Notes under the pieces: generated by a model
What the model was told of the DNA's origin: nothing
The model's database searches: none
What the model saw: the letters and a program-made list of their open reading frames with translations, nothing else
In this document: piece after piece, positions 1-64,000 of the stretch
How positions within the stretch are numbered: the stretch's first letter is position 1
Layout of the letters: every line of letters starts with the position of its first letter
Source: Roseimicrobium sp. ORNL1
Lineage (GTDB): Bacteria; Verrucomicrobiota; Verrucomicrobiia; Verrucomicrobiales; Verrucomicrobiaceae
Reading direction: 5' to 3'
Length of the DNA stretch: 64,000 nt
NCBI RefSeq assembly: GCF_011044495.1
Contig: NZ_CP049143.1
Location: 3,348,001 to 3,412,000, forward strand
Translations under genes and position numbers: made by a program

Positions 1-894
1 CTTGCCGGTATCAACAGCCTGCAACTCGGTGATCAGGAAATCCAGTACGCGCTCACTTCGGAGGGGGCCATCCCGCTCTCCGGCTACAGCAATGCCAGCG
101 GCCCCTACGGCGCCGCGCTCAATGCCGATGGCAGCTACAAGACCAACTTGCAGGGCAAGCGGCTCAAGGCCTTCAACGACATCACCAACTACACCTACCA
201 GCATCTGCTCGAAGATGACCATGCGCATGTGGTGAAGCGCGCCCAGGCAAACGAGGGACTCATCGGTGCGGCCTTCACCGAGGCTGCGGCAAGTGGTGTG
301 GACTTCGACACCATCTTCACCAATGCCCAGACGAATCTCGGTGATCAGCTCAAGACCATTGCCAAACTCATTGCAGGCAGAAACAGCCTGGGCAACCGCC
401 GGCAGATCTTCTTCGCGAGCATCGGTGGATTTGACACGCACCAGGACCAGCTCGATGCGCAGGTGAATCTCCTCGGCGAATTGAGCGGCGGTTTGAAGGC
501 CTTCAGCGACACACTCATCGCCCTTGGGGTGAATGACAGCGTGCTGACGGTGACGCATTCTGACTTCACGCGCACTCTCACGCCGAATGGCCAGGATCCG
601 AACACGGCGGGCTCTGACCACGGCTGGGGTGGTCATCAACTGGTGCTGGGTGGGCCGGTGAATGGGGGACAGGTGTATGGCGCTTTCCCCAGCTTGAAGC
701 TCGGTCAGGATCTGGACGCGGGCTCCAGCAATCGCGGCCGCTGGATTCCGACGACCGCTGTGGATCAATATGCCTCCGTGGCGGCACGCTGGCTGGGCGT
801 GAGCCAGGGAAACCTGAGTTCCATTTTCCCCAACCTGGCGCGCTTCAATGATCCCTTCGGTGGCAGTGCAAATCTGGGATACGTGACCGTATGA
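1..894 (+). CDS. DUF1501 family protein, 3'-terminal part
   Basis: The reading frame is open to the left edge, so only the last 297 codons are present. The visible part has the DUF1501 signatures: a segment reading FFASIGGFDTHQDQ, then HSDFTRT followed by SDHGWGGHQLVLGG, which corresponds to the EFGRT...DHH core of the family. DUF1501 proteins are related to the alkaline phosphatase/sulfatase fold and usually carry a Tat signal at the missing N-terminus. The catalytic role of the family is not established. The stop overlaps the next start (ATGA at 891-894), so the two genes are translationally coupled. In Verrucomicrobiota such genes often follow a DUF1800 gene, which would lie outside the window. 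Confidence 0.85.
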   Translation, partial: LAGINSLQLGDQEIQYALTSEGAIPLSGYSNASGPYGAALNADGSYKTNLQGKRLKAFNDITNYTYQHLLEDDHAHVVKRAQANEGLIGAAFTEAAASGVDFDTIFTNAQTNLGDQLKTIAKLIAGRNSLGNRRQIFFASIGGFDTHQDQLDAQVNLLGELSGGLKAFSDTLIALGVNDSVLTVTHSDFTRTLTPNGQDPNTAGSDHGWGGHQLVLGGPVNGGQVYGAFPSLKLGQDLDAGSSNRGRWIPTTAVDQYASVAARWLGVSQGNLSSIFPNLARFNDPFGGSANLGYVTV

Positions 895-1535
895 GCCGGC
901 ACTCATCCCCCGCAGGATCCAAAGAGTACGGCGGCATCCCCGGCAGTGTGTTGATCCTTTCAGGCACCTTGCTCGTCGTGACCGCCGGACTCTTTTGGGT
1001 AAGTGGAGCAAGGCGCACCGTGCCTCCTGCTGGGGCGCAGGCAGGCACGGTGACGCCATCTCCTCCGGCCAAGGCACCTTCCACCATTTCGCCGAGGGCC
1101 AAGGCTGCGGAGGATTCGGGCAGGGCGCGGGTACTGTTGCCTGATGGCAACGGCGCCCTCGTGCCTCCTGAGCTCGTGGACGTCACTCGTGAGTTGAATG
1201 CTCCCCAGTCGAACATCGAGCGCGACTTCGAGATTCTCGACATCGTGCTGGATGCTTTTCGCAAGTCCAACGGCGGCGCCAACCCGCAAGGTGGCGAGAA
1301 CGATGAAATTGTGGCCCATTTGAGCGGTCAGAAGGGAACCAAGTTCGCGGTCTTGCCCCCGAATCTCCCTTTCATTGATCCGCAAGGCAGGCTGCTTGAT
1401 CGCTGGGGTACGCCGTTTCATTTTCATCCCGTGAGCAGCAATACTCTGGAGATTCGCTCCGCAGGTCCGGATCACAAGCTTTGGACGGCAGATGACGTGT
1501 CGCTCGGAGAGGAGGGTGCCCCCGAGGCGGAGTAA
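891..1535 (+). CDS. Membrane-anchored protein with a GspG-like C-terminus
   Basis: This 214-residue protein has one hydrophobic segment at about residues 19-38 and a Pro/Ala-rich spacer. The C-terminal part contains DPQGRLLDRWGTPFHFHP and then AGPDHKLWTADDVS. Those two motifs match the end of type II pseudopilins (GspG), where DPWGxPY and GPDGxxxTxDDI form the calcium-binding C-terminal loop. The prepilin cleavage motif expected at the N-terminus is not obvious, so it is better called GspG-like than a true pseudopilin. It is coupled by a 4-base overlap to the DUF1501 gene, suggesting the pair acts together at the envelope. The start is fixed by the ATGA overlap. Confidence 0.7.
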   Translation: MSRHSSPAGSKEYGGIPGSVLILSGTLLVVTAGLFWVSGARRTVPPAGAQAGTVTPSPPAKAPSTISPRAKAAEDSGRARVLLPDGNGALVPPELVDVTRELNAPQSNIERDFEILDIVLDAFRKSNGGANPQGGENDEIVAHLSGQKGTKFAVLPPNLPFIDPQGRLLDRWGTPFHFHPVSSNTLEIRSAGPDHKLWTADDVSLGEEGAPEAE

Positions 1536-1806
1536 GAGCCTTCCCGACGCTGCCTCTAAGGGGCGCCGGGTGAATCCACTCCCATCCATTCCTGATATAC
1601 CGCGGCGCCTGCCTCTGCCGCGTACGGAGCCCATTGGTTTCCAGCACGAAACGGGCCGCAAATGACAAGACGATGCGGTCAGCATTTTGCGCGCCAATCT
1701 AAATTAAATGCTTAAGGGTTCACGTTATGCTTACTGAGGAAATTTCGAAACGCTACTGGACAGGCTAGGTAATGCATTTAGCCTGCTGCTGCCCCCAAGC
1801 AGTGCC

Positions 1807-4404
1807 ATGAATGCGATGGAAAACCAGCGTTTGTCTGGAGGGGCAACTTCGGAGTCGGAGTCGCAAAAATCGCCTGTTCCCGCCACAAGCACTGCGGTTG
1901 AACTTCCCCTGCCGGAGGAGTTGTCCCGGCTCCTTCCGGATGGTGAGTACCTCTTGGAAAGTTTCATCGGTCAGGGTGGGATGGGGGCTGTGTATCGCGG
2001 GGTGCAGATGCCCTTGAAACGGCCCGTGGCCGTGAAGATCCTCCAGCGCAGGCACGCCGGAGATGAGTTGCACTTTGAGGACAGGTTCCGTCAGGAAGCC
2101 TACGCCATGGCCACCCTGGTCCATCCGAATGTGGTGCAGGTGTATGACTGCGGCGATGCGGGTGAGGAGTTTCTCTTCATCAGCATGGAGCTGGTGGAGG
2201 GTGGAGACCTCAGCCAGGCCATGAGTCATGGTCATCACCTGGCGCTGGCCTCGGCGTTGCAGCTTCTGGTTCCCATTTGCGAGGGCCTGCAGGCCGCGCA
2301 TGAGCACGGGTTGGTGCATCGCGACATCAAGCCGGCAAACATTCTGCTGACCCCCGATTCAAAGCCGAAGGTCGCGGACTTCGGTCTCGCCAAGCGCTTC
2401 GATGCGCAGACCACCTTTGTCACACAAGGGGGGCTGGGCATGGGAACGCCGGACTATGCGGCGCCAGAGCAGTATGAGGAGTCGGCCAATCTCGATCATC
2501 GCGTGGATATCTATTCGCTCGGCGTCATGTTTTACCAGATGCTCACCGGGCATCTCCCAAGAGGCATCTTCAAGCAGGCTTCGCGTCTCGTGCGGGTGGA
2601 TCCGCGCATGGACACCGTGCTGCAGAAAGCGATGCAGCATGATCGTGCGGAGCGATATCAAAGCGTGGCGCAGATGAAGGTGGATTTGCAGCATATTCTT
2701 GCCACCTGGATGGCGCCGCCGCGTCCGCGCATGGTGGTGCAGACCGGAAAGGTCCACGTCGGCACAGGCATGTTGCCTGCGGCGACCGGTCGGGTCCAGA
2801 CAACGGCAGGGCGAGCTCCTACTGTAAACGGCAGCCGGGTACCCACGATGACGGGGAGGGTGCAGACGGTGGCGAAGCCCGTGGCTTCTCCTCCCACGAC
2901 CATCTTCCGCCATCGCCCATGCTGTCCGGCAACGTGTGCGGTAAAAAAGAGGGCTCGCGAGGCAATGCTCGCAGGCATGCTTATCCTGGTCGCGCTTGGA
3001 GGTGCGGCCACCATCGTTGCCACAAGGCATGTCAGCCCAACTGTTTCCGCTGCCGTTGAGCCTGAGGCACCCAAGCACAAGAAGAACCCCCATGCACACT
3101 CCTCGGGACCGGCATCAGCGACCAGACAGGCATTGACCTCGACAAAGAGCGGCACCGCAGCTTCGGCAGGAGCGCTTCCTCCGTTACCGGTCCGTCCTTC
3201 CCTTCAAACGCTGGATCTGCTCGCGCTCACGGATCCTTCCAAGGACGATGTGCTGCCTCGTGGCCCCGCGCAGAAGAATGGATGGGTGCGTGAAGGAGCC
3301 ACCCTTGTCTATACCGGTAGCGGAAAGCCAGGCAAGGTGGTGGCTCCCGTGGCCCTGGAATGTCTCGACTATGAATTGGAAGTTCGAGCGGAGCGCCGCG
3401 AAGGCACTGCCAGCCTCCACGTCGATCTGCCGCTCTCTGCAGGGAGGATTCTACCAGTGGTGCTGAATGATCCCTCCCGCCAGCTCCTTAATGAGAAGCA
3501 GGGACCCGGATGGCTTCGCAATGCAACCCTCGTGCATGCTCTCATCCGGGTGGTGAGCAAGGCAGGGGAAACGGAAGACGACCGGCTGGTGGTCTATGAT
3601 GTGGCGGCCAAGACAGAAATCTTCAACTGGAAGGGACGCCTCGCCTCCATGGGGACGACAGGCGAGTCTCAGGCTGAGTTCGCCGGGAAACGTCTCACAT
3701 CCCTCTTCCTGCCGCGCGATTCGTATATCATTCGAATGTGGAAACTCACCATCTTCGAGGGGAAGGCGGTGCGACTCCGTGAGTCAGGCCCTTCTCCGCA
3801 AAACAATCCGTCAGTCGCGCAGAGGGCGCCGTCGTTTTCTGCATCATCCAGCTCCAGTTCTGGTGACAGTCCTTCCGAGGCCGTGCCACTAACCAAGACG
3901 GATGCACGTCTTGCGAAACTCGAATCCGGATTTCAACAGCGCCGCGAGTCCGATGCCCAGAAGCCTTTCGCCACCGCCATGGCCAACTTGAATGCCGGAT
4001 ATGTGCGCGCGCTTGCCTCTGCAAGAACGACGGCAGAGAAGCAGGGAAACCGGACGCATCTTCCTTTGTATGATGATGAAGCCACTCGCGCGAAGGCGGG
4101 CACTCCGCCTCCGCAGTCGGACGCGCCAGACACGCCGGAGCCCCTGGCAAAACTGCGCTCCACGTACCGTACTGAAATGGCGAAGTACGAGCTTGTCCGA
4201 AACAAGACGGACGCCGCACTCCACGACATTTACATCGGTGCGCTCGATGCCTACATCGAGGAACTCGCCAGGAGCAATGACGCCCGGGCGCGTGAGGTGA
4301 AGGAAGTGCGGCAGCAGATTGCCGCAAAGAAGCCGGTGGTCCCTGCTTCACCGGGTCCGCAGGATACAGGTGCCGGTGGCCGACCACTGGCACCGGCGCG
4401 CTGA
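1807..4404 (+). CDS. PknB-like Ser/Thr protein kinase with extracytoplasmic C-terminal region
   Basis: The 865-residue protein has a complete eukaryotic-like kinase domain at about residues 48-298. The glycine loop GQGGMG is at 55-60, the ATP lysine at 77 (PVAVKIL), HRDIKPAN at 171-178, DFG at 191-193 and the APE-like AAPEQ near 218-222, so it should be active. A Thr/Gly-rich juxtamembrane stretch with a loose repeat (TGRVQT) follows, then one membrane segment near 388-406. The outer part (about 470-640) resembles the concanavalin-like/DUF1080 fold seen on many planctomycete and verrucomicrobial kinases. A charged helical region follows, probably coiled coil. The ligand and substrates cannot be deduced. 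No kinase target or phosphatase gene is adjacent. Confidence 0.9.
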   Translation: MNAMENQRLSGGATSESESQKSPVPATSTAVELPLPEELSRLLPDGEYLLESFIGQGGMGAVYRGVQMPLKRPVAVKILQRRHAGDELHFEDRFRQEAYAMATLVHPNVVQVYDCGDAGEEFLFISMELVEGGDLSQAMSHGHHLALASALQLLVPICEGLQAAHEHGLVHRDIKPANILLTPDSKPKVADFGLAKRFDAQTTFVTQGGLGMGTPDYAAPEQYEESANLDHRVDIYSLGVMFYQMLTGHLPRGIFKQASRLVRVDPRMDTVLQKAMQHDRAERYQSVAQMKVDLQHILATWMAPPRPRMVVQTGKVHVGTGMLPAATGRVQTTAGRAPTVNGSRVPTMTGRVQTVAKPVASPPTTIFRHRPCCPATCAVKKRAREAMLAGMLILVALGGAATIVATRHVSPTVSAAVEPEAPKHKKNPHAHSSGPASATRQALTSTKSGTAASAGALPPLPVRPSLQTLDLLALTDPSKDDVLPRGPAQKNGWVREGATLVYTGSGKPGKVVAPVALECLDYELEVRAERREGTASLHVDLPLSAGRILPVVLNDPSRQLLNEKQGPGWLRNATLVHALIRVVSKAGETEDDRLVVYDVAAKTEIFNWKGRLASMGTTGESQAEFAGKRLTSLFLPRDSYIIRMWKLTIFEGKAVRLRESGPSPQNNPSVAQRAPSFSASSSSSSGDSPSEAVPLTKTDARLAKLESGFQQRRESDAQKPFATAMANLNAGYVRALASARTTAEKQGNRTHLPLYDDEATRAKAGTPPPQSDAPDTPEPLAKLRSTYRTEMAKYELVRNKTDAALHDIYIGALDAYIEELARSNDARAREVKEVRQQIAAKKPVVPASPGPQDTGAGGRPLAPAR

Positions 4405-4486
4405 CTCATTCGAGGTGCCGTGGAGAAACAGAGGAGGTGATTTTCTTTCTGGACATCCCGATGTTCGTGGCTAATTTGTTCGGCGA

Positions 4487-4552
4487 ATGATTTCAGCTTT
4501 CAACGCGCTGCTTCGGCCCAGCCTCCTCCTTCTCGGGGTGGCGACCCGATAA
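4487..4552 (+). CDS. Candidate leucine leader peptide for leuA
   Basis: A 21-codon reading frame starts at ATG 4487 and ends at TAA 4552. It encodes MISAFNALLRPSLLLLGVAT plus a final Arg. Six of the 21 codons are Leu, four of them consecutive (CTC CTC CTT CTC at 4523-4534). Leucine runs in a short ORF directly upstream of a leucine-biosynthesis gene are the classic sign of attenuation, where ribosome stalling at Leu codons senses charged tRNA-Leu. It lies 114 bases before the likely leuA start and is followed by inverted repeats. Its ATG overlaps the stop of a still shorter frame at 4461-4490. An AGGAGGTGA stretch at 4432-4440 is too far upstream to be its ribosome binding site. Confidence 0.6.
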   Translation: MISAFNALLRPSLLLLGVATR

Positions 4553-4572
4553 TTTTCCCTCCAGCCCGTTGG

Positions 4573-4590
4573 GGGCGGCACGAACCGCCC
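4573..4590 (+). promoter_or_regulatory. GC-rich hairpin between leucine leader and leuA
   Basis: GGGCGG at 4573-4578 and CCGCCC at 4585-4590 form a perfect six-pair all-GC stem with a CACGAA loop. It lies 20 bases after the leader stop codon. A smaller stem overlaps the end of the leader (CGGG at 4534-4537 with CCCG at 4545-4548) and is followed by ATAATTTT. No long U-run follows the larger stem, so it may act on translation initiation or as part of an alternative pairing, not as a simple terminator. Confidence 0.45.
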
Positions 4591-4666
4591 GATGCTTTCC
4601 GAAGCTGAGATGCCTTTGACAAAGGCCCGCTTCAACTCTCTGATCACCTTTCGCCATCATCATTCA

Positions 4667-6328
4667 ATGTCCTTTTCACCCACCCAGAAATACCGTCCAT
4701 TTCCCTCGATCGATCTGCCCAACCGTCAATGGCCCGCCCGTGTACTCACGCAGGCCCCCATCTGGTGCAGTGTGGATCTCCGTGATGGCAACCAGGCGCT
4801 GGCCGTGCCCATGAATGTCTCCCAAAAGCTGGAGATGTTCGAAGCGCTGGTGAAGTGCGGTTTCAAGGAGATTGAAGTGGGCTTCCCCTCAGCCTCGAAC
4901 ACCGAGTTCGCCTTCAATCGTCGATTGATCGAAGACGGCCGCATCCCGGACGACGTCACCATCCAGTGTCTGGTGCAGGCCCGTGAGGATCTGATCGAGA
5001 AGACGGTGCAGTCCCTGATGGGCGCGAAGAGCGTGATCATCCACCTGTACAACTCCACCTCGCCGGCGCAGCGCCGCTATGTCTTCGGCATGGAGAAGGC
5101 GGACATCGTGAAAGTGGCGGTGCGTGGTGCGCAGTGGATCAAGGATCGCATCCAGCGACTGGAGGACAACGGCACCAAGGTGATGCTGCAGTATTCGCCG
5201 GAAAGCTTCAGCGCCACGGAGGTGGAGTTCGCCAAGGAGGTGAGCGAAGCCGTGATGGATGTCTGGCAGCCCACGCCGGAACGGAAGATGATCCTGAATC
5301 TGCCCGACACCGTGGAGGTCGCGGGACCCAATGTGTATGCGGATCAGATCGAATGGATGTGCCGCAACATCAAGAATCGCGAGAGCCTGATCATCAGCCT
5401 GCACACGCACAATGACCGTGGCACCGGCACGGCTGCCACGGAAATGGGCTTGCTGGCCGGCGCGGATCGCGTGGAAGGCACCCTCTTCGGCAATGGAGAG
5501 CGCACAGGAAATCTGGACATCGTGCAGGTGGCGATGAACCTGTACATGCACGGCATTGATCCGAAGCTGGACTTCTCTGATCTGAATGCCTTGCGTGAAG
5601 TGTATGAGCGCTGCACTGGCATGACCGTGCCGCCGCGCCATCCTTACTCAGGTGAGTTGGTTTTCACTGCCTTCAGCGGTTCCCACCAAGACGCCATCAA
5701 GAAAGGTCTGACGGCTTACGAGGGACATCAGGGCGCGTGGGATGTGCCATACCTGACCATCGATCCCCAGGACATCGGCCGCGAATATCGCGAGGTCATT
5801 CGCGTGAACAGCCAGAGCGGCAAGGGTGGCGTGGCCTACCTGTTGGAGAGTGAGTTCGGCATCGAACTGCCCAAGGAACTGCAGCGCGAGTTCGGCCCGA
5901 TTGCCAACGACGCGGTGGATGCCCTCGGTCGCGAGGTGAGCGCTGCGGAACTGAAGGCGATGTTCTGGAAGGAGTACATCGAGCGCAGCCAGCCCTTTGA
6001 GCTGAAGCATTTCCACGCGGACGGCACCACCGGCGTCTTCCGTTGCCGCGCCAGCCTTTATGAGGACGGCAAGGAGATCCAGGTGACGGGCGAGGGGAAT
6101 GGCCCCATTGCCGCCTTTGTAAACGCCATGGTCTCCCATGGGGTGCCATCCTTTGAAGTGGCGAACTACCGCGAGCAATCCCTTGGCTCCGGCAGCGAGG
6201 CCAATGCGCTCTCGTTTATCCAGATCAAGCGCTCTGATGGTAAAACCTGCTGGGGAGCCGGTGTCGATACCAACATCGAGCTGGCCTCCATCAAGGCCGT
6301 GGTCAGCGCCGTGAACCGGGCTCTATAG
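4667..6328 (+). CDS. leuA: 2-isopropylmalate synthase
   Basis: This enzyme condenses acetyl-CoA with 2-oxoisovalerate, the first committed step of leucine synthesis in the cytoplasm. The 553-residue product begins MSFSPTQKYR and has the signature WCSVDLRDGNQAL near residues 33-45, with the catalytic Arg39 and metal Asp40. HTHNDRGTGTAA supplies the metal-binding histidines, and GNGERTGN follows. The C-terminal 120 residues form the leucine-sensing regulatory domain of the LeuA2 type. An in-frame ATG at 4592 would add 25 residues rich in Arg and His that look non-coding, so 4667 is preferred. The gene stands alone, and the leader peptide upstream suggests attenuation by leucine supply. Confidence 0.95.
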   Translation: MSFSPTQKYRPFPSIDLPNRQWPARVLTQAPIWCSVDLRDGNQALAVPMNVSQKLEMFEALVKCGFKEIEVGFPSASNTEFAFNRRLIEDGRIPDDVTIQCLVQAREDLIEKTVQSLMGAKSVIIHLYNSTSPAQRRYVFGMEKADIVKVAVRGAQWIKDRIQRLEDNGTKVMLQYSPESFSATEVEFAKEVSEAVMDVWQPTPERKMILNLPDTVEVAGPNVYADQIEWMCRNIKNRESLIISLHTHNDRGTGTAATEMGLLAGADRVEGTLFGNGERTGNLDIVQVAMNLYMHGIDPKLDFSDLNALREVYERCTGMTVPPRHPYSGELVFTAFSGSHQDAIKKGLTAYEGHQGAWDVPYLTIDPQDIGREYREVIRVNSQSGKGGVAYLLESEFGIELPKELQREFGPIANDAVDALGREVSAAELKAMFWKEYIERSQPFELKHFHADGTTGVFRCRASLYEDGKEIQVTGEGNGPIAAFVNAMVSHGVPSFEVANYREQSLGSGSEANALSFIQIKRSDGKTCWGAGVDTNIELASIKAVVSAVNRAL

Positions 6329-6732
6329 CCCCAGGGATAGTTTTGGCCGTATGCGCGGACCGGGAGCACTGGTGGTAGTTAGTGCTTCCGGGGATCCGTG
6401 TGCGGTTAGCGGGCAGGGCGTTGGGGGTTTCGTTCATGACGTAACCCGCACGCTTGGTGATTGAACTGTAGTATCGGAGTCTATCAGCCTGGGGAAGCAG
6501 AGGATTTTCCTTCCGCTTCCCCAGTGCGGCCTATCGCGGCTTATGTGACCGACTTGCCCGCCCCCGGGTTCTTCAGCTGGGCTGCCGCGACGGGCGGGCA
6601 CTCGGATAAGCGGCCACAGGCACAAGCAAGGAGGCACCATCGGTGCCATCCCTGTGCGGGTGTTGTGTTATACACCCTCAGCAGTAGTCAATCCGAGCTG
6701 GGAATCCTTGACCGCTCGACGTCCTTTTTCGA
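6329..6732. other. Convergent intergenic gap with several strong inverted repeats
   Basis: No convincing gene lies here. The flanking genes point toward each other. Four stems are visible: CGCGGA 6354-6359 plus CCGGGAGCACT 6360-6370 pairing with AGTGCTTCCGG 6381-6391 and TCCGTG 6395-6400 (17 pairs, a three-base bulge); CTGGGGAAGC 6489-6498 with GCTTCCCCAG 6515-6524; TGCCCGCCC 6555-6563 with GGGCGGGCA 6592-6600; and GGCACC/GGTGCC just after 6630. The first may end the leuA transcript, although no U-run follows. The amount of structure suggests a possible structured RNA, but it matches no RNA family I could recognise (tmRNA, SRP, RNase P and 6S were considered). Confidence 0.45.
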
Positions 6733-7671
6733 TCACTTCGCCCGGGAGGCTTTGAGCGCCTGTGATTTGGCCGTGTTGGCCTTCTCCCGCAGTCGTATGA
6801 TTTCGTCACGCAGGTTGGTAACTTGAAGACCAGCCGCAGCAGCCTTCTGCTCAGCCGCGTTTGCTTCCTGAAGAAGATTGTAGCTTGGGCGACCAGCCAC
6901 CTTGGCACTCCCGGCCTGACCCTGGAGGTAGGCGGCGCGGTTGCGCCACTGGGACCATGCTGCTTCGGCAGTCCTGAGTTTCGCAGTGGAGTCCGCAACT
7001 TCCTGTTCAAGCGAGGCCGCGGATGCGTTGAGGGCATCGAGGCTTGGGTTCGCTGTTGCAGACGGCTTGTTGGTTTTGGAAGAGCTTGACGCCTTGGTGG
7101 TGGAGGCGGAAGTGCTCAGCGGTGTGGCTGCGCCTACCGCGGGCTCTGAAGAACTCAAGAATGGCTCCATGCCGATACGGAACCGGTCTTTGAGATCCGG
7201 GGGTAGTTCCTCTACACGAAGCTTCGCGACGCCCTCGCTGTGGGCCAGCGTGATCTCCGTATCGGTCACCTTCTGGATTCTCACTTCCTTGAGGATTTGA
7301 CCATTGCGGAAGGGCACATCAGCCCACTGCATGCCCACGGACTTGGAACGGACATCACTCACTGTATCCCGGAACGCTTTCAGATATTCCTCTTTCCGTC
7401 CCTCAAGGGCGAGCACCGAGTCGGCCAGCGATTTCTTCTGGGCTTCAAGAGTTTGGTAGGCCGCCACAAGTTCATTGAGCCTTTCAGCCTCGGTAAGGCC
7501 GCCATCCCCTGAGCTGTCCGGAGCGAGCTCTTCTTCCAGGCTTTTCAGCTCGGCCTGCGCTTCAGCCAGCTCGTGCTGGGCAGTGTCTATTTTCGAGAAG
7601 TAGCCGGTGAAACTGGCAAAGCCCCCGATGAACAAAGCGACAACTAAAAGGCCCCAAATTTTCAGGTCCAT
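6733..7671 (-). CDS. Membrane-anchored coiled-coil protein (copy 1 of a duplicated module)
   Basis: The 312-residue protein has an N-terminal membrane segment (residues 5-25, IWGLLVVALFIGG). A long Glu/Ala/Lys coiled coil follows to about residue 110. A small globular motif, VRIQKVTDTEITLAHSEGVA then KLRVEELPPDLKDRF, is at roughly 128-165. A Ser/Thr/Lys linker and a second coiled coil, with the motif GRPSY, end the protein. The globular motif resembles short beta modules common in verrucomicrobial and planctomycete envelope proteins. It lies 24 bases after a lipoprotein gene on the same strand. The same two-gene arrangement occurs again at 30316-31589. The function is unknown; an envelope scaffold is my inference. 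Confidence 0.75.
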   Translation of the reverse strand: MDLKIWGLLVVALFIGGFASFTGYFSKIDTAQHELAEAQAELKSLEEELAPDSSGDGGLTEAERLNELVAAYQTLEAQKKSLADSVLALEGRKEEYLKAFRDTVSDVRSKSVGMQWADVPFRNGQILKEVRIQKVTDTEITLAHSEGVAKLRVEELPPDLKDRFRIGMEPFLSSSEPAVGAATPLSTSASTTKASSSSKTNKPSATANPSLDALNASAASLEQEVADSTAKLRTAEAAWSQWRNRAAYLQGQAGSAKVAGRPSYNLLQEANAAEQKAAAAGLQVTNLRDEIIRLREKANTAKSQALKASRAK

Positions 7672-7695
7672 AACGGTTTAAAAATGAGTTGGAGA

Positions 7696-8034
7696 TTAAA
7701 GATTCTTGACCCGATAAGCGGTGCCTTCTTTTTCCAAGGCCACCAAGTCGGCTTCGAGGGTAGTTTTGCGTTCTTGAAGCATGGACACGTCACTTTCGAG
7801 TGTCGCGATACCTGCCTGCACAGCTTTGGCACCTTTACGGGCGAGGGGATGCTTCTTGGGATTCTGGGCGGCTGGGCTGGATTCCTTGACTGCCTCCAGC
7901 TCTTCAATCTTTTGCCGAACTTCCTTGGTCTTGGCGGCAAGTCTTTCCTGCTCCTGACAGCTCGTCAGGCTAAGCATGGAACCCGCGCAAAACAGAAAAA
8001 TGAAGGCGCGTGTTAGGAATCTTGAATGGGCCAT
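7696..8034 (-). CDS. Small coiled-coil lipoprotein (copy 1 of a duplicated module)
   Basis: The 112-residue protein has a signal peptide with lipobox LTSC (Cys26), so it should be lipid-anchored. After SCQEQERLAAKT it is almost entirely charged and helical, predicting a coiled coil. The paralogue at 30316 shares the SCQExxRLxAxT segment right after the lipid anchor. The gene immediately precedes the coiled-coil membrane protein at 7671, and the two helices could pair with each other. An AT-rich stretch containing GATATAAC lies just upstream of the start, preceded by GGAGG 12 bases from the ATG. Confidence 0.75.
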   Translation of the reverse strand: MAHSRFLTRAFIFLFCAGSMLSLTSCQEQERLAAKTKEVRQKIEELEAVKESSPAAQNPKKHPLARKGAKAVQAGIATLESDVSMLQERKTTLEADLVALEKEGTAYRVKNL

Positions 8035-8230
8035 ATAGGGTTATATCCTCCATTCCCCTCCATCTGGCAATCGGGCGATTTAATTTTTTTCAACGCTATT
8101 GAAATCGCGTGACCTTTCTAGTTGAAGGTTCACAGCCAGAGTGCAACGCATATTTTTGCCACATGCATACGGGGAACAGAGCCCGACGGATGTGCGCCCC
8201 ATGACCTACGTGGACCCTAGTCCTGGGGGT

Positions 8231-8270
8231 AAAACGTTCAGAGGCGTCTCGCGAGAGGTTCGCGAGACGC
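8231..8270 (-). terminator. Terminator-like hairpin after the E2 gene
   Basis: A perfect ten-pair stem is formed by GCGTCTCGCG at 8244-8253 and CGCGAGACGC at 8261-8270, with a seven-base loop. Read on the minus strand, it follows the E2 stop by about 34 bases. A TTTT run follows nine bases beyond the stem (AAAA at 8231-8234 on the plus strand). This is consistent with a factor-independent terminator with an offset U-run. Confidence 0.6.
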
Positions 8271-8303
8271 AGGAGACCTGTGGTTTGAGGCAGAGGGCGG
8301 CGA

Positions 8304-9626
8304 CTACACCACCATCAAGGCCGGATTCTCCACCAGCTTGCGCATTTCCGCGAGGAAGGTGGCAGCGACGGCGCCGTCCACCACGCGGTGGTCGCCACTG
8401 AGGCCAAGCCACATGCGCTGACCAGCGACGATGGCACCCTTGTCGTTCACGACGGGGACATTACGGATACTTCCCACGCTCAGAATCATTGCCTGAGGCG
8501 GATTGATGATGGCCGAAAACTGGTCGATGCCGTAGGAGCCGAGGTTGCTCACGGTGAGAGTGCCGCCCTGGAACTCATCCGGGCTGAGCTTCTTGTTCTT
8601 GGCACGGGTGGCGAGGTCCTTCACGGCGGCGCTGATTTCCTGTAGCGTCTTGGTTTCCGCCTGGCGGATGACCGGAGTGACAAGACCCTCCGGAATGGCG
8701 ATGGCCACGCTGAGGTTCACGTGCTTGAACTGGACGATGGCGTCTCCGTCAAAGGAGGCGTTCACAGCGGGCACGGTCACAGCTCCACGGATGACGGCCT
8801 TCAGGATGAAGTCATTGACAGTGAATTTCACACCGCCAGTCTTCTCTGCGGCATCATTGATATGTTTGCGGAAGGCCATGAGCGGCGCGGCGTCCACCTC
8901 AATCTGAAGGTAGAAATGCGGGATCTGGGTCTTCGAAGCGAGGAGGCGCTCGGCGATGATGTTCCGCATGCCGGTGAGCGGGATGCGCTGGTCGTCTGGA
9001 CCGGCGACAGGGCGGATGGAGGGCGCTGCCTTCGCGGGAGCGCTGCTGCCACCGGAGATGGCACCGCCTGCAGGGGCGCTTTCTACGTCGGCACGCACAA
9101 TGCGTCCGCCGGGGCCGGTGCCCTGGAGGCGGGAAAGGTCCACACCAAGCTCTTCGGCCACCTTGCGGGCGAGGGGAGAGGCCTTCACGCGCACGCCATT
9201 CGCGGCGGCTGCGGCGCGGCGTTTGGGAGCGGGGCCGGAGGGGGGAAGTGTGCCGGAGAAGGCGCCTTTCTTGGCGGAAGCGGCGGCGGCAGGTTCCGCG
9301 GTCTTGGCGGCAGGGGCTTCAGCCTTGGCGGGAGCGGCCTCTGTGTTCGCGGCAACGTAGGCGTCGAGGTCTGCAGGCGCTGCTTCGCCGGCGGCGAGTA
9401 CCACGGCCATGGGGGCTCCGAGGGCGACCTTGCCGCCTTCCTTCACCACGAGCTTGGCGATGGTGCCGGTCTCAAAGCACTGCATTTCCATCGTCGCCTT
9501 GTCCGTCTCGACGTCCGCGATGATTTTGCCGATGTCCACCGCGTCACCTTCCTTGATGTGCCACTTCACGAGGGTTCCCTCGGTCATGGTGTCACTGAGC
9601 TTGGGCATCTTGATGAGTGTCGGCAT
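8304..9626 (-). CDS. Dihydrolipoamide acyltransferase (E2) of a 2-oxoacid dehydrogenase complex
   Basis: The 440-residue protein starts with a lipoyl domain (residues 1-75, VETDKATMEM with lipoyl Lys43). An Ala/Pro-rich hinge is followed by a peripheral-subunit-binding domain (ASPLARKVAEELGVDLSRLQ then GTGPGGRIV). A catalytic acetyltransferase domain ends with LGLSGDHRVVDGA, which contains the HxxxD active site. It transfers acyl groups from E1 to CoA, most likely as pyruvate dehydrogenase E2. I chose the ATG at 9626 because MPTLIKMPKLSDTM is the canonical N-terminus. The ATG 63 bases upstream adds unrelated sequence. No E1 or E3 gene is adjacent, which is unusual. A strong hairpin follows the stop. 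Confidence 0.93.
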   Translation of the reverse strand: MPTLIKMPKLSDTMTEGTLVKWHIKEGDAVDIGKIIADVETDKATMEMQCFETGTIAKLVVKEGGKVALGAPMAVVLAAGEAAPADLDAYVAANTEAAPAKAEAPAAKTAEPAAAASAKKGAFSGTLPPSGPAPKRRAAAAANGVRVKASPLARKVAEELGVDLSRLQGTGPGGRIVRADVESAPAGGAISGGSSAPAKAAPSIRPVAGPDDQRIPLTGMRNIIAERLLASKTQIPHFYLQIEVDAAPLMAFRKHINDAAEKTGGVKFTVNDFILKAVIRGAVTVPAVNASFDGDAIVQFKHVNLSVAIAIPEGLVTPVIRQAETKTLQEISAAVKDLATRAKNKKLSPDEFQGGTLTVSNLGSYGIDQFSAIINPPQAMILSVGSIRNVPVVNDKGAIVAGQRMWLGLSGDHRVVDGAVAATFLAEMRKLVENPALMVV

Positions 9627-9753
9627 GGGAAGAGATACGGTGGTGGGAGTCGGTCGGGCGTCAGGCCACGCGGAGTGCGGGCGCGACATTGTAGGGAGCC
9701 GTCCTCAAACTTCAAACGGCAAACCACATTCAAAGTCAAGAAGAGCAAATCTC

Positions 9754-11229
9754 CTACCACCCGGGGGCGGCGGTGCGCTCCAGCGTGACTTTGTTGTCCG
9801 GGAGCTCGATCAGCCGGAGTTTGCCCTCCTGTCCGGCCAGAATCACCCGAGTGGAAGCTCCATCTACCGCCAGGGCATCCACCCGACGGTCGAAGGCGGG
9901 GAGTTCCTTGATGTCCACCTGAAGGCTGTCAGCGCTTTTCTTCTTCTCTTCCTTCTTGTCCTTGGCCTTATCCTTGTCCGCGATATTGCCTTTGTCCTTT
10001 TCGTCTGGCTTCTTCCCGGGCTGTGGGGGCTCTTCTTTCTTGGTGATGCTGTAGGCGCGGATGCGGCCATCTGCGGAGGCGGTGATAAGACGCGGGCCAG
10101 CCATGGCAATCCGGGTGACCTCCTGGCGGCCCCCCTTCAGCAGGAGGTCGGTCGCCCGGCCGCTGCCGTCTACCTCCGACTCCCACGGCCAGCGGCGCAC
10201 CTCACCATCTGCGGCGGAGGTGTAGAGGATCTTCCCATTCGGATCCCATGCGGCGCAGGTGACTGCGCTTCCGTGATTGGTGAAGGTGATGCCGGGCTCC
10301 CCCTTGGCTGCGGTGAAGATGCGCGCTGTACGATCCCGGCTGGTGCTCACCAGGAGCTGCCCGTCCGGGGAGATGGCCAGATAGGTAATCCAGTCCGCAT
10401 GCGCCTCCGCCTTCCAGGCGAGCTTCCAGTCCGAAGCACGGAAGACGCGGACAAGATTGTCCGCGCCGCCCACGGCGAGCAGGGAACCATCCGGCGAGAA
10501 AGCTGCGGCCAGGATTGTGTCCTTGGCGTTGGGGAGGCGCTGGATGAGCTTGCCGGTCGAGCGTGATATGACCATGACCTCGCCGCTCCTTCCCGGTGCT
10601 CCTCCGGCCACAGCCAGCAGATCGCCTTCCCGCTGCACGGCAAGCGCCAGCACACGCTCCGGAGCGCTCGCGATACGGCGGCGCAGGGCGCCATCATTTA
10701 CATTCCATTCCAGCACCTCATGATAGCCGCTGGAAAAGAACGACTGGCCATCCGGCGCGAAAGCCAGCGCGGTCACCGGCACCGGGCGTGGGTATTTCTC
10801 CGGCGTGGAAGGCGTCTCCTTCTTGGTGGTGGAGAGCAGTTCCGCGAGTGGCGTCTTGGGATCTGGCCCATCGAACTTCCCACCTTCTTCAATCCACTTC
10901 TTAAATAGCGCGATTTGTGCGGGCGGCAGCGGATCGTCCTTCTGCGGCATGCGCTCGTCTTCATCATGGGAGACCAGCCGTGTGTAGAGCGTGCTCGCAT
11001 CTGGTTTCCCTGGCGTGAGCGCGGGGTCGTCACTGCTGCCAGCCCTGCCCACCAGTTCGAAGGTATCCACGCGATAGCGGCCTTTTGCCTTCTTCTCCTC
11101 GTGGCACGTCACACACTTGTCCGCCAGAATGGGAGCGAGGTCCTTGGTAAAGGAAACGGGGGCGGAGAAGCATGCTGCCTGGGCATGGAGGAGAACCAAA
11201 ACAGAAAAAACGAATCGCGGACGGAGCAT
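9754..11229 (-). CDS. Secreted c-type cytochrome (PSCyt1) fused to a WD40 propeller
   Basis: The 491-residue protein has a signal peptide and then a haem-binding PSCyt1 domain. The CVTCH motif is at residues 39-43 and a downstream MPQKDDPL segment matches the MPP methionine-ligand region. From about residue 145 it forms WD40 repeats, with blades reading like FSPDGSLLAVGGADNLVRVF. A low-complexity Lys/Asp/Glu insert of about 40 residues interrupts the propeller before the last blade. PSCyt1-WD40 fusions are typical of Planctomycetes and Verrucomicrobia and are thought to be periplasmic. Their electron partner is unknown. It lies upstream of the E2 gene on the same strand but is unlikely to be functionally linked. 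Confidence 0.85.
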   Translation of the reverse strand: MLRPRFVFSVLVLLHAQAACFSAPVSFTKDLAPILADKCVTCHEEKKAKGRYRVDTFELVGRAGSSDDPALTPGKPDASTLYTRLVSHDEDERMPQKDDPLPPAQIALFKKWIEEGGKFDGPDPKTPLAELLSTTKKETPSTPEKYPRPVPVTALAFAPDGQSFFSSGYHEVLEWNVNDGALRRRIASAPERVLALAVQREGDLLAVAGGAPGRSGEVMVISRSTGKLIQRLPNAKDTILAAAFSPDGSLLAVGGADNLVRVFRASDWKLAWKAEAHADWITYLAISPDGQLLVSTSRDRTARIFTAAKGEPGITFTNHGSAVTCAAWDPNGKILYTSAADGEVRRWPWESEVDGSGRATDLLLKGGRQEVTRIAMAGPRLITASADGRIRAYSITKKEEPPQPGKKPDEKDKGNIADKDKAKDKKEEKKKSADSLQVDIKELPAFDRRVDALAVDGASTRVILAGQEGKLRLIELPDNKVTLERTAAPGW

Positions 11230-11314
11230 GACCGGGGAGGGGACTTCACAATACGGTTCGAGTTCTCTCCTTTAAGCATCTCTCTGTGGATACTCCATCC
11301 GCTGGACGGTATCT

Positions 11315-11773
11315 TTAACGTGCTTTGTTAAACGCCCGCCAAGAGTCGGGATCGTCAAAAAGCCCGCCGAAAATTTCAAAGCCACCACCAAAGGCATCAA
11401 TTATGTCCCACCTGGTGGATTCTGGCTTCCAGAGTCCCTTCTCCGTAGTCGAGTCCCATTCTTCGACCAGCACATGGTCCAGATCAATGTGTCCACCGTC
11501 GATGTTCCATGTTCCTTTCTGGGAGATGGTAGTCGGGGCTCCTGAAACAGTGATGGTCTGCTCGAACGAGCCATGCAAGTGCAGGTCGATTTTTAGGATG
11601 TAAGAAACCGACTTGTTGGGTTCCATGGGGCGCGATCCTTCGCTGGTCCAGACTCCCGCAATGTCTTTCGGAGTTACCGTCCTTGTAGTTGGCAACGGCA
11701 AGCCTCCCCACTGACCACAGGCTGGAAGCAGCGCGACACAAACAGCGAGGATTGCAAAAGTGGTGGTGCTCAT
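11315..11773 (-). CDS. Putative lipoprotein, unknown function
   Basis: The 152-residue product begins MSTTTFAILAVCVALLPACG, a signal peptide with lipobox LPAC. The mature part has DIAGVWTSEG near its start, the GxW motif common to small lipocalin-like or META-like beta proteins, and alternating short strands after it. An upstream in-frame start at 11827 would bury the signal peptide, so 11773 is preferred. It follows the gene ending at 11799 with a 25-base gap and may be cotranscribed. I do not recognise a specific family. Confidence 0.6.
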   Translation of the reverse strand: MSTTTFAILAVCVALLPACGQWGGLPLPTTRTVTPKDIAGVWTSEGSRPMEPNKSVSYILKIDLHLHGSFEQTITVSGAPTTISQKGTWNIDGGHIDLDHVLVEEWDSTTEKGLWKPESTRWDIIDAFGGGFEIFGGLFDDPDSWRAFNKAR

Positions 11774-11798
11774 AAGTGGATCGAACTTACTGCGCCAG

Positions 11799-12185
11799 TT
11801 ACCATTCGGAATGAAAATCCTTGGCATGTGCCTCCCAATCTAGACCTGACAACCCCTCACAAACAAGCTGATGCAGTGGGAAGCGGCTTCCCTTCGTAAA
11901 CCAGCACACAACAAGCAGGGAATGCTCAACGGTGACACCGTGCGACACCATCGGGGTTGACGCGAAAAGACCCAGGCATGTTTGGGGCAAATGCCACCTG
12001 TCCATGTAACGTGCTATGTGCGGAATCTTGGGGCCGATTAGTTCTTCCACCAAGCCCGGGATTCGATGTTCCATCGCTACCGGTCGAGCAGGATCCGACC
12101 AGTCTGGATGTGTCGGCAGAAGGTGAAATTGCTCCAATCTCACACGCCGACCGGATGGCAGGATACTCTCGATACCAAGCGACAT
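11799..12185 (-). CDS. Small hypothetical protein, immunity-like
   Basis: About 128 residues if translation starts at the ATG at 12185. A GTG at 12251 would add 22 residues that do not look protein-like. Visible segments are RVRLEQFHLLPT near the N-terminus and LLVVCWFTKGSRFPLHQLV then LSGLDWEAHAKDF at the end. The ending (VxCWF...DWxxxAxDF) is reminiscent of small verrucomicrobial/planctomycete proteins that sit in accessory islands beside SMI1/KNR4-like genes. That resemblance is from memory. No catalytic motif or signal peptide is present. It lies 103 bases downstream of the pyruvyl-transferase-like gene. Confidence 0.5.
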   Translation of the reverse strand: MSLGIESILPSGRRVRLEQFHLLPTHPDWSDPARPVAMEHRIPGLVEELIGPKIPHIARYMDRWHLPQTCLGLFASTPMVSHGVTVEHSLLVVCWFTKGSRFPLHQLVCEGLSGLDWEAHAKDFHSEW

Positions 12186-12288
12186 GTCGCGACTTGAGGT
12201 TAATGACGCACCCAATACCTCGCAAAGGTACGGCCCGCGGAAATCAGGCACCTTCCACGAGGTTGGGAGTCTCTTGAATGGACCGCAC

Positions 12289-13557
12289 TTACGCCTTAAT
12301 CACACCCTTCAGCACCTTCATCTGGGACTGTGCCCGCTCTTCCACGTAGGCCATGGCCTTCTTCACCTTCGCCTGAGCGGCGGGGTAGTCTTTGTGGATG
12401 CCCATCAAGCTCTCGAACATCTTGGTCGCGGGTGTGGCGTCGAATTCTGGAGCCCATTCTTCGAGGCCGATGTCCTTGAACATCCAGCACTTCGGCGAGT
12501 GGAACTCGGAGAAGGTGTGCATCATCGGCGTGCCCATGGCCAGGGCCATGATGGGGGTGTGCGGCTCGTGGCAGATGACGGTGTGGGCGCGGGCGTAGAA
12601 GGAACAGGCCTCGTCCACATTCCAGAACTCGTCGAAGTTCACCACGTGCTTCTTCAGCTCATCTGGCAGCGTGTCGTAGATGAACTTCTTGTTGTACTCC
12701 ATCTCCTTGTTCACCTCGGGGGCAATGACGACCTTCCAGCCGGTTTCTTTCACCCACATCGCAATCAGGTCCTGATACACCTTCGCCCGGCGGGTATCGT
12801 CGGCGATGTTTTCCGGGGTGGGGTGGAGCGGGTTCAGTTTCTGCGGGCGCTTGTCATCCACACCGGGGCTGGTGGGGGAGTGGGTGCGAAGCTGGATGGT
12901 GATGAATTTCTTGTCCTCCAGCCCGTGCTTCTTCATCCGGGCGAGTGCCTTCTCTTCATCACGCACGTCGATGCCGAAGCAACCATCCGGAGCCCACTCG
13001 AGTACCGGTGGCTTCACTCCGGTGTCCTGAAGCAGTTTCAGCGTCTTGGAATCGCGGCAGTAGATGAAGGCCGCGCTGTTGAGCAAGGCGATGCGCTCCT
13101 CCGCGCCCTTTCCGGTGACCATGTCCGGGAAGTACGATTGGGCCTGCAGCCCCCATGGCTTGCCAGCTTTGTCGCAATACTTCATGAAATCCGTCGGCTG
13201 TCCCATGCCGGGGCCGCGAAGGAAGAAGTCGGAGCGGTTCACGGCCTGCTGTACAGGTCCATCCGTCTGGGTAAGCGAGCCCTTCACAATCTCCAGCTTG
13301 GGGAACCGCTTCATCAGCATTGCATCCACCGCTTCATTGGTGTTGGCCGCCCAAAGGATGACCTTGGCCTCCGGAAGATATTGTTCCAGAAACCGCAGCG
13401 TGCCTGGTGTGTGACCGATGTCACCGATGTTCTTCGTTGCCCAACCGCAGTGCAGGAGGACGGTCTTCTGAGGATTGGCGGTTTGAGCTACGGCAGGAAG
13501 GGCGGCTGCGCCAAGTGTCAGGCCGGAGGTGCGTAGGAAAGTGCGGCGGGAGATCAT
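12289..13557 (-). CDS. Tat-exported polysaccharide pyruvyl transferase family protein
   Basis: The 422-residue protein starts MISRRTFLRTSG with a hydrophobic stretch and AVAQTA, a twin-arginine signal peptide. The mature part looks like the polysaccharide pyruvyl transferase superfamily (PF04230). It has NIGDIGHTPGTLRFLEQYLP at the start, FFLRGPGMGQPTDFMKYC, a central CRDSKTLKLL, and a late ICHEPHTPIMALAMGTP nucleotide-binding-type segment. Family members normally add pyruvate ketals to surface sugars in the cytoplasm, so Tat export is odd. A GT-B-like fold used for another purpose outside the cytoplasm is possible. Verrucomicrobial genomes often encode such Tat-linked members next to catabolic genes. 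No sugar-transferase gene is adjacent here. Confidence 0.75.
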   Translation of the reverse strand: MISRRTFLRTSGLTLGAAALPAVAQTANPQKTVLLHCGWATKNIGDIGHTPGTLRFLEQYLPEAKVILWAANTNEAVDAMLMKRFPKLEIVKGSLTQTDGPVQQAVNRSDFFLRGPGMGQPTDFMKYCDKAGKPWGLQAQSYFPDMVTGKGAEERIALLNSAAFIYCRDSKTLKLLQDTGVKPPVLEWAPDGCFGIDVRDEEKALARMKKHGLEDKKFITIQLRTHSPTSPGVDDKRPQKLNPLHPTPENIADDTRRAKVYQDLIAMWVKETGWKVVIAPEVNKEMEYNKKFIYDTLPDELKKHVVNFDEFWNVDEACSFYARAHTVICHEPHTPIMALAMGTPMMHTFSEFHSPKCWMFKDIGLEEWAPEFDATPATKMFESLMGIHKDYPAAQAKVKKAMAYVEERAQSQMKVLKGVIKA

Positions 13558-13659
13558 GATGGAGATAGGTCAGAGGATAGGAAAATCGGACACGAAAAGC
13601 CACTTCCATCATCACATTTCTCCAATTCGCACTGCCAAACAAACGGTTGCTTCGGCTTG

Positions 13660-13836
13660 TTAGGAATTAGGAATCTCCAGCAAGGTAGCATGGTCGCACA
13701 CGGAACGCGGAAGGCAAAACTCAATGCCATGCTCAGCTGACACCTTGGCGAGACTGAAGTATGTGCAATGCTCTTCGCAAATCAACCGTTGGCGGATTGG
13801 TTGCAGTGCAAAGACAGGTGAGTCAGGCTTGGTCAT
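13660..13836 (-). CDS. Possible small coupled ORF
   Basis: A 58-codon frame begins at ATG 13836, overlapping the end of the L7/L12-like gene by 14 bases, and ends at TAA 13660. The product contains RLICEEHCTYFSLA and later Cys residues (EFCLPRSVCDH), so a metal-binding knuckle is possible. Its position suggests translational coupling. I do not recognise a family, and coding status is uncertain. Confidence 0.3.
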   Translation of the reverse strand: MTKPDSPVFALQPIRQRLICEEHCTYFSLAKVSAEHGIEFCLPRSVCDHATLLEIPNS

Positions 13837-14305
13837 ATCGGACTTCAACGCGAGCCCCCACAGATTCCAATTCAACTCGCCAGGACTGAAATGACGCTGG
13901 CCATCCTCGAACCAACTCGAACGGGGTCGCGCGGAGTAACACCAGGGCATCAGTCGCGGTGCGTCCTGTCGCTTGCTGAATCACAGCCAACACCCGTGAT
14001 CGCTGCGGCCCAACCTCCACCACCCACAGGGAAGGATCATGGATAAGTGACGGTTCGATGACCTTGGGAAAACTGCCAAACTGTCGCTGCAGTTCAACTA
14101 AGGCACTGGCAGAATCCAAATGCGACAAAACGCGTGCGGCGGCGGCGTGCTCCCGGCAGAACCATTCGAGTCCCGGCGGGTGGCCGACAGCGTCATCTGG
14201 CAATTGCTTGTAGTCACGGAATCGGACCAGTTCACCACCGGATTGCGCATGGCGCCATTCGCTCCGGAAATCGCGACCACAGAGCCAACAGTATGCAGGC
14301 TTCAT
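13823..14305 (-). CDS. Zinc-knuckle protein with a ribosomal L7/L12 C-terminal-like domain
   Basis: The 160-residue protein starts MKPAYCWLCGRDF and later has WFCREHAAAA. This CxxC...CxxH spacing suggests a small zinc site in the first 50 residues. Residues about 90-158 (SLWVVEVGPQRSRVLAVIQQ, then TGRTATDALVLLRATPFEL) match the pattern of the L7/L12 C-terminal domain: strand, GPxKxxVIKxxRxxTG helix, then AKxLVxxxP. Such domains outside the ribosome occur in uncharacterised bacterial proteins. The start is fixed because its ATG overlaps the upstream stop (ATGA at 14302-14305), so the two genes are coupled. The true ribosomal gene is not here. Confidence 0.6.
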   Translation of the reverse strand: MKPAYCWLCGRDFRSEWRHAQSGGELVRFRDYKQLPDDAVGHPPGLEWFCREHAAAARVLSHLDSASALVELQRQFGSFPKVIEPSLIHDPSLWVVEVGPQRSRVLAVIQQATGRTATDALVLLRATPFELVRGWPASFQSWRVELESVGARVEVRYDQA

Positions 14306-14733
14306 CTTTTGCGCCTCTTTTTGCTCAACGAGTCTGGCTCGACAATTCGGTCCAAGGAAGGTTGTGATTTGCAATCAGAGCGCGGGAACTGAGCCTGCGA
14401 TATAGCGCAGGGGTGGGCGGTCTCGTGTTCTGGCTCATGGTCAAAGGTGAATGGCGCAATCCGTTCCGTTGGCTTCCAGCCGCGCGCCAATGCCTGCTGA
14501 ATCATACGCCGGGCTATGCGAGCTGTGATAGTCACAAGCTTCACGTCGGGGGCCGGGAAATTGAGCCAGGGATCACGTACGCCACGCATCGTGACGATTG
14601 CTTGCTGGCCACTGGACTCAGTTCCCTGAAGCGTCATGGTGCTGTCATGCTCCGCAAAGCGAAAACGCCAGCGGTACACGGCGCCATCGACGGTGATGCG
14701 GCGAAAGCTGTTGGTCTTTTTGGCGTAGCTCAT
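14302..14733 (-). CDS. Conserved hypothetical protein (YRWR-type small beta protein)
   Basis: A 143-residue protein starting MSYAKKTNSFRRITVDG. Segments RRITVDGAVYRWRFRF, VTMRGVRDPWLNF and RRMIQQALARGWKPTERIAP are recurrent in small uncharacterised verrucomicrobial and planctomycete proteins, as far as I recall. The last 35 residues are basic and low in conservation-like pattern (ending KKRRKR), perhaps a read-through of an older stop. The longer frame starting at 14982 overlaps the preceding gene and is rejected. Coupled by ATGA to the next gene. Confidence 0.6.
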   Translation of the reverse strand: MSYAKKTNSFRRITVDGAVYRWRFRFAEHDSTMTLQGTESSGQQAIVTMRGVRDPWLNFPAPDVKLVTITARIARRMIQQALARGWKPTERIAPFTFDHEPEHETAHPCAISQAQFPRSDCKSQPSLDRIVEPDSLSKKRRKR

Positions 14734-14768
14734 AGGGTGTAGACGAACACGATTTGTCCGAACGCATG

Positions 14769-15367
14769 TCACTTTCGCGGAACATAACCGTGCTTGAAGC
14801 AGAACGGCTGAAATGTGGTGGCATACCAAGCCACATGTTCCGAAACATAGGTGGCGATGTCCGGGCAACTTTGTCCCGTAAAACCCTCTTCGTGACTCCA
14901 GAAGTATGCAGTTCGGTCGCTCTCCTCCAGCGAGATGGCTCCGTTGAAACCATCGAAACACCAAAGAATACCATGGAGCCAAAAATCTCTGGTAAGATAT
15001 CCTCGTAAAGCTGGTGTCGCGTCAGGAAATCTTGCGGAGACCACAAGAATGTATCGTAGTCGAGAGAGATTCCCGGTGCGGTCACCCAAATATCCAGCAA
15101 AGCGGGGGGAATCGACTGCCCCATTTTCTTCTCGATCTGGGATTGAAGTGCAGGGGTCAACGGGGATCCAAATTGCACCTCAGGGATGATCTGGCGCAAT
15201 CGGGATGCCCACACGCTGGAGTTCTCTCCCGATGTAGGCGCCAATCTCTGCAAAATTGCATGGCCGTAGCTGTTTAGAGGGCGAATTCCGGAGGGAGAGT
15301 CTGTCGTTGGAAGGTCGAAGTCGTCGTCAACCTCGTCATCGTCAAATCCATTTTCTTCAGATGTCAT
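14769..15367 (-). pseudogene. SMI1/KNR4 (SUKH)-like gene with a single-base frameshift
   Basis: The first frame from 15367 gives an acidic N-terminus, then IPPALLDIWVTAPG, FLWSPQDF and YEDILPEIFGSMVFFG. From about 14957 the sensible sequence continues in another frame: FDGFNGAISLEESDRTAYFW then SHEEGF and a C-terminus ending at 14769. Joined, these make a protein of about 200 residues with the SUKH pattern (PxxLxxFxxxxNG...D..G..YFWxHE). Restoring one T to the TTT run at 14956-14958 (AAA on plus) reconnects the frames. SUKH proteins are often immunity proteins to secreted toxins. It could be a real inactivation or a homopolymer sequencing error. Confidence 0.65.
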
Positions 15368-15427
15368 AGGATTGGTTTTGAAGTCCGCGAGGGCCCGGCA
15401 GTTGCCCGCGTCTACGTGACGGCGCGG

Positions 15428-15850
15428 CTAGTTCCAAGACACGAAAAGGTGAACTTCGGTCATCTCGGGATTCAAGTTCAATTTGTAGTATGTCGCTCCC
15501 TCCCTGCCACTGCCGAAATACTCGACAACCCTCCCAGGCAACTCGGAACGTTCCGCTTTTTCAAAATCCGGAATTCGGCTGAGCCAGGATTCAATGCTCG
15601 ACTTTGGAGCAGAGAAGGAGCTCGTAAACTTTCGGGTCAGGAAATCTCCAAACGTCTTTATCTGGAATTTCTTTGCGTCATCGGGCAAGTCGGGAACTCC
15701 TGTCCAAGTCTGGGTCACCTCCCACATGTGAGCCTTCATGAAGGGATTGCGATTGTCCCAGAAATTGGAAGTGAGCAGATAGCCGATCGAGGCAAGTAGC
15801 CACAAGATGATTCCCAAGGCGGTGATGAAAAGGAATCGTTTCATCGGCAA
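15428..15850 (-). CDS. Hypothetical single-pass membrane protein
   Basis: The 140-residue product begins MPMKRFLFITALGIILWLLA, one N-terminal membrane helix (or an uncleaved signal). The rest is soluble and mixed alpha/beta. It ends with ELPGRVVEYFGSGREGATYY and a final LFVSWN. An ATG two codons in is equally likely as start. No known family is recognised. It sits between the SUKH-like remnant and the DHFR-like gene, all on the same strand. Confidence 0.55.
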   Translation of the reverse strand: MPMKRFLFITALGIILWLLASIGYLLTSNFWDNRNPFMKAHMWEVTQTWTGVPDLPDDAKKFQIKTFGDFLTRKFTSSFSAPKSSIESWLSRIPDFEKAERSELPGRVVEYFGSGREGATYYKLNLNPEMTEVHLFVSWN

Positions 15851-15874
15851 TGTCGGTATGCTGAAAACGTCCGG

Positions 15875-16423
15875 CTACCTTCGAGGTTCATACCGCATCG
15901 CCACCGCGCCCGAGGCGAACTCCTTCTGGCTCACGAGCTTCAGGTCGACATGCTTCGAGAGTCCGGCAAATAGGGATGGTCCGTGGCCGACGATTTTGGG
16001 ATGCACGATGAACTCATATTCGTCGATCAATCCCAGCTCTGCCAGCGCCATCGGCAGCTTCACGCCACCGGTGAATAATCCATTACCGGGCTCGCGCTTG
16101 AGCTGGTGAACGGCCTGCGCCAAGTCCCCACGCAAGAACTCCGCGTTCCAATCGACCTGGGAAAGCGTGCTCGACACGACGTACTTCTTCGCCGCGTCGA
16201 TCGTGTTGCGGAAAGGCTCCATCCAATCAGGCATCTCTCCTGTCCACGCGGGACGAAAGGCGACTTCCATCATTTCATAAGTCACCCGGCCAAAGAGGAG
16301 GGCGTCCGCCCGCTTGATGCTCTCGGTCGAGTGGCGATGCATCTCTTCATCCGGCATGATCCCTGCCTGATGATCGCAGCATCCGTCCAGGGTGACGTTG
16401 ATGGAATATCGAAGAGGTCGCAT
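15875..16423 (-). CDS. Dihydrofolate reductase family protein (RibD C-terminal type)
   Basis: The 182-residue protein begins MRPLRYSINVTLDGCCDHQA, the usual start of the YwjB/YyaP-like branch of the RibD-C/DHFR superfamily. ADALLFGRVTYEMME is the central helix-strand unit. LFTGGVKLPMALAELGLIDE contains the Gly-rich NADPH-binding turn, followed by EFIVHPKIVGHG. The family reduces pterin-like or flavin-precursor substrates with NADPH. The real substrate of this branch is unknown. A GTTAGGC attC-like core lies 42 bases upstream of the start (16465-16471). A shortened, start-less copy of the same gene lies at 20410-20494, also behind a GTTGGGC core, which points to cassette-like spread. Confidence 0.85.
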   Translation of the reverse strand: MRPLRYSINVTLDGCCDHQAGIMPDEEMHRHSTESIKRADALLFGRVTYEMMEVAFRPAWTGEMPDWMEPFRNTIDAAKKYVVSSTLSQVDWNAEFLRGDLAQAVHQLKREPGNGLFTGGVKLPMALAELGLIDEYEFIVHPKIVGHGPSLFAGLSKHVDLKLVSQKEFASGAVAMRYEPRR

Positions 16424-16464
16424 TGGGCAATGCTATACCGGATATGGCTGGGGCGTCCAGTGGT

Positions 16465-16471
16465 GCCTAAC
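16465..16471 (-). repeat. attC-like core site GTTAGGC
   Basis: On the minus strand the sequence GTTAGGC fits the integron core consensus GTTRRRY. It contains the TAG stop of the gene at 16784-16467 and precedes the DHFR-like gene. I could not draw a clear partner RYYYAAC box or stem upstream in the membrane-protein gene, so alone it is weak. Its position before one DHFR copy mirrors the site before the other. Confidence 0.3.
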
Positions 16472-16784
16472 GGTGATCCCTGGCGAACCGCTGTGCTTTG
16501 CCCGGCTTGCGCCTTTGGGGCCAGAATAGGATGAAGATTCCTGTGGCGGCGAGGGCTGCAGAGCCACAGATGGATGGCCAATAGAATTTTAGATACATCG
16601 ACCAGAACTTGCTGACGTGCTCTTCATGTGTCTGGGGTTTTCCCCAAGCTCCCCACGCCGCAGAATCGGTAAATCCCCAAGAAAACCACATGGTAACGGC
16701 GAGGATAAGCGCCGCACTCAAGATACAGAGGGAGGCGATGACAATCCTGATGTTGCGCCAGCTTTGTTGTGTCAGTTGCGGCAT
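16467..16784 (-). CDS. Hypothetical two-helix membrane protein
   Basis: A 105-residue protein with hydrophobic segments near residues 12-34 (IRIVIASLCILSAALILAVT) and 72-88 (ICGSAALAATGIFILFW), separated by a Trp-rich loop (WGFTDSAAWGAWGKP). The C-terminus is short and basic. No family is recognised. Its stop codon lies within an attC-like GTTAGGC core. Codons and layout resemble the neighbouring small genes. Confidence 0.55.
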   Translation of the reverse strand: MPQLTQQSWRNIRIVIASLCILSAALILAVTMWFSWGFTDSAAWGAWGKPQTHEEHVSKFWSMYLKFYWPSICGSAALAATGIFILFWPQRRKPGKAQRFARDHR

Positions 16785-16855
16785 GGTTCTAGATCGAACG
16801 ATAGAGCTCGGACACTAATTTTGCGAGGAAAGGGTGGGGGAGCTTGCAACTGAGA

Positions 16856-16873
16856 CAGCGGATGCGTCCGCTG
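16856..16873. repeat. Perfect 7-bp hairpin between small genes, attC- or terminator-like
   Basis: CAGCGGA at 16856-16862 pairs with TCCGCTG at 16867-16873 around a TGCG loop. It lies 11-28 bases after the stop of the gene at 17423-16884, whose TAA sits in AGCTAAC. A stem of this kind next to a CTAAC box recalls the inner stem of an attC site, but the matching right-hand core is degenerate. No U-run follows in either direction. Confidence 0.35.
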
Positions 16874-16883
16874 CGGCGCTGGG

Positions 16884-17423
16884 TTAGCTGGCGGCCTTGC
16901 CTGAATACTGAAATCCAAAGAGACCCGGAACACCGGGCCACATCATCGGGTCGCTACCATCACTGAACAGCAACTCAATTCCGGAGTCGAGGCGCAGCAC
17001 GAAAGCGGATGGTTCATGTGGCATGTCATGCCTCTCATACTTGATGTCAGCTGTCCCCAACTCGCGCTCAACTTGCTCCAGCGGTGGATGGCCCTCGAAG
17101 AACCAACGGTCGAACACTACTGCTGGAACAAGCTCAAGCTGTGCGAAGGTGTCGCAGAAGATAAGGCTAAGCGACTTGTGATCACTGGTCAGGTGGAACT
17201 CGATATCTCCATACTCCCAAATGCCCGGCGTGCGATGCCGGCGGGAAGTTGCACTGACGACGGGAGGCTCGCCGAATGAGCTTCTGAGAGCGTCAACCGA
17301 GTCGCCAAGCCGTACTGGGCCAAACTCGCCGGTGCGGAGAAACTCTCGCATGGAGACACTTGCTGGGGGACTTAATGGATCACAGCCGCCCAGTCCAGTT
17401 CGCTGCGGCACTTGACTAGACAT
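16884..17423 (-). CDS. Hypothetical protein, immunity-like
   Basis: About 179 residues from the ATG at 17423, which overlaps the upstream stop by eight bases. The core begins MREFLRTGEFGPVRLGDSVD and continues ALRSSFGEPPVVS and GIWEYGDIEFHLT. This resembles small proteins from verrucomicrobial and cyanobacterial accessory regions that open with a LxxGxFGPVxLGxxxxxVxxxLGxP pattern. No catalytic residues stand out and no export signal is present. The protein at 18767-19090 shows a related arrangement (LGEPHYVET). An immunity role is only a guess based on context. Confidence 0.55.
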   Translation of the reverse strand: MSSQVPQRTGLGGCDPLSPPASVSMREFLRTGEFGPVRLGDSVDALRSSFGEPPVVSATSRRHRTPGIWEYGDIEFHLTSDHKSLSLIFCDTFAQLELVPAVVFDRWFFEGHPPLEQVERELGTADIKYERHDMPHEPSAFVLRLDSGIELLFSDGSDPMMWPGVPGLFGFQYSGKAAS

Positions 17424-17817
17424 TCCCTTCAAGGTATCGCCGGGTGTAGGCGATGTTGGTAAAAATGTTGTCGACGACTGGCTTCAGATTGTCGGCGCCT
17501 ATGTAGCTGTGGCCCACCCCAATCAACGCATGGTGGGCGCGATGATGTGCTTGGTTCATGGCTGAAGCGCTGGCTTCCGCCACCAGGCCGCCGCTCCACT
17601 TGGCGGCGGCTCCCACATGGTCGGTCAGGCACCGGAGAACCGCGGCGTCAATGTCCTCGACGTCGAGAAACATCACCGAGCGACCAGTCATCAGGGCAAA
17701 ACCATAGAGCAGCATGCACAGGACCTCGACACTGAGGTCATCTTGCTGCCAGCGGGGATCGGCTCGAACGGCATCGGCCAGAGTTCCGAGTTGTTTGGTC
17801 AGGGCATCTTGCGTCAT
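17416..17817 (-). CDS. Hypothetical protein, possibly 5'-truncated by frameshift
   Basis: The 133-residue frame starts MTQDALTKQLGTLADAVRAD and is acidic and helical, ending TNIAYTRRYLEGNV. No family is recognised. Upstream, another frame starting at 17923 encodes MNILWAALTHALQLAFPDAE then LYKRMTLSG, which reads like a genuine N-terminus. It runs out of sense close to 17845, where this frame reads GVRQTIHMTQ. A single-base indel there would join both into one protein of about 168 residues. It overlaps the next gene by eight bases. Confidence 0.5.
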   Translation of the reverse strand: MTQDALTKQLGTLADAVRADPRWQQDDLSVEVLCMLLYGFALMTGRSVMFLDVEDIDAAVLRCLTDHVGAAAKWSGGLVAEASASAMNQAHHRAHHALIGVGHSYIGADNLKPVVDNIFTNIAYTRRYLEGNV

Positions 17818-17963
17818 GTGAATCGTCTGGCGGACTCCCGCTCAGGGTCATCCGTTTGTATAGTTCAGCGTCGGGAAAGGCAAGCTGAAGAGCATGGGTC
17901 AACGCAGCCCACAGGATGTTCATGGTAACTCCAGGCGGGGCCCAGTCCCTGCAGTCTTACGCA

Positions 17964-18770
17964 TTACCGGAAGCGGAAAGCTTCAAAAAGGCGTTCGAAT
18001 GATTGGGCGTCCTCGGGAGAGAGTCCTGCGGGTGTGATAGCCGCGAAGGCGAGCATCTGGCGGTCGTTGCAGATGTAGCGGGAGCGGATGGTGAGGGCGG
18101 GGTTCCTGGGAGATCTGCAGGTGAATTCCACGATGGTCTGCGAGTCGGTGGAGAGATCTTTGCGAGAGAGGATTTCAGCGTTCTGCACATTGGCGGCGTT
18201 GCGCTGCAGTTCTGCTTCGATGAGCGCTTCCCGCTGTTGCTTCTTCTCTTTTGCCAGAGGCAGCGCGTAGTAGCTGACAAAGAAAGCGGAGTGTCCCAGA
18301 TTTGCGCCAAAGTTGGACACCGCGCCGTCCTGCCCCAGGAGACGGAACTCAGAAGTGCTGTTCATGGCGCTATTGAGGGCGTGGAAGGAGACCTTGGGGG
18401 GCTCATTCTTATCATCTGCCGGTGAGTAGAGGAAACTGGTCAGGGTGCTGCTGGATTTTCCATCCTCGACTGTGGGTTCCAATCGTTCGTCCTCGACCTT
18501 CTTTCGCGCGTCGTTGATGAATGCCTGGGGCAACTCGACCGCTATCGCATTGTTCGATCCCGAGAGGAGATCAATCACCTTGATCACTCGGAAGTCCTGG
18601 ACTTTGCTGCCTTCGCCTACGACCACTTTAAAAAGCACCAGATAGAGTGGGGAAGTTGCGTCGTCGGCGTGGAGTTGTGCGCGTGTCCCGCAGAGAAGTG
18701 CACAAATGGCGAGGAAGGCCAAGGCTGGATGGAGGGTTGTCATGAGTGGACAGGTGTATCTCTTCTTCAT
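17964..18770 (-). CDS. Secreted hypothetical protein
   Basis: The 268-residue protein has an N-terminal signal peptide (LHPALAFLAICALLCGT, cleavage near ALLCGTRAQLHA). The remainder is soluble alpha/beta, with a helical Lys/Gln/Glu-rich stretch (LAKEKKQQREALIEAELQRN) around residue 175. It ends with ITPAGLSPEDAQSFERLFEA. No known family is recognised. The start at 18770 is supported by an ATGA overlap with the upstream gene (18767-18770). An ATG nine codons in would also leave a good signal peptide. Confidence 0.6.
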   Translation of the reverse strand: MKKRYTCPLMTTLHPALAFLAICALLCGTRAQLHADDATSPLYLVLFKVVVGEGSKVQDFRVIKVIDLLSGSNNAIAVELPQAFINDARKKVEDERLEPTVEDGKSSSTLTSFLYSPADDKNEPPKVSFHALNSAMNSTSEFRLLGQDGAVSNFGANLGHSAFFVSYYALPLAKEKKQQREALIEAELQRNAANVQNAEILSRKDLSTDSQTIVEFTCRSPRNPALTIRSRYICNDRQMLAFAAITPAGLSPEDAQSFERLFEAFRFR

Positions 18771-19090
18771 TTATGCTCGAACGGTACGGGAAAGGGATGG
18801 AGGCGCACATCGTCAGAGGACAGGCCAAGTTCACCCAAGATGGGCAACAGTGCAGGCGGATCGCCGTAGATTATGGCGACCTCATAGGGAACTTGTAAGA
18901 GGATGGCCATGCGTTGGCCTGAGGAAAGCGAAAATGCCCATGAGTCCTCCTCGCCGCCGGAAGTGCGAAATGAGTCCGTTTCGACGTAGTGTGGCTCGCC
19001 CAGCATCATGCGTAATTCAGGCCGGGTGATGCGAAATTCTGCCAGTCCCCAAATGGGCGGCGCGACTGGTAAGGGAAGCGGTCTTATCAT
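18767..19090 (-). CDS. Small hypothetical protein coupled to a secreted protein
   Basis: A 107-residue protein with no signal peptide. It begins MIRPLPLPVAPPIWGLAEFR and contains RPELRMMLGEPHYVETDSFR and then EEDSWAFSLSSGQRMAILLQ. The pattern LGxPxxxxT...DxWxF.L..G resembles small immunity-type proteins and the neighbour at 16884-17423. The stop overlaps the next start by ATGA. The role is unknown. Confidence 0.5.
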   Translation of the reverse strand: MIRPLPLPVAPPIWGLAEFRITRPELRMMLGEPHYVETDSFRTSGGEEDSWAFSLSSGQRMAILLQVPYEVAIIYGDPPALLPILGELGLSSDDVRLHPFPVPFEHK

Positions 19091-19180
19091 GAATCCGTTG
19101 TGTAGAGTATTCAGACCACCTTGCGGAATTTCAAGGTGCGATAAGCCATGTCATCACAAACGCCCGCGCAAAAAAACAAT

Positions 19181-20293
19181 TCAGTTTCCCTGCACTGAAG
19201 TCCGGCCGGACAGCCATTCGTGAAGCGCGTCGATCCTTTCGGTGTTCGGCCCCTGGGGGCTGAACGTGGGGCAAAGCCAGCCACCTTCCGAGTGTTCATT
19301 CCACGCGTAAACCAGAATGGTGTTCGCGGGAACTTTTCCCTGATTGGCTTTGGTCCAGGCAAAAGCAGCCTCCACGCCGGCAACTACTTGCTTTGGTGTC
19401 GCTGACCAGCCGACAAAGTCCTTCACGATATTTTCGCGAGGGTACCAAGTGACCTGTGTATCCCGAAAAGGGGTTGGATCCCAGCCGGTGCTCACATTGG
19501 GAATGATTTCTTTTAGCTTGGAGTACTCGTCCCAGTTTTTCTCCATTCCGCCGGCGTACATGGTGACGGCATCGGCGCCGACCGCTTCGCAGGCCTGCGC
19601 CACCTCGGTGGCGGTCCAGCCCATCATGGCAACGTAGGGACTCTTGCCGCAGGATTTCAGGGAGAGCTCTCGCAATGCGGCAAGGTCCGTGCGGGTCATC
19701 GGTGCAAAGAGATAGACCAGAGGACGACCGTCGAGAACCTTCTGGTATCCCGGCTTGCCAAATTCCGCGGCGAGCCAGGGCGCATCTCGATTCATGTCGA
19801 AAGGGTTTGTGCCCAAGACGACACACCACTTGAGACGCTCCCGTTTGCCAGAAGCAAGGAAAAGGTTTCGCGCGAGTTCCATCCCATTGCCTGGCGGATA
19901 CCAGTCAAAGGCCCAGTAATCGACACCGGCGTGGACGGCGTAGCCAATCTCAGTGTCCATGATTTCCTGGGAGAGGGGTTTGAGTGTGATGAAATCCGGC
20001 CCAGCGGCATGCACAAAGAATGGCGCGCGATGTTGGTACTTGGCTGGACCGAGGACTCGCTCAGAGTCCTTCCCGATCGCGCAGTTGTTCCCCCAGCCAT
20101 CCCACCGAATGGCGCCGATCAGCGGGCGACTAGAGCGTGTCACTGACTCAGGGGAGTGCAGCGCTCTGGTATGCTCCTTCTCGCCAGTCGCCTGAGTCTG
20201 CTTTTCAGGTGTTTCGGCGGCCAGAACTCGATCGAAGGTGGCTATACTGAACAGCAGAAAGGTGCAGAGTTGGATGAAACGCCGGGATGTCAC
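19181..20293 (-). CDS. Secreted GH99/GH71-like (WbsX-like) glycoside hydrolase family protein
   Basis: This 370-residue protein starts at a GTG with an N-terminal signal peptide (TFLLFSIATFDRVLA). The mature part is a TIM-barrel-like protein. GAIRWDGWGNNCAIG opens it, AGVDYWAFDWYPPGNGME follows, then VAMMGWTATEVAQACEAVGA. It ends with ILVYAWNEHSEGGWLCPT, the AWNExxEGGW signature of the GH71/GH99-related WbsX-like group. These act on alpha-mannan-type or surface glycans. The substrate cannot be read here. The Glu residues in the AWNE and EGGW motifs are candidate active-site residues. It stands alone among small unknown genes. Confidence 0.7.
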   Translation of the reverse strand: MTSRRFIQLCTFLLFSIATFDRVLAAETPEKQTQATGEKEHTRALHSPESVTRSSRPLIGAIRWDGWGNNCAIGKDSERVLGPAKYQHRAPFFVHAAGPDFITLKPLSQEIMDTEIGYAVHAGVDYWAFDWYPPGNGMELARNLFLASGKRERLKWCVVLGTNPFDMNRDAPWLAAEFGKPGYQKVLDGRPLVYLFAPMTRTDLAALRELSLKSCGKSPYVAMMGWTATEVAQACEAVGADAVTMYAGGMEKNWDEYSKLKEIIPNVSTGWDPTPFRDTQVTWYPRENIVKDFVGWSATPKQVVAGVEAAFAWTKANQGKVPANTILVYAWNEHSEGGWLCPTFSPQGPNTERIDALHEWLSGRTSVQGN

Positions 20294-20409
20294 GGGGGTG
20301 ATTGGTCGCTTGGATTGAAGGGTGAGTGTGCAGAGTCGACGGATGTCGAGGAACAGACACCGCTGCCTGTGTCAGCTTGTCAGACCCGGTTTTGAAGTTG
20401 GACAAGAGT

Positions 20410-20494
20410 CACTTCTTTGCCGCGGCGATCGTCCGGCCTGATGATCGCAGCAGCCGTCCAAGGTGACATTGAGGGAATATCGGAGGGGGCGGAT
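20410..20494 (-). pseudogene. Decayed fragment of a DHFR-like gene
   Basis: Read on the minus strand from 20494, the DNA encodes IRPLRYSLNVTLDGCCDHQA, nearly identical to the first 20 residues of the DHFR-like protein at 16423-15875. Over about 59 bases I count some 51 identities. The start codon has become ATC. After 22 codons the sequence jumps to an internal segment (ACTTCTTTGCCGCGGCGATC at 20410-20429 matches 16183-16202), so about 170 bases are deleted. The rest of the gene is missing. A GTTGGGC core lies 17 bases upstream. This is a dead relic of a second copy. Confidence 0.75.
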
Positions 20495-20511
20495 TACTTG
20501 CTCCTGAAGCG

Positions 20512-20601
20512 GCCCAACGTTGGCTCAGCGTTCCGCCTCACGAGAGGCTTGGGTTGCAACAGTGACGCAATGGCCGGGCGTATGGCGCTTGGACGTTGGT
20601 A
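20512..20601 (-). repeat. attC-like site after the small membrane-protein gene
   Basis: On the minus strand the element runs from TACCAAC (20601-20595), shortly after the stop of the gene at 21133-20612, to GTTGGGC (20518-20512), which fits GTTRRRY. Between them lies a perfect GCCTC-ACGA-GAGGC stem (20535-20548). The outer arms share CCAACGT/ACGTTGG. The size (90 bp), the position after a stop codon and the core before the next gene relic are as expected for an integron attC. The left box is imperfect. Confidence 0.45.
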
Positions 20602-20611
20602 CTGGTGGCCG

Positions 20612-21133
20612 CTATGCCGAAAGCGATTTGAGGCGAGCATGAATTCGCTGAGTGGCACTCCAAACGGTTGTGCGTAATCCCATCATTCGAGAGATTGCTG
20701 CACCGTATGTGGGTCCGAGTTGCTGCTGTGTCTGAGTCCGATCTACTCGCTCTGCTCCCTTTGTGCGTGCGAGACGCGCGACCTCGGGAAATTCGCCGTC
20801 GATCTGCATCTCCATGTTGTAGAGGGCATCGCGAATCTCAGAGAATGCCTTCGCGGTAATGTCGTCTCGAACGTAAGCTGCCCCATTCAGTTGGAGTTTG
20901 GTGCGCACGTCGGTAATAGCCCATAGCATCTCTACAGGGTCTTCGCGGTCGAAGCCAGCGTAGAACAGCCCTCGATCGAGCAAAGCAACGAGACCACGGA
21001 GCTGGTCGTGAAGCTTGTCGGCGCGCTCACGTGCGGAGCGACGGGCCTGGACAAGAATTCCTACTGCGTTGACGATAATTGAAATGACAGCACTGACGGC
21101 TGCCGAGGTTAGAGTTGCTTCAGTTGGCGTCAT
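20612..21133 (-). CDS. Hypothetical membrane-anchored helical protein
   Basis: The 173-residue protein has an N-terminal hydrophobic stretch (AAVSAVISIIVNAVGILV, residues 11-28) followed by RRSARERADKLHDQLRGLVA and further amphipathic helices, ending RIHARLKSLSA. It looks like a short membrane anchor plus a helical cytoplasmic bundle. No known family is recognised. It is flanked on both sides by attC-like elements (21156-21283 upstream, 20512-20601 downstream), exactly one gene between two sites, as in a gene cassette. Confidence 0.55.
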   Translation of the reverse strand: MTPTEATLTSAAVSAVISIIVNAVGILVQARRSARERADKLHDQLRGLVALLDRGLFYAGFDREDPVEMLWAITDVRTKLQLNGAAYVRDDITAKAFSEIRDALYNMEMQIDGEFPEVARLARTKGAERVDRTQTQQQLGPTYGAAISRMMGLRTTVWSATQRIHARLKSLSA

Positions 21134-21155
21134 GATAGGGATGTTGGGTGAAAGC

Positions 21156-21283
21156 GCCTAACGTCTAATGCTGTGCCGACTGCCGGTGCGGGAATGAGCG
21201 TGGAGACGAGTTGGCGGGTTGGACTTGCGAAAAGCATGGGTGACAGAGTAGCCTTGGCGGTTGGCACCAGCGCTTTGTTCGCC
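21156..21283 (-). repeat. attC-like imperfect palindrome, 128 bp
   Basis: On the minus strand it starts with GGCGAAC (21283-21277) and ends with GTTAGGC (21162-21156), a perfect GTTRRRY core. Inner arms also pair: GCTGGTGCCAACCGCC (21271-21256) with GGCAGTCGGCACAGC (21184-21170), allowing two small bulges. One minus-strand frame through it reads RANKALVPTAKATLSP, a phrase I recall from C-termini of many verrucomicrobial short hypotheticals. That suggests a dispersed repeat. It lies in the 286-base gap between the PLD-like gene and the gene at 21133. Confidence 0.5.
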
Positions 21284-21419
21284 CTTGGTTGGTCGGTGAT
21301 CGAGTTTATGGCTTTTTTGTCTGTGTCCCAGCTTAACACCGGCGGAAGCTGGCGCACCTCGTCTGGGTGGGCTGAGAGGCGGAAAGTGAGGTCAAATGTA
21401 CTATGCCTGTCGTCCCCAT

Positions 21420-22172
21420 TCACATATAAGCAGTAGCTTCCTTCCATTTTGTTTCGGCATCGGCAACGATAGCCCCTTTGCTGTCAATACACTCTATGAC
21501 GTTGAGAGCTTTCTTGCCAGCATCCTTAATCGAACCGCCAACAAGCCAGCAGCGATCATTGAAAATGAGGTAACGGTCATGAAGCTTAGAATGCCGTCGA
21601 ATCTCAAGAACGCGGCCTTCCGCAAGGAAATCCCTCGCTGCGGCATCAAAACTAGTTTCGATGGATTGCCTCTGCTGGCCCGTCAGAATCCTAATTGAAT
21701 GCGCAACGTCTCTGAAGCAATCAAGCGTGTTGATGCCAATATAGGCGTCAACAAGTAGAATCGGTCCTTCGCTTTGTGCGACCAAGTCTCGAATTTCTGA
21801 CTTTGCGGTAAACGGCTTGGCATCTGACACTGAAATCTCGATTGGTGTTGTTGGACCGTCCAGAAGCGGTCGCAATTTCTCGAGACGCTTCGACATTTCC
21901 TCGTGGAAGTCTCTTCTTTCCCAGGACGTTTTTGCGATCATCTCGCTGCATCGGACGAAAAGGCTTGGCATCAGGGCCTCCAATATCCTTCGGTTGTTGG
22001 CATGCTCCATTTGTGTGACCAGTCGCTTGGCGATTGCGATGTGAGCCGGCTCGCCGCGGCTATGATCCCACTCAAGCTCGCTATCGAAGAGGCCGAACAG
22101 CTCATGCAATTCATCGCCGGTATAGTAGGCGCGCATTGCATCAGCGAGAATTGGAACAAGGTGTTTGCTCAT
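21420..22172 (-). CDS. Phospholipase D-like protein with an N-terminal helical domain
   Basis: The 250-residue protein has an N-terminal helical region (MSKHLVPILADAMRAYYTGD, DELHELFGLFDSELEW, then EHANNRRILEALMPSLFVR). The pattern resembles effector-associated adaptor domains in bacterial conflict systems. From residue 135 it becomes PLD-like: GPILLVDAYIGINTLDCF, then RRHSKLHDRYLIFNDRCWLV and GGSIKDAGKKALNVIE. The HxK...D and GGSxKxxG elements fit a single HKD half-site, so dimerisation would complete the active site. It may cut nucleic acid or bind phosphodiesters. No partner gene is adjacent, and a defence role is an inference from context. Confidence 0.65.
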   Translation of the reverse strand: MSKHLVPILADAMRAYYTGDELHELFGLFDSELEWDHSRGEPAHIAIAKRLVTQMEHANNRRILEALMPSLFVRCSEMIAKTSWERRDFHEEMSKRLEKLRPLLDGPTTPIEISVSDAKPFTAKSEIRDLVAQSEGPILLVDAYIGINTLDCFRDVAHSIRILTGQQRQSIETSFDAAARDFLAEGRVLEIRRHSKLHDRYLIFNDRCWLVGGSIKDAGKKALNVIECIDSKGAIVADAETKWKEATAYM

Positions 22173-22378
22173 CAGAAGGGGCGGGTCGCCAAGCTACATA
22201 CATACTAGTGAAGAAAAAAATCAACTGTGCTATCCCCGAATTTTTACGCCTGTTTGTGAACTTGAAATTTGCATGCGCCAGCGCTGCCCCCAAAAAAACT
22301 TCATTTTCCATGTCAAAAAGCAGGATCACTCCGCTATTGGCCTGCCGTATTGGACTTCCCTCATTTCAGTTTCCCTGC

Positions 22379-25300
22379 ATGAATCGACGCTTCCACACCC
22401 TCCTCGCTGGCCTGGTTTCGGGTCTTGCCCTGCATGGGCAGGTGCAAATCCAGGCCCAGGCAGCCCCTGCCTCCCTGGAACTCAAGAAAGGTGACCACAT
22501 CGCCATCGTCGGCAGCCTGCTGGCGGACCGGCATCAGCACTCCGGCTGGCTGGACACGCTGATCCATGCGGAGAACAAGGACAAGGACCTGGTCATCCGG
22601 AACCTGGCTGTGGCGGCGGATGAGGTGAATACCTGGCACCGCTCCGAGGGATTCGGCACGCGTGAGGAGTGGCTGTCCAAAGTGGGCGCGGATGTGATCT
22701 TCGCCTTCTACGGATTCAATGAGTCCTTCAAGGGGTATGAGGGCATTGAGGAGTTCAAGAAGAACCTCGATGCGTTCCTGAAAGACCTGAAGACCAAGAA
22801 CTACGGGGGCGACGGCGCACCGCGGGTGGTGCTTTTCTCTCCCACAGCCGCGGAAAAGCAGTCCAACCCGGACGTCGCCAAGCCCGACGAGAACAATACC
22901 AACCTGCAGAACTACACCGCCGCCATGAAGGAAGTGGCCGCGGCGAATGGCGTGCAGTTTGTGGATCTTTTCGATGCCTCGCAGAAGGCGTACGCCGCCG
23001 CGAAGGCACCACTTACCTTCAATGGCATTCACCTCACGGTGGAAGGCGACAAGGTGCTGGCCCCGGCGATCTACAAGTCGCTCTTCGGCAAGGATGCTCC
23101 TTCTTACAAGGGACTTGAGAAACTCCGCGGCGCCATCCTCGATCGCAATGAGGAATGGCACAGCCGCTACCGCACGGTGGACAGTTACAACATCCACGGC
23201 GGACGCTCCGGCCTGGCATACAAGGCGCACACCGGCGCTTTCCTGCAGAACCAGAAGACTCCTGAGGCCCCGTATGTGTCGAACTATCAGGTCATGCAGC
23301 AGGAGATGTCCGTGCGTGACGTGATGACCGACAATCGCGAGAAGCGCGTGTGGGCTGTAGCCAAGGGTGGCGACCTGAAGGTGGATGACTCCAATGTCCC
23401 AGCGGTGACCAAGGTGGAGACGAACCTGCCCGTGGGTGGCGACACCTTCAACAAGACGCCTATGACTGGATTCAAGGTGGATCCGAACACAGGCCTCGTG
23501 GAGTTCCCCAGTGGAGAGGAAGTGGTGGGCAAGATGAAGACGCCCCAGGGCATCAAGGTCCAACTCTTCGCGGATGAGAAGATGTTCCCGGAACTCATCA
23601 AGCCGGTGCAGATGGCATTTGATACCAAGGGCCGCCTGTGGGTCGCCTCCTGGCGGAACTATCCCAGCCGCACTCCCTGGAGCACGAAGGGAGACAGCCT
23701 CCTGGTGCTGGAAGATACCAACAACGACGGCAAGGCGGACAAGTGCACGCCCTTCATGGATGACCTGAACTGCCCCACGGGTTTCCAGTTTTACAAGGAT
23801 GGCGTGCTCGTCATGCGCTCGCCGAATCTGCTCTATGCCCGAGATACCGATGGCGATGGACGTGCTGACAAGTTTGAGCGCATCCTCAGCGGTCTCGATG
23901 CGGCGGACTCACACCACGAGACGAACTCCATCTGCTATGAGCCCGGCGGTGCGGTGTATTGCTCGGACGGTGTGTTCCACGCCTCCCAGGTGGAGACGCC
24001 CGAAGGTCCAGTGCGCAACAAGGATGGCTGCATCTACCGGTACGAGCCCCGCACGGGCAAGTTCGAGCGCTACGCGGCCTATGGCTTCGCGAACCCGCAC
24101 GGCCGCGTCTTCGACTACTGGGGCAATGACATCATCACCGACGCCACGGGGAACAACAACTACTTCGGCCCGGGCTTCAGCGGCTTCATCAGCGAGCCGA
24201 ACAAACACTCGAAGTTCGACCTCGTCTGGCAGCATCCGTCCCGTCCCTGTGCGGGCACGACCATTCTCTCCAGCCGTCATTTCCCGGACGAGTTCCGCGA
24301 CAATTTCTTGAACTGCAACGTCATCAGCGTGCAGGGCATCTTCCGCGCAAAGTTCGCCGAAGTAGGCTCCGGCCTGAAGGGCGAGACGCTCTACCATGAA
24401 TACACCAAGCCCGGCTCGACCACTCCCGAGAAACTGAACACTCTCGTGGAGTGCAGCCCCGCGGAGGTTGGCACGTTCCGTCCTTCCTGCGCCAGTGTGG
24501 CTCCGGATGGCTCGCTGTACTTCGCTGACTGGTCCAACGCCATCATCGGTCACATGCAGCACCACCTGCGTGACCCGAACCGCGACCAGATCCATGGCCG
24601 TGTGTACCGCGTGACCTACGAAGGTCGCCCGTTGCTCGAGGTGAAGAAGATCGATGGCCAGCCCATTGAGAAGCTGCTCGAGCTGCTGAAGGAGCCTGAG
24701 AACGACGTGCGCACCCGCGCCAAGGTCGAGCTCGACAAGCATGACTCCAAGGCGGTGGTCGCTGCGGTGCAGAAGTGGGTGAAGCAATTCGACCCGAAGA
24801 AGGTGGAAGACGCGCACCACATCCTGGAAGCCCTGTGGGTGCACCAGTGGCACAACGTGGTGAACAAGGAGCTCATCAATACGGTGCTTGCCTCACCTGA
24901 GCCCCGCGCCCGTGCGCAGGCTGTGCGTGTGGTGTGCTACCAGCGCGATCGTATTCCCGAAGCGATCGAAATTCTGAAGAAGGCTGCCGATGACGAGAGC
25001 CCCCGTGTGCGTCTCGAAGCCATCCGCGCGGCGAGCTTCTTCAGCGGAGCGGATGTGCCGAAGGCGCTCGACGTGGCTTACACCTCGCTGAAGCACGAGG
25101 GTGACTACTACATCGACTACTGCCTGAAGGAGACGCTCAAGCAGCTCCAGTCCCAGAGCAAGGAGCAGACCCTGCCCAGCGATCCAGTGTTGGTCGCCGC
25201 ACTGCTCAGCCGCATGGATGACAACGAGCTCAAGGGCATGCCGAATGTGGAAGCCGTGCTGCAGGCCAAGCTGGAGCGCAAGAGCTACGATCTTGCCACC

Positions 25301-26482
25301 CGGGACAAGGCGATCGACGAACTCGTGAAGCTGCACAAGAGCGATCGCGTCACGGAGACCGTCGCCGCGCTGAAGCGTCTCGATGCGAAGAGCGGTGTGG
25401 CAGGCCAGGCGGCTTCTGACCTTGGCAAGCTCCTCCTCTCCGCTCCGGTGGATGCGCTGACGAAGGCCAAGGAGCAACTCTCCGGGCTGGCCCGCTCCGC
25501 AAACCTGCCGGACGTGCGCCGTGCCGTGTGGGCTTCCATCATCGTCCAGGACCGCAAGCCGGATGACGTGTGGGTTGCTACCGCGGATAAGGCGGAATGG
25601 CGTACCGCCCTGGTGCAGGGCATCGGCTTGGTGCCGGATCCTGCGTTGCGTGCGAAGTTCCAGCCGCAGCTCAGCGCACTCCTCAATGACGGTGGCGTGA
25701 AGGGCGAACAGCGGCAGGCCGCATTGAAGGCGCTCTCCCTCATGGGCCCGGGCAACGCTCCTGCCAACTTCGCCGTGCTGGCCAAGCATGTGATCGATGG
25801 CAATGAGCGCAACGCTGCCACCACTGCCATCATGCAGCTTCCGCGCACGGCCTGGGACAAGGCGCAGGCGGAGGCCGTCGCGCAGAGCGTGCTGGGCTAT
25901 GCGAAGTCTGTCCCGGCGGACAAGCGCTCCGAGCAGTCTTTTGTAGAAGTGAACCAGCTCGGCATGGAGATGGCCTCGCTCGCGGGGAATACCGCACTGC
26001 GCAAGGAGTTGCGCGGGTTGAGCGTGGCGGTCTACGTGGTGAAGACGGTGCACGAGCAGCTCCGTTTCGACACCCAGCGCATCGTGGTGGAGAAGGGGAA
26101 GCCGTTTGAGATCATCTTCGAGAACGACGACGTGATGCCGCACAATCTCGTGCTGGTCGGCAATGAGCAGCACTCCGCGATCGGCATGGCAGCGCAGACC
26201 ATGAGTCCATCAGAAGTGGACAAGCAAGGACGTCAGTTTCTTCCGAAGGGCCAGCCCCTCATGGACGCGACTCATCTGCTGAATCCTGGCCAGAAGGAGA
26301 CTCTCAAGCTCAAGGCACCCGGCAAGGAAGGTGAGATGGAATTCGTCTGCACCTTCCCCGGCCACTGGATGATCATGTGGGGCAAGATCATTGTGACGAA
26401 GGATGTGGACGCGTACCTCGCGGCGAATCCGAAGTTTGAGCTGCCTATGCCCGGGGCGCCTCCCGCTCCAGCGGCGAAGTAG
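22379..26482 (+). CDS. Secreted multidomain protein: SGNH hydrolase, propeller, HEAT repeats and azurin-type copper domain
   Basis: The 1367-residue protein has a signal peptide (MNRRFHTLLAGLVSGLALHG). An SGNH/GDSL-like domain follows (about 35-240: GDHIAIVGSLLADRHQHSGW, ending FNGIHLTVEGDKV with the Asp/His-type end). Next comes a PVC-type six-bladed propeller related to glucose dehydrogenase-like TIGR02604 proteins (about 380-760). HEAT-like repeats with alternating RARAQAVRV and PRVRLEAIRAA segments run to about 1200. The C-terminus is cupredoxin: His1255 (MPHN), Cys1324, His1329 and Met1333 in CTFPGHWMIM, an intact type 1 copper site of azurin kind. Hence it is likely a periplasmic redox protein. 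The start at 22379 is chosen for the signal peptide. Confidence 0.88.
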   Translation: MNRRFHTLLAGLVSGLALHGQVQIQAQAAPASLELKKGDHIAIVGSLLADRHQHSGWLDTLIHAENKDKDLVIRNLAVAADEVNTWHRSEGFGTREEWLSKVGADVIFAFYGFNESFKGYEGIEEFKKNLDAFLKDLKTKNYGGDGAPRVVLFSPTAAEKQSNPDVAKPDENNTNLQNYTAAMKEVAAANGVQFVDLFDASQKAYAAAKAPLTFNGIHLTVEGDKVLAPAIYKSLFGKDAPSYKGLEKLRGAILDRNEEWHSRYRTVDSYNIHGGRSGLAYKAHTGAFLQNQKTPEAPYVSNYQVMQQEMSVRDVMTDNREKRVWAVAKGGDLKVDDSNVPAVTKVETNLPVGGDTFNKTPMTGFKVDPNTGLVEFPSGEEVVGKMKTPQGIKVQLFADEKMFPELIKPVQMAFDTKGRLWVASWRNYPSRTPWSTKGDSLLVLEDTNNDGKADKCTPFMDDLNCPTGFQFYKDGVLVMRSPNLLYARDTDGDGRADKFERILSGLDAADSHHETNSICYEPGGAVYCSDGVFHASQVETPEGPVRNKDGCIYRYEPRTGKFERYAAYGFANPHGRVFDYWGNDIITDATGNNNYFGPGFSGFISEPNKHSKFDLVWQHPSRPCAGTTILSSRHFPDEFRDNFLNCNVISVQGIFRAKFAEVGSGLKGETLYHEYTKPGSTTPEKLNTLVECSPAEVGTFRPSCASVAPDGSLYFADWSNAIIGHMQHHLRDPNRDQIHGRVYRVTYEGRPLLEVKKIDGQPIEKLLELLKEPENDVRTRAKVELDKHDSKAVVAAVQKWVKQFDPKKVEDAHHILEALWVHQWHNVVNKELINTVLASPEPRARAQAVRVVCYQRDRIPEAIEILKKAADDESPRVRLEAIRAASFFSGADVPKALDVAYTSLKHEGDYYIDYCLKETLKQLQSQSKEQTLPSDPVLVAALLSRMDDNELKGMPNVEAVLQAKLERKSYDLATRDKAIDELVKLHKSDRVTETVAALKRLDAKSGVAGQAASDLGKLLLSAPVDALTKAKEQLSGLARSANLPDVRRAVWASIIVQDRKPDDVWVATADKAEWRTALVQGIGLVPDPALRAKFQPQLSALLNDGGVKGEQRQAALKALSLMGPGNAPANFAVLAKHVIDGNERNAATTAIMQLPRTAWDKAQAEAVAQSVLGYAKSVPADKRSEQSFVEVNQLGMEMASLAGNTALRKELRGLSVAVYVVKTVHEQLRFDTQRIVVEKGKPFEIIFENDDVMPHNLVLVGNEQHSAIGMAAQTMSPSEVDKQGRQFLPKGQPLMDATHLLNPGQKETLKLKAPGKEGEMEFVCTFPGHWMIMWGKIIVTKDVDAYLAANPKFELPMPGAPPAPAAK

Positions 26483-26510
26483 TCCCTCCACTGCCCAGTA
26501 TTTACTGGAA

Positions 26511-26551
26511 AAAGAACGCCCGGCTGCAATGCCGGGCGTTCTTTGTTTTCT
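26511..26551 (+). terminator. Strong terminator hairpin after the azurin-fusion gene
   Basis: AAAGAACGCCCGGC (26511-26524) and GCCGGGCGTTCTTT (26531-26544) form a perfect 14-pair stem with a TGCAAT loop, 29 bases after the stop codon. TTTT follows at 26546-26549. This is a convincing intrinsic terminator. Confidence 0.85.
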
Positions 26552-26699
26552 GATAGACAAGTGGATGAAGTAATGTTTATAAGGCGAGGTTCTGCAAGAA
26601 TCCCCGAGAGATATAGGGAATTTCTGTTAACCTAAGAACGGCATAACTCCCAAAGAAAAGACAACCCGCTTCACCCCCAAAGCTCTCCCAACACCCTAC

Positions 26700-29600
26700 A
26701 TGCAAATACCCAATCCTGCCCGTTTGGTCCGGGCATGCGCCGCCGGTTTGCTTTCCGCCTGCAGTCTCACACCTGCGCTGCTTGCGGGTCCCCCTGTCAA
26801 AAATCCGAAGGATGTGGTGGTTGAGGCCCATCCTATGTATCTGGGCACCGTTACTGGTGGGGTGAAGACAAGTGATGACTACACGGAGGGCAATTTCTCG
26901 ATTGTGGCCCCCGTGTGGAGCACGCTGGGTGCAGACTCCACGCTGAGTGGTGATGTCATCTATCTGGAGCCCTACACCTCCTGGGGGGAGCAGGGCGAAG
27001 TGGCCGCCTCACTTGGTTTGGGATGGAGGCACCTTTTTGGCACCCAGTCCGTCTCTGCGCTGAAGAACCGTGATGTGCCGCAGCCGGGATTCTTCGACGA
27101 GGGCATCTTCGTCGGAGCGAACGTGTTCATCGACATGCTCGACACGGAGGAGGATAACCAGTTCTGGCAGCTGGGCGTGGGTCTGGAAGTCGGTACTCGC
27201 TATGTGGAAGTGCGTGGGAACTACTACATCCCGCTCTCCGACAAGCAACTCGCTGAAACCACGCGCACCGTGGAGACCATTCAGCGCTCGAGCACGAGCA
27301 CGTCGCAGTCGGTCACGCCCACGAGCGACCCGTACGCTACGGGCAGCAGCGTCGCGCAGAATGCCCTGTTCACGACGACTACTACCACAAGCATCAGCAC
27401 CACGACCATCGAGCGTCTCTTCCGTCGTTATGAAGAGGGCATGGAAGGCTGGGACGCGGAAGTCGCCTTCCTGATCCCCGGGCTGGATCGGTACTTCGAT
27501 TTGCGCGTTATCGGCGGCTACTACAAGTTCGACAATCAGCCCTTCGGTCCGCAGGAGGGCGGTACTGGCAATGTGGAAGGCTGGAAGGCTGGTGTGGAAG
27601 TCCGCCCCGTTCCAGCGGTCATTCTCACCGGAACCTGGTATGACGATGAACGTCTGACCGGCAGTGACTGGACTGTGGGCGTGCAGCTTCAGATTCCCTT
27701 CGAAGGCGGTGATCTGGGCGATGGCAAGACTTTCTGGAGCCGCATTGGTGAGTCCTTCACGCCTCGCCGTCGTCATTTGGTGGAGCGTTTGGCTGAACCG
27801 GTCCGTCGTCAGAATGCCGCCATCAAGGTGGCCAACACCGTGGATACGGATACGAGCACCAGCACCAAGGTGAAGAAGGTCACCAAGGTCACGCAGCGTC
27901 CTGGCCAGGTAGTGTTGGAAGATGACATCGTCTTCGTGAACAACGGAGATGCCGTGGGCAATGGCATTCAGGCGGGCACAGCTCAGGTGGATGGCGCCAC
28001 GGGTACGGCCGAGCGGCCCTTCAATACCATCACGGAAGGTTCGTTCCTGGCTGGCACCAACAGCAACAACAGTGGCCGCTTGTGGACGGTGTATACCCAG
28101 GGTGGCACAGGCATAGATTATGAGGAGTCCGTGCTTCTCACGGGAAGCACCCGCTTCACCAGTTCTTATGTGCCTATCGTGGGCCTTGGTGGACGGAACT
28201 TCGGCGGCGATACGGCGCGTCCTGTCCTTTATGGAGGCATGGCTGCTCTGAATATCAATACCTTCATTGTGCAGGGCTATGACTTCCGTGGTGGTATCTT
28301 GGCAGGGTTTGGTCCGAGTGTGGTGGCGTTCAATCCCACCAACCTGGTTGTGACGGACAATGTGTTCACGCCTGATTTGGGAGGGCTTCCTCCCATTGAA
28401 GAGCTCCCTGAGGAGTTGGGCGAGTTTGAAGCACTCATCCCCTTGTTGCTTTCTTCCGTCTCTGTCCTGGCGGATTCCGACGGTGGCACGCATAACATCG
28501 TGCTTCAAAACAATGAGTTCAATGGGGTGTTTGCCGCCCTCGCTGTTGCCAGTGGTTACGGCTTCGACCTGAACGATCCGTCATCCTTCTTCGATATGTG
28601 TGGATGCGGCGGTGGCTCTTCACCCATCGTGAATATCCTGGCCTCGAACAACATCATCAACAGTGCCTACATGGCAGGCATCTACATTGATGCCGTCGGC
28701 GGTTCGACCGTGAACTCCACCATTTCGAACAACCTGTTCCAGGGGGAGTTTGGCGCGGCGACTCTGATCTCCAGCTATGATGACGCCATCGTGGATGTGC
28801 AGCTCACGGGCAATGTCTTCGACGGTTACTTTAACCAGGTGATCTCCGGATTCTACGCCGAGGGCGACTCCTTCATGAACGTGAATGTTGCTGGAAACAG
28901 CGTCTCAGAGTGGTCGGAATACGGAGTGGGCTTTGGTTTTGTCACCTTCGATCATGCCACCATGACGCCGACTATCTCGGGCAACACCATCAGCGGTGAC
29001 AGCTATGAGGCCATGGTCACGCTTGACAGCCACAATTGCTCCACGCTGCTTGCTTCCATCTCCGGCAACGTTTTTGAAGGTGACGGTTGTGGCTGCGATG
29101 TGCCAAACGCTATCGCCATCACGTCGAAGCATGCTTCCACTCTGAGGGCGGACATCCTGGGTAACACCTTCCTTGGTGACTTTGATCACGCCCTGGATGC
29201 AGACAAGCGCCAAGTCTCTCGCATGACGATCGACTTCTCCAACAACGTGCTGAACGGCGAGTTCGAGCGTGATGCCATCAAAATCGCAGCACACCACTAC
29301 GATGACGAGGACGGTGAGCGCCTGAAGGCGACCATCACTGGCAACCAGTTCTACGGAGACTATGACGCGAGCGGCATCTTCCTGCTGGCTGAGCATGATG
29401 CTGTGCTGAAGGGCACTGTCACTGGAAACGTTTTCCACGGGTACTTCCAGGACAACGCCATTCAGCTCAAGAGCCAGGATGATGGACGCCTGGCTGCCAC
29501 CGTGGCAGACAACATCCTCAGTGCCGATGGTGTGGTCAATGACGCATTCCTCAAGGCACGGAGCAATGATGGCTCGCGTCTGAGGATCAAAGGATTCGAT

Positions 29601-29804
29601 CGTAACCTCGTGCTTGGCTCGGGGACAAACCCAGATTCGGTTGGCTTCTTCTTCCGGGAAGATGGCGGCAGCAAGTTGACTGTCGATGGCACGCTTGATC
29701 CGGCTGCTAGCAACTTCGTGTCCGAGTTCTTCCTCAGTCCGATGGATGTGGTAGGCAACCCGAGCGGCGATTTCTTCCTGAACGGCGCACCGGTCAGTCC
29801 GTAA
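26700..29804 (+). CDS. Inverse-autotransporter-like protein with beta-helix passenger
   Basis: The 1034-residue protein has a signal peptide (ending near LTPALLAGPP). Residues about 45-350 look like an outer-membrane barrel of the inverse autotransporter type (intimin/invasin, PF11924). Evidence includes LGLGWRHLF, IFVGANVFIDMLDTEEDNQF, then WQLGVGLEVGTRYVEVRGNY and YIPLSDKQLAE. A Thr/Ser-rich insert (TTTTTTSISTTTIERLF) interrupts a loop. From about 430 on, repeats such as SGNVFEGDGCG and GNTFLGDFDHA give a right-handed parallel beta-helix. In intimin-like proteins the passenger is C-terminal to the barrel and surface-exposed, which fits here. A few Cys-rich turns (CGCGGGSS) are unusual for an exported protein. 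Terminators flank it. Confidence 0.75.
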   Translation: MQIPNPARLVRACAAGLLSACSLTPALLAGPPVKNPKDVVVEAHPMYLGTVTGGVKTSDDYTEGNFSIVAPVWSTLGADSTLSGDVIYLEPYTSWGEQGEVAASLGLGWRHLFGTQSVSALKNRDVPQPGFFDEGIFVGANVFIDMLDTEEDNQFWQLGVGLEVGTRYVEVRGNYYIPLSDKQLAETTRTVETIQRSSTSTSQSVTPTSDPYATGSSVAQNALFTTTTTTSISTTTIERLFRRYEEGMEGWDAEVAFLIPGLDRYFDLRVIGGYYKFDNQPFGPQEGGTGNVEGWKAGVEVRPVPAVILTGTWYDDERLTGSDWTVGVQLQIPFEGGDLGDGKTFWSRIGESFTPRRRHLVERLAEPVRRQNAAIKVANTVDTDTSTSTKVKKVTKVTQRPGQVVLEDDIVFVNNGDAVGNGIQAGTAQVDGATGTAERPFNTITEGSFLAGTNSNNSGRLWTVYTQGGTGIDYEESVLLTGSTRFTSSYVPIVGLGGRNFGGDTARPVLYGGMAALNINTFIVQGYDFRGGILAGFGPSVVAFNPTNLVVTDNVFTPDLGGLPPIEELPEELGEFEALIPLLLSSVSVLADSDGGTHNIVLQNNEFNGVFAALAVASGYGFDLNDPSSFFDMCGCGGGSSPIVNILASNNIINSAYMAGIYIDAVGGSTVNSTISNNLFQGEFGAATLISSYDDAIVDVQLTGNVFDGYFNQVISGFYAEGDSFMNVNVAGNSVSEWSEYGVGFGFVTFDHATMTPTISGNTISGDSYEAMVTLDSHNCSTLLASISGNVFEGDGCGCDVPNAIAITSKHASTLRADILGNTFLGDFDHALDADKRQVSRMTIDFSNNVLNGEFERDAIKIAAHHYDDEDGERLKATITGNQFYGDYDASGIFLLAEHDAVLKGTVTGNVFHGYFQDNAIQLKSQDDGRLAATVADNILSADGVVNDAFLKARSNDGSRLRIKGFDRNLVLGSGTNPDSVGFFFREDGGSKLTVDGTLDPAASNFVSEFFLSPMDVVGNPSGDFFLNGAPVSP

Positions 29805-29819
29805 GTCTTGTATGATCTG

Positions 29820-29857
29820 AAAAGCGGAAGGCTTCGTCTGGAGCCTTCCGCTTTTTT
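29820..29857. terminator. Bidirectional intrinsic terminator
   Basis: GCGGAAGGCT (29824-29833) and AGCCTTCCGC (29842-29851) form a perfect ten-pair stem with an eight-base loop, flanked by AAAA and TTTTTT. It ends the beta-helix gene on the plus strand. It can also end the convergent DUF486 gene on the minus strand, where four T residues follow the stem. Confidence 0.9.
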
Positions 29858-29892
29858 ATTGGCTGTCTCGGCCTCTCTCTTGGCCGCGAGAG

Positions 29893-30234
29893 CTACTTCC
29901 GGAAGATGAAATACACCGCTCCGCACATGCAGAGGGCGGCCCAGAGGTAGTCCCACTTCAGCGGCTGTTTCATGTAGAGCAGCACGAAGGGCACGAATAC
30001 TGTCAGGGTGATGACCTCCTGAAGAATCTTGAGCTGGGGAAGGCTCATGGTCTGGCTCCCAATGCGGTTCGCTGGCACCTGGAGCAAGTATTCAAAGAGA
30101 GCAATGCCCCAGCTCAGCAGGGCTGCAATGATCCAGGGCTTGTCCCTCATGTCCTTGAGGTGGGCATACCACGCGAAGGTCATGAAGACATTGGACATGG
30201 ATAACAGGGCGATTGAGGTGATGATCGGGGGCAT
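29893..30234 (-). CDS. DUF486 (DMT-type) small membrane protein
   Basis: The 113-residue protein has four hydrophobic helices and the family signatures FMTFAWYAHLKDM, WGIALFEYLLQVPANRIG and LKILQEVITLTVFVPF. It ends in KWDYLWAALCMCGAVYFIF. DUF486 members are half-size relatives of drug/metabolite transporters, probably working as dimers in the inner membrane. The substrate is unknown. Divergent from the lipoprotein gene at 30316 and convergent with the beta-helix gene. Confidence 0.9.
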   Translation of the reverse strand: MPPIITSIALLSMSNVFMTFAWYAHLKDMRDKPWIIAALLSWGIALFEYLLQVPANRIGSQTMSLPQLKILQEVITLTVFVPFVLLYMKQPLKWDYLWAALCMCGAVYFIFRK

Positions 30235-30278
30235 GGGCTCGGCTTTCGACGCGAAGTAAAAAAATGGCGGTGTTTAGA

Positions 30279-30308
30279 TTGACACTTCGCTCTCATTTGT
30301 TGGATAAA
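30279..30308 (+). promoter_or_regulatory. Candidate sigma-70-type promoter, possibly leaderless
   Basis: TTGACA at 30279-30284 is a perfect -35 hexamer. GATAAA at 30303-30308 is a plausible -10 after an 18-base spacer. The ATG of the lipoprotein gene is at 30316, only seven bases beyond, so transcription would begin at or just before the start codon. No Shine-Dalgarno sequence is visible there. Confidence 0.4.
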
Positions 30309-30315
30309 ATCCGCG

Positions 30316-30678
30316 ATGGCAAGGCCCCGTTCCACATTCCTTTCGCTGGCGACTCTCATTGGGTTTTCTCTTGCTTCCCCAAGCTGCCAGGAACACCGCC
30401 GCCTGGAGGCGGAGACGGCTGCCGCGAAGAAGCAGGTCGGGGAACTCAGGCCCCAGGTGCAAAACAACCTGGATGAGGCCGCCCAATATTCCAGAACGCG
30501 CACGGAATTGCTGAACGCGCATGCGAACGATGACCAGGCAGCCTTCACTCCGAATGGCTCAAAGGCTCTTGAGGATGAAATGGCCGCTCTCCAGGCGGAG
30601 AAGTCACGACTGGAGAAGGATATCAAGGCAATCGATGAGGAGCACGAGCAGTATAAGAAAACAATCTCACAGGGCTAA
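30316..30678 (+). CDS. Small coiled-coil lipoprotein (copy 2 of a duplicated module)
   Basis: The 120-residue protein has a signal peptide with lipobox SPSC (Cys24), followed by QEHRRLEAETAAAKKQVGEL and further charged heptads (LEDEMAALQAEKSRLEKDIK). It is paralogous to the lipoprotein at 7696-8034, sharing SCQExxRLxAxT directly after the anchor and similar length. It ends 17 bases before the coiled-coil membrane protein gene, the same order as in copy 1. The start is possibly leaderless because a promoter-like pair lies directly upstream. Confidence 0.75.
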   Translation: MARPRSTFLSLATLIGFSLASPSCQEHRRLEAETAAAKKQVGELRPQVQNNLDEAAQYSRTRTELLNAHANDDQAAFTPNGSKALEDEMAALQAEKSRLEKDIKAIDEEHEQYKKTISQG

Positions 30679-30695
30679 CTACATCTGATCTAGTT

Positions 30696-31589
30696 ATGGA
30701 AGGGCGCATTTGGGCCATGTTGGCCGCATTTTTGTTCATTGCCTGCTTTGCGGCACTGGTGAGTTATTACATCGAGATCGATTCGAAGCGACGGGATCTG
30801 GCTGCGGCGCAAACTGATTTGAAGTTCGTGCAGCAGTCTCTCATTTCTACAAAGGCACAAACCGAGAATTCGCGGAAGAGTTATGAAGACATCGTGGCCA
30901 TTGAAAAGCTGATTGGAGAAAAGAAGGAGCTTGGAAATACCATCGCCAACCTGCGCAAGAAGCGCGCCGCGGCTGTGGAATCCTACAAGAAGAGCGTGCA
31001 GGACGTGCGGGCTTACGCCATTGGCACGACGTGGCCAGAGTTCAACCATGGAAACCAGACGCTTCGTGGCGCAAAAATTCAAAAGATCACGGACACCGAA
31101 GTCACCTTTGCTCACGATGAGGGAGTCGCGAAACTAAACAAGGATACTCTTCCTGATGCTGTGAGGGACCGTTTTCGGATCGAGCAATTCCCGATGCTTC
31201 CGGAGCCTCCGCCAACTCCCGAGGGGGTGGATGCAAATTTGCCCCCGCCGCCTTTGTCCAACGACGTGGTGCCTCCTGTGGCTGTTCCGGCAACGACCGC
31301 GGCCAACAATACGAGAGTAGGAAAACTCCAGCTTGAGATTGACGCGTGTGAGCAGAAGATAAGGACACTAACAGAGAATCGGCAGGAATGGCTGAACCGT
31401 GCCTCCAGCTTTCGCGTGCAAGCCAACCGGGCGAGCAACAGGGGCCGCCCGTCTTATTCATTCAACCAACAGGCCCTGCAGGCAGAGCAGAATGCTGATA
31501 CGATACAGGTCCAAATCGAACGGGTACACAAGGAGATTCTGGAACTGAAGAAGAAGCAACTGGAGCCTGTTTCTGCCACGGCGCAATGA
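30696..31589 (+). CDS. Membrane-anchored coiled-coil protein (copy 2 of a duplicated module)
   Basis: The 297-residue protein has an N-terminal membrane helix (IWAMLAAFLFIACFAALVSY) and a coiled coil to about residue 105. A conserved module follows (KIQKITDTEVTFAHDEGVAK then LNKDTLPDAVRDRFRI). A Pro-rich linker and a second coiled coil containing GRPSY end the protein. Copy 1 at 6733-7671 has the same plan, with IQKVTDTEITLAHSEGVAKL and DRFRI matching almost residue for residue. It shares a probable operon with the preceding lipoprotein. The function is unknown; the topology suggests the long domain is periplasmic and could meet the lipoprotein. Confidence 0.75.
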   Translation: MEGRIWAMLAAFLFIACFAALVSYYIEIDSKRRDLAAAQTDLKFVQQSLISTKAQTENSRKSYEDIVAIEKLIGEKKELGNTIANLRKKRAAAVESYKKSVQDVRAYAIGTTWPEFNHGNQTLRGAKIQKITDTEVTFAHDEGVAKLNKDTLPDAVRDRFRIEQFPMLPEPPPTPEGVDANLPPPPLSNDVVPPVAVPATTAANNTRVGKLQLEIDACEQKIRTLTENRQEWLNRASSFRVQANRASNRGRPSYSFNQQALQAEQNADTIQVQIERVHKEILELKKKQLEPVSATAQ

Positions 31590-31641
31590 TGTAGCCCTCG
31601 TTCTCGAGGTTGGGAACCGGCAGCTACCTTCCTACGCCCTG

Positions 31642-32502
31642 CTACGCCAGCATGAGGGCTGACTCGCTGGCCCGGGTGATGCGGTCATGCCACAGCACCA
31701 CGAGTTGCGCTTCGGGACACTGCGTGGTGGAGCCGAGCGTTTGCACGTAGCGACAGGTGGCGAATTTGGAACTCGCGCGTTCGTAGCCGGTGAGCCACTT
31801 CATGTGGGCGTTTTCCGCTGCGGGCGTTTCTCTGGGAAAGGAGCGGTTCGGGCGTTCGACGCCGCATCGCCAGGGCTTGGGCGTGAGACGGGCGCGGAAG
31901 CACTCCTGCGCGCGTGTCAGGTCGATGTACTGGGGATCGCTGCCGAGTGCCTGGAGGATCTCTCGGGATTCAGGAGAGGTGGGCTCAAATGTTTCATGCG
32001 TCATGAGCAGCCGCCAGCCAGCAAAGGTGCGGTAGCAGCGGATGCTCCAGTCGGGATGACTCGCGGCAAATGATGTCACCAATGCCGGCAGTTGCGGTTC
32101 GGCTTTGGCAGGTTGCGTTTTGGTGAAGAGGGAGAGCAACTGCTTGAACGGTGACTCGGGCGGGGGTGTTGGATCATCGATGTCTGCAAACATCACCTTC
32201 GGTGTATTGAGCACCGCGGCTCCATAACCATTCCGCGTGATGAGGGCCAGCGTACCACCGTCCGTGTGAGTCATCGTCTCAAGGATCTCCTCACGGATGG
32301 GACGGCTCGCGTAGAGATACTTCTCGGGCAGGGGAGCACCCGAGCGGATACGATCCATCAGGCGCTGCAGCGTCTCGGAAGCGCGTGAGCGGGCCTGCGT
32401 GAGGTTTTCGTCCGACCAGCCAAAGCACTTCAATGGCAGCGGGCCCTTGGGTGACTCGTTCACTTCATCCTCGGCGGAAGCCCAGTATTGGGGGATTTCC
32501 AT
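31642..32502 (-). CDS. Conserved hypothetical protein
   Basis: The 286-residue protein starts MEIPQYWASAEDEVNESPKG. A longer frame to 32715 adds sequence overlapping the neighbouring gene and is rejected. Characteristic pieces are NGYGAAVLNTPKVMFADID, WSIRCYRTFAGWRLLMTH, EILQALGSDPQYIDLTRAQE and CFRARLTPKPWRCG. These recur in an uncharacterised family that I recall from diverse bacteria and some plants. Asp-rich FADIDDPTP hints at a metal or phosphate site. No signal peptide is present. It lies 127 bases downstream of the SGNH hydrolase gene on the same strand. Confidence 0.65.
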   Translation of the reverse strand: MEIPQYWASAEDEVNESPKGPLPLKCFGWSDENLTQARSRASETLQRLMDRIRSGAPLPEKYLYASRPIREEILETMTHTDGGTLALITRNGYGAAVLNTPKVMFADIDDPTPPPESPFKQLLSLFTKTQPAKAEPQLPALVTSFAASHPDWSIRCYRTFAGWRLLMTHETFEPTSPESREILQALGSDPQYIDLTRAQECFRARLTPKPWRCGVERPNRSFPRETPAAENAHMKWLTGYERASSKFATCRYVQTLGSTTQCPEAQLVVLWHDRITRASESALMLA

Positions 32503-32629
32503 GCGGCACAAAAGACGGCGGGATGCCGAGCACGATGCTGCTACACCCCGTGTATCGACGAGTGAACGGAACTTGTCGAGCTCACAAGCAAGTCCGCCGT
32601 GAGTGTGCAGGCCAAGAGTCTGCGCGCGC

Positions 32630-33766
32630 CTACTTGGCAAACCACCCCTTGGCCAACGGGTCTTCTGTGAGGAATTTGAGAAGGAGTTCCGTGACCTTGG
32701 CCCGGCCGGATTCACTGGGGTGTACGCCGTCGCCTACGAAGTCGCTGCGTTCCCATTTCAGATCATCGGTGTTGCGTCCCTGCAGGCCGTCTGCCCAAAG
32801 GTAGGGGCCCCAGAGCAGGAGAGGTGACTTGGTGAGCGCGAGTTCGGCGTCGCCTCTGATCTGCCGCTGGATGAGCCAGCGCGCAGGGAACGCGCTCTCA
32901 TAGGCATAGGGTTCGGGGTTCAGGTTCCCATTGGCATAGCCGCCATAAGTCCGGCTGCCCAGATAAGCGATGCGCAGATTGGGGAAGAGAGCCTTGGCAT
33001 TTTGGAGGACTTTCAAGGTGTCTGCCTCCAGCTTCCTGCAGTGCTCCTGTAGCGAGCCGCTGGGGCCTTTGTTGGCCAGCTTCACCCAGGCAACCTGGAC
33101 CTGTTGGGGCGTGACGCCTGCACTGGCCAGCCGTGACTTTGCCTGCGCCCAGGGCTGCGCATCTGGAGGTGCCCACTCCGCCATGGCCTGACCTCCCTGG
33201 GCGCAGTCGACGATGGTGACTTTGGGTGACTTCTTCGGCGAACCATCGGCCTCGCGTTTGAAAAAGGAGAATTCCTGGGTCGCGTTCGACATGCTGATGG
33301 AGACAAATGCGATGGTGCCTGTGGGCGAGGGTTTGCCTTCCTTGTCCAGCGGTTGGATTGCCGCGAGCTGAGCCACAGCTGCCTTGCGATGGGCTTCAGG
33401 CGGTGTGTTCATGCCGCCGCCGTAGAGGCCGCCATCCTGCCCTTCATACTTGTCGCTCGCACCAAGGTCGGTGAGGGGAGTGAGGTGATCTGGAGCTTTG
33501 CGTAGGGAACCGGTGTTGGGACCGCCACCGGAACGGCCTCGCGTGGCTTTCGCGCGTTCGTAGTAGGCCGTTTCCTCCGGCGTGAGTGTTTCCCCGCTTT
33601 GTGCCCGTTGGTGGAGTTGCCGTACTTTATTCCAATCGAGTGCTTCGGTGGCAGGAGCTGCCGGAGAGTTGGTGCTGTTGGTGGACTGGCCAAGGATGGC
33701 AAAAGAGTTCAAGCCGCCACACACGAGAAGCAGACCGAGCCGGATGAAGAGGTTGGTTTTCATCAT
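32630..33766 (-). CDS. Secreted SGNH-type hydrolase
   Basis: About 378 residues from the ATG at 33766 (a second ATG follows directly). The signal peptide reads MMKTNLFIRLGLLLVCGG. After a Gln/Ser/Pro-rich mature start, the domain has FVSISMSNATQEFSFF as block I, with Ser in SMSNAT. Block-like NLRIAYLGSRTYGGYANGN follows, and it ends with DFVGDGVHPSESGRAKV, where DGVHP carries the Asp/His dyad. Similar verrucomicrobial proteins act as carbohydrate esterases. An N-terminal EETAYYERAKATRGRSGGG segment is typical. Its regulation may involve the inverted repeat in the divergent gap at 33921-33959. Confidence 0.75.
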   Translation of the reverse strand: MMKTNLFIRLGLLLVCGGLNSFAILGQSTNSTNSPAAPATEALDWNKVRQLHQRAQSGETLTPEETAYYERAKATRGRSGGGPNTGSLRKAPDHLTPLTDLGASDKYEGQDGGLYGGGMNTPPEAHRKAAVAQLAAIQPLDKEGKPSPTGTIAFVSISMSNATQEFSFFKREADGSPKKSPKVTIVDCAQGGQAMAEWAPPDAQPWAQAKSRLASAGVTPQQVQVAWVKLANKGPSGSLQEHCRKLEADTLKVLQNAKALFPNLRIAYLGSRTYGGYANGNLNPEPYAYESAFPARWLIQRQIRGDAELALTKSPLLLWGPYLWADGLQGRNTDDLKWERSDFVGDGVHPSESGRAKVTELLLKFLTEDPLAKGWFAK

Positions 33767-33920
33767 GACGACATGAACCCTGCTAATTGCCCGGGGTTGC
33801 AAGGTGTCGCGGCTTAATGTCAGAAGTATTGCGGAACCGTACCGCTGTACTTGGCGCGCGACTTTCATGCGCATGAGACCCTCCAGTGGCGATTGTTCGA
33901 AGCGGCGATGAGGATGTTCA

Positions 33921-33959
33921 GATGGAGTAAATTGCCATCGGTGAGTCATATACTCCATC
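33921..33959. promoter_or_regulatory. Inverted repeat in a divergent promoter gap
   Basis: GATGGAGTA (33921-33929) and TACTCCATC (33951-33959) form a perfect nine-base inverted repeat 21 bases apart. A second nested pair (AAATTGCC and GGCGATTT) overlaps it with one mismatch. It lies in the 309-base gap between the SGNH hydrolase gene and the PSCyt1 gene at 34076, so it could be an operator serving either side or both, or an RNA hairpin. Nothing else recognisable lies in that gap. Confidence 0.4.
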
Positions 33960-34075
33960 GGGCGATTTACCTAGTGAAAACATGCTTTCCGTAAGGCGGT
34001 AATGGTGTGATAGCATGGATTTAATAATCCTCGCTAGACCTGACCCATGGCGACGTTTTACCTATCTTCCCCCCG

Positions 34076-37261
<3,186 letters not shown>

Positions 37262-37281
37262 TTCTTTCCCCCGTGAATCGC

Positions 37282-38709
37282 ATGAACTTTGACTTCGAAA
37301 GCTACGACCGTGGACTGAAGCGCCGGGCGTTTCTGCACCAGTCCGCGTATGGGCTGGGCGGGATTGCCTTTGCCTCGCTGCTGAATCGCGCTGATGCGGC
37401 GGCCAGCGCCAATGACCGCTGGAGTGGCGTGATCAAGAAACCGCATGCACCGGTGCGTGCGCGGCGTGTGATCCATCTCTGCATGGCCGGCGGTCCCTCG
37501 CACCTGGAGACTTTTGACTGGAAACCCAAGCTGAAAGAGCTGGATGGCAAGGCGTTCCCCGAGTCCTTCACGAAGGGTCAGCAGCTTGCGCAGCTTCAGG
37601 GTGCTGAGCTGAAGGCACGTGGTGCTTTCTGCAATTTCTCCAAATATGGCCAGACGGGCAATGAGATCTCCGATCTCTTCCCTCACATGGCGGGCATTGC
37701 TGATGAACTGTGCATCGTGCGGTCCATGCAGACGGAGCAGATCAATCATGACACGGCGCATGCCTTCATGAATACGGGCTCGATCATCAAGGGGCGGCCC
37801 AGCATGGGCTCGTGGCTGCTGTATGGGCTCGGGTGCGAGACAGAAGAACTGCCCGGCTTCGTGGTACTCACGTCCGCAGGCAAGACGGGTCAGCAGCCGA
37901 TATCCGCGCGTCAGTGGTCCAGCGGCATCCTGCCCAGCAAGTTCCAGGGCATTCTCTTCAACTCCAAGGGTGATGCGGTGCACTACCTCGGCAGTCCCGA
38001 TGGCGTGTGCCAGAGCACGCAGCGGCAGGTAGTGGAAGAGGTAAAGCGCCTCAATGGTATGCTCGCGGAAGAGCGCATCGATCCGGAAATCCAGACGCGC
38101 ATCGCGCAGTATGAGATGGCTTTCAAGATGCAGAGCTCCGTGCCGGAACTGACGGACATGAAGAGCGAGCCGCAGCAGATCCTGGACATGTATGGGGTGA
38201 AGCAGCCGGGTGACGGTACCTTCGCCAGCAACTGCCTCCTGGCCCGTCGCATGGCGGAGCGCGGCGTGCGCATGATCCAGCTCTACCATCGCGCCTGGGA
38301 CCACCACGGTGGCATCGTGGATGGGATGAAGTCTGCGGCGGCAGATGTGGATCAGGCGACCGCTGCGCTCATCAAGGACCTGAAGCAGCGTGGTCTTTTG
38401 GATGACACACTCATTCTGTGGGGTGGGGAATTTGGTCGCACGCCAATGGGGCAGGGTACTGGTCGCGACCATCACATCCTGGCCTTCAGCGTGGCCATGG
38501 CCGGTGGTGGTGTAAAGCCGGGCACCTATGGCGCTACGGATGAACTGGGCTACCGCGCGGTGGATGACGTGGTGCACGTGCATGATCTGCACTCCACGAT
38601 GTTGCGGCTCATGGGGGTCGATGACAAGCGGCTCACGGTGAAATTCCAGGGGCTGGATGTGCGGCTCACCGGCATTGCCGGGCATGTGGTGAAAGGGATC
38701 ATGGCGTAG
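37282..38709 (+). CDS. DUF1501 family protein, partner of the first PSCyt1 pair
   Basis: The 475-residue protein starts MNFDFESYDRGLKRRAFLHQ. A Tat-like signal follows (RRAFLHQSAYGLGGIAFASL). MAGGPSHLETFDWKPKL and GGEFGRTPMGQGTGRDHH are DUF1501 signatures, with the latter probably holding the metal site of the alkaline-phosphatase-like fold. It ends with HDLHSTMLRLMGVDDKRL. The ATG at 37282 is preferred over 37204, because the longer form starts inside the upstream gene and lacks the signal at its N-terminus. Only 20 bases separate it from the PSCyt1 gene, supporting an operon. Confidence 0.9.
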   Translation: MNFDFESYDRGLKRRAFLHQSAYGLGGIAFASLLNRADAAASANDRWSGVIKKPHAPVRARRVIHLCMAGGPSHLETFDWKPKLKELDGKAFPESFTKGQQLAQLQGAELKARGAFCNFSKYGQTGNEISDLFPHMAGIADELCIVRSMQTEQINHDTAHAFMNTGSIIKGRPSMGSWLLYGLGCETEELPGFVVLTSAGKTGQQPISARQWSSGILPSKFQGILFNSKGDAVHYLGSPDGVCQSTQRQVVEEVKRLNGMLAEERIDPEIQTRIAQYEMAFKMQSSVPELTDMKSEPQQILDMYGVKQPGDGTFASNCLLARRMAERGVRMIQLYHRAWDHHGGIVDGMKSAAADVDQATAALIKDLKQRGLLDDTLILWGGEFGRTPMGQGTGRDHHILAFSVAMAGGGVKPGTYGATDELGYRAVDDVVHVHDLHSTMLRLMGVDDKRLTVKFQGLDVRLTGIAGHVVKGIMA

Positions 38710-38736
38710 TGCCGTTTCGCAGCCCGGCCATCGTCT

Positions 38737-41130
<2,394 letters not shown>

Positions 41131-41181
41131 GATCTAATCCTGCCGTGAGTTTCTTCTCTTAACAGGCCAACGCCCACGCTT

Positions 41182-42675
41182 ATGCCTATGCATCCCTCGG
41201 AATTTTATCCAGAAGCTGAAGGCCACCTTCTCACCCACTGCGGGAAGAAGGAAACGCGTCGCGCCTTCCTTAAAGCGTTGAGTGCCTCCAGCCTTGCGGC
41301 GCTCATGGCGAATGAGCCTCGTCTGCTCGGTGCGACCACTCCGGGCACGAAGCTGGTGCATCCCACGGCCAAGGCGGACTGCTGCATCCTGATTTGGATG
41401 GCAGGTGGCATGGCGGCGCCGGAGATGTGGGACCCGAAGCGGTACCTGCCGTTTGAGGTTGGATTGCCAGTGGAGAAAATTTTGAGCACGTTCCCTGCGA
41501 TTCCCACCACGGTGGATGGCCTGAAAATCAGTCAAGGGTTGGAGCAATGCGCGAGCGTCATGGACCGCGCCACGCTCATCCGCTCGCATGTGCAGCCGGA
41601 TCTGGGAAACATTCTGCACTCGAGGCATCAGTATCACTGGCACACGGGTTACGTGCCGCCACAGACAGTGGCCGCGCCGCACATCGGCGCGTGGATGGCG
41701 AAGGTGCTTGGACCGCGTAATCAGGTCATTCCGCCCTTCATTAACATTGGTCAACGCCTCGAGGGGGTGGGGGAACAGGAGGAACTGAAGGCCTTCACCA
41801 CGGGTGGATTCTTCGGCGCGGAGTTTGGTCCGTTCAATCTGCCGTACCCAGAAGAGGCGGCGCGCTCGGTGAAGCCGCCAGAGGGCATGGAGCCGGGGCG
41901 TTTTGCGAATCGTTACAAGGCTTACCGCAAGCTCATTGATCAAAGTCCGCAGCGCGACTTCATGAGCGACTATCAGCAAGAGTCGATGCTGCGTAGCATG
42001 GACAGCGCCCAGCGGCTGCTGAGTTCCAAAGACAAAGATGCGTTTGACATTTCTCTGGAGAGCAAGGAGACGATTGCCTCCTATGGTGACGGCCGCTTTG
42101 GCCGTGGCTGCCTGCTGGCTCGTCGTCTCGCGGAGTCAGGCGCACGCTACATTGAGGTGACCACGGAGTACGTGCCCTTCCTTCACTGGGATACCCATGA
42201 GAATGGCCACGAAACGGTGAAGCGTCTCAAGGGCGAAGTGGATCGGCCCATTGCGCAACTCGTGAGGGATCTGGAAATGCGCGGCATGCTGGACCGCACG
42301 CTCGTGATCGTGGCCAGTGAGTTCAGCCGTGACATGATGATTGAAGGCGTGCCCGGTTCCGAGGCCAGGGACCAGAGCCGCGCGAAGACGGACAAGCTCC
42401 AGGAGATGAAACACTATGGGCTGCATCGCCACTTCACCGGTGGCACGTCGGTGGTGATGTTTGGTGGTGGCACCAAGAAGGGCTATGTCCACGGGGCCAC
42501 TGCGGATGAGCGTCCGCTGGTGGCCGTGAAGGACCCTGTGAGCATCATGGACCTGCACGCCACGATTTTCACGGCGATGGGAATCAATCCGAAGACCGCG
42601 TATGATGTGGAGAAGCGCCCCTTTTACGCCACGGAGGATGGCCATGGGAAGCCGGTGATGGGTGTGTTTGCGTGA
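41182..42675 (+). CDS. DUF1501 family protein, divergent copy
   Basis: The 497-residue protein has RRAFLKALSASSLAALM, a Tat-like signal placed about 28 residues in. MAGGMAAPEMWDPKRYLPFE follows where the other copies have MAGGPSHLETFD, so the Ser-His pair is lost. The late motif is VIVASEFSRDMMIEG in place of GGEFGRTP, and the DHH ligand pair is absent; HRHFTGGTSVVMFGGG follows. The fold is the same but the presumed metal site is altered, so its function probably differs from the neighbours. It is partner to the PSCyt1 gene at 38737. Confidence 0.85.
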   Translation: MPMHPSEFYPEAEGHLLTHCGKKETRRAFLKALSASSLAALMANEPRLLGATTPGTKLVHPTAKADCCILIWMAGGMAAPEMWDPKRYLPFEVGLPVEKILSTFPAIPTTVDGLKISQGLEQCASVMDRATLIRSHVQPDLGNILHSRHQYHWHTGYVPPQTVAAPHIGAWMAKVLGPRNQVIPPFINIGQRLEGVGEQEELKAFTTGGFFGAEFGPFNLPYPEEAARSVKPPEGMEPGRFANRYKAYRKLIDQSPQRDFMSDYQQESMLRSMDSAQRLLSSKDKDAFDISLESKETIASYGDGRFGRGCLLARRLAESGARYIEVTTEYVPFLHWDTHENGHETVKRLKGEVDRPIAQLVRDLEMRGMLDRTLVIVASEFSRDMMIEGVPGSEARDQSRAKTDKLQEMKHYGLHRHFTGGTSVVMFGGGTKKGYVHGATADERPLVAVKDPVSIMDLHATIFTAMGINPKTAYDVEKRPFYATEDGHGKPVMGVFA

Positions 42676-42724
42676 GGTGGACAAGGGGACATTCGCAATA
42701 GGGCGCGTTGCCCCTCAGTTTTCT

Positions 42725-42753
42725 GACTTTCCGTGCAAGTGGCACGGAAAGTC
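42725..42753 (+). terminator. Perfect 12-bp hairpin before the sulfatase gene
   Basis: GACTTTCCGTGC (42725-42736) pairs perfectly with GCACGGAAAGTC (42742-42753) around an AAGTG loop. It lies 50 bases after the DUF1501 stop and 45 bases before the sulfatase ATG. No U-run follows the stem. It could end the upstream transcript or protect or regulate the sulfatase mRNA 5' region. Confidence 0.55.
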
Positions 42754-42797
42754 CTCGTTACCGTAGCTCACGCCCACGTCTGCTACTTCCCTTTGCT

Positions 42798-44345
42798 ATG
42801 AGGTCCCTTTTTGCCCACGGTTTGGCCCTGTCATTCGCTCTGTTCGCATCGAGCGCAGCGGTCATTCACGCCGCTGACCGCGTCACGACTCCGAACGTCG
42901 TGCTCATCTTCTGCGATGACCTGGGCTATGCGGATATTGGTCCTTTCGGAGCGAAGGGGTACACCACTCCCAACCTCGATCGCCTCGCCAAGGAAGGGGT
43001 GCGCTTCACGAATTTCCACGTCAGTCAGGCCGTGTGCTCCGCGTCCCGTGCGGCGCTCATGACGGGTTGCTACAACAACCGCATTGGTATTCACGGTGCA
43101 CTCGGGCCTAGCGCGCAGGTGGGCATCAGCAAGGATGAGATGACCATGGCGGAACTCTTCAAGCAGAAGGGATATGCCACCGGGATGGCGGGCAAGTGGC
43201 ACCTGGGTGATGCCCAGCAGTTCCTGCCGGTGCATCATGGCTTCGATGAATATTACGGCCTGCCGTACTCGAATGACATGTGGCCGAATCATCCTGAGAT
43301 GAAGGCAAACATCGCGAAGGCGGAGGCGAACGCAAAGAAGGCCAATGCCAAGAAGGCCGAAGAGCCGAAGAAGCGCAAGGGCTTCCCGCCACTCCCTATG
43401 ATTGAAGGGGACAAGATTGTCGACCCCGAGGTGACCCCGGAGGACCAGGAGCAACTCACCACGCAATACACAGAACGCGCCGTGAAATTCATCGAGAAGA
43501 ACAAGGACAAGCCCTTCTTCTACTACCTTGCGCACTCCATGCCGCACGTGCCGCTGTATGTGAGCAGCAAGTTCAAGGGCAAGTCTGAGCGCGGCATCTT
43601 CGGCGATGTCATCATGGAGATCGACTGGTCAGTGGGTGAGGTGATGAAGGCTCTCGAAAAGGCGGGTATTGAGAAGGACACCATCCTGATCTTCACGAGC
43701 GATAATGGGCCGTGGCTTTCCTACGGCACGCATGCTGGATCTGCGGGTTCGCTGAAGGAAGGCAAAGGCACCTCGTGGGAGGGCGGCATTCGTGTCCCTT
43801 TCATTGCTCGCTGGCCCGGCAAGATTCCGGCAGACTCCGAGTGCCGTGAGCCGGCCATGACAATCGACCTTTTTCCGACCATCGCGAAGACGATCAGTGC
43901 CTCGCTGCCGGAGCATAAGATTGATGGCCTGGACATCATGGAGATGCTGCAGAATCCGCGTGATGCGAAGTGCCCGCACCCCTTCTACTTCACGTACTAC
44001 GCCAACAACCAGCTTCAGGCGGTGATGGGCGGGCAGTGGAAACTGGTGCTGCCGCACACCTACCGCACTCTGGGTGGCAGACCGGGCGGCGATGGTGGCA
44101 AGCCGGCGCCCTATACGAATGCCCAGGCGGAGCTCGCCCTGTACGACCTCTACAACGATGCCAGCGAAACCATGAATGTGGCGGACAAGCACCCTGACGT
44201 GGTGGCCCGGCTGCAGGGATATGCGGAGAGTGCTCGGGAGGACCTTGGCGATTCCCTGCACAAGAGGGCTGGCACGGGGGGCCGTGAACCGGGACGGCGG
44301 GCGCCGCAGAAGGTGCAGGGAAAAGCGGAGGCTGCAGGAAAGTAG
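42798..44345 (+). CDS. Type I sulfatase (S1 family)
   Basis: The 515-residue exported protein has a signal peptide ([18 protein letters not shown]) and the sulfatase start [16 protein letters not shown], with metal-binding Asp40 and Asp41. The formylglycine motif is [11 protein letters not shown] (Cys80), with Ala instead of the usual Pro after CS. GKWHLG and FTSDNGPW are other metal/substrate motifs. A Lys/Ala-rich insert ([19 protein letters not shown]) around residue 190 is unusual. Sulfatases remove sulfate from marine or host polysaccharides after Cys is converted by a maturase, which is not in the window. The ATG at 42798 is preferred, since the upstream one adds a basic non-signal stretch. 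Confidence 0.92.
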
Positions 44346-44359
44346 GTCCGCCGGGCTCC

Positions 44360-44379
44360 GGTGGTCGGTGAGGACCACC
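44360..44379. terminator. Short hairpin after the sulfatase
   Basis: GGTGGTC (44360-44366) pairs with GACCACC (44373-44379) with a six-base loop, 15 bases after the sulfatase stop. A second small stem, CCGCCGA/TCGGCGG, lies near 44450. Neither has a strong U-run, so termination is uncertain. Confidence 0.35.
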
Positions 44380-44555
44380 TCGACAAGAAGCTCGACTCAC
44401 TCGTCTGTGTCGATGAGCAGGGAATCCATCAAGGGCGCGCAAATATCACCGCCGAGGCTCGGCGGGCTACTTTCTCTTCCTGAAAGAAGACCGCACAAAC
44501 TGGCTTTGAGAATGTCCAAATCACGCGTCCCCGCGTGATTTCCCTGCATCTCCGC

Positions 44556-47500
44556 ATGCGCTTTGCACGAGCCAGCTTTCTCCATCTTGTGTCATTCGTC
44601 AGCCTTGCTGTTGCTGGCGCTGGGAACGTTTGCGCTGCCACGCCGGCGAAAGTGCAGTTCAATCGCGATGTCCGGCCCATCCTTTCGGACAAGTGCTTTC
44701 ATTGCCATGGGTTCGACAGCAAGAAGCGCGAGGCCGGACTGCGACTGGATGTCCGGGAGGATGCCATCAAGGACAAGGCCATCACGCCGGGTGATCCGTT
44801 GAAGAGCGAGGCACTGGTGCGCATTTTGAGCGCGGATCCGGACGAGCACATGCCGCCACCGAAATCCAAGCTCGGCAGCCTCACGCCTGCGGAGGTGGAG
44901 ATTCTGAAAAAGTGGATTGAGCAGGGCGCGGAATACGAGGCGCATTGGGCCTTCATCCCTATCCGGAAGCCGGAGATCGGAACGCGGGGTGATGGAAGCG
45001 CTTCGCCGATTGACGACATTGTCGGGAACGGACTCGCGGAACGTGGACTGAAGTTTCAGAAGGACGCCTCGCCGGAGACTTTGATTCGGCGGGTGAGTTT
45101 TGACCTCACCGGTCTGCCGCCGTCTCCCGCAGAGGTCACAGCATTCAAGACAGCCTATGCTGCGGAACCTGGGAAGGCGTATGCCTCACTGGTGGATCGC
45201 TTGCTCGCCTCACCGCAGTATGGGGAGCGCATGGCGGTGGATTGGCTGGATGTTTCCCGGTACTCCGACAGCTATGGCTTCCAGGTGGATCGTGAGCGGG
45301 ATGTGTGGATGTGGCGCGACTGGGTGATCTCTGCCTTCAATCGGAACCTGCCCTTTGATCAGTTCGCGACATGGCAGATCGCTGGTGACCTCCTGCCGAA
45401 TGCCACGGATGAGCAAGTCCTCGCCACGGCCTTCAACCGCTTGCATCAGCAGGAGAGCGAAGGTGGAAGTGTAGAGGAGGAGTATCGCGTGGAGTATGTG
45501 GCCGACCGCGTGCAGACCTTTGCGACGGCGTTCCTCGGTCTCACCTTCGAGTGTGCACGGTGCCACGATCACAAGTTCGACCCGATTTCGGTGAAGGACT
45601 ACTATGGTTTGTTCTCCTTGTTTCAGAATGTCGATGAAGCGGGCCTGTACTCCTTCTTCACTTCATCCGCTCCGACACCGGCGCTCTCCCTGGTAGACAA
45701 AGCAGGGAAGAAGCAACTCGGTGAGCTGAAGGCACGTGTGGATGCATTGGAAAAGAAGACGGCGAGTATTCGCGAATCCCGTCGCAATGCCTTTGAAGCT
45801 TGGTTAAAAACGGAGGCTGCACAGCATGCGAGCAGTGCGGTTCCGGATGAGCTGGGGCGCTATCGTTTTGAAGTGCTTGCGGAAGGAAACACCCTGGCCA
45901 ATGATCTGAAAGCGGATCAGCCCGCAAAGCTCAAGGGCGAGAACAAGCTGGCGCCAGGACATGAGGGACAGGCGCTTCTGTTCACGGGTGACGATGCGGT
46001 CAATCTGCCCTTTGGCAATTTCAAGCGAGAGGAGCCCTTCAGTGTGTCTCTGTGGATGCAGACACCTGATGAGAAGGACAGAGCTGTGGTGTTTCACCGC
46101 TCGCGTGCATGGACAGATGCCGCTAGTCGTGGGTATGAATTGCTCATCGAGGAGGGCAAGCTGAAGTGGTCCCTCATCCACTTCTGGCCGGGCAATGCGA
46201 TTTCCATACGTGCGAGGGGTGCGCTTCCTGTGAAGCAGTGGGTGCACGTGACCGTGAGTTACGATGGCTCCAGCCGCGCCGATGGATTAAAACTCTATGT
46301 GAATGGCAAGCCTGCTGCAGTGGATGTCATTCGAGACGATCTCACCAGGGAAATCACGGGCGGTGGTGGTGACAACATCACGCTGGCAGAACGTTTCCGT
46401 GACCGGGGATTCAAGGGCGGGATGGTGGATGACTTCCGGGTGTTCAATCGTGAGGTGGGCGCGAAGGAAGCGGAGCATCTGCATTCAGACAAGGCGGAGG
46501 CGTCGCTCACCGATCGGGAATTGCTGCAGGAACGTTACTTCGCCACGGTGGACGAGGAGTGGAAGAAGCATCTCGAAGCGTTGAAGGTCGCGCGTGCGGC
46601 CCTATACCAGGCCCAGGATGCTCCAAGGGAAATCATGGTGATGCGTGAGCTGCCGCAGCCGAAGACGGCGTACGTACTTTTCCGTGGCGAGTACAATCAA
46701 CGCCGCGATGTCGCACCGCCGTCCACGCCCTCTGCGGTGGCGCCCTTCAGCAAGCAGGCGCCGAAGAACCGGCTTGATCTTGCGAAGTGGCTCACGAGTG
46801 CGGAGAACCCGCTCTTCGCCCGCGTCATCGTGAATCGCATGTGGCAGGGACTCTTTGGACGCGGACTCGTGAAGACCTCGGAGGACTTCGGCAGTCAGGG
46901 AGAGCGTCCGCTTTATCCTGAGCTCCTGGACTGGTTGGCGTGGCGCTTCCGCAACAGCGGCTGGGATGTGAAGGACCTGATGAGGACCGTGGTCATGTCT
47001 CGCACGTACCGGCAGGATAGCTTCGGAGGTGTGCAGGTGATGACGGATGACCCGGAGAACACCTGGCTTGCTCGTGGTCCGCGTTTCCGCCTGCCTGCGG
47101 AGATGATTCGTGACAACGCGCTCGCCGCTTCCGGTCTGTTAAAACCGAAGGCCGGTGGACCACCGGTGCGACCCTATGAAATGACGGAAGCCTTCAAGCC
47201 AACCAAGGCCGATGCGGGTGATGACGCCTATCGCCGCAGCCTCTACACCGCGTGGCGCAGGACGAGTCCGCCGCCGGCCATGGTGGCCTTTGACGCGCCG
47301 CGGCGTGCGGTGTGCATTGCGAAGCGCGAGCGTACGGACTCACCGCTGCAAGCATTGATTCTCCTCAATGGCACGCAGTATGTGGAGGCAGCCCGGGTGC
47401 TCGGGGAAAAGCTTCATCGCGACGCGAAGGGCGGGGTGAAGCAGATGATCACTCAGGGATTCCTGGCATGTTTGAGCCGGGAACCGGATGCGAAGGAACT

Positions 47501-47687
47501 GGACATCCTCCAGCAACTCCACGCGGAGCAGCTCGCGCATTTCCGGCAGCATCCCACCGAAGCGGATGCGTTGCTGAAGCAGGGCAATGCGAAGCGTGAT
47601 GAGGCCATTCCCGCGCCCGAAGCTGCAGCCGCCACGGTGCTGGCCCAGACGCTGATGAACCATGATGCCTGCGTGGTGAAACGATGA
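44556..47687 (+). CDS. PSCyt1-DUF1549-LamG-DUF1553 cytochrome-type protein
   Basis: About 1043 residues from the ATG at 44556, which gives a clean signal peptide (ASFLHLVSFVSLAVAG). An ATG seven codons upstream is also possible. Haem motif CFHCH is at residues 47-51 with HMPPPKSK as ligand region. DUF1549 has the second motif CARCHDHKFDP. Between the two conserved domains sits a LamG-like concanavalin domain (about 430-650: FSVSLWMQTPDEKDRAVVF, LYVNGKPAAVDV). DUF1553 follows (NRMWQGLFGRGLVKTSEDFG). Its stop overlaps the next gene by ATGA, so the DUF1501 partner is translationally coupled. Confidence 0.9.
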   Translation: MRFARASFLHLVSFVSLAVAGAGNVCAATPAKVQFNRDVRPILSDKCFHCHGFDSKKREAGLRLDVREDAIKDKAITPGDPLKSEALVRILSADPDEHMPPPKSKLGSLTPAEVEILKKWIEQGAEYEAHWAFIPIRKPEIGTRGDGSASPIDDIVGNGLAERGLKFQKDASPETLIRRVSFDLTGLPPSPAEVTAFKTAYAAEPGKAYASLVDRLLASPQYGERMAVDWLDVSRYSDSYGFQVDRERDVWMWRDWVISAFNRNLPFDQFATWQIAGDLLPNATDEQVLATAFNRLHQQESEGGSVEEEYRVEYVADRVQTFATAFLGLTFECARCHDHKFDPISVKDYYGLFSLFQNVDEAGLYSFFTSSAPTPALSLVDKAGKKQLGELKARVDALEKKTASIRESRRNAFEAWLKTEAAQHASSAVPDELGRYRFEVLAEGNTLANDLKADQPAKLKGENKLAPGHEGQALLFTGDDAVNLPFGNFKREEPFSVSLWMQTPDEKDRAVVFHRSRAWTDAASRGYELLIEEGKLKWSLIHFWPGNAISIRARGALPVKQWVHVTVSYDGSSRADGLKLYVNGKPAAVDVIRDDLTREITGGGGDNITLAERFRDRGFKGGMVDDFRVFNREVGAKEAEHLHSDKAEASLTDRELLQERYFATVDEEWKKHLEALKVARAALYQAQDAPREIMVMRELPQPKTAYVLFRGEYNQRRDVAPPSTPSAVAPFSKQAPKNRLDLAKWLTSAENPLFARVIVNRMWQGLFGRGLVKTSEDFGSQGERPLYPELLDWLAWRFRNSGWDVKDLMRTVVMSRTYRQDSFGGVQVMTDDPENTWLARGPRFRLPAEMIRDNALAASGLLKPKAGGPPVRPYEMTEAFKPTKADAGDDAYRRSLYTAWRRTSPPPAMVAFDAPRRAVCIAKRERTDSPLQALILLNGTQYVEAARVLGEKLHRDAKGGVKQMITQGFLACLSREPDAKELDILQQLHAEQLAHFRQHPTEADALLKQGNAKRDEAIPAPEAAAATVLAQTLMNHDACVVKR

Positions 47688-49156
47688 TACACTCAGATAC
47701 AGCAAACCATCCTGCCATGAATGCTGCTACGCTTTCTCGCCGCCAGATGCTCAATCGCTTCGGCATGGGCCTCGGCGGTATGGCGTTGGCGGAGATGCTC
47801 GGCAAGGAACAGGCCTTCGGCGCTTCATCGTCCACTACAGCGGTGGATCGTGGTGTGCTGGGCGGTACCCATTGGGCGCCCAAGGCGAAACGCATCATCT
47901 ACCTCTTCATGTCTGGCGGTCCCTCGCATCTGGATCTCCTGGACTACAAGCCGGTGCTGAATCAAAGACACGGTGAGCAGCTTCCGGATTCCGTGCGCAG
48001 TGGACAGAGACTCACCGGGATGTCGGGGAATCAGTCGTCCATCCCGCTGGTCGGTTCTCCGTTCAAGTTCGCGCAGTACGGGCAATCGGGTGCGTGGTTC
48101 AGCGATTTGCTGCCGCACACCGCGAGCATCTCAGATGAACTGTGCGTGGTGCGCTCGATGTTCACAGAAAGTATTAATCACGGACCTGGCGTGACGTTCT
48201 TCCAGACGGGCAGCCAGATTGCCGGACGGCCCAGCATGGGGTCGTGGCTGAGTTATGGATTGGGGCAGGAGAATGCGAACCTGCCTTCCTTCGTAGTGCT
48301 CATCACGAAGGGAAAAGGAGGCCAGCCGCTTGGTTCGCACCTGTGGGGCAGCGGCTTCCTTCCCACGAAGCACCAGGGAGTGCTCTTCCGCGCGGCGAAG
48401 GACCCGGTGCTGTATCTCGGTAATCCCGATGGTGTCAGTGCTGAGACCCGCCGTCTCATGCTGGATCGCTTGAAGGACCTGCATGAGCACCAGTTCGCGG
48501 GCACGCCGGATGCGGAGATTCAGAACCGCATCGATCACTATGAAATGGCCTACCGCATGCAGACCAGCATCCCGGAGGTCTCTGATTTCTCAGATGAGCC
48601 GCAGCATGTGCTCGACTCCTATGGCCCGGATGTGAAGACGCCCGGCACCTTCGCCGCAAACTGCCTGCTCGCGCGTCGCCTTGCGGAGAAGGATGTGCGT
48701 TTCATCCAGCTCTACCATCAGGACTGGGATCATCATGGAGGGCTGCCAGGCGCGTTGCCGAAGCTGTGCAAAGAGACCGACCAGCCAGCTGCTGCTCTCG
48801 TGAAGGATCTGAAGCAGCGCGGACTGCTGGACGACACTCTCGTGGTGTGGGGCGGTGAATTCGGCCGCACCAACTACTGCCAGGGGAAGATTCAGCCGAA
48901 TTTTGGCCGCGACCACCATCCTCGCTGCTTCAGTGTGTGGATGGCCGGGGGTGGTGTGAAGGCCGGCTCAGTCTACGGCGAGACCTGTGAGTTCGGCTAC
49001 AACGTGGTGCGGGATGGCGTGCATATCCACGACTTCCACGCCACTCTGATGCACTTGCTGGGCATCGATCACGAACGGCTCACGTACAAGTTTCAGGGAA
49101 GACGCTATCGCCTTACGGATGTGCATGGGCATCTGGTGAAGGGGATGGTGGGGTAG
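47684..49156 (+). CDS. DUF1501 family protein, partner of the third PSCyt1 pair
   Basis: The 490-residue protein has a Tat-like N-terminus (SRRQMLNRFGMGLGGMALAE) and MSGGPSHLDLLDYKPVLNQR. GGEFGRTNYCQG is followed by NFGRDHHPRCF, the intact DUF1501 metal-type motif with DHH. It ends with HDFHATLMHLLGIDHERLTY. The start at 47684 overlaps the upstream stop by four bases. An internal ATG at 47717 would be closer to the Tat motif. Closely similar in layout to the first copy at 37282, unlike the divergent one at 41182. Confidence 0.9.
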   Translation: MIHSDTANHPAMNAATLSRRQMLNRFGMGLGGMALAEMLGKEQAFGASSSTTAVDRGVLGGTHWAPKAKRIIYLFMSGGPSHLDLLDYKPVLNQRHGEQLPDSVRSGQRLTGMSGNQSSIPLVGSPFKFAQYGQSGAWFSDLLPHTASISDELCVVRSMFTESINHGPGVTFFQTGSQIAGRPSMGSWLSYGLGQENANLPSFVVLITKGKGGQPLGSHLWGSGFLPTKHQGVLFRAAKDPVLYLGNPDGVSAETRRLMLDRLKDLHEHQFAGTPDAEIQNRIDHYEMAYRMQTSIPEVSDFSDEPQHVLDSYGPDVKTPGTFAANCLLARRLAEKDVRFIQLYHQDWDHHGGLPGALPKLCKETDQPAAALVKDLKQRGLLDDTLVVWGGEFGRTNYCQGKIQPNFGRDHHPRCFSVWMAGGGVKAGSVYGETCEFGYNVVRDGVHIHDFHATLMHLLGIDHERLTYKFQGRRYRLTDVHGHLVKGMVG

Positions 49157-49172
49157 CCATTGCTTCCGAGCA

Positions 49173-49655
49173 TTACTTTTTTGCCTGAGGCGGTTTAAAT
49201 GGGTCAGACCAAAACTCTCCCGATTCGGTGCTCGCGGAAATGCGAATGCCTGTGGTGTTTGAAAGTCTCGGGTGGTCAACCGGAACGAGAAGAAAATAGT
49301 CTGTGTCCGGGGCCAGTGCATAGGCAGTAGCGCCAGTGCCACAATACCCGACGGGAACTTTCTGCCACCCACCCTCAATCTGGACTTCGTAATCTGGGAA
49401 GCGCACGATGAACTTGCCCTCCTTGGATGGTGGATCGAAGCCCCAGAACTTCAACGGCTGTGGACCCGGATGGCGGAACGCGAATACCCCATAGAGAACG
49501 GTCGCGGGACGCTGCTCTTTGGTGCTGGGTTCAAAGGTCTTCGACTCTGTGCGAAGGAATCGAAAGGTGGTGGCGGTCAATTTGGCGGGCTCGTTTGCGG
49601 TCGCTTGTGACAACGAGGCAAAGAGCACTGTGAGGCTAAGCGCAATGCACTTCAT
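49173..49655 (-). CDS. Secreted hypothetical protein
   Basis: The 160-residue product has a signal peptide (KCIALSLTVLFASLSQATAN). The mature part is beta-rich with RPATVLYGVFAFRHPGPQPL and FIVRFPDYEVQIEGGWQKVP, ending SGEFWSDPFKPPQAKK. No known family is recognised; the pattern is that of a small immunoglobulin-like domain. It faces the third DUF1501 gene tail to tail. Confidence 0.55.
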   Translation of the reverse strand: MKCIALSLTVLFASLSQATANEPAKLTATTFRFLRTESKTFEPSTKEQRPATVLYGVFAFRHPGPQPLKFWGFDPPSKEGKFIVRFPDYEVQIEGGWQKVPVGYCGTGATAYALAPDTDYFLLVPVDHPRLSNTTGIRISASTESGEFWSDPFKPPQAKK

Positions 49656-49727
49656 CACCAGGCATGACGCTCGAGAGTGGAATTCTTTGTTTTTTTGGAC
49701 AGACTTTTCCTGGCACTTGGACTTCTG

Positions 49728-50096
49728 CTACGAGGAAGCGTCACCTCCCGGCCAATGGCCTGGCACCTCGCCTTGCGAATAGCATTGACCTTGAACTGTT
49801 GCGCCTGTGAAGACTGCCCCGGTGAGGTCCGCATTGACGAAGTCGGCTCCATCGAGGGCCGCACCTGAAAAGTCTGCATCGCGGAGGTTGGCGTCTGTGA
49901 AGTCGCAGGTTTTGACGTTGGCGTGGACGAACTTCACCCCTTGCAGGTTTGCTCCACGGAAGTTTGCGTAGATGAAAGTGCGAGAGAAGTCAGATCCTGC
50001 CAAATTGGCTCCTTGTAGGTCATTGGTCATGTCGTCGAACTCTTCGTCGACGAAGTTACGTTCACCAGCCAGATAGCGTTGCAGTACGATGTCCAT
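49728..50096 (-). CDS. Pentapeptide-repeat protein
   Basis: The 122-residue protein contains about 14 consecutive A(D/N)(L/F)xx units, for example LQGANLAGSDFSRTFIYANF then RGANLQGVKF and ANVKTCDFTDANLRDADFSG. These fold as a right-handed quadrilateral beta-helix. A short N-terminal helix (MDIVLQRYLAGERNF) precedes it. No membrane segment or signal peptide is present. The partner is unknown. Its last 20 residues (QGEVPGHWPGGDASS) are non-repetitive. Confidence 0.85.
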   Translation of the reverse strand: MDIVLQRYLAGERNFVDEEFDDMTNDLQGANLAGSDFSRTFIYANFRGANLQGVKFVHANVKTCDFTDANLRDADFSGAALDGADFVNADLTGAVFTGATVQGQCYSQGEVPGHWPGGDASS

Positions 50097-50139
50097 TTGA
50101 GTAAGGGCGATTATGAATGCACGAGATTGATGTGAGAAA

Positions 50140-51069
50140 TCAACTTTTCGCTGCCCGCTTCCGATAATCTTTCGGATTGCACTTCATCGCGCTTCTGAAA
50201 ACGCGGTTAAAATACGACAGGCTATTGAACCCATTTTCAAACGCAATTTCACCGACCGTGGCACTACCTGCCACCAACTCACGACAAGCGGAATCCAACC
50301 GCACGCGATTCACAAACGCGCTGAAGGGAGTGCCTGCGTGCTTACGAAACTGGCGTGCAAAGGTCGCCTTGCTCATGCCAGCGACTTTCAGCACATCGGA
50401 CAGGGGCAGAGATTCGCGGAAGTGGTCGAGAATGTGGCGGATCGCGCGCTCGATGGCGGGCTGATGGGCGTGCAGGCCGGAGAGGTCGAAGGGGCGTTGC
50501 GAGAGACGCTGCCATTCACGGCGTGGAGCGCGGGCGAGGGTGGTGAAGAGTTGGAGGAGAAGGTGAAGCCGCATCATGCCTTCTTCCTTGGACATCTGTT
50601 CCGCGAGGGAGAGGGCTTTCTCCGCAGTCTGCCCGCTGAAGCGCACGCCGTAGGCGGAGAGTTTCCAGAGAGGTTTCAGCTCTTCCATTTCAGGAAGACC
50701 GAGGCTGAGGCCGATGGCTGTCGCGATGCTATGAGATTGGCTCTGACTCGATGGGAGATTCCACTGCACGGCATAGCCAGCGGAGCCGAGCAGTCCCTTC
50801 CAGAAATGCGGTACGTTCGGGCCGATGAGCACCACGTCCAGGGAATCAAAGGGACCAATGTGGTCGCCGACGAACCGTGTGCCGCTGCCGCGCTGAGTGA
50901 TGGAAAGTTCCATCTCCGGGTGGTAGTGCCAGCGCTCGCCTGCTCCCTGAAACTTCACGCGACGGCGGGGAGAGAGGACGGACTCCACATCTCGCACGTT
51001 GTCCTTCCACCGCAGCAGGCGGAAGGACTGGCGGGCATCGAGATGGATCGCTTCGCGCTGGAGGTCCAT
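50140..51069 (-). CDS. AraC-family transcriptional regulator
   Basis: The 309-residue protein has a cupin-like sensor domain (about 30-110: HYHPEMELSITQRGSGTRFV, then GPNVPHFWKG) and a C-terminal AraC/XylS double helix-turn-helix. The latter is at about 210-305: LSDVLKVAGMSKATFARQFR, VGEIAFENGFNSLSYFNRVF and KCNPKDYRK. Cupin-AraC proteins usually sense sugars. It is divergent from the sugar-catabolism operon starting at 51240, and a perfect inverted repeat lies within six to fifty bases of its start codon. I infer that it controls that operon and probably itself. Confidence 0.92.
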   Translation of the reverse strand: MDLQREAIHLDARQSFRLLRWKDNVRDVESVLSPRRRVKFQGAGERWHYHPEMELSITQRGSGTRFVGDHIGPFDSLDVVLIGPNVPHFWKGLLGSAGYAVQWNLPSSQSQSHSIATAIGLSLGLPEMEELKPLWKLSAYGVRFSGQTAEKALSLAEQMSKEEGMMRLHLLLQLFTTLARAPRREWQRLSQRPFDLSGLHAHQPAIERAIRHILDHFRESLPLSDVLKVAGMSKATFARQFRKHAGTPFSAFVNRVRLDSACRELVAGSATVGEIAFENGFNSLSYFNRVFRSAMKCNPKDYRKRAAKS

Positions 51070-51074
51070 GCGTC

Positions 51075-51119
51075 ATCGTCTCACGATTTGACCGCGAAGT
51101 CGAGCATGAGTGAGACGAT
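51075..51119. promoter_or_regulatory. Candidate AraC-type operator
   Basis: ATCGTCTCAC (51075-51084) and GTGAGACGAT (51110-51119) form a perfect ten-base inverted repeat with 25 bases between. The perfect palindrome ATTGTACAAT (51118-51127) overlaps its right end. They sit just upstream of the regulator ATG (51069) and about 110-165 bases before the operon start, a sensible place for an operator acting on both promoters. Confidence 0.55.
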
Positions 51120-51239
51120 TGTACAATTTTATGAGCCGCCACACGGAGAATCAAGGGGAGGTGCTGGTGTTTACTGCACCTGTATTTCACGAACTGTCAT
51201 CACTCCTTCACTCACTCTTCCCATTCCATTCATTCACCC

Positions 51240-52283
51240 ATGAGCACGCCTACCACCTACCGCTTCTCCTTTGGTCCCTGGAACATCTCCGAAGGAGGTG
51301 ACCCCTTCGGTCCGATTGTCCGCGCAGAGTACCCCCACGAGGCCAAGTACGCACTGTACAAGCCACTCGGGTTCGATGGCGTGCAGTTTCATGATGACGA
51401 TGTCGTGCCGGGTATGGATGACCTCTCGCCAGACCAGATTTCCAAGAAGGCCGGTGAAGTAAAAGCCATGCTGGGTAATCAGGGACTCACCCCGGAATTC
51501 GTTGCGCCGCGTCTGTGGTTCGCGGATGCCACGGTGGATGGCGGCTACACCTCCAACAGCGCGGCAGACCGTCAGTACGCCTGGGACCGCACCCAGAAGT
51601 GCATCGACATCGCCAACGCGGTGGGCAGCAAGGCCGTCGTCCTTTGGTTGGCGCGCGAAGGCAGCTACATCCGCGAGAGCAAGAATGCCCGCGTGGCCTA
51701 TGACCGCCTGCTCGAAACCATCAACAAGATGCTCGACTATGACAAGAACATCGAAATCTGGATCGAGCCCAAGCCGAATGAACCCACCGACCAGGCGTAT
51801 GTGCCGACCATCGGCCACGCGATTGCGCTGGCGTATGCCTCGAAGGACTCGAAGCGCGTGAAAGGACTCATTGAAACGGCGCACGCGCTGCTCGCTGGTC
51901 TGGATCCTTCGGATGAGATGGCTTTCGCCCTGGCGCATGACAAGCTGGGCAGCGTACATCTCAATGACCAGAACGGCCTGAAGTACGACCAGGACAAGAA
52001 CTTCGGCGCGGCGAACCTCCGTGCGGCCTTCAACCAGGTGCGCGTGCTGGAGGAGAATGGCTACGGCTCGAAGGGCGAATTCATCGGTCTTGATGTGAAG
52101 GCCATGCGCACGCAGAAGGGTTCGCCCGTGACCGCCCACCTCGCGAACAGCCGCACCATCTTCCTCCACCTCGTGGACAAGGTGCGCAGCTACGACCGCA
52201 AGCTGGAACAGCAGTACATCGAGGCCCGTGACTATGAGGCGCTTGAGCTTTTTGTGCTCAATCACCTGATGGGAGTGAAGTAA
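51240..52283 (+). CDS. Xylose-isomerase-like TIM-barrel sugar isomerase
   Basis: The 347-residue protein matches the short actinobacterial-type xylose isomerase layout. FSFGPWNISEGGDPFG opens, FDGVQFHDDDVVPGMDDLSP follows, then WIEPKPNEPTDQAY with a metal-ligand Glu, VHLNDQNGLKYDQDKNFGA with the Asp/Asn ligands, and FIGLDVKAMR. It ends LELFVLNHLMGVK. The family interconverts aldoses and ketoses using two metals. The exact substrate (xylose, or a deoxy or other pentose/hexose) cannot be read. First gene of the operon, 56 bases before the aldolase; the AraC regulator is divergent. Confidence 0.8.
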   Translation: MSTPTTYRFSFGPWNISEGGDPFGPIVRAEYPHEAKYALYKPLGFDGVQFHDDDVVPGMDDLSPDQISKKAGEVKAMLGNQGLTPEFVAPRLWFADATVDGGYTSNSAADRQYAWDRTQKCIDIANAVGSKAVVLWLAREGSYIRESKNARVAYDRLLETINKMLDYDKNIEIWIEPKPNEPTDQAYVPTIGHAIALAYASKDSKRVKGLIETAHALLAGLDPSDEMAFALAHDKLGSVHLNDQNGLKYDQDKNFGAANLRAAFNQVRVLEENGYGSKGEFIGLDVKAMRTQKGSPVTAHLANSRTIFLHLVDKVRSYDRKLEQQYIEARDYEALELFVLNHLMGVK

Positions 52284-52339
52284 AGGGAGCTGCGCATTGA
52301 CAGCACCGTCCGCCTTTCCAGCATAGAAAACCCATTCCA

Positions 52340-53170
52340 ATGAAGTCTTTTCGCCTCAATCGCCTCTTCAACGCCAAGTCCGGCCGCTGCTTTGACGTCG
52401 CCGTGGACCACGGTTTCTTCAATCAGCCCGGCTTCCTCCAGGGCATCGAGTCCATGCCCAAGGTCATCAAGACCCTCGTGGATGCCGCTCCGGATGCCAT
52501 CCAGCTCACCGTGGGGCAGGCACGTCACCTGCAGGAGATTCCCGGGCGTGAGAAGCCTTCGCTGGTGCTGCGTACGGACGTGGCAAACATCTACGGCAAG
52601 GAACTGCCAGCCTCCCGCTTCAGTCTCGTGATCGAGGAGACAATGCTGCAGGCGGTGCGTTTCGATGCGGCGTGCGTGTGCGTGAATCTCTTCCAGATTC
52701 CCGGCGCGCCGGAGGTGCACGAGCAGTGCGTGGAGAACATCCTGAAGCTCAAGCCGCAGGCGGACTACTACGGCATGCCCATGATGGTGGAGCCGCTCGT
52801 CTTCCAGCCGAATGAAAAAGCCGGTGGCTACATGGTGAATGGCGATGTGGTGCAGATCATGCACCTCGTACGCCAGGCCGTGGAACTCGGGGCGGACATC
52901 ATCAAGGCGGATCCGACCGACGACGTGTCCCTTTACAATCAGGTGGTGGAGACCGCCGGTGGCATCCCTGTGCTGGTACGTGGTGGTGGCCGCGTGAGCG
53001 ACCGTGAGATCCTTGAGCGTACCCAGGGCCTGCTAAAGCAAGGCGCGGCGGGCATTGTGTACGGACGCAACATCATCCAGCACCCAAATCCGAAGGGCAT
53101 CACCCGTGCTCTCATGGCCATGGTGCATGACAACGGCAGCGTGGATGACGCGCTGAAGCTCATCGCCTAG
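52340..53170 (+). CDS. Class I aldolase of the DeoC/LacD/FbaB-like family
   Basis: The 276-residue protein begins MKSFRLNRLFNAKSGRCFDV, then AVDHGFFNQPGF. GADIIKADPTDD probably carries the Schiff-base Lys on a barrel strand, and VLVRGGGRVSDREIL followed by GAAGIVYGRNIIQ forms the phosphate-binding turn. This matches class I DHAP-type aldolases (LacD, YihT, LsrF branch). It would cleave a ketose phosphate into DHAP and an aldehyde. With the neighbouring isomerase and PfkB kinase it forms an isomerase-kinase-aldolase set. The substrate is unknown. Confidence 0.8.
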   Translation: MKSFRLNRLFNAKSGRCFDVAVDHGFFNQPGFLQGIESMPKVIKTLVDAAPDAIQLTVGQARHLQEIPGREKPSLVLRTDVANIYGKELPASRFSLVIEETMLQAVRFDAACVCVNLFQIPGAPEVHEQCVENILKLKPQADYYGMPMMVEPLVFQPNEKAGGYMVNGDVVQIMHLVRQAVELGADIIKADPTDDVSLYNQVVETAGGIPVLVRGGGRVSDREILERTQGLLKQGAAGIVYGRNIIQHPNPKGITRALMAMVHDNGSVDDALKLIA

Positions 53171-53211
53171 TTCGATACCTTCGCTCCATTCATCATCCTT
53201 CCTCACATACG

Positions 53212-54339
53212 ATGAAATCTGTCGGTATCGGCATTATTGGTGGCGGCCTCATGGGCCGTGAAATGGCCAGCGCCTTTGGTCGTTGGTGCGCCCTCACGGA
53301 CGTGGAGGTGAAGCCTGAACTCGTCGCCGTGGCGGACGTGGTGGAAGACGTGCGGAACTGGTTCCAGCGCATCCCTTCCTGCACGCAGCTCACGGGCGAC
53401 TACAAGGAACTGCTCGCGAATCCCGCCGTGGACGTGGTGTACGTGGCCGTGCCGCACAACCTGCATGAGCGCATCTATATTGATGTGCTGGAAGCGGGGA
53501 AGGATCTCTTTGCGGAGAAGCCCTTCGGCTTTGACCTGAGCGCGGCGAAGAACATCGCGGCTGCCGTGAAGAAGACGGGCCGCTATACACGTTGCAGCTC
53601 GGAGTTTCCCTTCTTCCCCGGCGCGCAGCGTGTGGTGCAGGCGGTGAAGGCTGCCAAGTTCGGTCGAGTGCTGGAGGTCGTGTCCGGCTTCCATCACAGC
53701 AGTGACCTGGATGCGACAAAGCCTGCGAACTGGAAACGCTTCAGCCGCACCTGCGGTGAAATCGGCGTGCTCGGTGACCTCGGCATGCATGCGTGCCATC
53801 TGCCCCTGCGCTTCGGCTGGAAGCCCAAGTCGCTCTTTGCCCAACTTCAGAAAGGCTATCCCCAGCGTCCTGATGGCAAAGGCGGCATGGCCGATTGCGA
53901 TACGTGGGACAATGCCGTGCTGCATACGTGGGCTGACATCGGTGGGCAGGAGGCCCCGCTGCGTCTGGAAATGAAGCGGCTCGCTCCTGGAGAGACGAAT
54001 ACCTGGTTCATCGAAGTGCTCGGCACTGAGGGTGGCGTGCGCTACTCCACGAAGCACCCCAAGACCTTGTGGGTCTTCGAAGGTGGCAAGGAGCAGTACT
54101 GGAAGCAGACGGATCTCGGATTCGGTACGCCGTTCAAGGCGGTGACCGGTGGCATCTTCGAGCCGGGCTTTCCTGATGTGATTCAGCAGATGTGGGCCGC
54201 GTTCCTCATGGAGCGTGAAGGGAAGCTGGGTGACCGCTTCGGCTGCGCCACGGTGGAGGAGGCGGTGGCTTCGCAGGAAATCTTCGCCGCCGCGCTGGAA
54301 TCGCAGAAGACCGGCACGGCCGTGAAGCTCTCGCTGTGA
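53212..54339 (+). CDS. Gfo/Idh/MocA-family oxidoreductase
   Basis: The 375-residue protein has an N-terminal Rossmann fold (GIGIIGGGLMGREMASAF), DVVYVAVPHNLHERIYIDVL and the EKPFGFD motif with catalytic-region Lys. A C-terminal alpha/beta dimer domain follows (GVLGDLGMHACHLPLRFGW has the usual histidine-bearing helix). The family oxidises or reduces sugars and inositols with NAD(P). Third gene of the operon, 41 bases after the aldolase. The stop overlaps the next start (GTGA). Substrate not evident. Confidence 0.9.
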   Translation: MKSVGIGIIGGGLMGREMASAFGRWCALTDVEVKPELVAVADVVEDVRNWFQRIPSCTQLTGDYKELLANPAVDVVYVAVPHNLHERIYIDVLEAGKDLFAEKPFGFDLSAAKNIAAAVKKTGRYTRCSSEFPFFPGAQRVVQAVKAAKFGRVLEVVSGFHHSSDLDATKPANWKRFSRTCGEIGVLGDLGMHACHLPLRFGWKPKSLFAQLQKGYPQRPDGKGGMADCDTWDNAVLHTWADIGGQEAPLRLEMKRLAPGETNTWFIEVLGTEGGVRYSTKHPKTLWVFEGGKEQYWKQTDLGFGTPFKAVTGGIFEPGFPDVIQQMWAAFLMEREGKLGDRFGCATVEEAVASQEIFAAALESQKTGTAVKLSL

Positions 54340-55163
54340 GCACCACCAATACCATGGCGGATTCAAACAACGCGACCGTCCTGAGCATCTCCGGTCTGCG
54401 CTACGAGCGCAACGACCGGAAGATTCTCAAGGGCGTGGACTGGCGGGTCGGGGCAGGGGAGCACTGGGTGATTCTTGGTCCAAATGGATGTGGGAAAACC
54501 TCTCTCATCAACTGCCTCACCGGTTATGAGATGTCCACCGCTGGCGATATCATGGTGGATGGCGCAGAGTTTGGCCGCACCGACTGGCGCGAAGTGCGCA
54601 AGCGGGTGGGCCTGGTGACCAGTACGCTCACGTTCTATCTTGAGCCCGGTGAGCCTGTGCTGGATGCCGTGGCCAGTGGTCGCGAGGCCATGCTGAATCT
54701 GGTGGGCGAGGTGAGCGCGGAGGTGCGTGCTGAGGCGCGTGCACTGCTGGAGAGGATTGGTTGCGGCTACCTTGCAGACTCATTTTGGGGTGTGCTTTCC
54801 CAAGGAGAGCGACAGAAGATTCTCATCTGCCGCGCGCTCATGTCGAAGTACCATGTACTTATCCTTGATGAGCCTTGTGCTGGTCTCGACCCCGTGGCAC
54901 GTGAGCATTTCCTCGGGTGGCTGCAGCAGCTTGCCACCGCACCGGGAGCACCCTCCATGGTACTGGTGACGCACCATGTGGAGGAGATCCTGCCGTGCTT
55001 CACGCATGTGCTCGTGCTGAAGCAGGGGGCCGTGCTCGCTGCCGGCACGAAACAAGATGTACTTACCAGCGAGCGCTTGAGCGAGGCTTATGGTGCACCT
55101 CTCAGCTTGGAAGCGAGTGGTGACCGGTATCGACTGACTCTGCTCAGTTCATCGTCTCGCTGA
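54336..55163 (+). CDS. ABC transporter ATP-binding protein
   Basis: The 275-residue ATPase starts at a GTG that overlaps the upstream stop; an ATG at 54354 is an equally good start. It has Walker A GPNGCGKT, Q-loop region VGLVTSTLTFYLEPGE, signature LSQGERQK, Walker B VLILDEP and His switch VTHHVEEI. It resembles the ModF/YlmA-type single-domain ABC ATPases. There is no permease or binding protein nearby, so the transporter partner is missing, or the protein acts in another process. Fourth gene of the operon. Confidence 0.9.
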   Translation: MSTTNTMADSNNATVLSISGLRYERNDRKILKGVDWRVGAGEHWVILGPNGCGKTSLINCLTGYEMSTAGDIMVDGAEFGRTDWREVRKRVGLVTSTLTFYLEPGEPVLDAVASGREAMLNLVGEVSAEVRAEARALLERIGCGYLADSFWGVLSQGERQKILICRALMSKYHVLILDEPCAGLDPVAREHFLGWLQQLATAPGAPSMVLVTHHVEEILPCFTHVLVLKQGAVLAAGTKQDVLTSERLSEAYGAPLSLEASGDRYRLTLLSSSSR

Positions 55164-55193
55164 TATCTAGCTGCTAAACTTTTATTTCCCCTC

Positions 55194-56204
55194 ATGCGCA
55201 CCGGAATTCTCGCCGCGGGCAATTTCATCATCGATTACGTGAAGATCATCGACGCGTGGCCGGAGCAGGACATGCTCTCGAGCATCCGCTCGGAAACTTC
55301 CAGCAATGGGGGCGGCCCGTACAATGTGCTGAAGGATCTCGCGGCGATGGGTGCGAGCTATCCACTGGAGGCCTGTGGTCTGGTGGGTGATGATGCCAAT
55401 GGTGCGTGGATCCAGCAGGACTGCGCGAAGGCGGGCATCAATACACGACAGCTTCATCATACGGCGAATGCGCCCACGAGCTATACGGACGCCATGACGG
55501 TGGCGTCCACGGGCAGGCGTACCTTCTTCCACCAGCGTGGGGCGAATGCGCATTTCAATGAAACGCATGTGAACTTCGCTGACACGAACGCGAAGCACTT
55601 CCATCTTGGCTATCTCATGCTGCTGGATGCGATGGACAGTTTTGTGAGCGGTGGGCGCACTCGTGCTTCGCTCGCACTGGAAGCGGCGAAAAACGCTGGG
55701 CTCACCACCTCCGTGGATATTGTCAGCACGGAGAATCCGCAGTTCCGTGAGATCGCGGAGAGTGCACTGCCCTACACGGATGTGCTGATCATCAACGAGA
55801 TTGAGGCTGGCAAGGTGGCGGGCATGACTCTGAAGAATGGTGATACGGTGGATGTGGAGGGCTGCGTGACTGCGGCCCGGGCCCTGTTGGACCGCGGGGT
55901 ATTGCAGCAGGTGGTCATTCACTTTGTGGAGGGCGGCGTGGTTGTTTCCAAAGACGGCACGGTCACGAAGCAGACCTCATTGAAGGTTCCCTCGGGGTTC
56001 ATCGTGGGCGCCACGGGCGCAGGTGATGCCTTTGCCGCTGGTTATTTGCATGGATGGCATGAACAATGGGACGTTTCTCGCTGTCTGAAGACTGCCGTAT
56101 GCACTGCTGCCGCGTGTCTCACGCATGCCACGCCCTCGCTGGGTTTGCGCTCCGTGGAAGAATGCCTGAACCTTGGTGAAGCTTATGGCTACCGCAGTCT
56201 CTAG
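55194..56204 (+). CDS. PfkB-family carbohydrate kinase
   Basis: The 336-residue protein has the PfkB N-terminal glycine motif (SSNGGGPYNVLKDLAAMGA), a central NEIEAGKVAG and the C-terminal signature FIVGATGAGDAFAAGYLHG with catalytic Asp in GAGD. It phosphorylates a sugar hydroxyl using ATP. In this operon it probably phosphorylates the isomerase product before aldolase cleavage. It overlaps the next gene by 20 bases if that gene starts at 56185. Confidence 0.9.
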   Translation: MRTGILAAGNFIIDYVKIIDAWPEQDMLSSIRSETSSNGGGPYNVLKDLAAMGASYPLEACGLVGDDANGAWIQQDCAKAGINTRQLHHTANAPTSYTDAMTVASTGRRTFFHQRGANAHFNETHVNFADTNAKHFHLGYLMLLDAMDSFVSGGRTRASLALEAAKNAGLTTSVDIVSTENPQFREIAESALPYTDVLIINEIEAGKVAGMTLKNGDTVDVEGCVTAARALLDRGVLQQVVIHFVEGGVVVSKDGTVTKQTSLKVPSGFIVGATGAGDAFAAGYLHGWHEQWDVSRCLKTAVCTAAACLTHATPSLGLRSVEECLNLGEAYGYRSL

Positions 56205-57603
56205 CGCTCCCGCCTCCGCGAATCCGCTGCCTGCGACTGTGCTTGCAGAATTGCAAGGCATCGTCGGCGCAGAGGCTGTGCTCACCGCGGATGAGGATCT
56301 CATCCCGTACAGCTTCGATGGCACAGCGGCGCTGAAGCACCGGCCGGCATGTGTCGTGTTTCCTCGCAGCACCGAGGAAGTGTCTGCTTGTGTGAAATTA
56401 GCGGCCCGGGTTGGCCGACCGGTCGTGACCCGTGGCAGTGGCACCGGCTTGAGCGGCGGCAGCGTGCCGTTGGGTGGCTGCATCGTGCTGTGCATGGTGA
56501 AGCTCGATCGCATCCTCGAGCTGGATCAAAAGAATCTCACCATGCGCGTGCAGTGTGGCGTGATCACGAAGGAGATCGATGATGCCGCCGGGAAACACGG
56601 GCTCTTCTATCCACCGGATCCGGGTTCGATGAAGATCAGCACCATTGGCGGGAATGTCGCGGAGAATAGCGGCGGCCTGCGTGGGCTGAAGTATGGCGTG
56701 ACGCGCGACTACATCATGGGCATGACTGTCGTCTTGCCAGATGGCGAGATTTCCCGCCTGGGAAACAAGTGCGTGAAGGATGTGGCGGGCTACTCGCTGA
56801 AGGATCTTTTCATCGGCAGTGAAGGCACGCTGGGCATCATCACAGAAGTCCTGCTCAAGCTTCTTCCGCGTCCGGCAGCGCGGCGCACGATGCTGGCCAT
56901 GTATGACTCCATGGAAGCGGCGGCGGAGACCGTGAGCGCCATCATCGCGGCACGCATCATTCCCTGCACATTGGAGTTTCTAGATCGCATGACGGTGCAG
57001 TGTGTGGAGGACTACGCGCGTATCGGTCTGCCCACGGATGTGGAGGCTCTCCTGCTGATGGAGACCGATGGTCATCCTGCTGCCGTGGAGGATGAAGCAT
57101 CGCGCATGATGGAGATCGCACGCACGCACGGCGCTCGCGAAGTGAAGATGGCTGCGGATGATGCCGAGGGTGCCCGTCTCGCGTCCGCGCGTCGCAATGC
57201 CTTCTCCGCACTCGCTCGGGTGAAACCCACCACCATCCTGGAGGATGTCACCGTGCCCCGCAGCGAACTGGCGCGCATGGTGAAGTTCATCAATGCCACC
57301 GCGGCGAAGCATCGCCTGCTCATCGGTACCTTTGGTCACATGGGCGATGGGAATCTGCATCCTACCTTCCTGACGAATGAGAAGGACACCGAGGAGATGC
57401 ATCGGGTGGAACTGGCGCTGCAGGAGATTGTCGATGAGACACTTGCAGTAGGCGGCACGGTCACGGGTGAGCACGGGGTAGGGCTGGCGAAGAAGGCCTT
57501 CCTCCGACAGCAGTTTGGCGATGTGAGCTATACACTGCTGCAAAAGGTAAAAAGGGCTCTGGACCCAAGCGGGCTCTTGAACCCGGGGAAGATTTTTGAT
57601 TAA
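56185..57603 (+). CDS. FAD-linked 2-hydroxy-acid oxidase subunit (GlcD-like)
   Basis: About 472 residues. A PCMH-type FAD-binding domain (VTRGSGTGLSGGSVPLGG) is followed by TIGGNVAENSGGLRGLKYGV and DYIMGMTVVLPDGE. The FAD-oxidase C-terminal domain ends with GTVTGEHGVGLAKKAFL and LDPSGLLNPGKIFD. These match the GlcD/lactate-dehydrogenase-like class that oxidises glycolate, lactate or related hydroxy acids with a partner iron-sulfur subunit. The ATG at 56185 is preferred over a GTG at 56173. The partner GlcF-like gene follows after two tiny genes. Confidence 0.9.
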   Translation: MATAVSSAPASANPLPATVLAELQGIVGAEAVLTADEDLIPYSFDGTAALKHRPACVVFPRSTEEVSACVKLAARVGRPVVTRGSGTGLSGGSVPLGGCIVLCMVKLDRILELDQKNLTMRVQCGVITKEIDDAAGKHGLFYPPDPGSMKISTIGGNVAENSGGLRGLKYGVTRDYIMGMTVVLPDGEISRLGNKCVKDVAGYSLKDLFIGSEGTLGIITEVLLKLLPRPAARRTMLAMYDSMEAAAETVSAIIAARIIPCTLEFLDRMTVQCVEDYARIGLPTDVEALLLMETDGHPAAVEDEASRMMEIARTHGAREVKMAADDAEGARLASARRNAFSALARVKPTTILEDVTVPRSELARMVKFINATAAKHRLLIGTFGHMGDGNLHPTFLTNEKDTEEMHRVELALQEIVDETLAVGGTVTGEHGVGLAKKAFLRQQFGDVSYTLLQKVKRALDPSGLLNPGKIFD

Positions 57604-57614
57604 GATGACTGCCC

Positions 57615-57752
57615 ATGAACCCGTCCAATGCACGCATCCTCATGATGGCTGGTCTTGCCGTGGTGTTGTTGCTCATCGTGTCCCTGGGTCTTGCCTGGCT
57701 CTTGTGGGGTGGTCTACCCAGCTTCGAAGTGAAAGGTTTTTGGTGGAACTGA
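57615..57752 (+). CDS. 45-residue single-pass membrane peptide between glcD and glcF
   Basis: The 45-codon ORF (ATG 57615, TGA 57752) encodes a short polar start, a hydrophobic helix (ILMMAGLAVVLLLIVSLGLA) and a tail PSFEVKGFWWN. It begins 11 bases after the GlcD stop and ends two bases before the next ORF. Similar size and shape to the following peptide, with an aromatic/acidic tail after a Pro. A membrane anchor for the oxidase complex is a reasonable inference. It is too small to show family membership. Confidence 0.6.
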   Translation: MNPSNARILMMAGLAVVLLLIVSLGLAWLLWGGLPSFEVKGFWWN

Positions 57753-57754
57753 TC

Positions 57755-57892
57755 ATGAACTCGCGTCTTCTCCTCGTTGTTGGATTGTGCCTGGTGGCGG
57801 TGTTGTTCTGCGCTCTTGGAGCCGGGGTGCTGGCTACACGCGCGCCGGGAGTCACGCCGGAGTTTCAGGTGTTTGCCGTGGATATCGAATGA
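57755..57892 (+). CDS. Second 45-residue single-pass membrane peptide
   Basis: The ORF (ATG 57755, TGA 57892) encodes MNSRLLLVVGLCLVAVLFCA, then a short tail containing TRAPGVTPEFQVFAVDIE. It is the same length as the preceding peptide, and both share a PxF(E/Q)V tail pattern (PSFEVKGF and PEFQVFAV), suggesting tandem duplication. The stop overlaps the GlcF start by ATGA, so translation is coupled. It probably helps attach the oxidase to the membrane. Confidence 0.65.
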   Translation: MNSRLLLVVGLCLVAVLFCALGAGVLATRAPGVTPEFQVFAVDIE

Positions 57893-59232
57893 GTGCGGAA
57901 CAGGCGGGGACACAGCAGCGGGCTGGGAAGCTATTGCTCAAGGAACTGGATTACTCCGTCCTGCAGCAGTGCATGCACTGTGGCATGTGCCTGCCCACAT
58001 GTCCCACGTACATGGAGACGAAGCGCGAGCGGAACAGTCCGCGCGGTCGCATCTCCCTCATGCGTGCTATTGCCGATGATGAAGCGACGGTCAGCAAATC
58101 CTTCGCGGATGAGATGTACTACTGCCTGGGCTGCCTGGCCTGCCAGACAGCGTGTCCGGCTGGGGTGAACTACGTGGAGCTCTTCGAGACTGCACGTGCG
58201 GACATCGAGAACACCGGCGCTGCAGGCCACGGTCAGCGCGACTTCTGGCGCTGGCTAACTCTGGAGGTGCTCTTCATGAAGCCGCGGCTCTTGCGCTTTG
58301 TGGGCATGCTCATGCGCTGGTATCAGCAGAGCGGGGCAGAGACTTTTGTGCGGAAGTTCGGACTCACCCGACTGGCTCCCAAGAGCCTGCGTGATCTGGA
58401 ACCGCAATCACCACGCATCGCGCCGGAGTTTTCTGATGCCATCATCAACACGGTCGAGCTGCCGCAGGGCACGCGCCGCTATCGCGTGGGCATGCTCACC
58501 GGCTGCATGCAGGATCTGGTCTTTCCCGATGTCAACCGTGCCACGGTGGATGTGCTGCTGGCCAATGGATGCGAAGTGGTGACGCCTCGTGTGCAATCCT
58601 GCTGCGGCTCACTCCACGGACACAACGGCGCCACGCATCTGGCGAAGGAACTCGCGAGACGTCAGCTCGATACATTCGAGATAGAGTCGCTCGATGCCAT
58701 CATCACCAATGCAGGAGGCTGTGGTTCGCATCTCAAGCATTACGGTCACCTGCTGCACGATGATCCTGACTATGCCGCGCGTGCTGCCTTGTGGGACACG
58801 AAAGTGAAAGACATCCACGAGTGGTTGGTACAGATCGGCTTCCGCAAGCCGCAGGCCGGGGTGGAGATTCCGGAAGTCACGTACCATGAATCCTGCCATC
58901 TGTGCCATGGGCAGAAGGTGGTGAGCCAGCCGCGCGCAGTGCTCAATGCCATTCCCGGCTTGAAGGTAGTGGAACTGCCGGAGAGCAACTGGTGCTGCGG
59001 CAGTGCCGGCATCTACAACATCACCCAGCCGGAGCAATCCGCGAAGTTGCTGGAGCGCAAGCTGGACAACATCGCGCAGACCGGCGCATGCGCAGTGGCG
59101 ACGTCTAATCCTGGCTGTCACTTGCAGATCGCTTACGGGTTGAAGAATCGCGTGCAGGCCATGTGCCGGACCGTGACACAGCCGGTGACGTTGCTGGCGG
59201 AGGCGTATCGGCGGGAGAGTCCGCCTCAGTGA
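57889..59232 (+). CDS. Iron-sulfur subunit of a 2-hydroxy-acid oxidase (GlcF-like)
   Basis: About 447 residues from the ATG at 57889. Two 4Fe-4S ferredoxin motifs occur early (CMHCGMCLPTCP and CLGCLACQTACP). Two CCG domains follow (QSCCGSLHGHNGATHL and NWCCGSAGIYN), as in glycolate oxidase GlcF and heterodisulfide reductase D. It should transfer electrons from the GlcD-like flavin to membrane quinones. A longer frame from 57787 overlaps the peptide gene and is rejected. Last gene of the operon. Confidence 0.92.
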   Translation: MSAEQAGTQQRAGKLLLKELDYSVLQQCMHCGMCLPTCPTYMETKRERNSPRGRISLMRAIADDEATVSKSFADEMYYCLGCLACQTACPAGVNYVELFETARADIENTGAAGHGQRDFWRWLTLEVLFMKPRLLRFVGMLMRWYQQSGAETFVRKFGLTRLAPKSLRDLEPQSPRIAPEFSDAIINTVELPQGTRRYRVGMLTGCMQDLVFPDVNRATVDVLLANGCEVVTPRVQSCCGSLHGHNGATHLAKELARRQLDTFEIESLDAIITNAGGCGSHLKHYGHLLHDDPDYAARAALWDTKVKDIHEWLVQIGFRKPQAGVEIPEVTYHESCHLCHGQKVVSQPRAVLNAIPGLKVVELPESNWCCGSAGIYNITQPEQSAKLLERKLDNIAQTGACAVATSNPGCHLQIAYGLKNRVQAMCRTVTQPVTLLAEAYRRESPPQ

Positions 59233-59235
59233 AGC

Positions 59236-59258
59236 AACCACACAGGGGCTGTGCGGTT
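59236..59258 (+). terminator. Weak hairpin after the glcF-like gene
   Basis: AACCACACAG (59236-59245) and CTGTGCGGTT (59249-59258) pair at nine of ten positions around a three-base loop, four bases after the stop codon. No T-run follows, so this may be a weak or factor-dependent end of the operon. Confidence 0.4.
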
Positions 59259-59295
59259 ATCAATAGTTCGGTCAACCATCAAACCCACTCGTTCC

Positions 59296-59583
59296 ATGAA
59301 AGTCAGATTACGCAACACTGTCCTCGCCGCCACTGCAGGCATTATCTTGATGAGCGGTTGTCGGGAGTCTGCTCGTGATTCCGTCCTTGTCGATGGTCTC
59401 CCTGCTGCCGCATGGGAATACAAAGTCATTGAAAGTGACTACGGAAACAAGATGGAGGCGGAGCTGAATAGATTAGCCAAGGAAGGCTGGTTTGTGATTG
59501 GCTTTGTGGACCACGCAAATCCAAATGATCACCACGCGGCTGCGTTGCTCAAACGACCCATCCATGAAGCCAAGAACCCCTAG
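59296..59583 (+). CDS. Small lipoprotein, DUF4177-like
   Basis: The 95-residue product begins MKVRLRNTVLAATAGIILMS, with lipobox MSGC. WEYKVIES and LNRLAKEGWFVIGFVD then LLKRP resemble the small DUF4177 pattern (YKVVxxxxxxxxxxLNxLGxEGWELVxV). The function of that family is unknown. The ATG at 59296 gives the signal peptide; an upstream ATG at 59251 adds unrelated residues. Confidence 0.65.
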   Translation: MKVRLRNTVLAATAGIILMSGCRESARDSVLVDGLPAAAWEYKVIESDYGNKMEAELNRLAKEGWFVIGFVDHANPNDHHAAALLKRPIHEAKNP

Positions 59584-59695
59584 CATTTCTGGTGGGGATG
59601 CACGCAACGGTTCATATGGCACCTGTTGTGTCTTCAACATTCTGGCTCGCCTCGCCGTTCCTTAGCGCGCTATTATTCTGCACATCTCCTGTGCA

Positions 59696-60058
59696 ATGAA
59701 CGCGCAACAAATCAGCAACGAAGACCGCGCTCGAGTTGCACTCGTTGCCGATGGGCTTCGTCGCAAGGCTCCGCAGGCGGAGATTACAGATGCTCTTGTT
59801 AAGAGCGGTCTGTCCGCTTCGGTCGCTTCGGACTTCTGTGCCACTGTCACCCATGGACTTCGTGCAGGCGTCACCGCTGGCGCTACTAGCGGGGCGTCGG
59901 CCGGACAGTATTCCGGCAGCGAACCAGCCATCTGGCGGGCTGCCTTCGACGAAGGGCGGCGTCAGTTTGCTGGCGCTGTTCGAGGCGCTTGGTTTCAGCG
60001 CCTGCGGTGGCTGCTCATCCCGTTAGCAGCTCTCTTCATCTGGCTCTTCTTGCGATGA
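59696..60058 (+). CDS. Hypothetical protein with C-terminal membrane anchor
   Basis: The 120-residue protein is mostly soluble with a Gly/Ala/Ser-rich centre (AGVTAGATSGASAGQYSG) and ends in a hydrophobic helix (WLLIPLAALFIWLFLR), so it looks tail-anchored. The N-terminal part may form two helices (RARVALVADGLRRKAPQAEI and VKSGLSASVASDFCATVTHG). No known family is recognised. Confidence 0.5.
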   Translation: MNAQQISNEDRARVALVADGLRRKAPQAEITDALVKSGLSASVASDFCATVTHGLRAGVTAGATSGASAGQYSGSEPAIWRAAFDEGRRQFAGAVRGAWFQRLRWLLIPLAALFIWLFLR

Positions 60059-60137
60059 ACCCAAAGTTCGTCCAACCATGCGCTGCAGTTGACGGCCTTC
60101 GTGGTCGCTTGGCTTGGGATTGTTGATTGCACCTTGC

Positions 60138-61559
60138 CTACAGCCCCACCGACCGCTGTGCCTGCTTCACCACCTGGATGAATTTCGCCTGTTCGCCCTT
60201 CGGGTCCTCACCGCGGTTTCGTTCGGCGAGATCGAGCACGAGTTTGTAGTTCAGGCTGCCGGTATTTTCGGTGCCTTGCAGCAGAAGGCTCCAGCCCACC
60301 ATGGCGGTTTCAAAGACAAAGTCTTCGCGGGCATCCTGCCAGCCGGTACCGCGGTCCACAATCTTCTCATGCGGGCTTTGCGCGCCACGCGGCTGCTCAA
60401 GCGTGATGGTGCCGACAGTAATTGGACGATCTGGAGATGGGTTGAAATTGCGGTTGGGCACAATCTCATACCAGGCGAAGCGCGCGGCCTGCGTACTGCC
60501 AGGGGAGGGCGGCATGTGCCTTTCACCCACGAGGCGGTAGCCTTGCACGTGGAAGGGGTCAAACTTCACGACCAGCTTGTAATCCTGCTCCTGATTCTGG
60601 ATGCCGTTCTGTTCGATGGGCAGCAGCGTGACCACGCGCATGAGGCGGCGGCTCGGATCCCAAGGGCAGGAGGCGATTTCCGGTTTGCAGGAGTCCAGGA
60701 CCAAGGCGGGCTGGGGTTCCGGCTTGCGCTGAGGTTCCGGCTTCACATTGGCCGGCATCGGCGAGGCCAGCACCACACCGGCGAATTCGCGTGGCATGGG
60801 AGGGATGCGCAGCAGCTTCGGCGTGATCATCACACGGGACTCGGTGGAAGACGCCGTGGTGGCAAAACCCTTGAGCGAAGACGCGCCGCCGGATGCGGGT
60901 GCCGCAGGAGCTGGAGCGGACTCGGCGCGCTCCACCACACTCGCGACAGCCACAATCGATTTCGAAGGCGTGCTCGGGCGGTTGGAGCCTGAAATCTGGG
61001 CGGAAGCAATCGCCGGCACCTGTGCGGGTGCCACGGGCAGAGGCTCTGCGGGAGCTTCAGCCACGACCGTGCCGGAGACGGCTGGATGTACGGAGGGCTG
61101 ATCGATCAGGTCCTTCAGGGACGAACCATTGCCAGCGAGGAAGCCGCCGTTGAATGAAGTGGCAGTCTTTTGCCCCATCACGAAGGCGCCCACGGTGAGC
61201 GCGGCTGCTGCGGCATACTTGAAGACGGTCCAGCCAACGCTGGCTGCCGGCCTGGCGTAGGGCACGCGAGACTGTGGGGGACGGAAAGGAACCACACGCC
61301 GCGATTGAGTAGCGGGTGCTGGCGCTGCGACTGCCTGGCCCATGGCGAGCACGGTTTCACGCTGGCGGGGATGAAGCGCGCGCAAGGGAATAGCAGGGGC
61401 TTGCTCGAGTGCAGTCAACATGGTCTGGATGCGCTCCAGTTCGGCGCGTGCCTCGGGCGATTGGTCGAGGTACTGGCGCACCTGTGCCGCTTCCTTGGGC
61501 GGTAGCTCACCCAGCGCGTAGGCGGTGAGGTCAGGTGGATTGAAGTCTTGGGAGTTCAT
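60138..61559 (-). CDS. Membrane anti-sigma-like protein with a YfbK-type C-terminal domain
   Basis: The 473-residue protein has an N-terminal zf-HC2-like anti-sigma start (DLTAYALGELPPKEAAQVRQ then YLDQSPEARAELERI), a membrane helix at about 109-129, and a long Pro/Ala spacer. The C-terminal domain (LVVKFDPFHVQGYRLVGERH, then ARFAWYEIVPN) resembles the region that follows the vWA domain in YfbK-like proteins. No vWA domain with a DxSxS motif is present. It directly follows the ECF sigma gene (30-base gap), so it is probably its membrane regulator. Confidence 0.7.
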   Translation of the reverse strand: MNSQDFNPPDLTAYALGELPPKEAAQVRQYLDQSPEARAELERIQTMLTALEQAPAIPLRALHPRQRETVLAMGQAVAAPAPATQSRRVVPFRPPQSRVPYARPAASVGWTVFKYAAAAALTVGAFVMGQKTATSFNGGFLAGNGSSLKDLIDQPSVHPAVSGTVVAEAPAEPLPVAPAQVPAIASAQISGSNRPSTPSKSIVAVASVVERAESAPAPAAPASGGASSLKGFATTASSTESRVMITPKLLRIPPMPREFAGVVLASPMPANVKPEPQRKPEPQPALVLDSCKPEIASCPWDPSRRLMRVVTLLPIEQNGIQNQEQDYKLVVKFDPFHVQGYRLVGERHMPPSPGSTQAARFAWYEIVPNRNFNPSPDRPITVGTITLEQPRGAQSPHEKIVDRGTGWQDAREDFVFETAMVGWSLLLQGTENTGSLNYKLVLDLAERNRGEDPKGEQAKFIQVVKQAQRSVGL

Positions 61560-61589
61560 GACGGGAATTGAGGTTTCGGGGGAGAACGG

Positions 61590-62138
61590 TCAATGCTCGG
61601 CCAGCGCGTGGTTCATGAGCTTGCGAAGGCGCTTGATGGCGGTGTGTAGGAGGAAGCCCACATTGGTGACGCTGAGGCCGGTGATGCTGGAGATTTCCTT
61701 GTAGCTGAGACCGTGTTGGAATTTGAGGCGAAGAACTTCTTTTTGATTGGGAGGGAGTTGCTCCATCGTGGCCCAGACGTGCTCGAGCATTTCCTCGCGG
61801 CTTGCGTCGTCGCTGGGATCGGGCTGCCATTCATCGAGCCAGTCGAGCGTATCCTGGTCGTCGGTGAAGCTGAGGCGGTGCTCCTTGCGGAGGACGTCGA
61901 GGCACCGGTTGCGGCAGACGGCGTAGAGCCACGCCTTGAGGTTCTCCCGCACGCGGTCTGGCTCAGCAAGGTAGAGCTTGAGAAAGGTGTCCTGCACCAC
62001 ATCACGGGCACGGCTTTCATCGCCCCCCAGGATGCTGGTGGCATACCCAATGAGATTGCTCTCAAACTGTGCGAGGGCCTCCCGCACCAACGTTCCGGCC
62101 GGGTCGCTTGACTGTGATGGCATGGGTGCATTGCTCAT
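61590..62138 (-). CDS. ECF-type RNA polymerase sigma factor
   Basis: The 182-residue sigma-70 family protein has region 2 (ESRARDVVQDTFLKLYLAEP then LKAWLYAVCRNRCLDVLRKE) and region 4 (MEQLPPNQKEVLRLKFQHGL, then SYKEISSITGLSVTNVGFLL). The sizes fit a typical ECF factor. The following gene encodes a putative anti-sigma regulator on the same strand. Its target promoters cannot be identified from the window. Confidence 0.95.
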   Translation of the reverse strand: MSNAPMPSQSSDPAGTLVREALAQFESNLIGYATSILGGDESRARDVVQDTFLKLYLAEPDRVRENLKAWLYAVCRNRCLDVLRKEHRLSFTDDQDTLDWLDEWQPDPSDDASREEMLEHVWATMEQLPPNQKEVLRLKFQHGLSYKEISSITGLSVTNVGFLLHTAIKRLRKLMNHALAEH

Positions 62139-62268
62139 CTCAGAAACGATTTTCCGGGATTTCTATTAGGAGAACCTATGCAATTCGTTGCACAAGAAGG
62201 AGGCAACCCAATATCTGCGGTGCGGAGGGCGGCGGCAAGGTTTTTTGCGGCCGGAGATGCGGGCAGCC

Positions 62269-62460
62269 TCAGTTCTCTCCGGCCAGGCCATCGCGCCAGC
62301 CTTCACGATGCTCTGAGATCCACTCGGTGAGTGCTCTCTCAAAGCCAATGTCTTCCTGGGCCTTCGCGCTCTCAATCCATTTATGTTTCAGGATCTCTTC
62401 ACGCTCAGCCAGAAACTGCTCATAGAACTTAGCCGGGTCAATGGGGGATTGGCTCGTCAT
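62269..62460 (-). CDS. Small conserved hypothetical protein
   Basis: About 63 residues from the ATG at 62460. It contains FYEQFLAEREEILKHKWIES, EDIGFERALTEWISEHREGW and ends LAGEN. I recall short proteins of this pattern being common in Planctomycetes and Verrucomicrobia. It lies 41 bases after the stop of the propeller gene. Longer frames to 62520 add unlikely residues. A soluble helical protein of unknown role. Confidence 0.6.
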   Translation of the reverse strand: MTSQSPIDPAKFYEQFLAEREEILKHKWIESAKAQEDIGFERALTEWISEHREGWRDGLAGEN

Positions 62461-62500
62461 GGGTTCCCGCATTGTGACAGATTTGACACTGCGAGACGAT

Positions 62501-63976
62501 CTATTTTTCGGGAATTTCATTGAGGGTGTAATACGCCACTGGGTGCAGCAGCGGCTGTCCCGAAGGTGACTTCACGCCATCCAGGTGAAGCTCGTGGATG
62601 TGCCCCTTTGTCAGGGGGGAGAGGCGCAGGCGCACGGACTTGCCGTTCTTCGCCACTTCGGCGGCGATGATCTTCGGCAGGACCTCGTCCACCTCCGGGC
62701 TGCCGTACTCTGCCTGGTAGATGTAGGTGAAGGCGCGCAGGCTGTAGCTGGCGGGGTCTCTTGCAGTGGCGGGATCCACCGGCTCGGTGAAGGTCAGCTC
62801 GAAGCCATCCGGTTTGGCGCGCATCTCGTGAATCTCAAAGGGCACCTTGCCGGTCCATTCCAGCTTCTCGAAGTCATAGGGCTTGCCGCCACGCGCACCC
62901 CAGCCGCGGTCCGAGCCTCCCACGAAGAGCTGGCCTTCGCTGTCCATGCGACCGCCAATGAGTCCGGACAGGAAGCCTGAGCGGAAGGGGATGACCGCGC
63001 CCTGCTTCACGCCATTCACGGTCTCAAGGAAGACGCGTGAGACATTCGAGTGGGACTGGTCCGCCACGAAGAGCTGCTTCTGGAAGGGGCCGAACTTGCC
63101 CTTGGACTCGTCGCACACGATGAAGCTGGAGGAGTTGCCAATCTTCCCGTGCACCATGTACACCGCTGGCGGGACCAGTTCCTTGATGCGGGTGCGCTCA
63201 GTCACCATGCGGCTCTTGTCATTGGGCTCCACGGGCTTCTTGAGCGAAGTCTTCTCATACCAGCGGAAGCCGCCGGGGTGTCCCTGGAAGGTTCCGGGTA
63301 CGAGGTGCTGCAAGGTACAGGAGCCGTGCCACGGGCCCTGGTTGTCGGTGTAGTACACCTCGCCATCCGCGTCGAATCCCATGCCGCCGGGCGAACGGAT
63401 GCCGCTGCAGGTGGGGATGACCTTGCCCTCGGGCGTGACGCGCAGAGCCCAGCCGCGGAAGTCGATGTTGCTGTTGAAGGAGCCGGTGAGGCAGAGCGTG
63501 ACCCAGAGGTTGTTCTCCTTGTCGAAGCGGGAGCCGATGGCGTACTCGTGGTAGTCGCCGCTCACGCCCCAGCCATCGCTCACGGGTTCAAAGATGTCCG
63601 CGCGTCCGTCGCCGTCCTGATCCTTGAGACGCACGATCTCATAGCGGATGGTGGCGTACAGCCAGCCGTCCTTCCACGCGAGGCCCAGGACTTCATGCAG
63701 GCCGGAGGCGAAGAGCTGGAACTTGATCTTGCTGGGGTCTGCCTCACGCGCGTGGTCCACCACCCAGATCTCCCCACGACGCGTGCCCAGGGCCAGCTTG
63801 CCATCCGGCAGCAGCTCGATAGAGCCCACCTCCATGGCGGTCTCCCTGGGTGTATCATAAGTGGTGATTTTGTAATAGTCAGACTCCTTCGGTGGCTCGG
63901 CTGCGCGGAGAGTGGCAGTGGAAGCAGCAAAACCGAGCATGGCTGGAAGAAGCAGGGCTGCGGAGCGGAAGTTCAT
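62501..63976 (-). CDS. Secreted propeller protein (soluble glucose-dehydrogenase-like)
   Basis: The 491-residue protein has a signal peptide (AALLLPAMLGFAASTATL). A beta-propeller follows, with MEVGSIELLPDGKLALGTRR, LGLAWKDGWLYATIRYEIVR, DGDGRADIFEPVSD and SPGGMGFDADGEVYYTDNQG. It resembles the PVC-type glucose/sorbosone dehydrogenase-like propellers. The C-terminal part ends with HIHELHLDGVKSPSGQPLLH and YYTLNEIPEK, typical of members fused to haem proteins, but no CxxCH motif is present here. The substrate is unknown. The gene begins close to the right edge. Confidence 0.82.
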   Translation of the reverse strand: MNFRSAALLLPAMLGFAASTATLRAAEPPKESDYYKITTYDTPRETAMEVGSIELLPDGKLALGTRRGEIWVVDHAREADPSKIKFQLFASGLHEVLGLAWKDGWLYATIRYEIVRLKDQDGDGRADIFEPVSDGWGVSGDYHEYAIGSRFDKENNLWVTLCLTGSFNSNIDFRGWALRVTPEGKVIPTCSGIRSPGGMGFDADGEVYYTDNQGPWHGSCTLQHLVPGTFQGHPGGFRWYEKTSLKKPVEPNDKSRMVTERTRIKELVPPAVYMVHGKIGNSSSFIVCDESKGKFGPFQKQLFVADQSHSNVSRVFLETVNGVKQGAVIPFRSGFLSGLIGGRMDSEGQLFVGGSDRGWGARGGKPYDFEKLEWTGKVPFEIHEMRAKPDGFELTFTEPVDPATARDPASYSLRAFTYIYQAEYGSPEVDEVLPKIIAAEVAKNGKSVRLRLSPLTKGHIHELHLDGVKSPSGQPLLHPVAYYTLNEIPEK

Positions 63977-64000
63977 GGGAATCGAAAAGGGAAAGGGCAG

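Follow-up and report, generated by a model that had tools for sequence, protein, structure and literature searches.

A linked lipoprotein and coiled-coil membrane protein of the order Verrucomicrobiales that probably form a two-part envelope stalk

Several described systems come close to one or the other product of the gene pairs studied here, in which a gene for a lipoprotein (lip) precedes a gene for a coiled-coil membrane protein (mem). The DegS/AlgW-type anchored HtrA proteases are similar to mem in the N-terminal transmembrane (TM) segment, the probable periplasmic position and, for some mem proteins, a trypsin-like domain; they differ in that mem has a long coil and a small barrel instead of a PDZ domain, and a lipoprotein as partner. 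Membership of the DegS/HtrA family was rejected, as the window proteins contained no Pfam peptidase and the mem proteins of loci L051 and L053 no PDZ domain at E ≤ 0.001. Proteins of family TIGR04211 are composed of a small SH3-type domain, a coil and a TM segment, elements that mem shares in the opposite order; mem B reached 17.3 bits against this family and the other three window proteins less, the cut-off being 65, and it was rejected too. The Braun lipoprotein and other lipoprotein coils are short helical lipoproteins, to which lip is similar. Unlike these, each of the 79 strong lip matches has a TM-coil-barrel protein encoded beside it, and lip appears as a paralogue of the coil of this partner in L230 and L233. 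Sm/Hfq-like and other SH3-like small barrels may be similar to a domain of mem in fold, predicted as a helix followed by a small barrel, but the barrel of the window proteins is probably exported and membrane-tethered. In their mode of action, lip and mem may bear some likeness to a scaffold or to an anchored protease. To our knowledge, the envelope biology of the phylum is little described.

The window, that is, the whole stretch of 64,000 nucleotides analysed from Roseimicrobium sp. ORNL1, contains two pairs, A (8034-6733, minus strand) and B (30316-31589, plus strand). Each encodes lip, a lipoprotein of about 115 aa, and then mem, a one-TM protein of about 300 aa, with a gap between both genes of 24 nt in pair A and 17 nt in pair B (Table 1). 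The original prediction had described two pairs of the same order and size with shared motifs; the open reading frames (ORFs) were found at those places, and SCQExxRLxAxT in lip and IQK(V/I)TDTE(I/V)T(L/F)AH, DRFRI and GRPSY in mem were read directly. The lipobox cysteine was invariant in the 23 aligned lip proteins, lip B matched the lip profile A2, of which it is a member, with an E value of 4.7e-26, and the signal peptide with its lipobox cysteine marks lip as a putative bacterial lipoprotein. None of the four window proteins scored above a cut-off of Pfam or NCBIfam, the best score being that of CENPH on lip B (24.8 bits, cut-off 27).

Table 1. Features of gene pairs A and B in window coordinates.
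Feature	Position	Strand	Basis
lip B: lipoprotein, lipobox SPSC, predicted helical, 120 aa	30316..30678	+	ORF; lip profile A2
Lipobox cysteine codon of lip B	30385..30387	+	Alignment A2, Cys in 23/23 lip proteins
mem B: single-TM protein, 297 aa	30696..31589	+	ORF and alignment
N-terminal TM segment of mem B, approximate	30708..30770	+	By eye; aligns with modelled helix of mem A
First coil of mem B, from TM segment to barrel	30771..31022	+	Alignment and length analysis
Beta domain of mem B: contains IQKITDTEVTFAH, last residues DRFRI	31023..31181	+	Alignment; modelled in mem A
C-terminal helical region of mem B including GRPSY, approximate limits	31299..31568	+	Alignment; modelled in mem A
lip A: lipoprotein, lipobox LTSC, 112 aa; modelled helices 2-52, 63-112	7696..8034	-	ORF, alignment, model
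mem A: single-TM protein, 312 aa	6733..7671	-	ORF, alignment, model
N-terminal TM segment of mem A, approximate	7597..7659	-	By eye; helix in model
Beta domain of mem A, predicted Sm/SH3-like small barrel	7174..7335	-	AlphaFold2, Foldseek, VIA-align
C-terminal helical hairpin of mem A, residues 211-311, pLDDT about 95	6739..7041	-	Model

The mem A and mem B sequences were aligned over nearly their whole length with 33% identity (E 2e-46); the similarity of lip A to lip B is weaker (29%, E 5e-6). Alignment scores were 407 for mem and 100 for lip, against maxima of 89 and 64 in 1000 shuffles; 1000 shuffles preserving heptad phase peaked only at 66 and 63, so the likeness goes beyond coiled-coil composition. 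A and B are paralogous, and the duplication that had been claimed for them holds. Single-sequence searches of the 7.96-Mb single-contig genome returned only mem A and mem B (next E > 0.1), and the mem profile gave five matches at E ≤ 1e-4, namely mem A, mem B and three weaker matches. No relative turned up in a first scan of genome contigs with mem A as sole query. In the mem tree (73 rows, midpoint root), A clustered with the copy that the second genome of its genus carries (support 100/99), and B joined four copies of the neighbouring genus g2 (support 95/87), all seven rows grouping together with support 99/96. Genes for PDH-E2 and leuA flank pair A (by Pfam) and likewise its relative in L038 (by eye), and a DUF486-like gene was found beside pair B (by Pfam) and beside three of the four g2 loci (L040-L042, not L039; by eye). 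Since A and B group separately with copies of other genomes and the flanking genes agree, the duplication looks old; the order of events is not fixed by a midpoint-rooted tree.

To follow both proteins through the family Verrucomicrobiaceae, profiles of 26 mem proteins (A1) and 23 lip proteins (A2) were run over 68 genomes. All 79 strong lip matches (E ≤ 5e-8, a cut chosen once the match list was known) were located on the same strand and directly upstream of a mem match, in 51 of the 68 genomes, with a median of 32 nt between profile ends (range 18-225). A two-component envelope module had been predicted, together with a profile search for co-occurrence and with independent occurrence of the two proteins as evidence to the contrary; strong lip matches were never found without mem, which speaks against independent occurrence and supports a two-component unit in Verrucomicrobiaceae. 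Missing from that prediction were the small barrel, its association with proteases, the variation among C-termini and the relatives that are single-chain lipoproteins, all described below. Lip matches from 7.7e-8 on were a mixture of single-chain lipoproteins, an ORF of about 380 aa of g1/g2, generic coils and more adjacent lip proteins. A weak match of this profile in the own genome (E 2.5e-7) is a 381-aa ORF (G000:C1:6809149-6809448), and similar ORFs are present in G001, G002, G012 and G018.

From the side of mem, 105 ORFs with E < 1e-8 were counted in 81 stretches (the window and 80 others). A lipoprotein-like ORF was placed upstream of 93 of them by rule, and for 89 the upstream ORF matched the lip profile; these 89 entered the length analysis. 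Seven of the 16 left out are a second mem behind another mem (L049, L043, L093, L099, L100, L106 and L103); others are fragments or lie at a contig edge (L055, twice, and L108), follow a lip whose start overlaps, though it matches the lip profile (L107), encode a secreted domain protein (L105) or have a lip at threshold (L057), and L138, L124 and L125 were also left out. Three consecutive lip-mem pairs are present in some Prosthecobacter-like genomes (L051, L053).

The mem profile matched 104 of 141 genomes of the order at E ≤ 1e-8, single-chain relatives included, and at E ≤ 0.001 the beta-domain profile A3 had matches in 54 genomes of a set of 145 from the phylum. Outside Verrucomicrobiaceae, within the same order, a lipoprotein gene was found immediately upstream in 23 of 24 TM-type loci, with L225 as the sole exception. 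These 24 are all the first-in-operon TM-type loci among the stretches read, namely nine of the Akkermansia-like g12 (L059-L064, L067, L069 and L070), L033, L035 and 13 of the 20 loci L217-L236, and they represent fewer independent cases, because nine share one genus, and L033, L218 and L219 share a second. The genus g12 is termed Akkermansia-like from its kinship. TM segments were told from signal peptides by eye (hydrophobic segment, then coil), and the lip genes of L033, L220, L221, L223 and L236, which the automatic rule missed, were also recognised by eye. For domain proteins with a signal peptide or lipobox of their own, the rule flagged an upstream lipoprotein at five loci (L073, L074, L079, L085 and L086); these seem to be either unrelated lipoproteins or ORFs in a wrong frame. 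At L224, one single-chain lipoprotein bearing the domain precedes another. Lip and mem are linked through much of the order Verrucomicrobiales and probably form one two-part envelope stalk, a checkable two-gene unit in several families of one order, seemingly including Akkermansia-like gut bacteria.

The best conserved part of mem is a beta domain of about 50 aa, which single-chain lipoproteins, papain-like peptidases and trypsin-like proteases with a TM anchor have as well. In the A3 alignment, all 34 members have G57 (segment numbering), and R18, G23 and H54 show almost no variation. Pfam searches with the 34 members returned eight families at E ≤ 0.1, each in at most two members (best E 0.0022), and the sequence search of PDB a single chain with E 0.66. 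The AlphaFold2 model of a 93-residue region of mem A (10 sequences; mean pLDDT 85, pTM 0.67) predicts a helix and then a small barrel. The best PDB matches of this model in Foldseek were Hfq chains (probability 1.00, E 0.02, TMt 0.64), and VIA-align gave Gemin6 with Z 6.5 and Hfq with Z 5.0, values below 8 that may reflect merely a common arrangement. A place of the beta domain in the Sm/SH3-like small-barrel class is a lead given by these models. SHD1 (Sla1 homology domain 1) and MscS-type barrels were also considered as likenesses; SHD1 was rejected on sequence, being absent from the eight Pfam families matched by any of the 34 members at E ≤ 0.1, and its absence among the Foldseek and VIA-align matches listed carries no weight. 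A protein found under Hfq/SH3-like terms is reported in PMC11607428 not to be an Hfq homologue, and it serves as a caution, not as a relative. The own genome encodes four more proteins with the beta domain only (L155-L158), which are apparently secreted and for which the gene maps show no evident lip partner.

Behind the barrel, the C-terminus of mem varies: it is a helical region in both window pairs, and elsewhere nothing, a PGQGW-type end, another region (L111, L118, L121 and L123) or a trypsin-like protease. Trypsin_2 was detected by Pfam on the mem proteins L051 (E 3e-12) and L053 (E 2e-11) of Prosthecobacter-like arrays, and trypsin-like domains with TNAH, a D and GNSGGP were recognised by eye in L088, where the stretch ends within the protein, and in L112. 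The latter (L112:2562-4580, 672 aa) seems by eye to have two copies of the beta domain before the trypsin-like domain. The beta domain was also located at the exported N-terminus of papain-family peptidases (L066 and L068 by Pfam; L073, L074 and L077 by eye) and, by eye, N-terminal to secreted trypsin-like proteins (L164 and L165). A domain with no Pfam match is borne on two unrelated peptidase folds, and because the barrel is repeatedly joined to proteases it may recruit or regulate envelope proteolysis or quality control, a role that we infer more weakly. The same trypsin-like arrays and papain-family fusions would suit a DegS-like envelope-stress system with a protease sensor or adaptor as core and protease-less copies as regulatory subunits or decoys; we consider this rather improbable, given that both window proteins are devoid of a protease and that no PDZ was detected at the threshold given above in the two protease-bearing mem proteins scanned.

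For the architecture of the pair, lip A and mem A were read as one fused chain through two in-frame stops and modelled with 15 rows; mean pLDDT was 80 and pTM 0.46, in a model that has no PAE and whose geometry is biased by the joining. In this model, mem A is helical at residues 3-49 and 59-111, followed by four strands (115-152), a short helix (158-164), a segment with pLDDT < 50 (about 174-204) and two helices (211-258 and 264-311). A fold search with the fused chain returned chiefly long coiled-coil chains, at E ≥ 0.01, and Hfq matches further down. Among the 89 pairs, the distance from D29 to R108 of mem was 76 in 45 and 80 in 32, rarer values being 87 (4), 73 (3), 84 (2) and, once each, 75, 77 and 79, and mature lip comprised 89-98 residues in 84. 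The lengths of lip and mem coil were not correlated across pairs (r -0.12, n = 89), and the +2 residue of lip varied (D 24, K 19, G 14, E 13 and N 9 of 89).

Lipoproteins are often sorted to the outer membrane, and the main rival reading is a tether spanning the periplasm, in which lip would sit in the outer membrane, mem in the inner one, and the coils would meet by their ends or run antiparallel and so set the spacing of the membranes. Both coils are long and their uncorrelated lengths are as expected for coils out of register; on the other hand, Asp at +2, an inner-membrane signal in E. coli, is present in 24 of the 89 lip proteins, and the lip-coil alignments of L230 and L233 given below, in register and with a shared end motif, fit packing in the same direction. 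The tether is considered unlikely.

Single-chain relatives within Verrucomicrobiales have the same layout, a lipobox, a coil, in many ending in a DFxxYKxxYK-type motif, and then the beta domain; in a second group FxxFRxxRR takes the place of this motif. Twenty single-chain loci were chosen from the mem-profile matches. The best match of a matrix built on ten such pre-barrel motifs was located at most six residues from the C-terminus in 38 of 74 nonredundant lip proteins, against a uniform expectation of 6.0 and one in reversed sequences; column-shuffled matrices averaged 16.9 with a maximum of 38 in 200, so part of this C-terminal signal is due to composition.

Lip and the coil of mem were compared with 1000 heptad-phase shuffles in 12 pairs, all outside Verrucomicrobiaceae. 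Residues 11-84 of lip aligned to residues 21-96 of the own partner's coil in L230 (z 9.5, 0/1000 shuffles), and residues 2-85 to 11-96 in L233 (z 7.7, 0/1000), the own coil surpassing all 11 foreign coils (94 vs 57 and 84 vs 66, respectively). Both alignments are in register and reach FxxYxxxY, past which lip stops three residues on and mem continues towards the barrel. The third best pair, L223 (z 2.7, 11/1000), is only suggestive, a foreign coil scoring 77 and its own 64; the remaining nine pairs had no similarity beyond z 1.8, and window pair A had none (z -0.6). In two of the 12 pairs tested, lip is on its sequence a clear paralogue of its partner's coil, and so a case of a lipoprotein paralogous to the coil of its own partner; we infer that lip derived from the mem coil rather than both from something else. 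This paralogy indirectly supports a pairing of the lip and mem coils. Mere operon neighbours, co-expressed without binding each other, would account for the dissimilar coils of pair A, but a linkage kept in differing contexts and the paralogy in two pairs make such a relation very unlikely.

The lip and mem genes are paired, the cargo of mem varies and single-chain lipoproteins share the layout, while the architecture of both proteins is that predicted from sequence and models. We favour, with about an even chance of its being right, the reading that each pair is a split two-chain envelope stalk, with lip and mem parallel in the same membrane. Mem would be held in the inner membrane by its N-terminal TM helix and extend a periplasmic helix of about 85-95 residues, beyond which the small Sm/SH3-like barrel and then the variable C-terminal cargo would follow. 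Lip would consist of the lipid anchor and a helical stretch of similar length, stopping, by the alignment, where the barrel of mem would begin; it would take the place of one helix of a formerly single-chain, lipid-anchored coil. If lip and the coil of mem run in the same direction and in register, each with its N-terminal anchor in one and the same (inner) membrane, the pair would hold barrel and cargo at a fixed height. Linkage (79/79, 89/105 and 23/24), in-register paralogy in L230 and L233, similar lengths of lip and coil, the single-chain lipoproteins, the C-terminal motif of lip and the protease links were counted for the split stalk. Against it were counted the pTM of 0.46 of the fused chain, the nine of 12 pairs and pair A without lip-coil similarity, the length correlation of -0.12, the column-shuffled matrices reaching 38, the window proteins without protease, the varied +2 residue of lip and L225 without lip.

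A wider conjecture, which we regard as quite improbable, is an undescribed heteromeric stalk of Verrucomicrobiales, half lipoprotein and half TM protein, whose Sm-like barrels, possibly assembled into rings, would serve envelope proteases as an exchangeable platform. Its lipoprotein half would have arisen from a duplicate of the partner's coil that extends only to the barrel, and a homomeric single-chain form would have given rise to a heteromer whose assembly needs lipoprotein maturation and could sense the state of lipoproteins or of the envelope. A literature search of titles and abstract beginnings returned no description of the lip-mem pair or of the beta domain.

Nine window neighbours were scanned with Pfam and assigned to a kinase, leuA, PDH-E2, WD40/PSCyt1, an inverse autotransporter, DUF486, PSD1 and two without family; none of the nine adjoins both pairs. 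No division family was found among them (two match no family), which bears on a divisome-type coiled-coil pair like FtsL/DivIC. A single TM segment with a periplasmic coil and a weak DivIC match of lip A recall such a pair, but the DivIC scores (17.8 bits for lip A, 13.8 for lip B) are under the cut-off of 28.9, one partner is a lipoprotein and a barrel domain is present, and this reading is regarded as highly improbable.

Other genes were recorded near the pairs. Just upstream of pair B, at 26700-29804, lies the gene of a protein of 1034 aa in which Pfam recognised the beta-domain of inverse autotransporters (IAT_beta, E 5e-10), and a PSCyt1/PSCyt2/PSD1 protein (DUF1549/DUF1553) is encoded at 34076-37261. 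A gene for a Ser/Thr protein kinase is located near pair A (1807-4404), a similar-looking 884-aa gene near the relative of pair A in L038, and a kinase adjoins the Prosthecobacter-like array of L051. In the Akkermansia-like L061, L067 and L069, the next gene after the pair encodes an exported, thioredoxin-like protein, recognised by eye from a GSDWCGAC motif. A ParA-type ATPase gene is divergent beside lip-mem in Prosthecobacter-like loci (L053:12148-13858 by Pfam; L036, L055, L056 and L165 by eye); in several of these a gene of no assigned kind is next, and in L165 the gene of the secreted barrel-plus-trypsin-like protein adjoins that of the ATPase.
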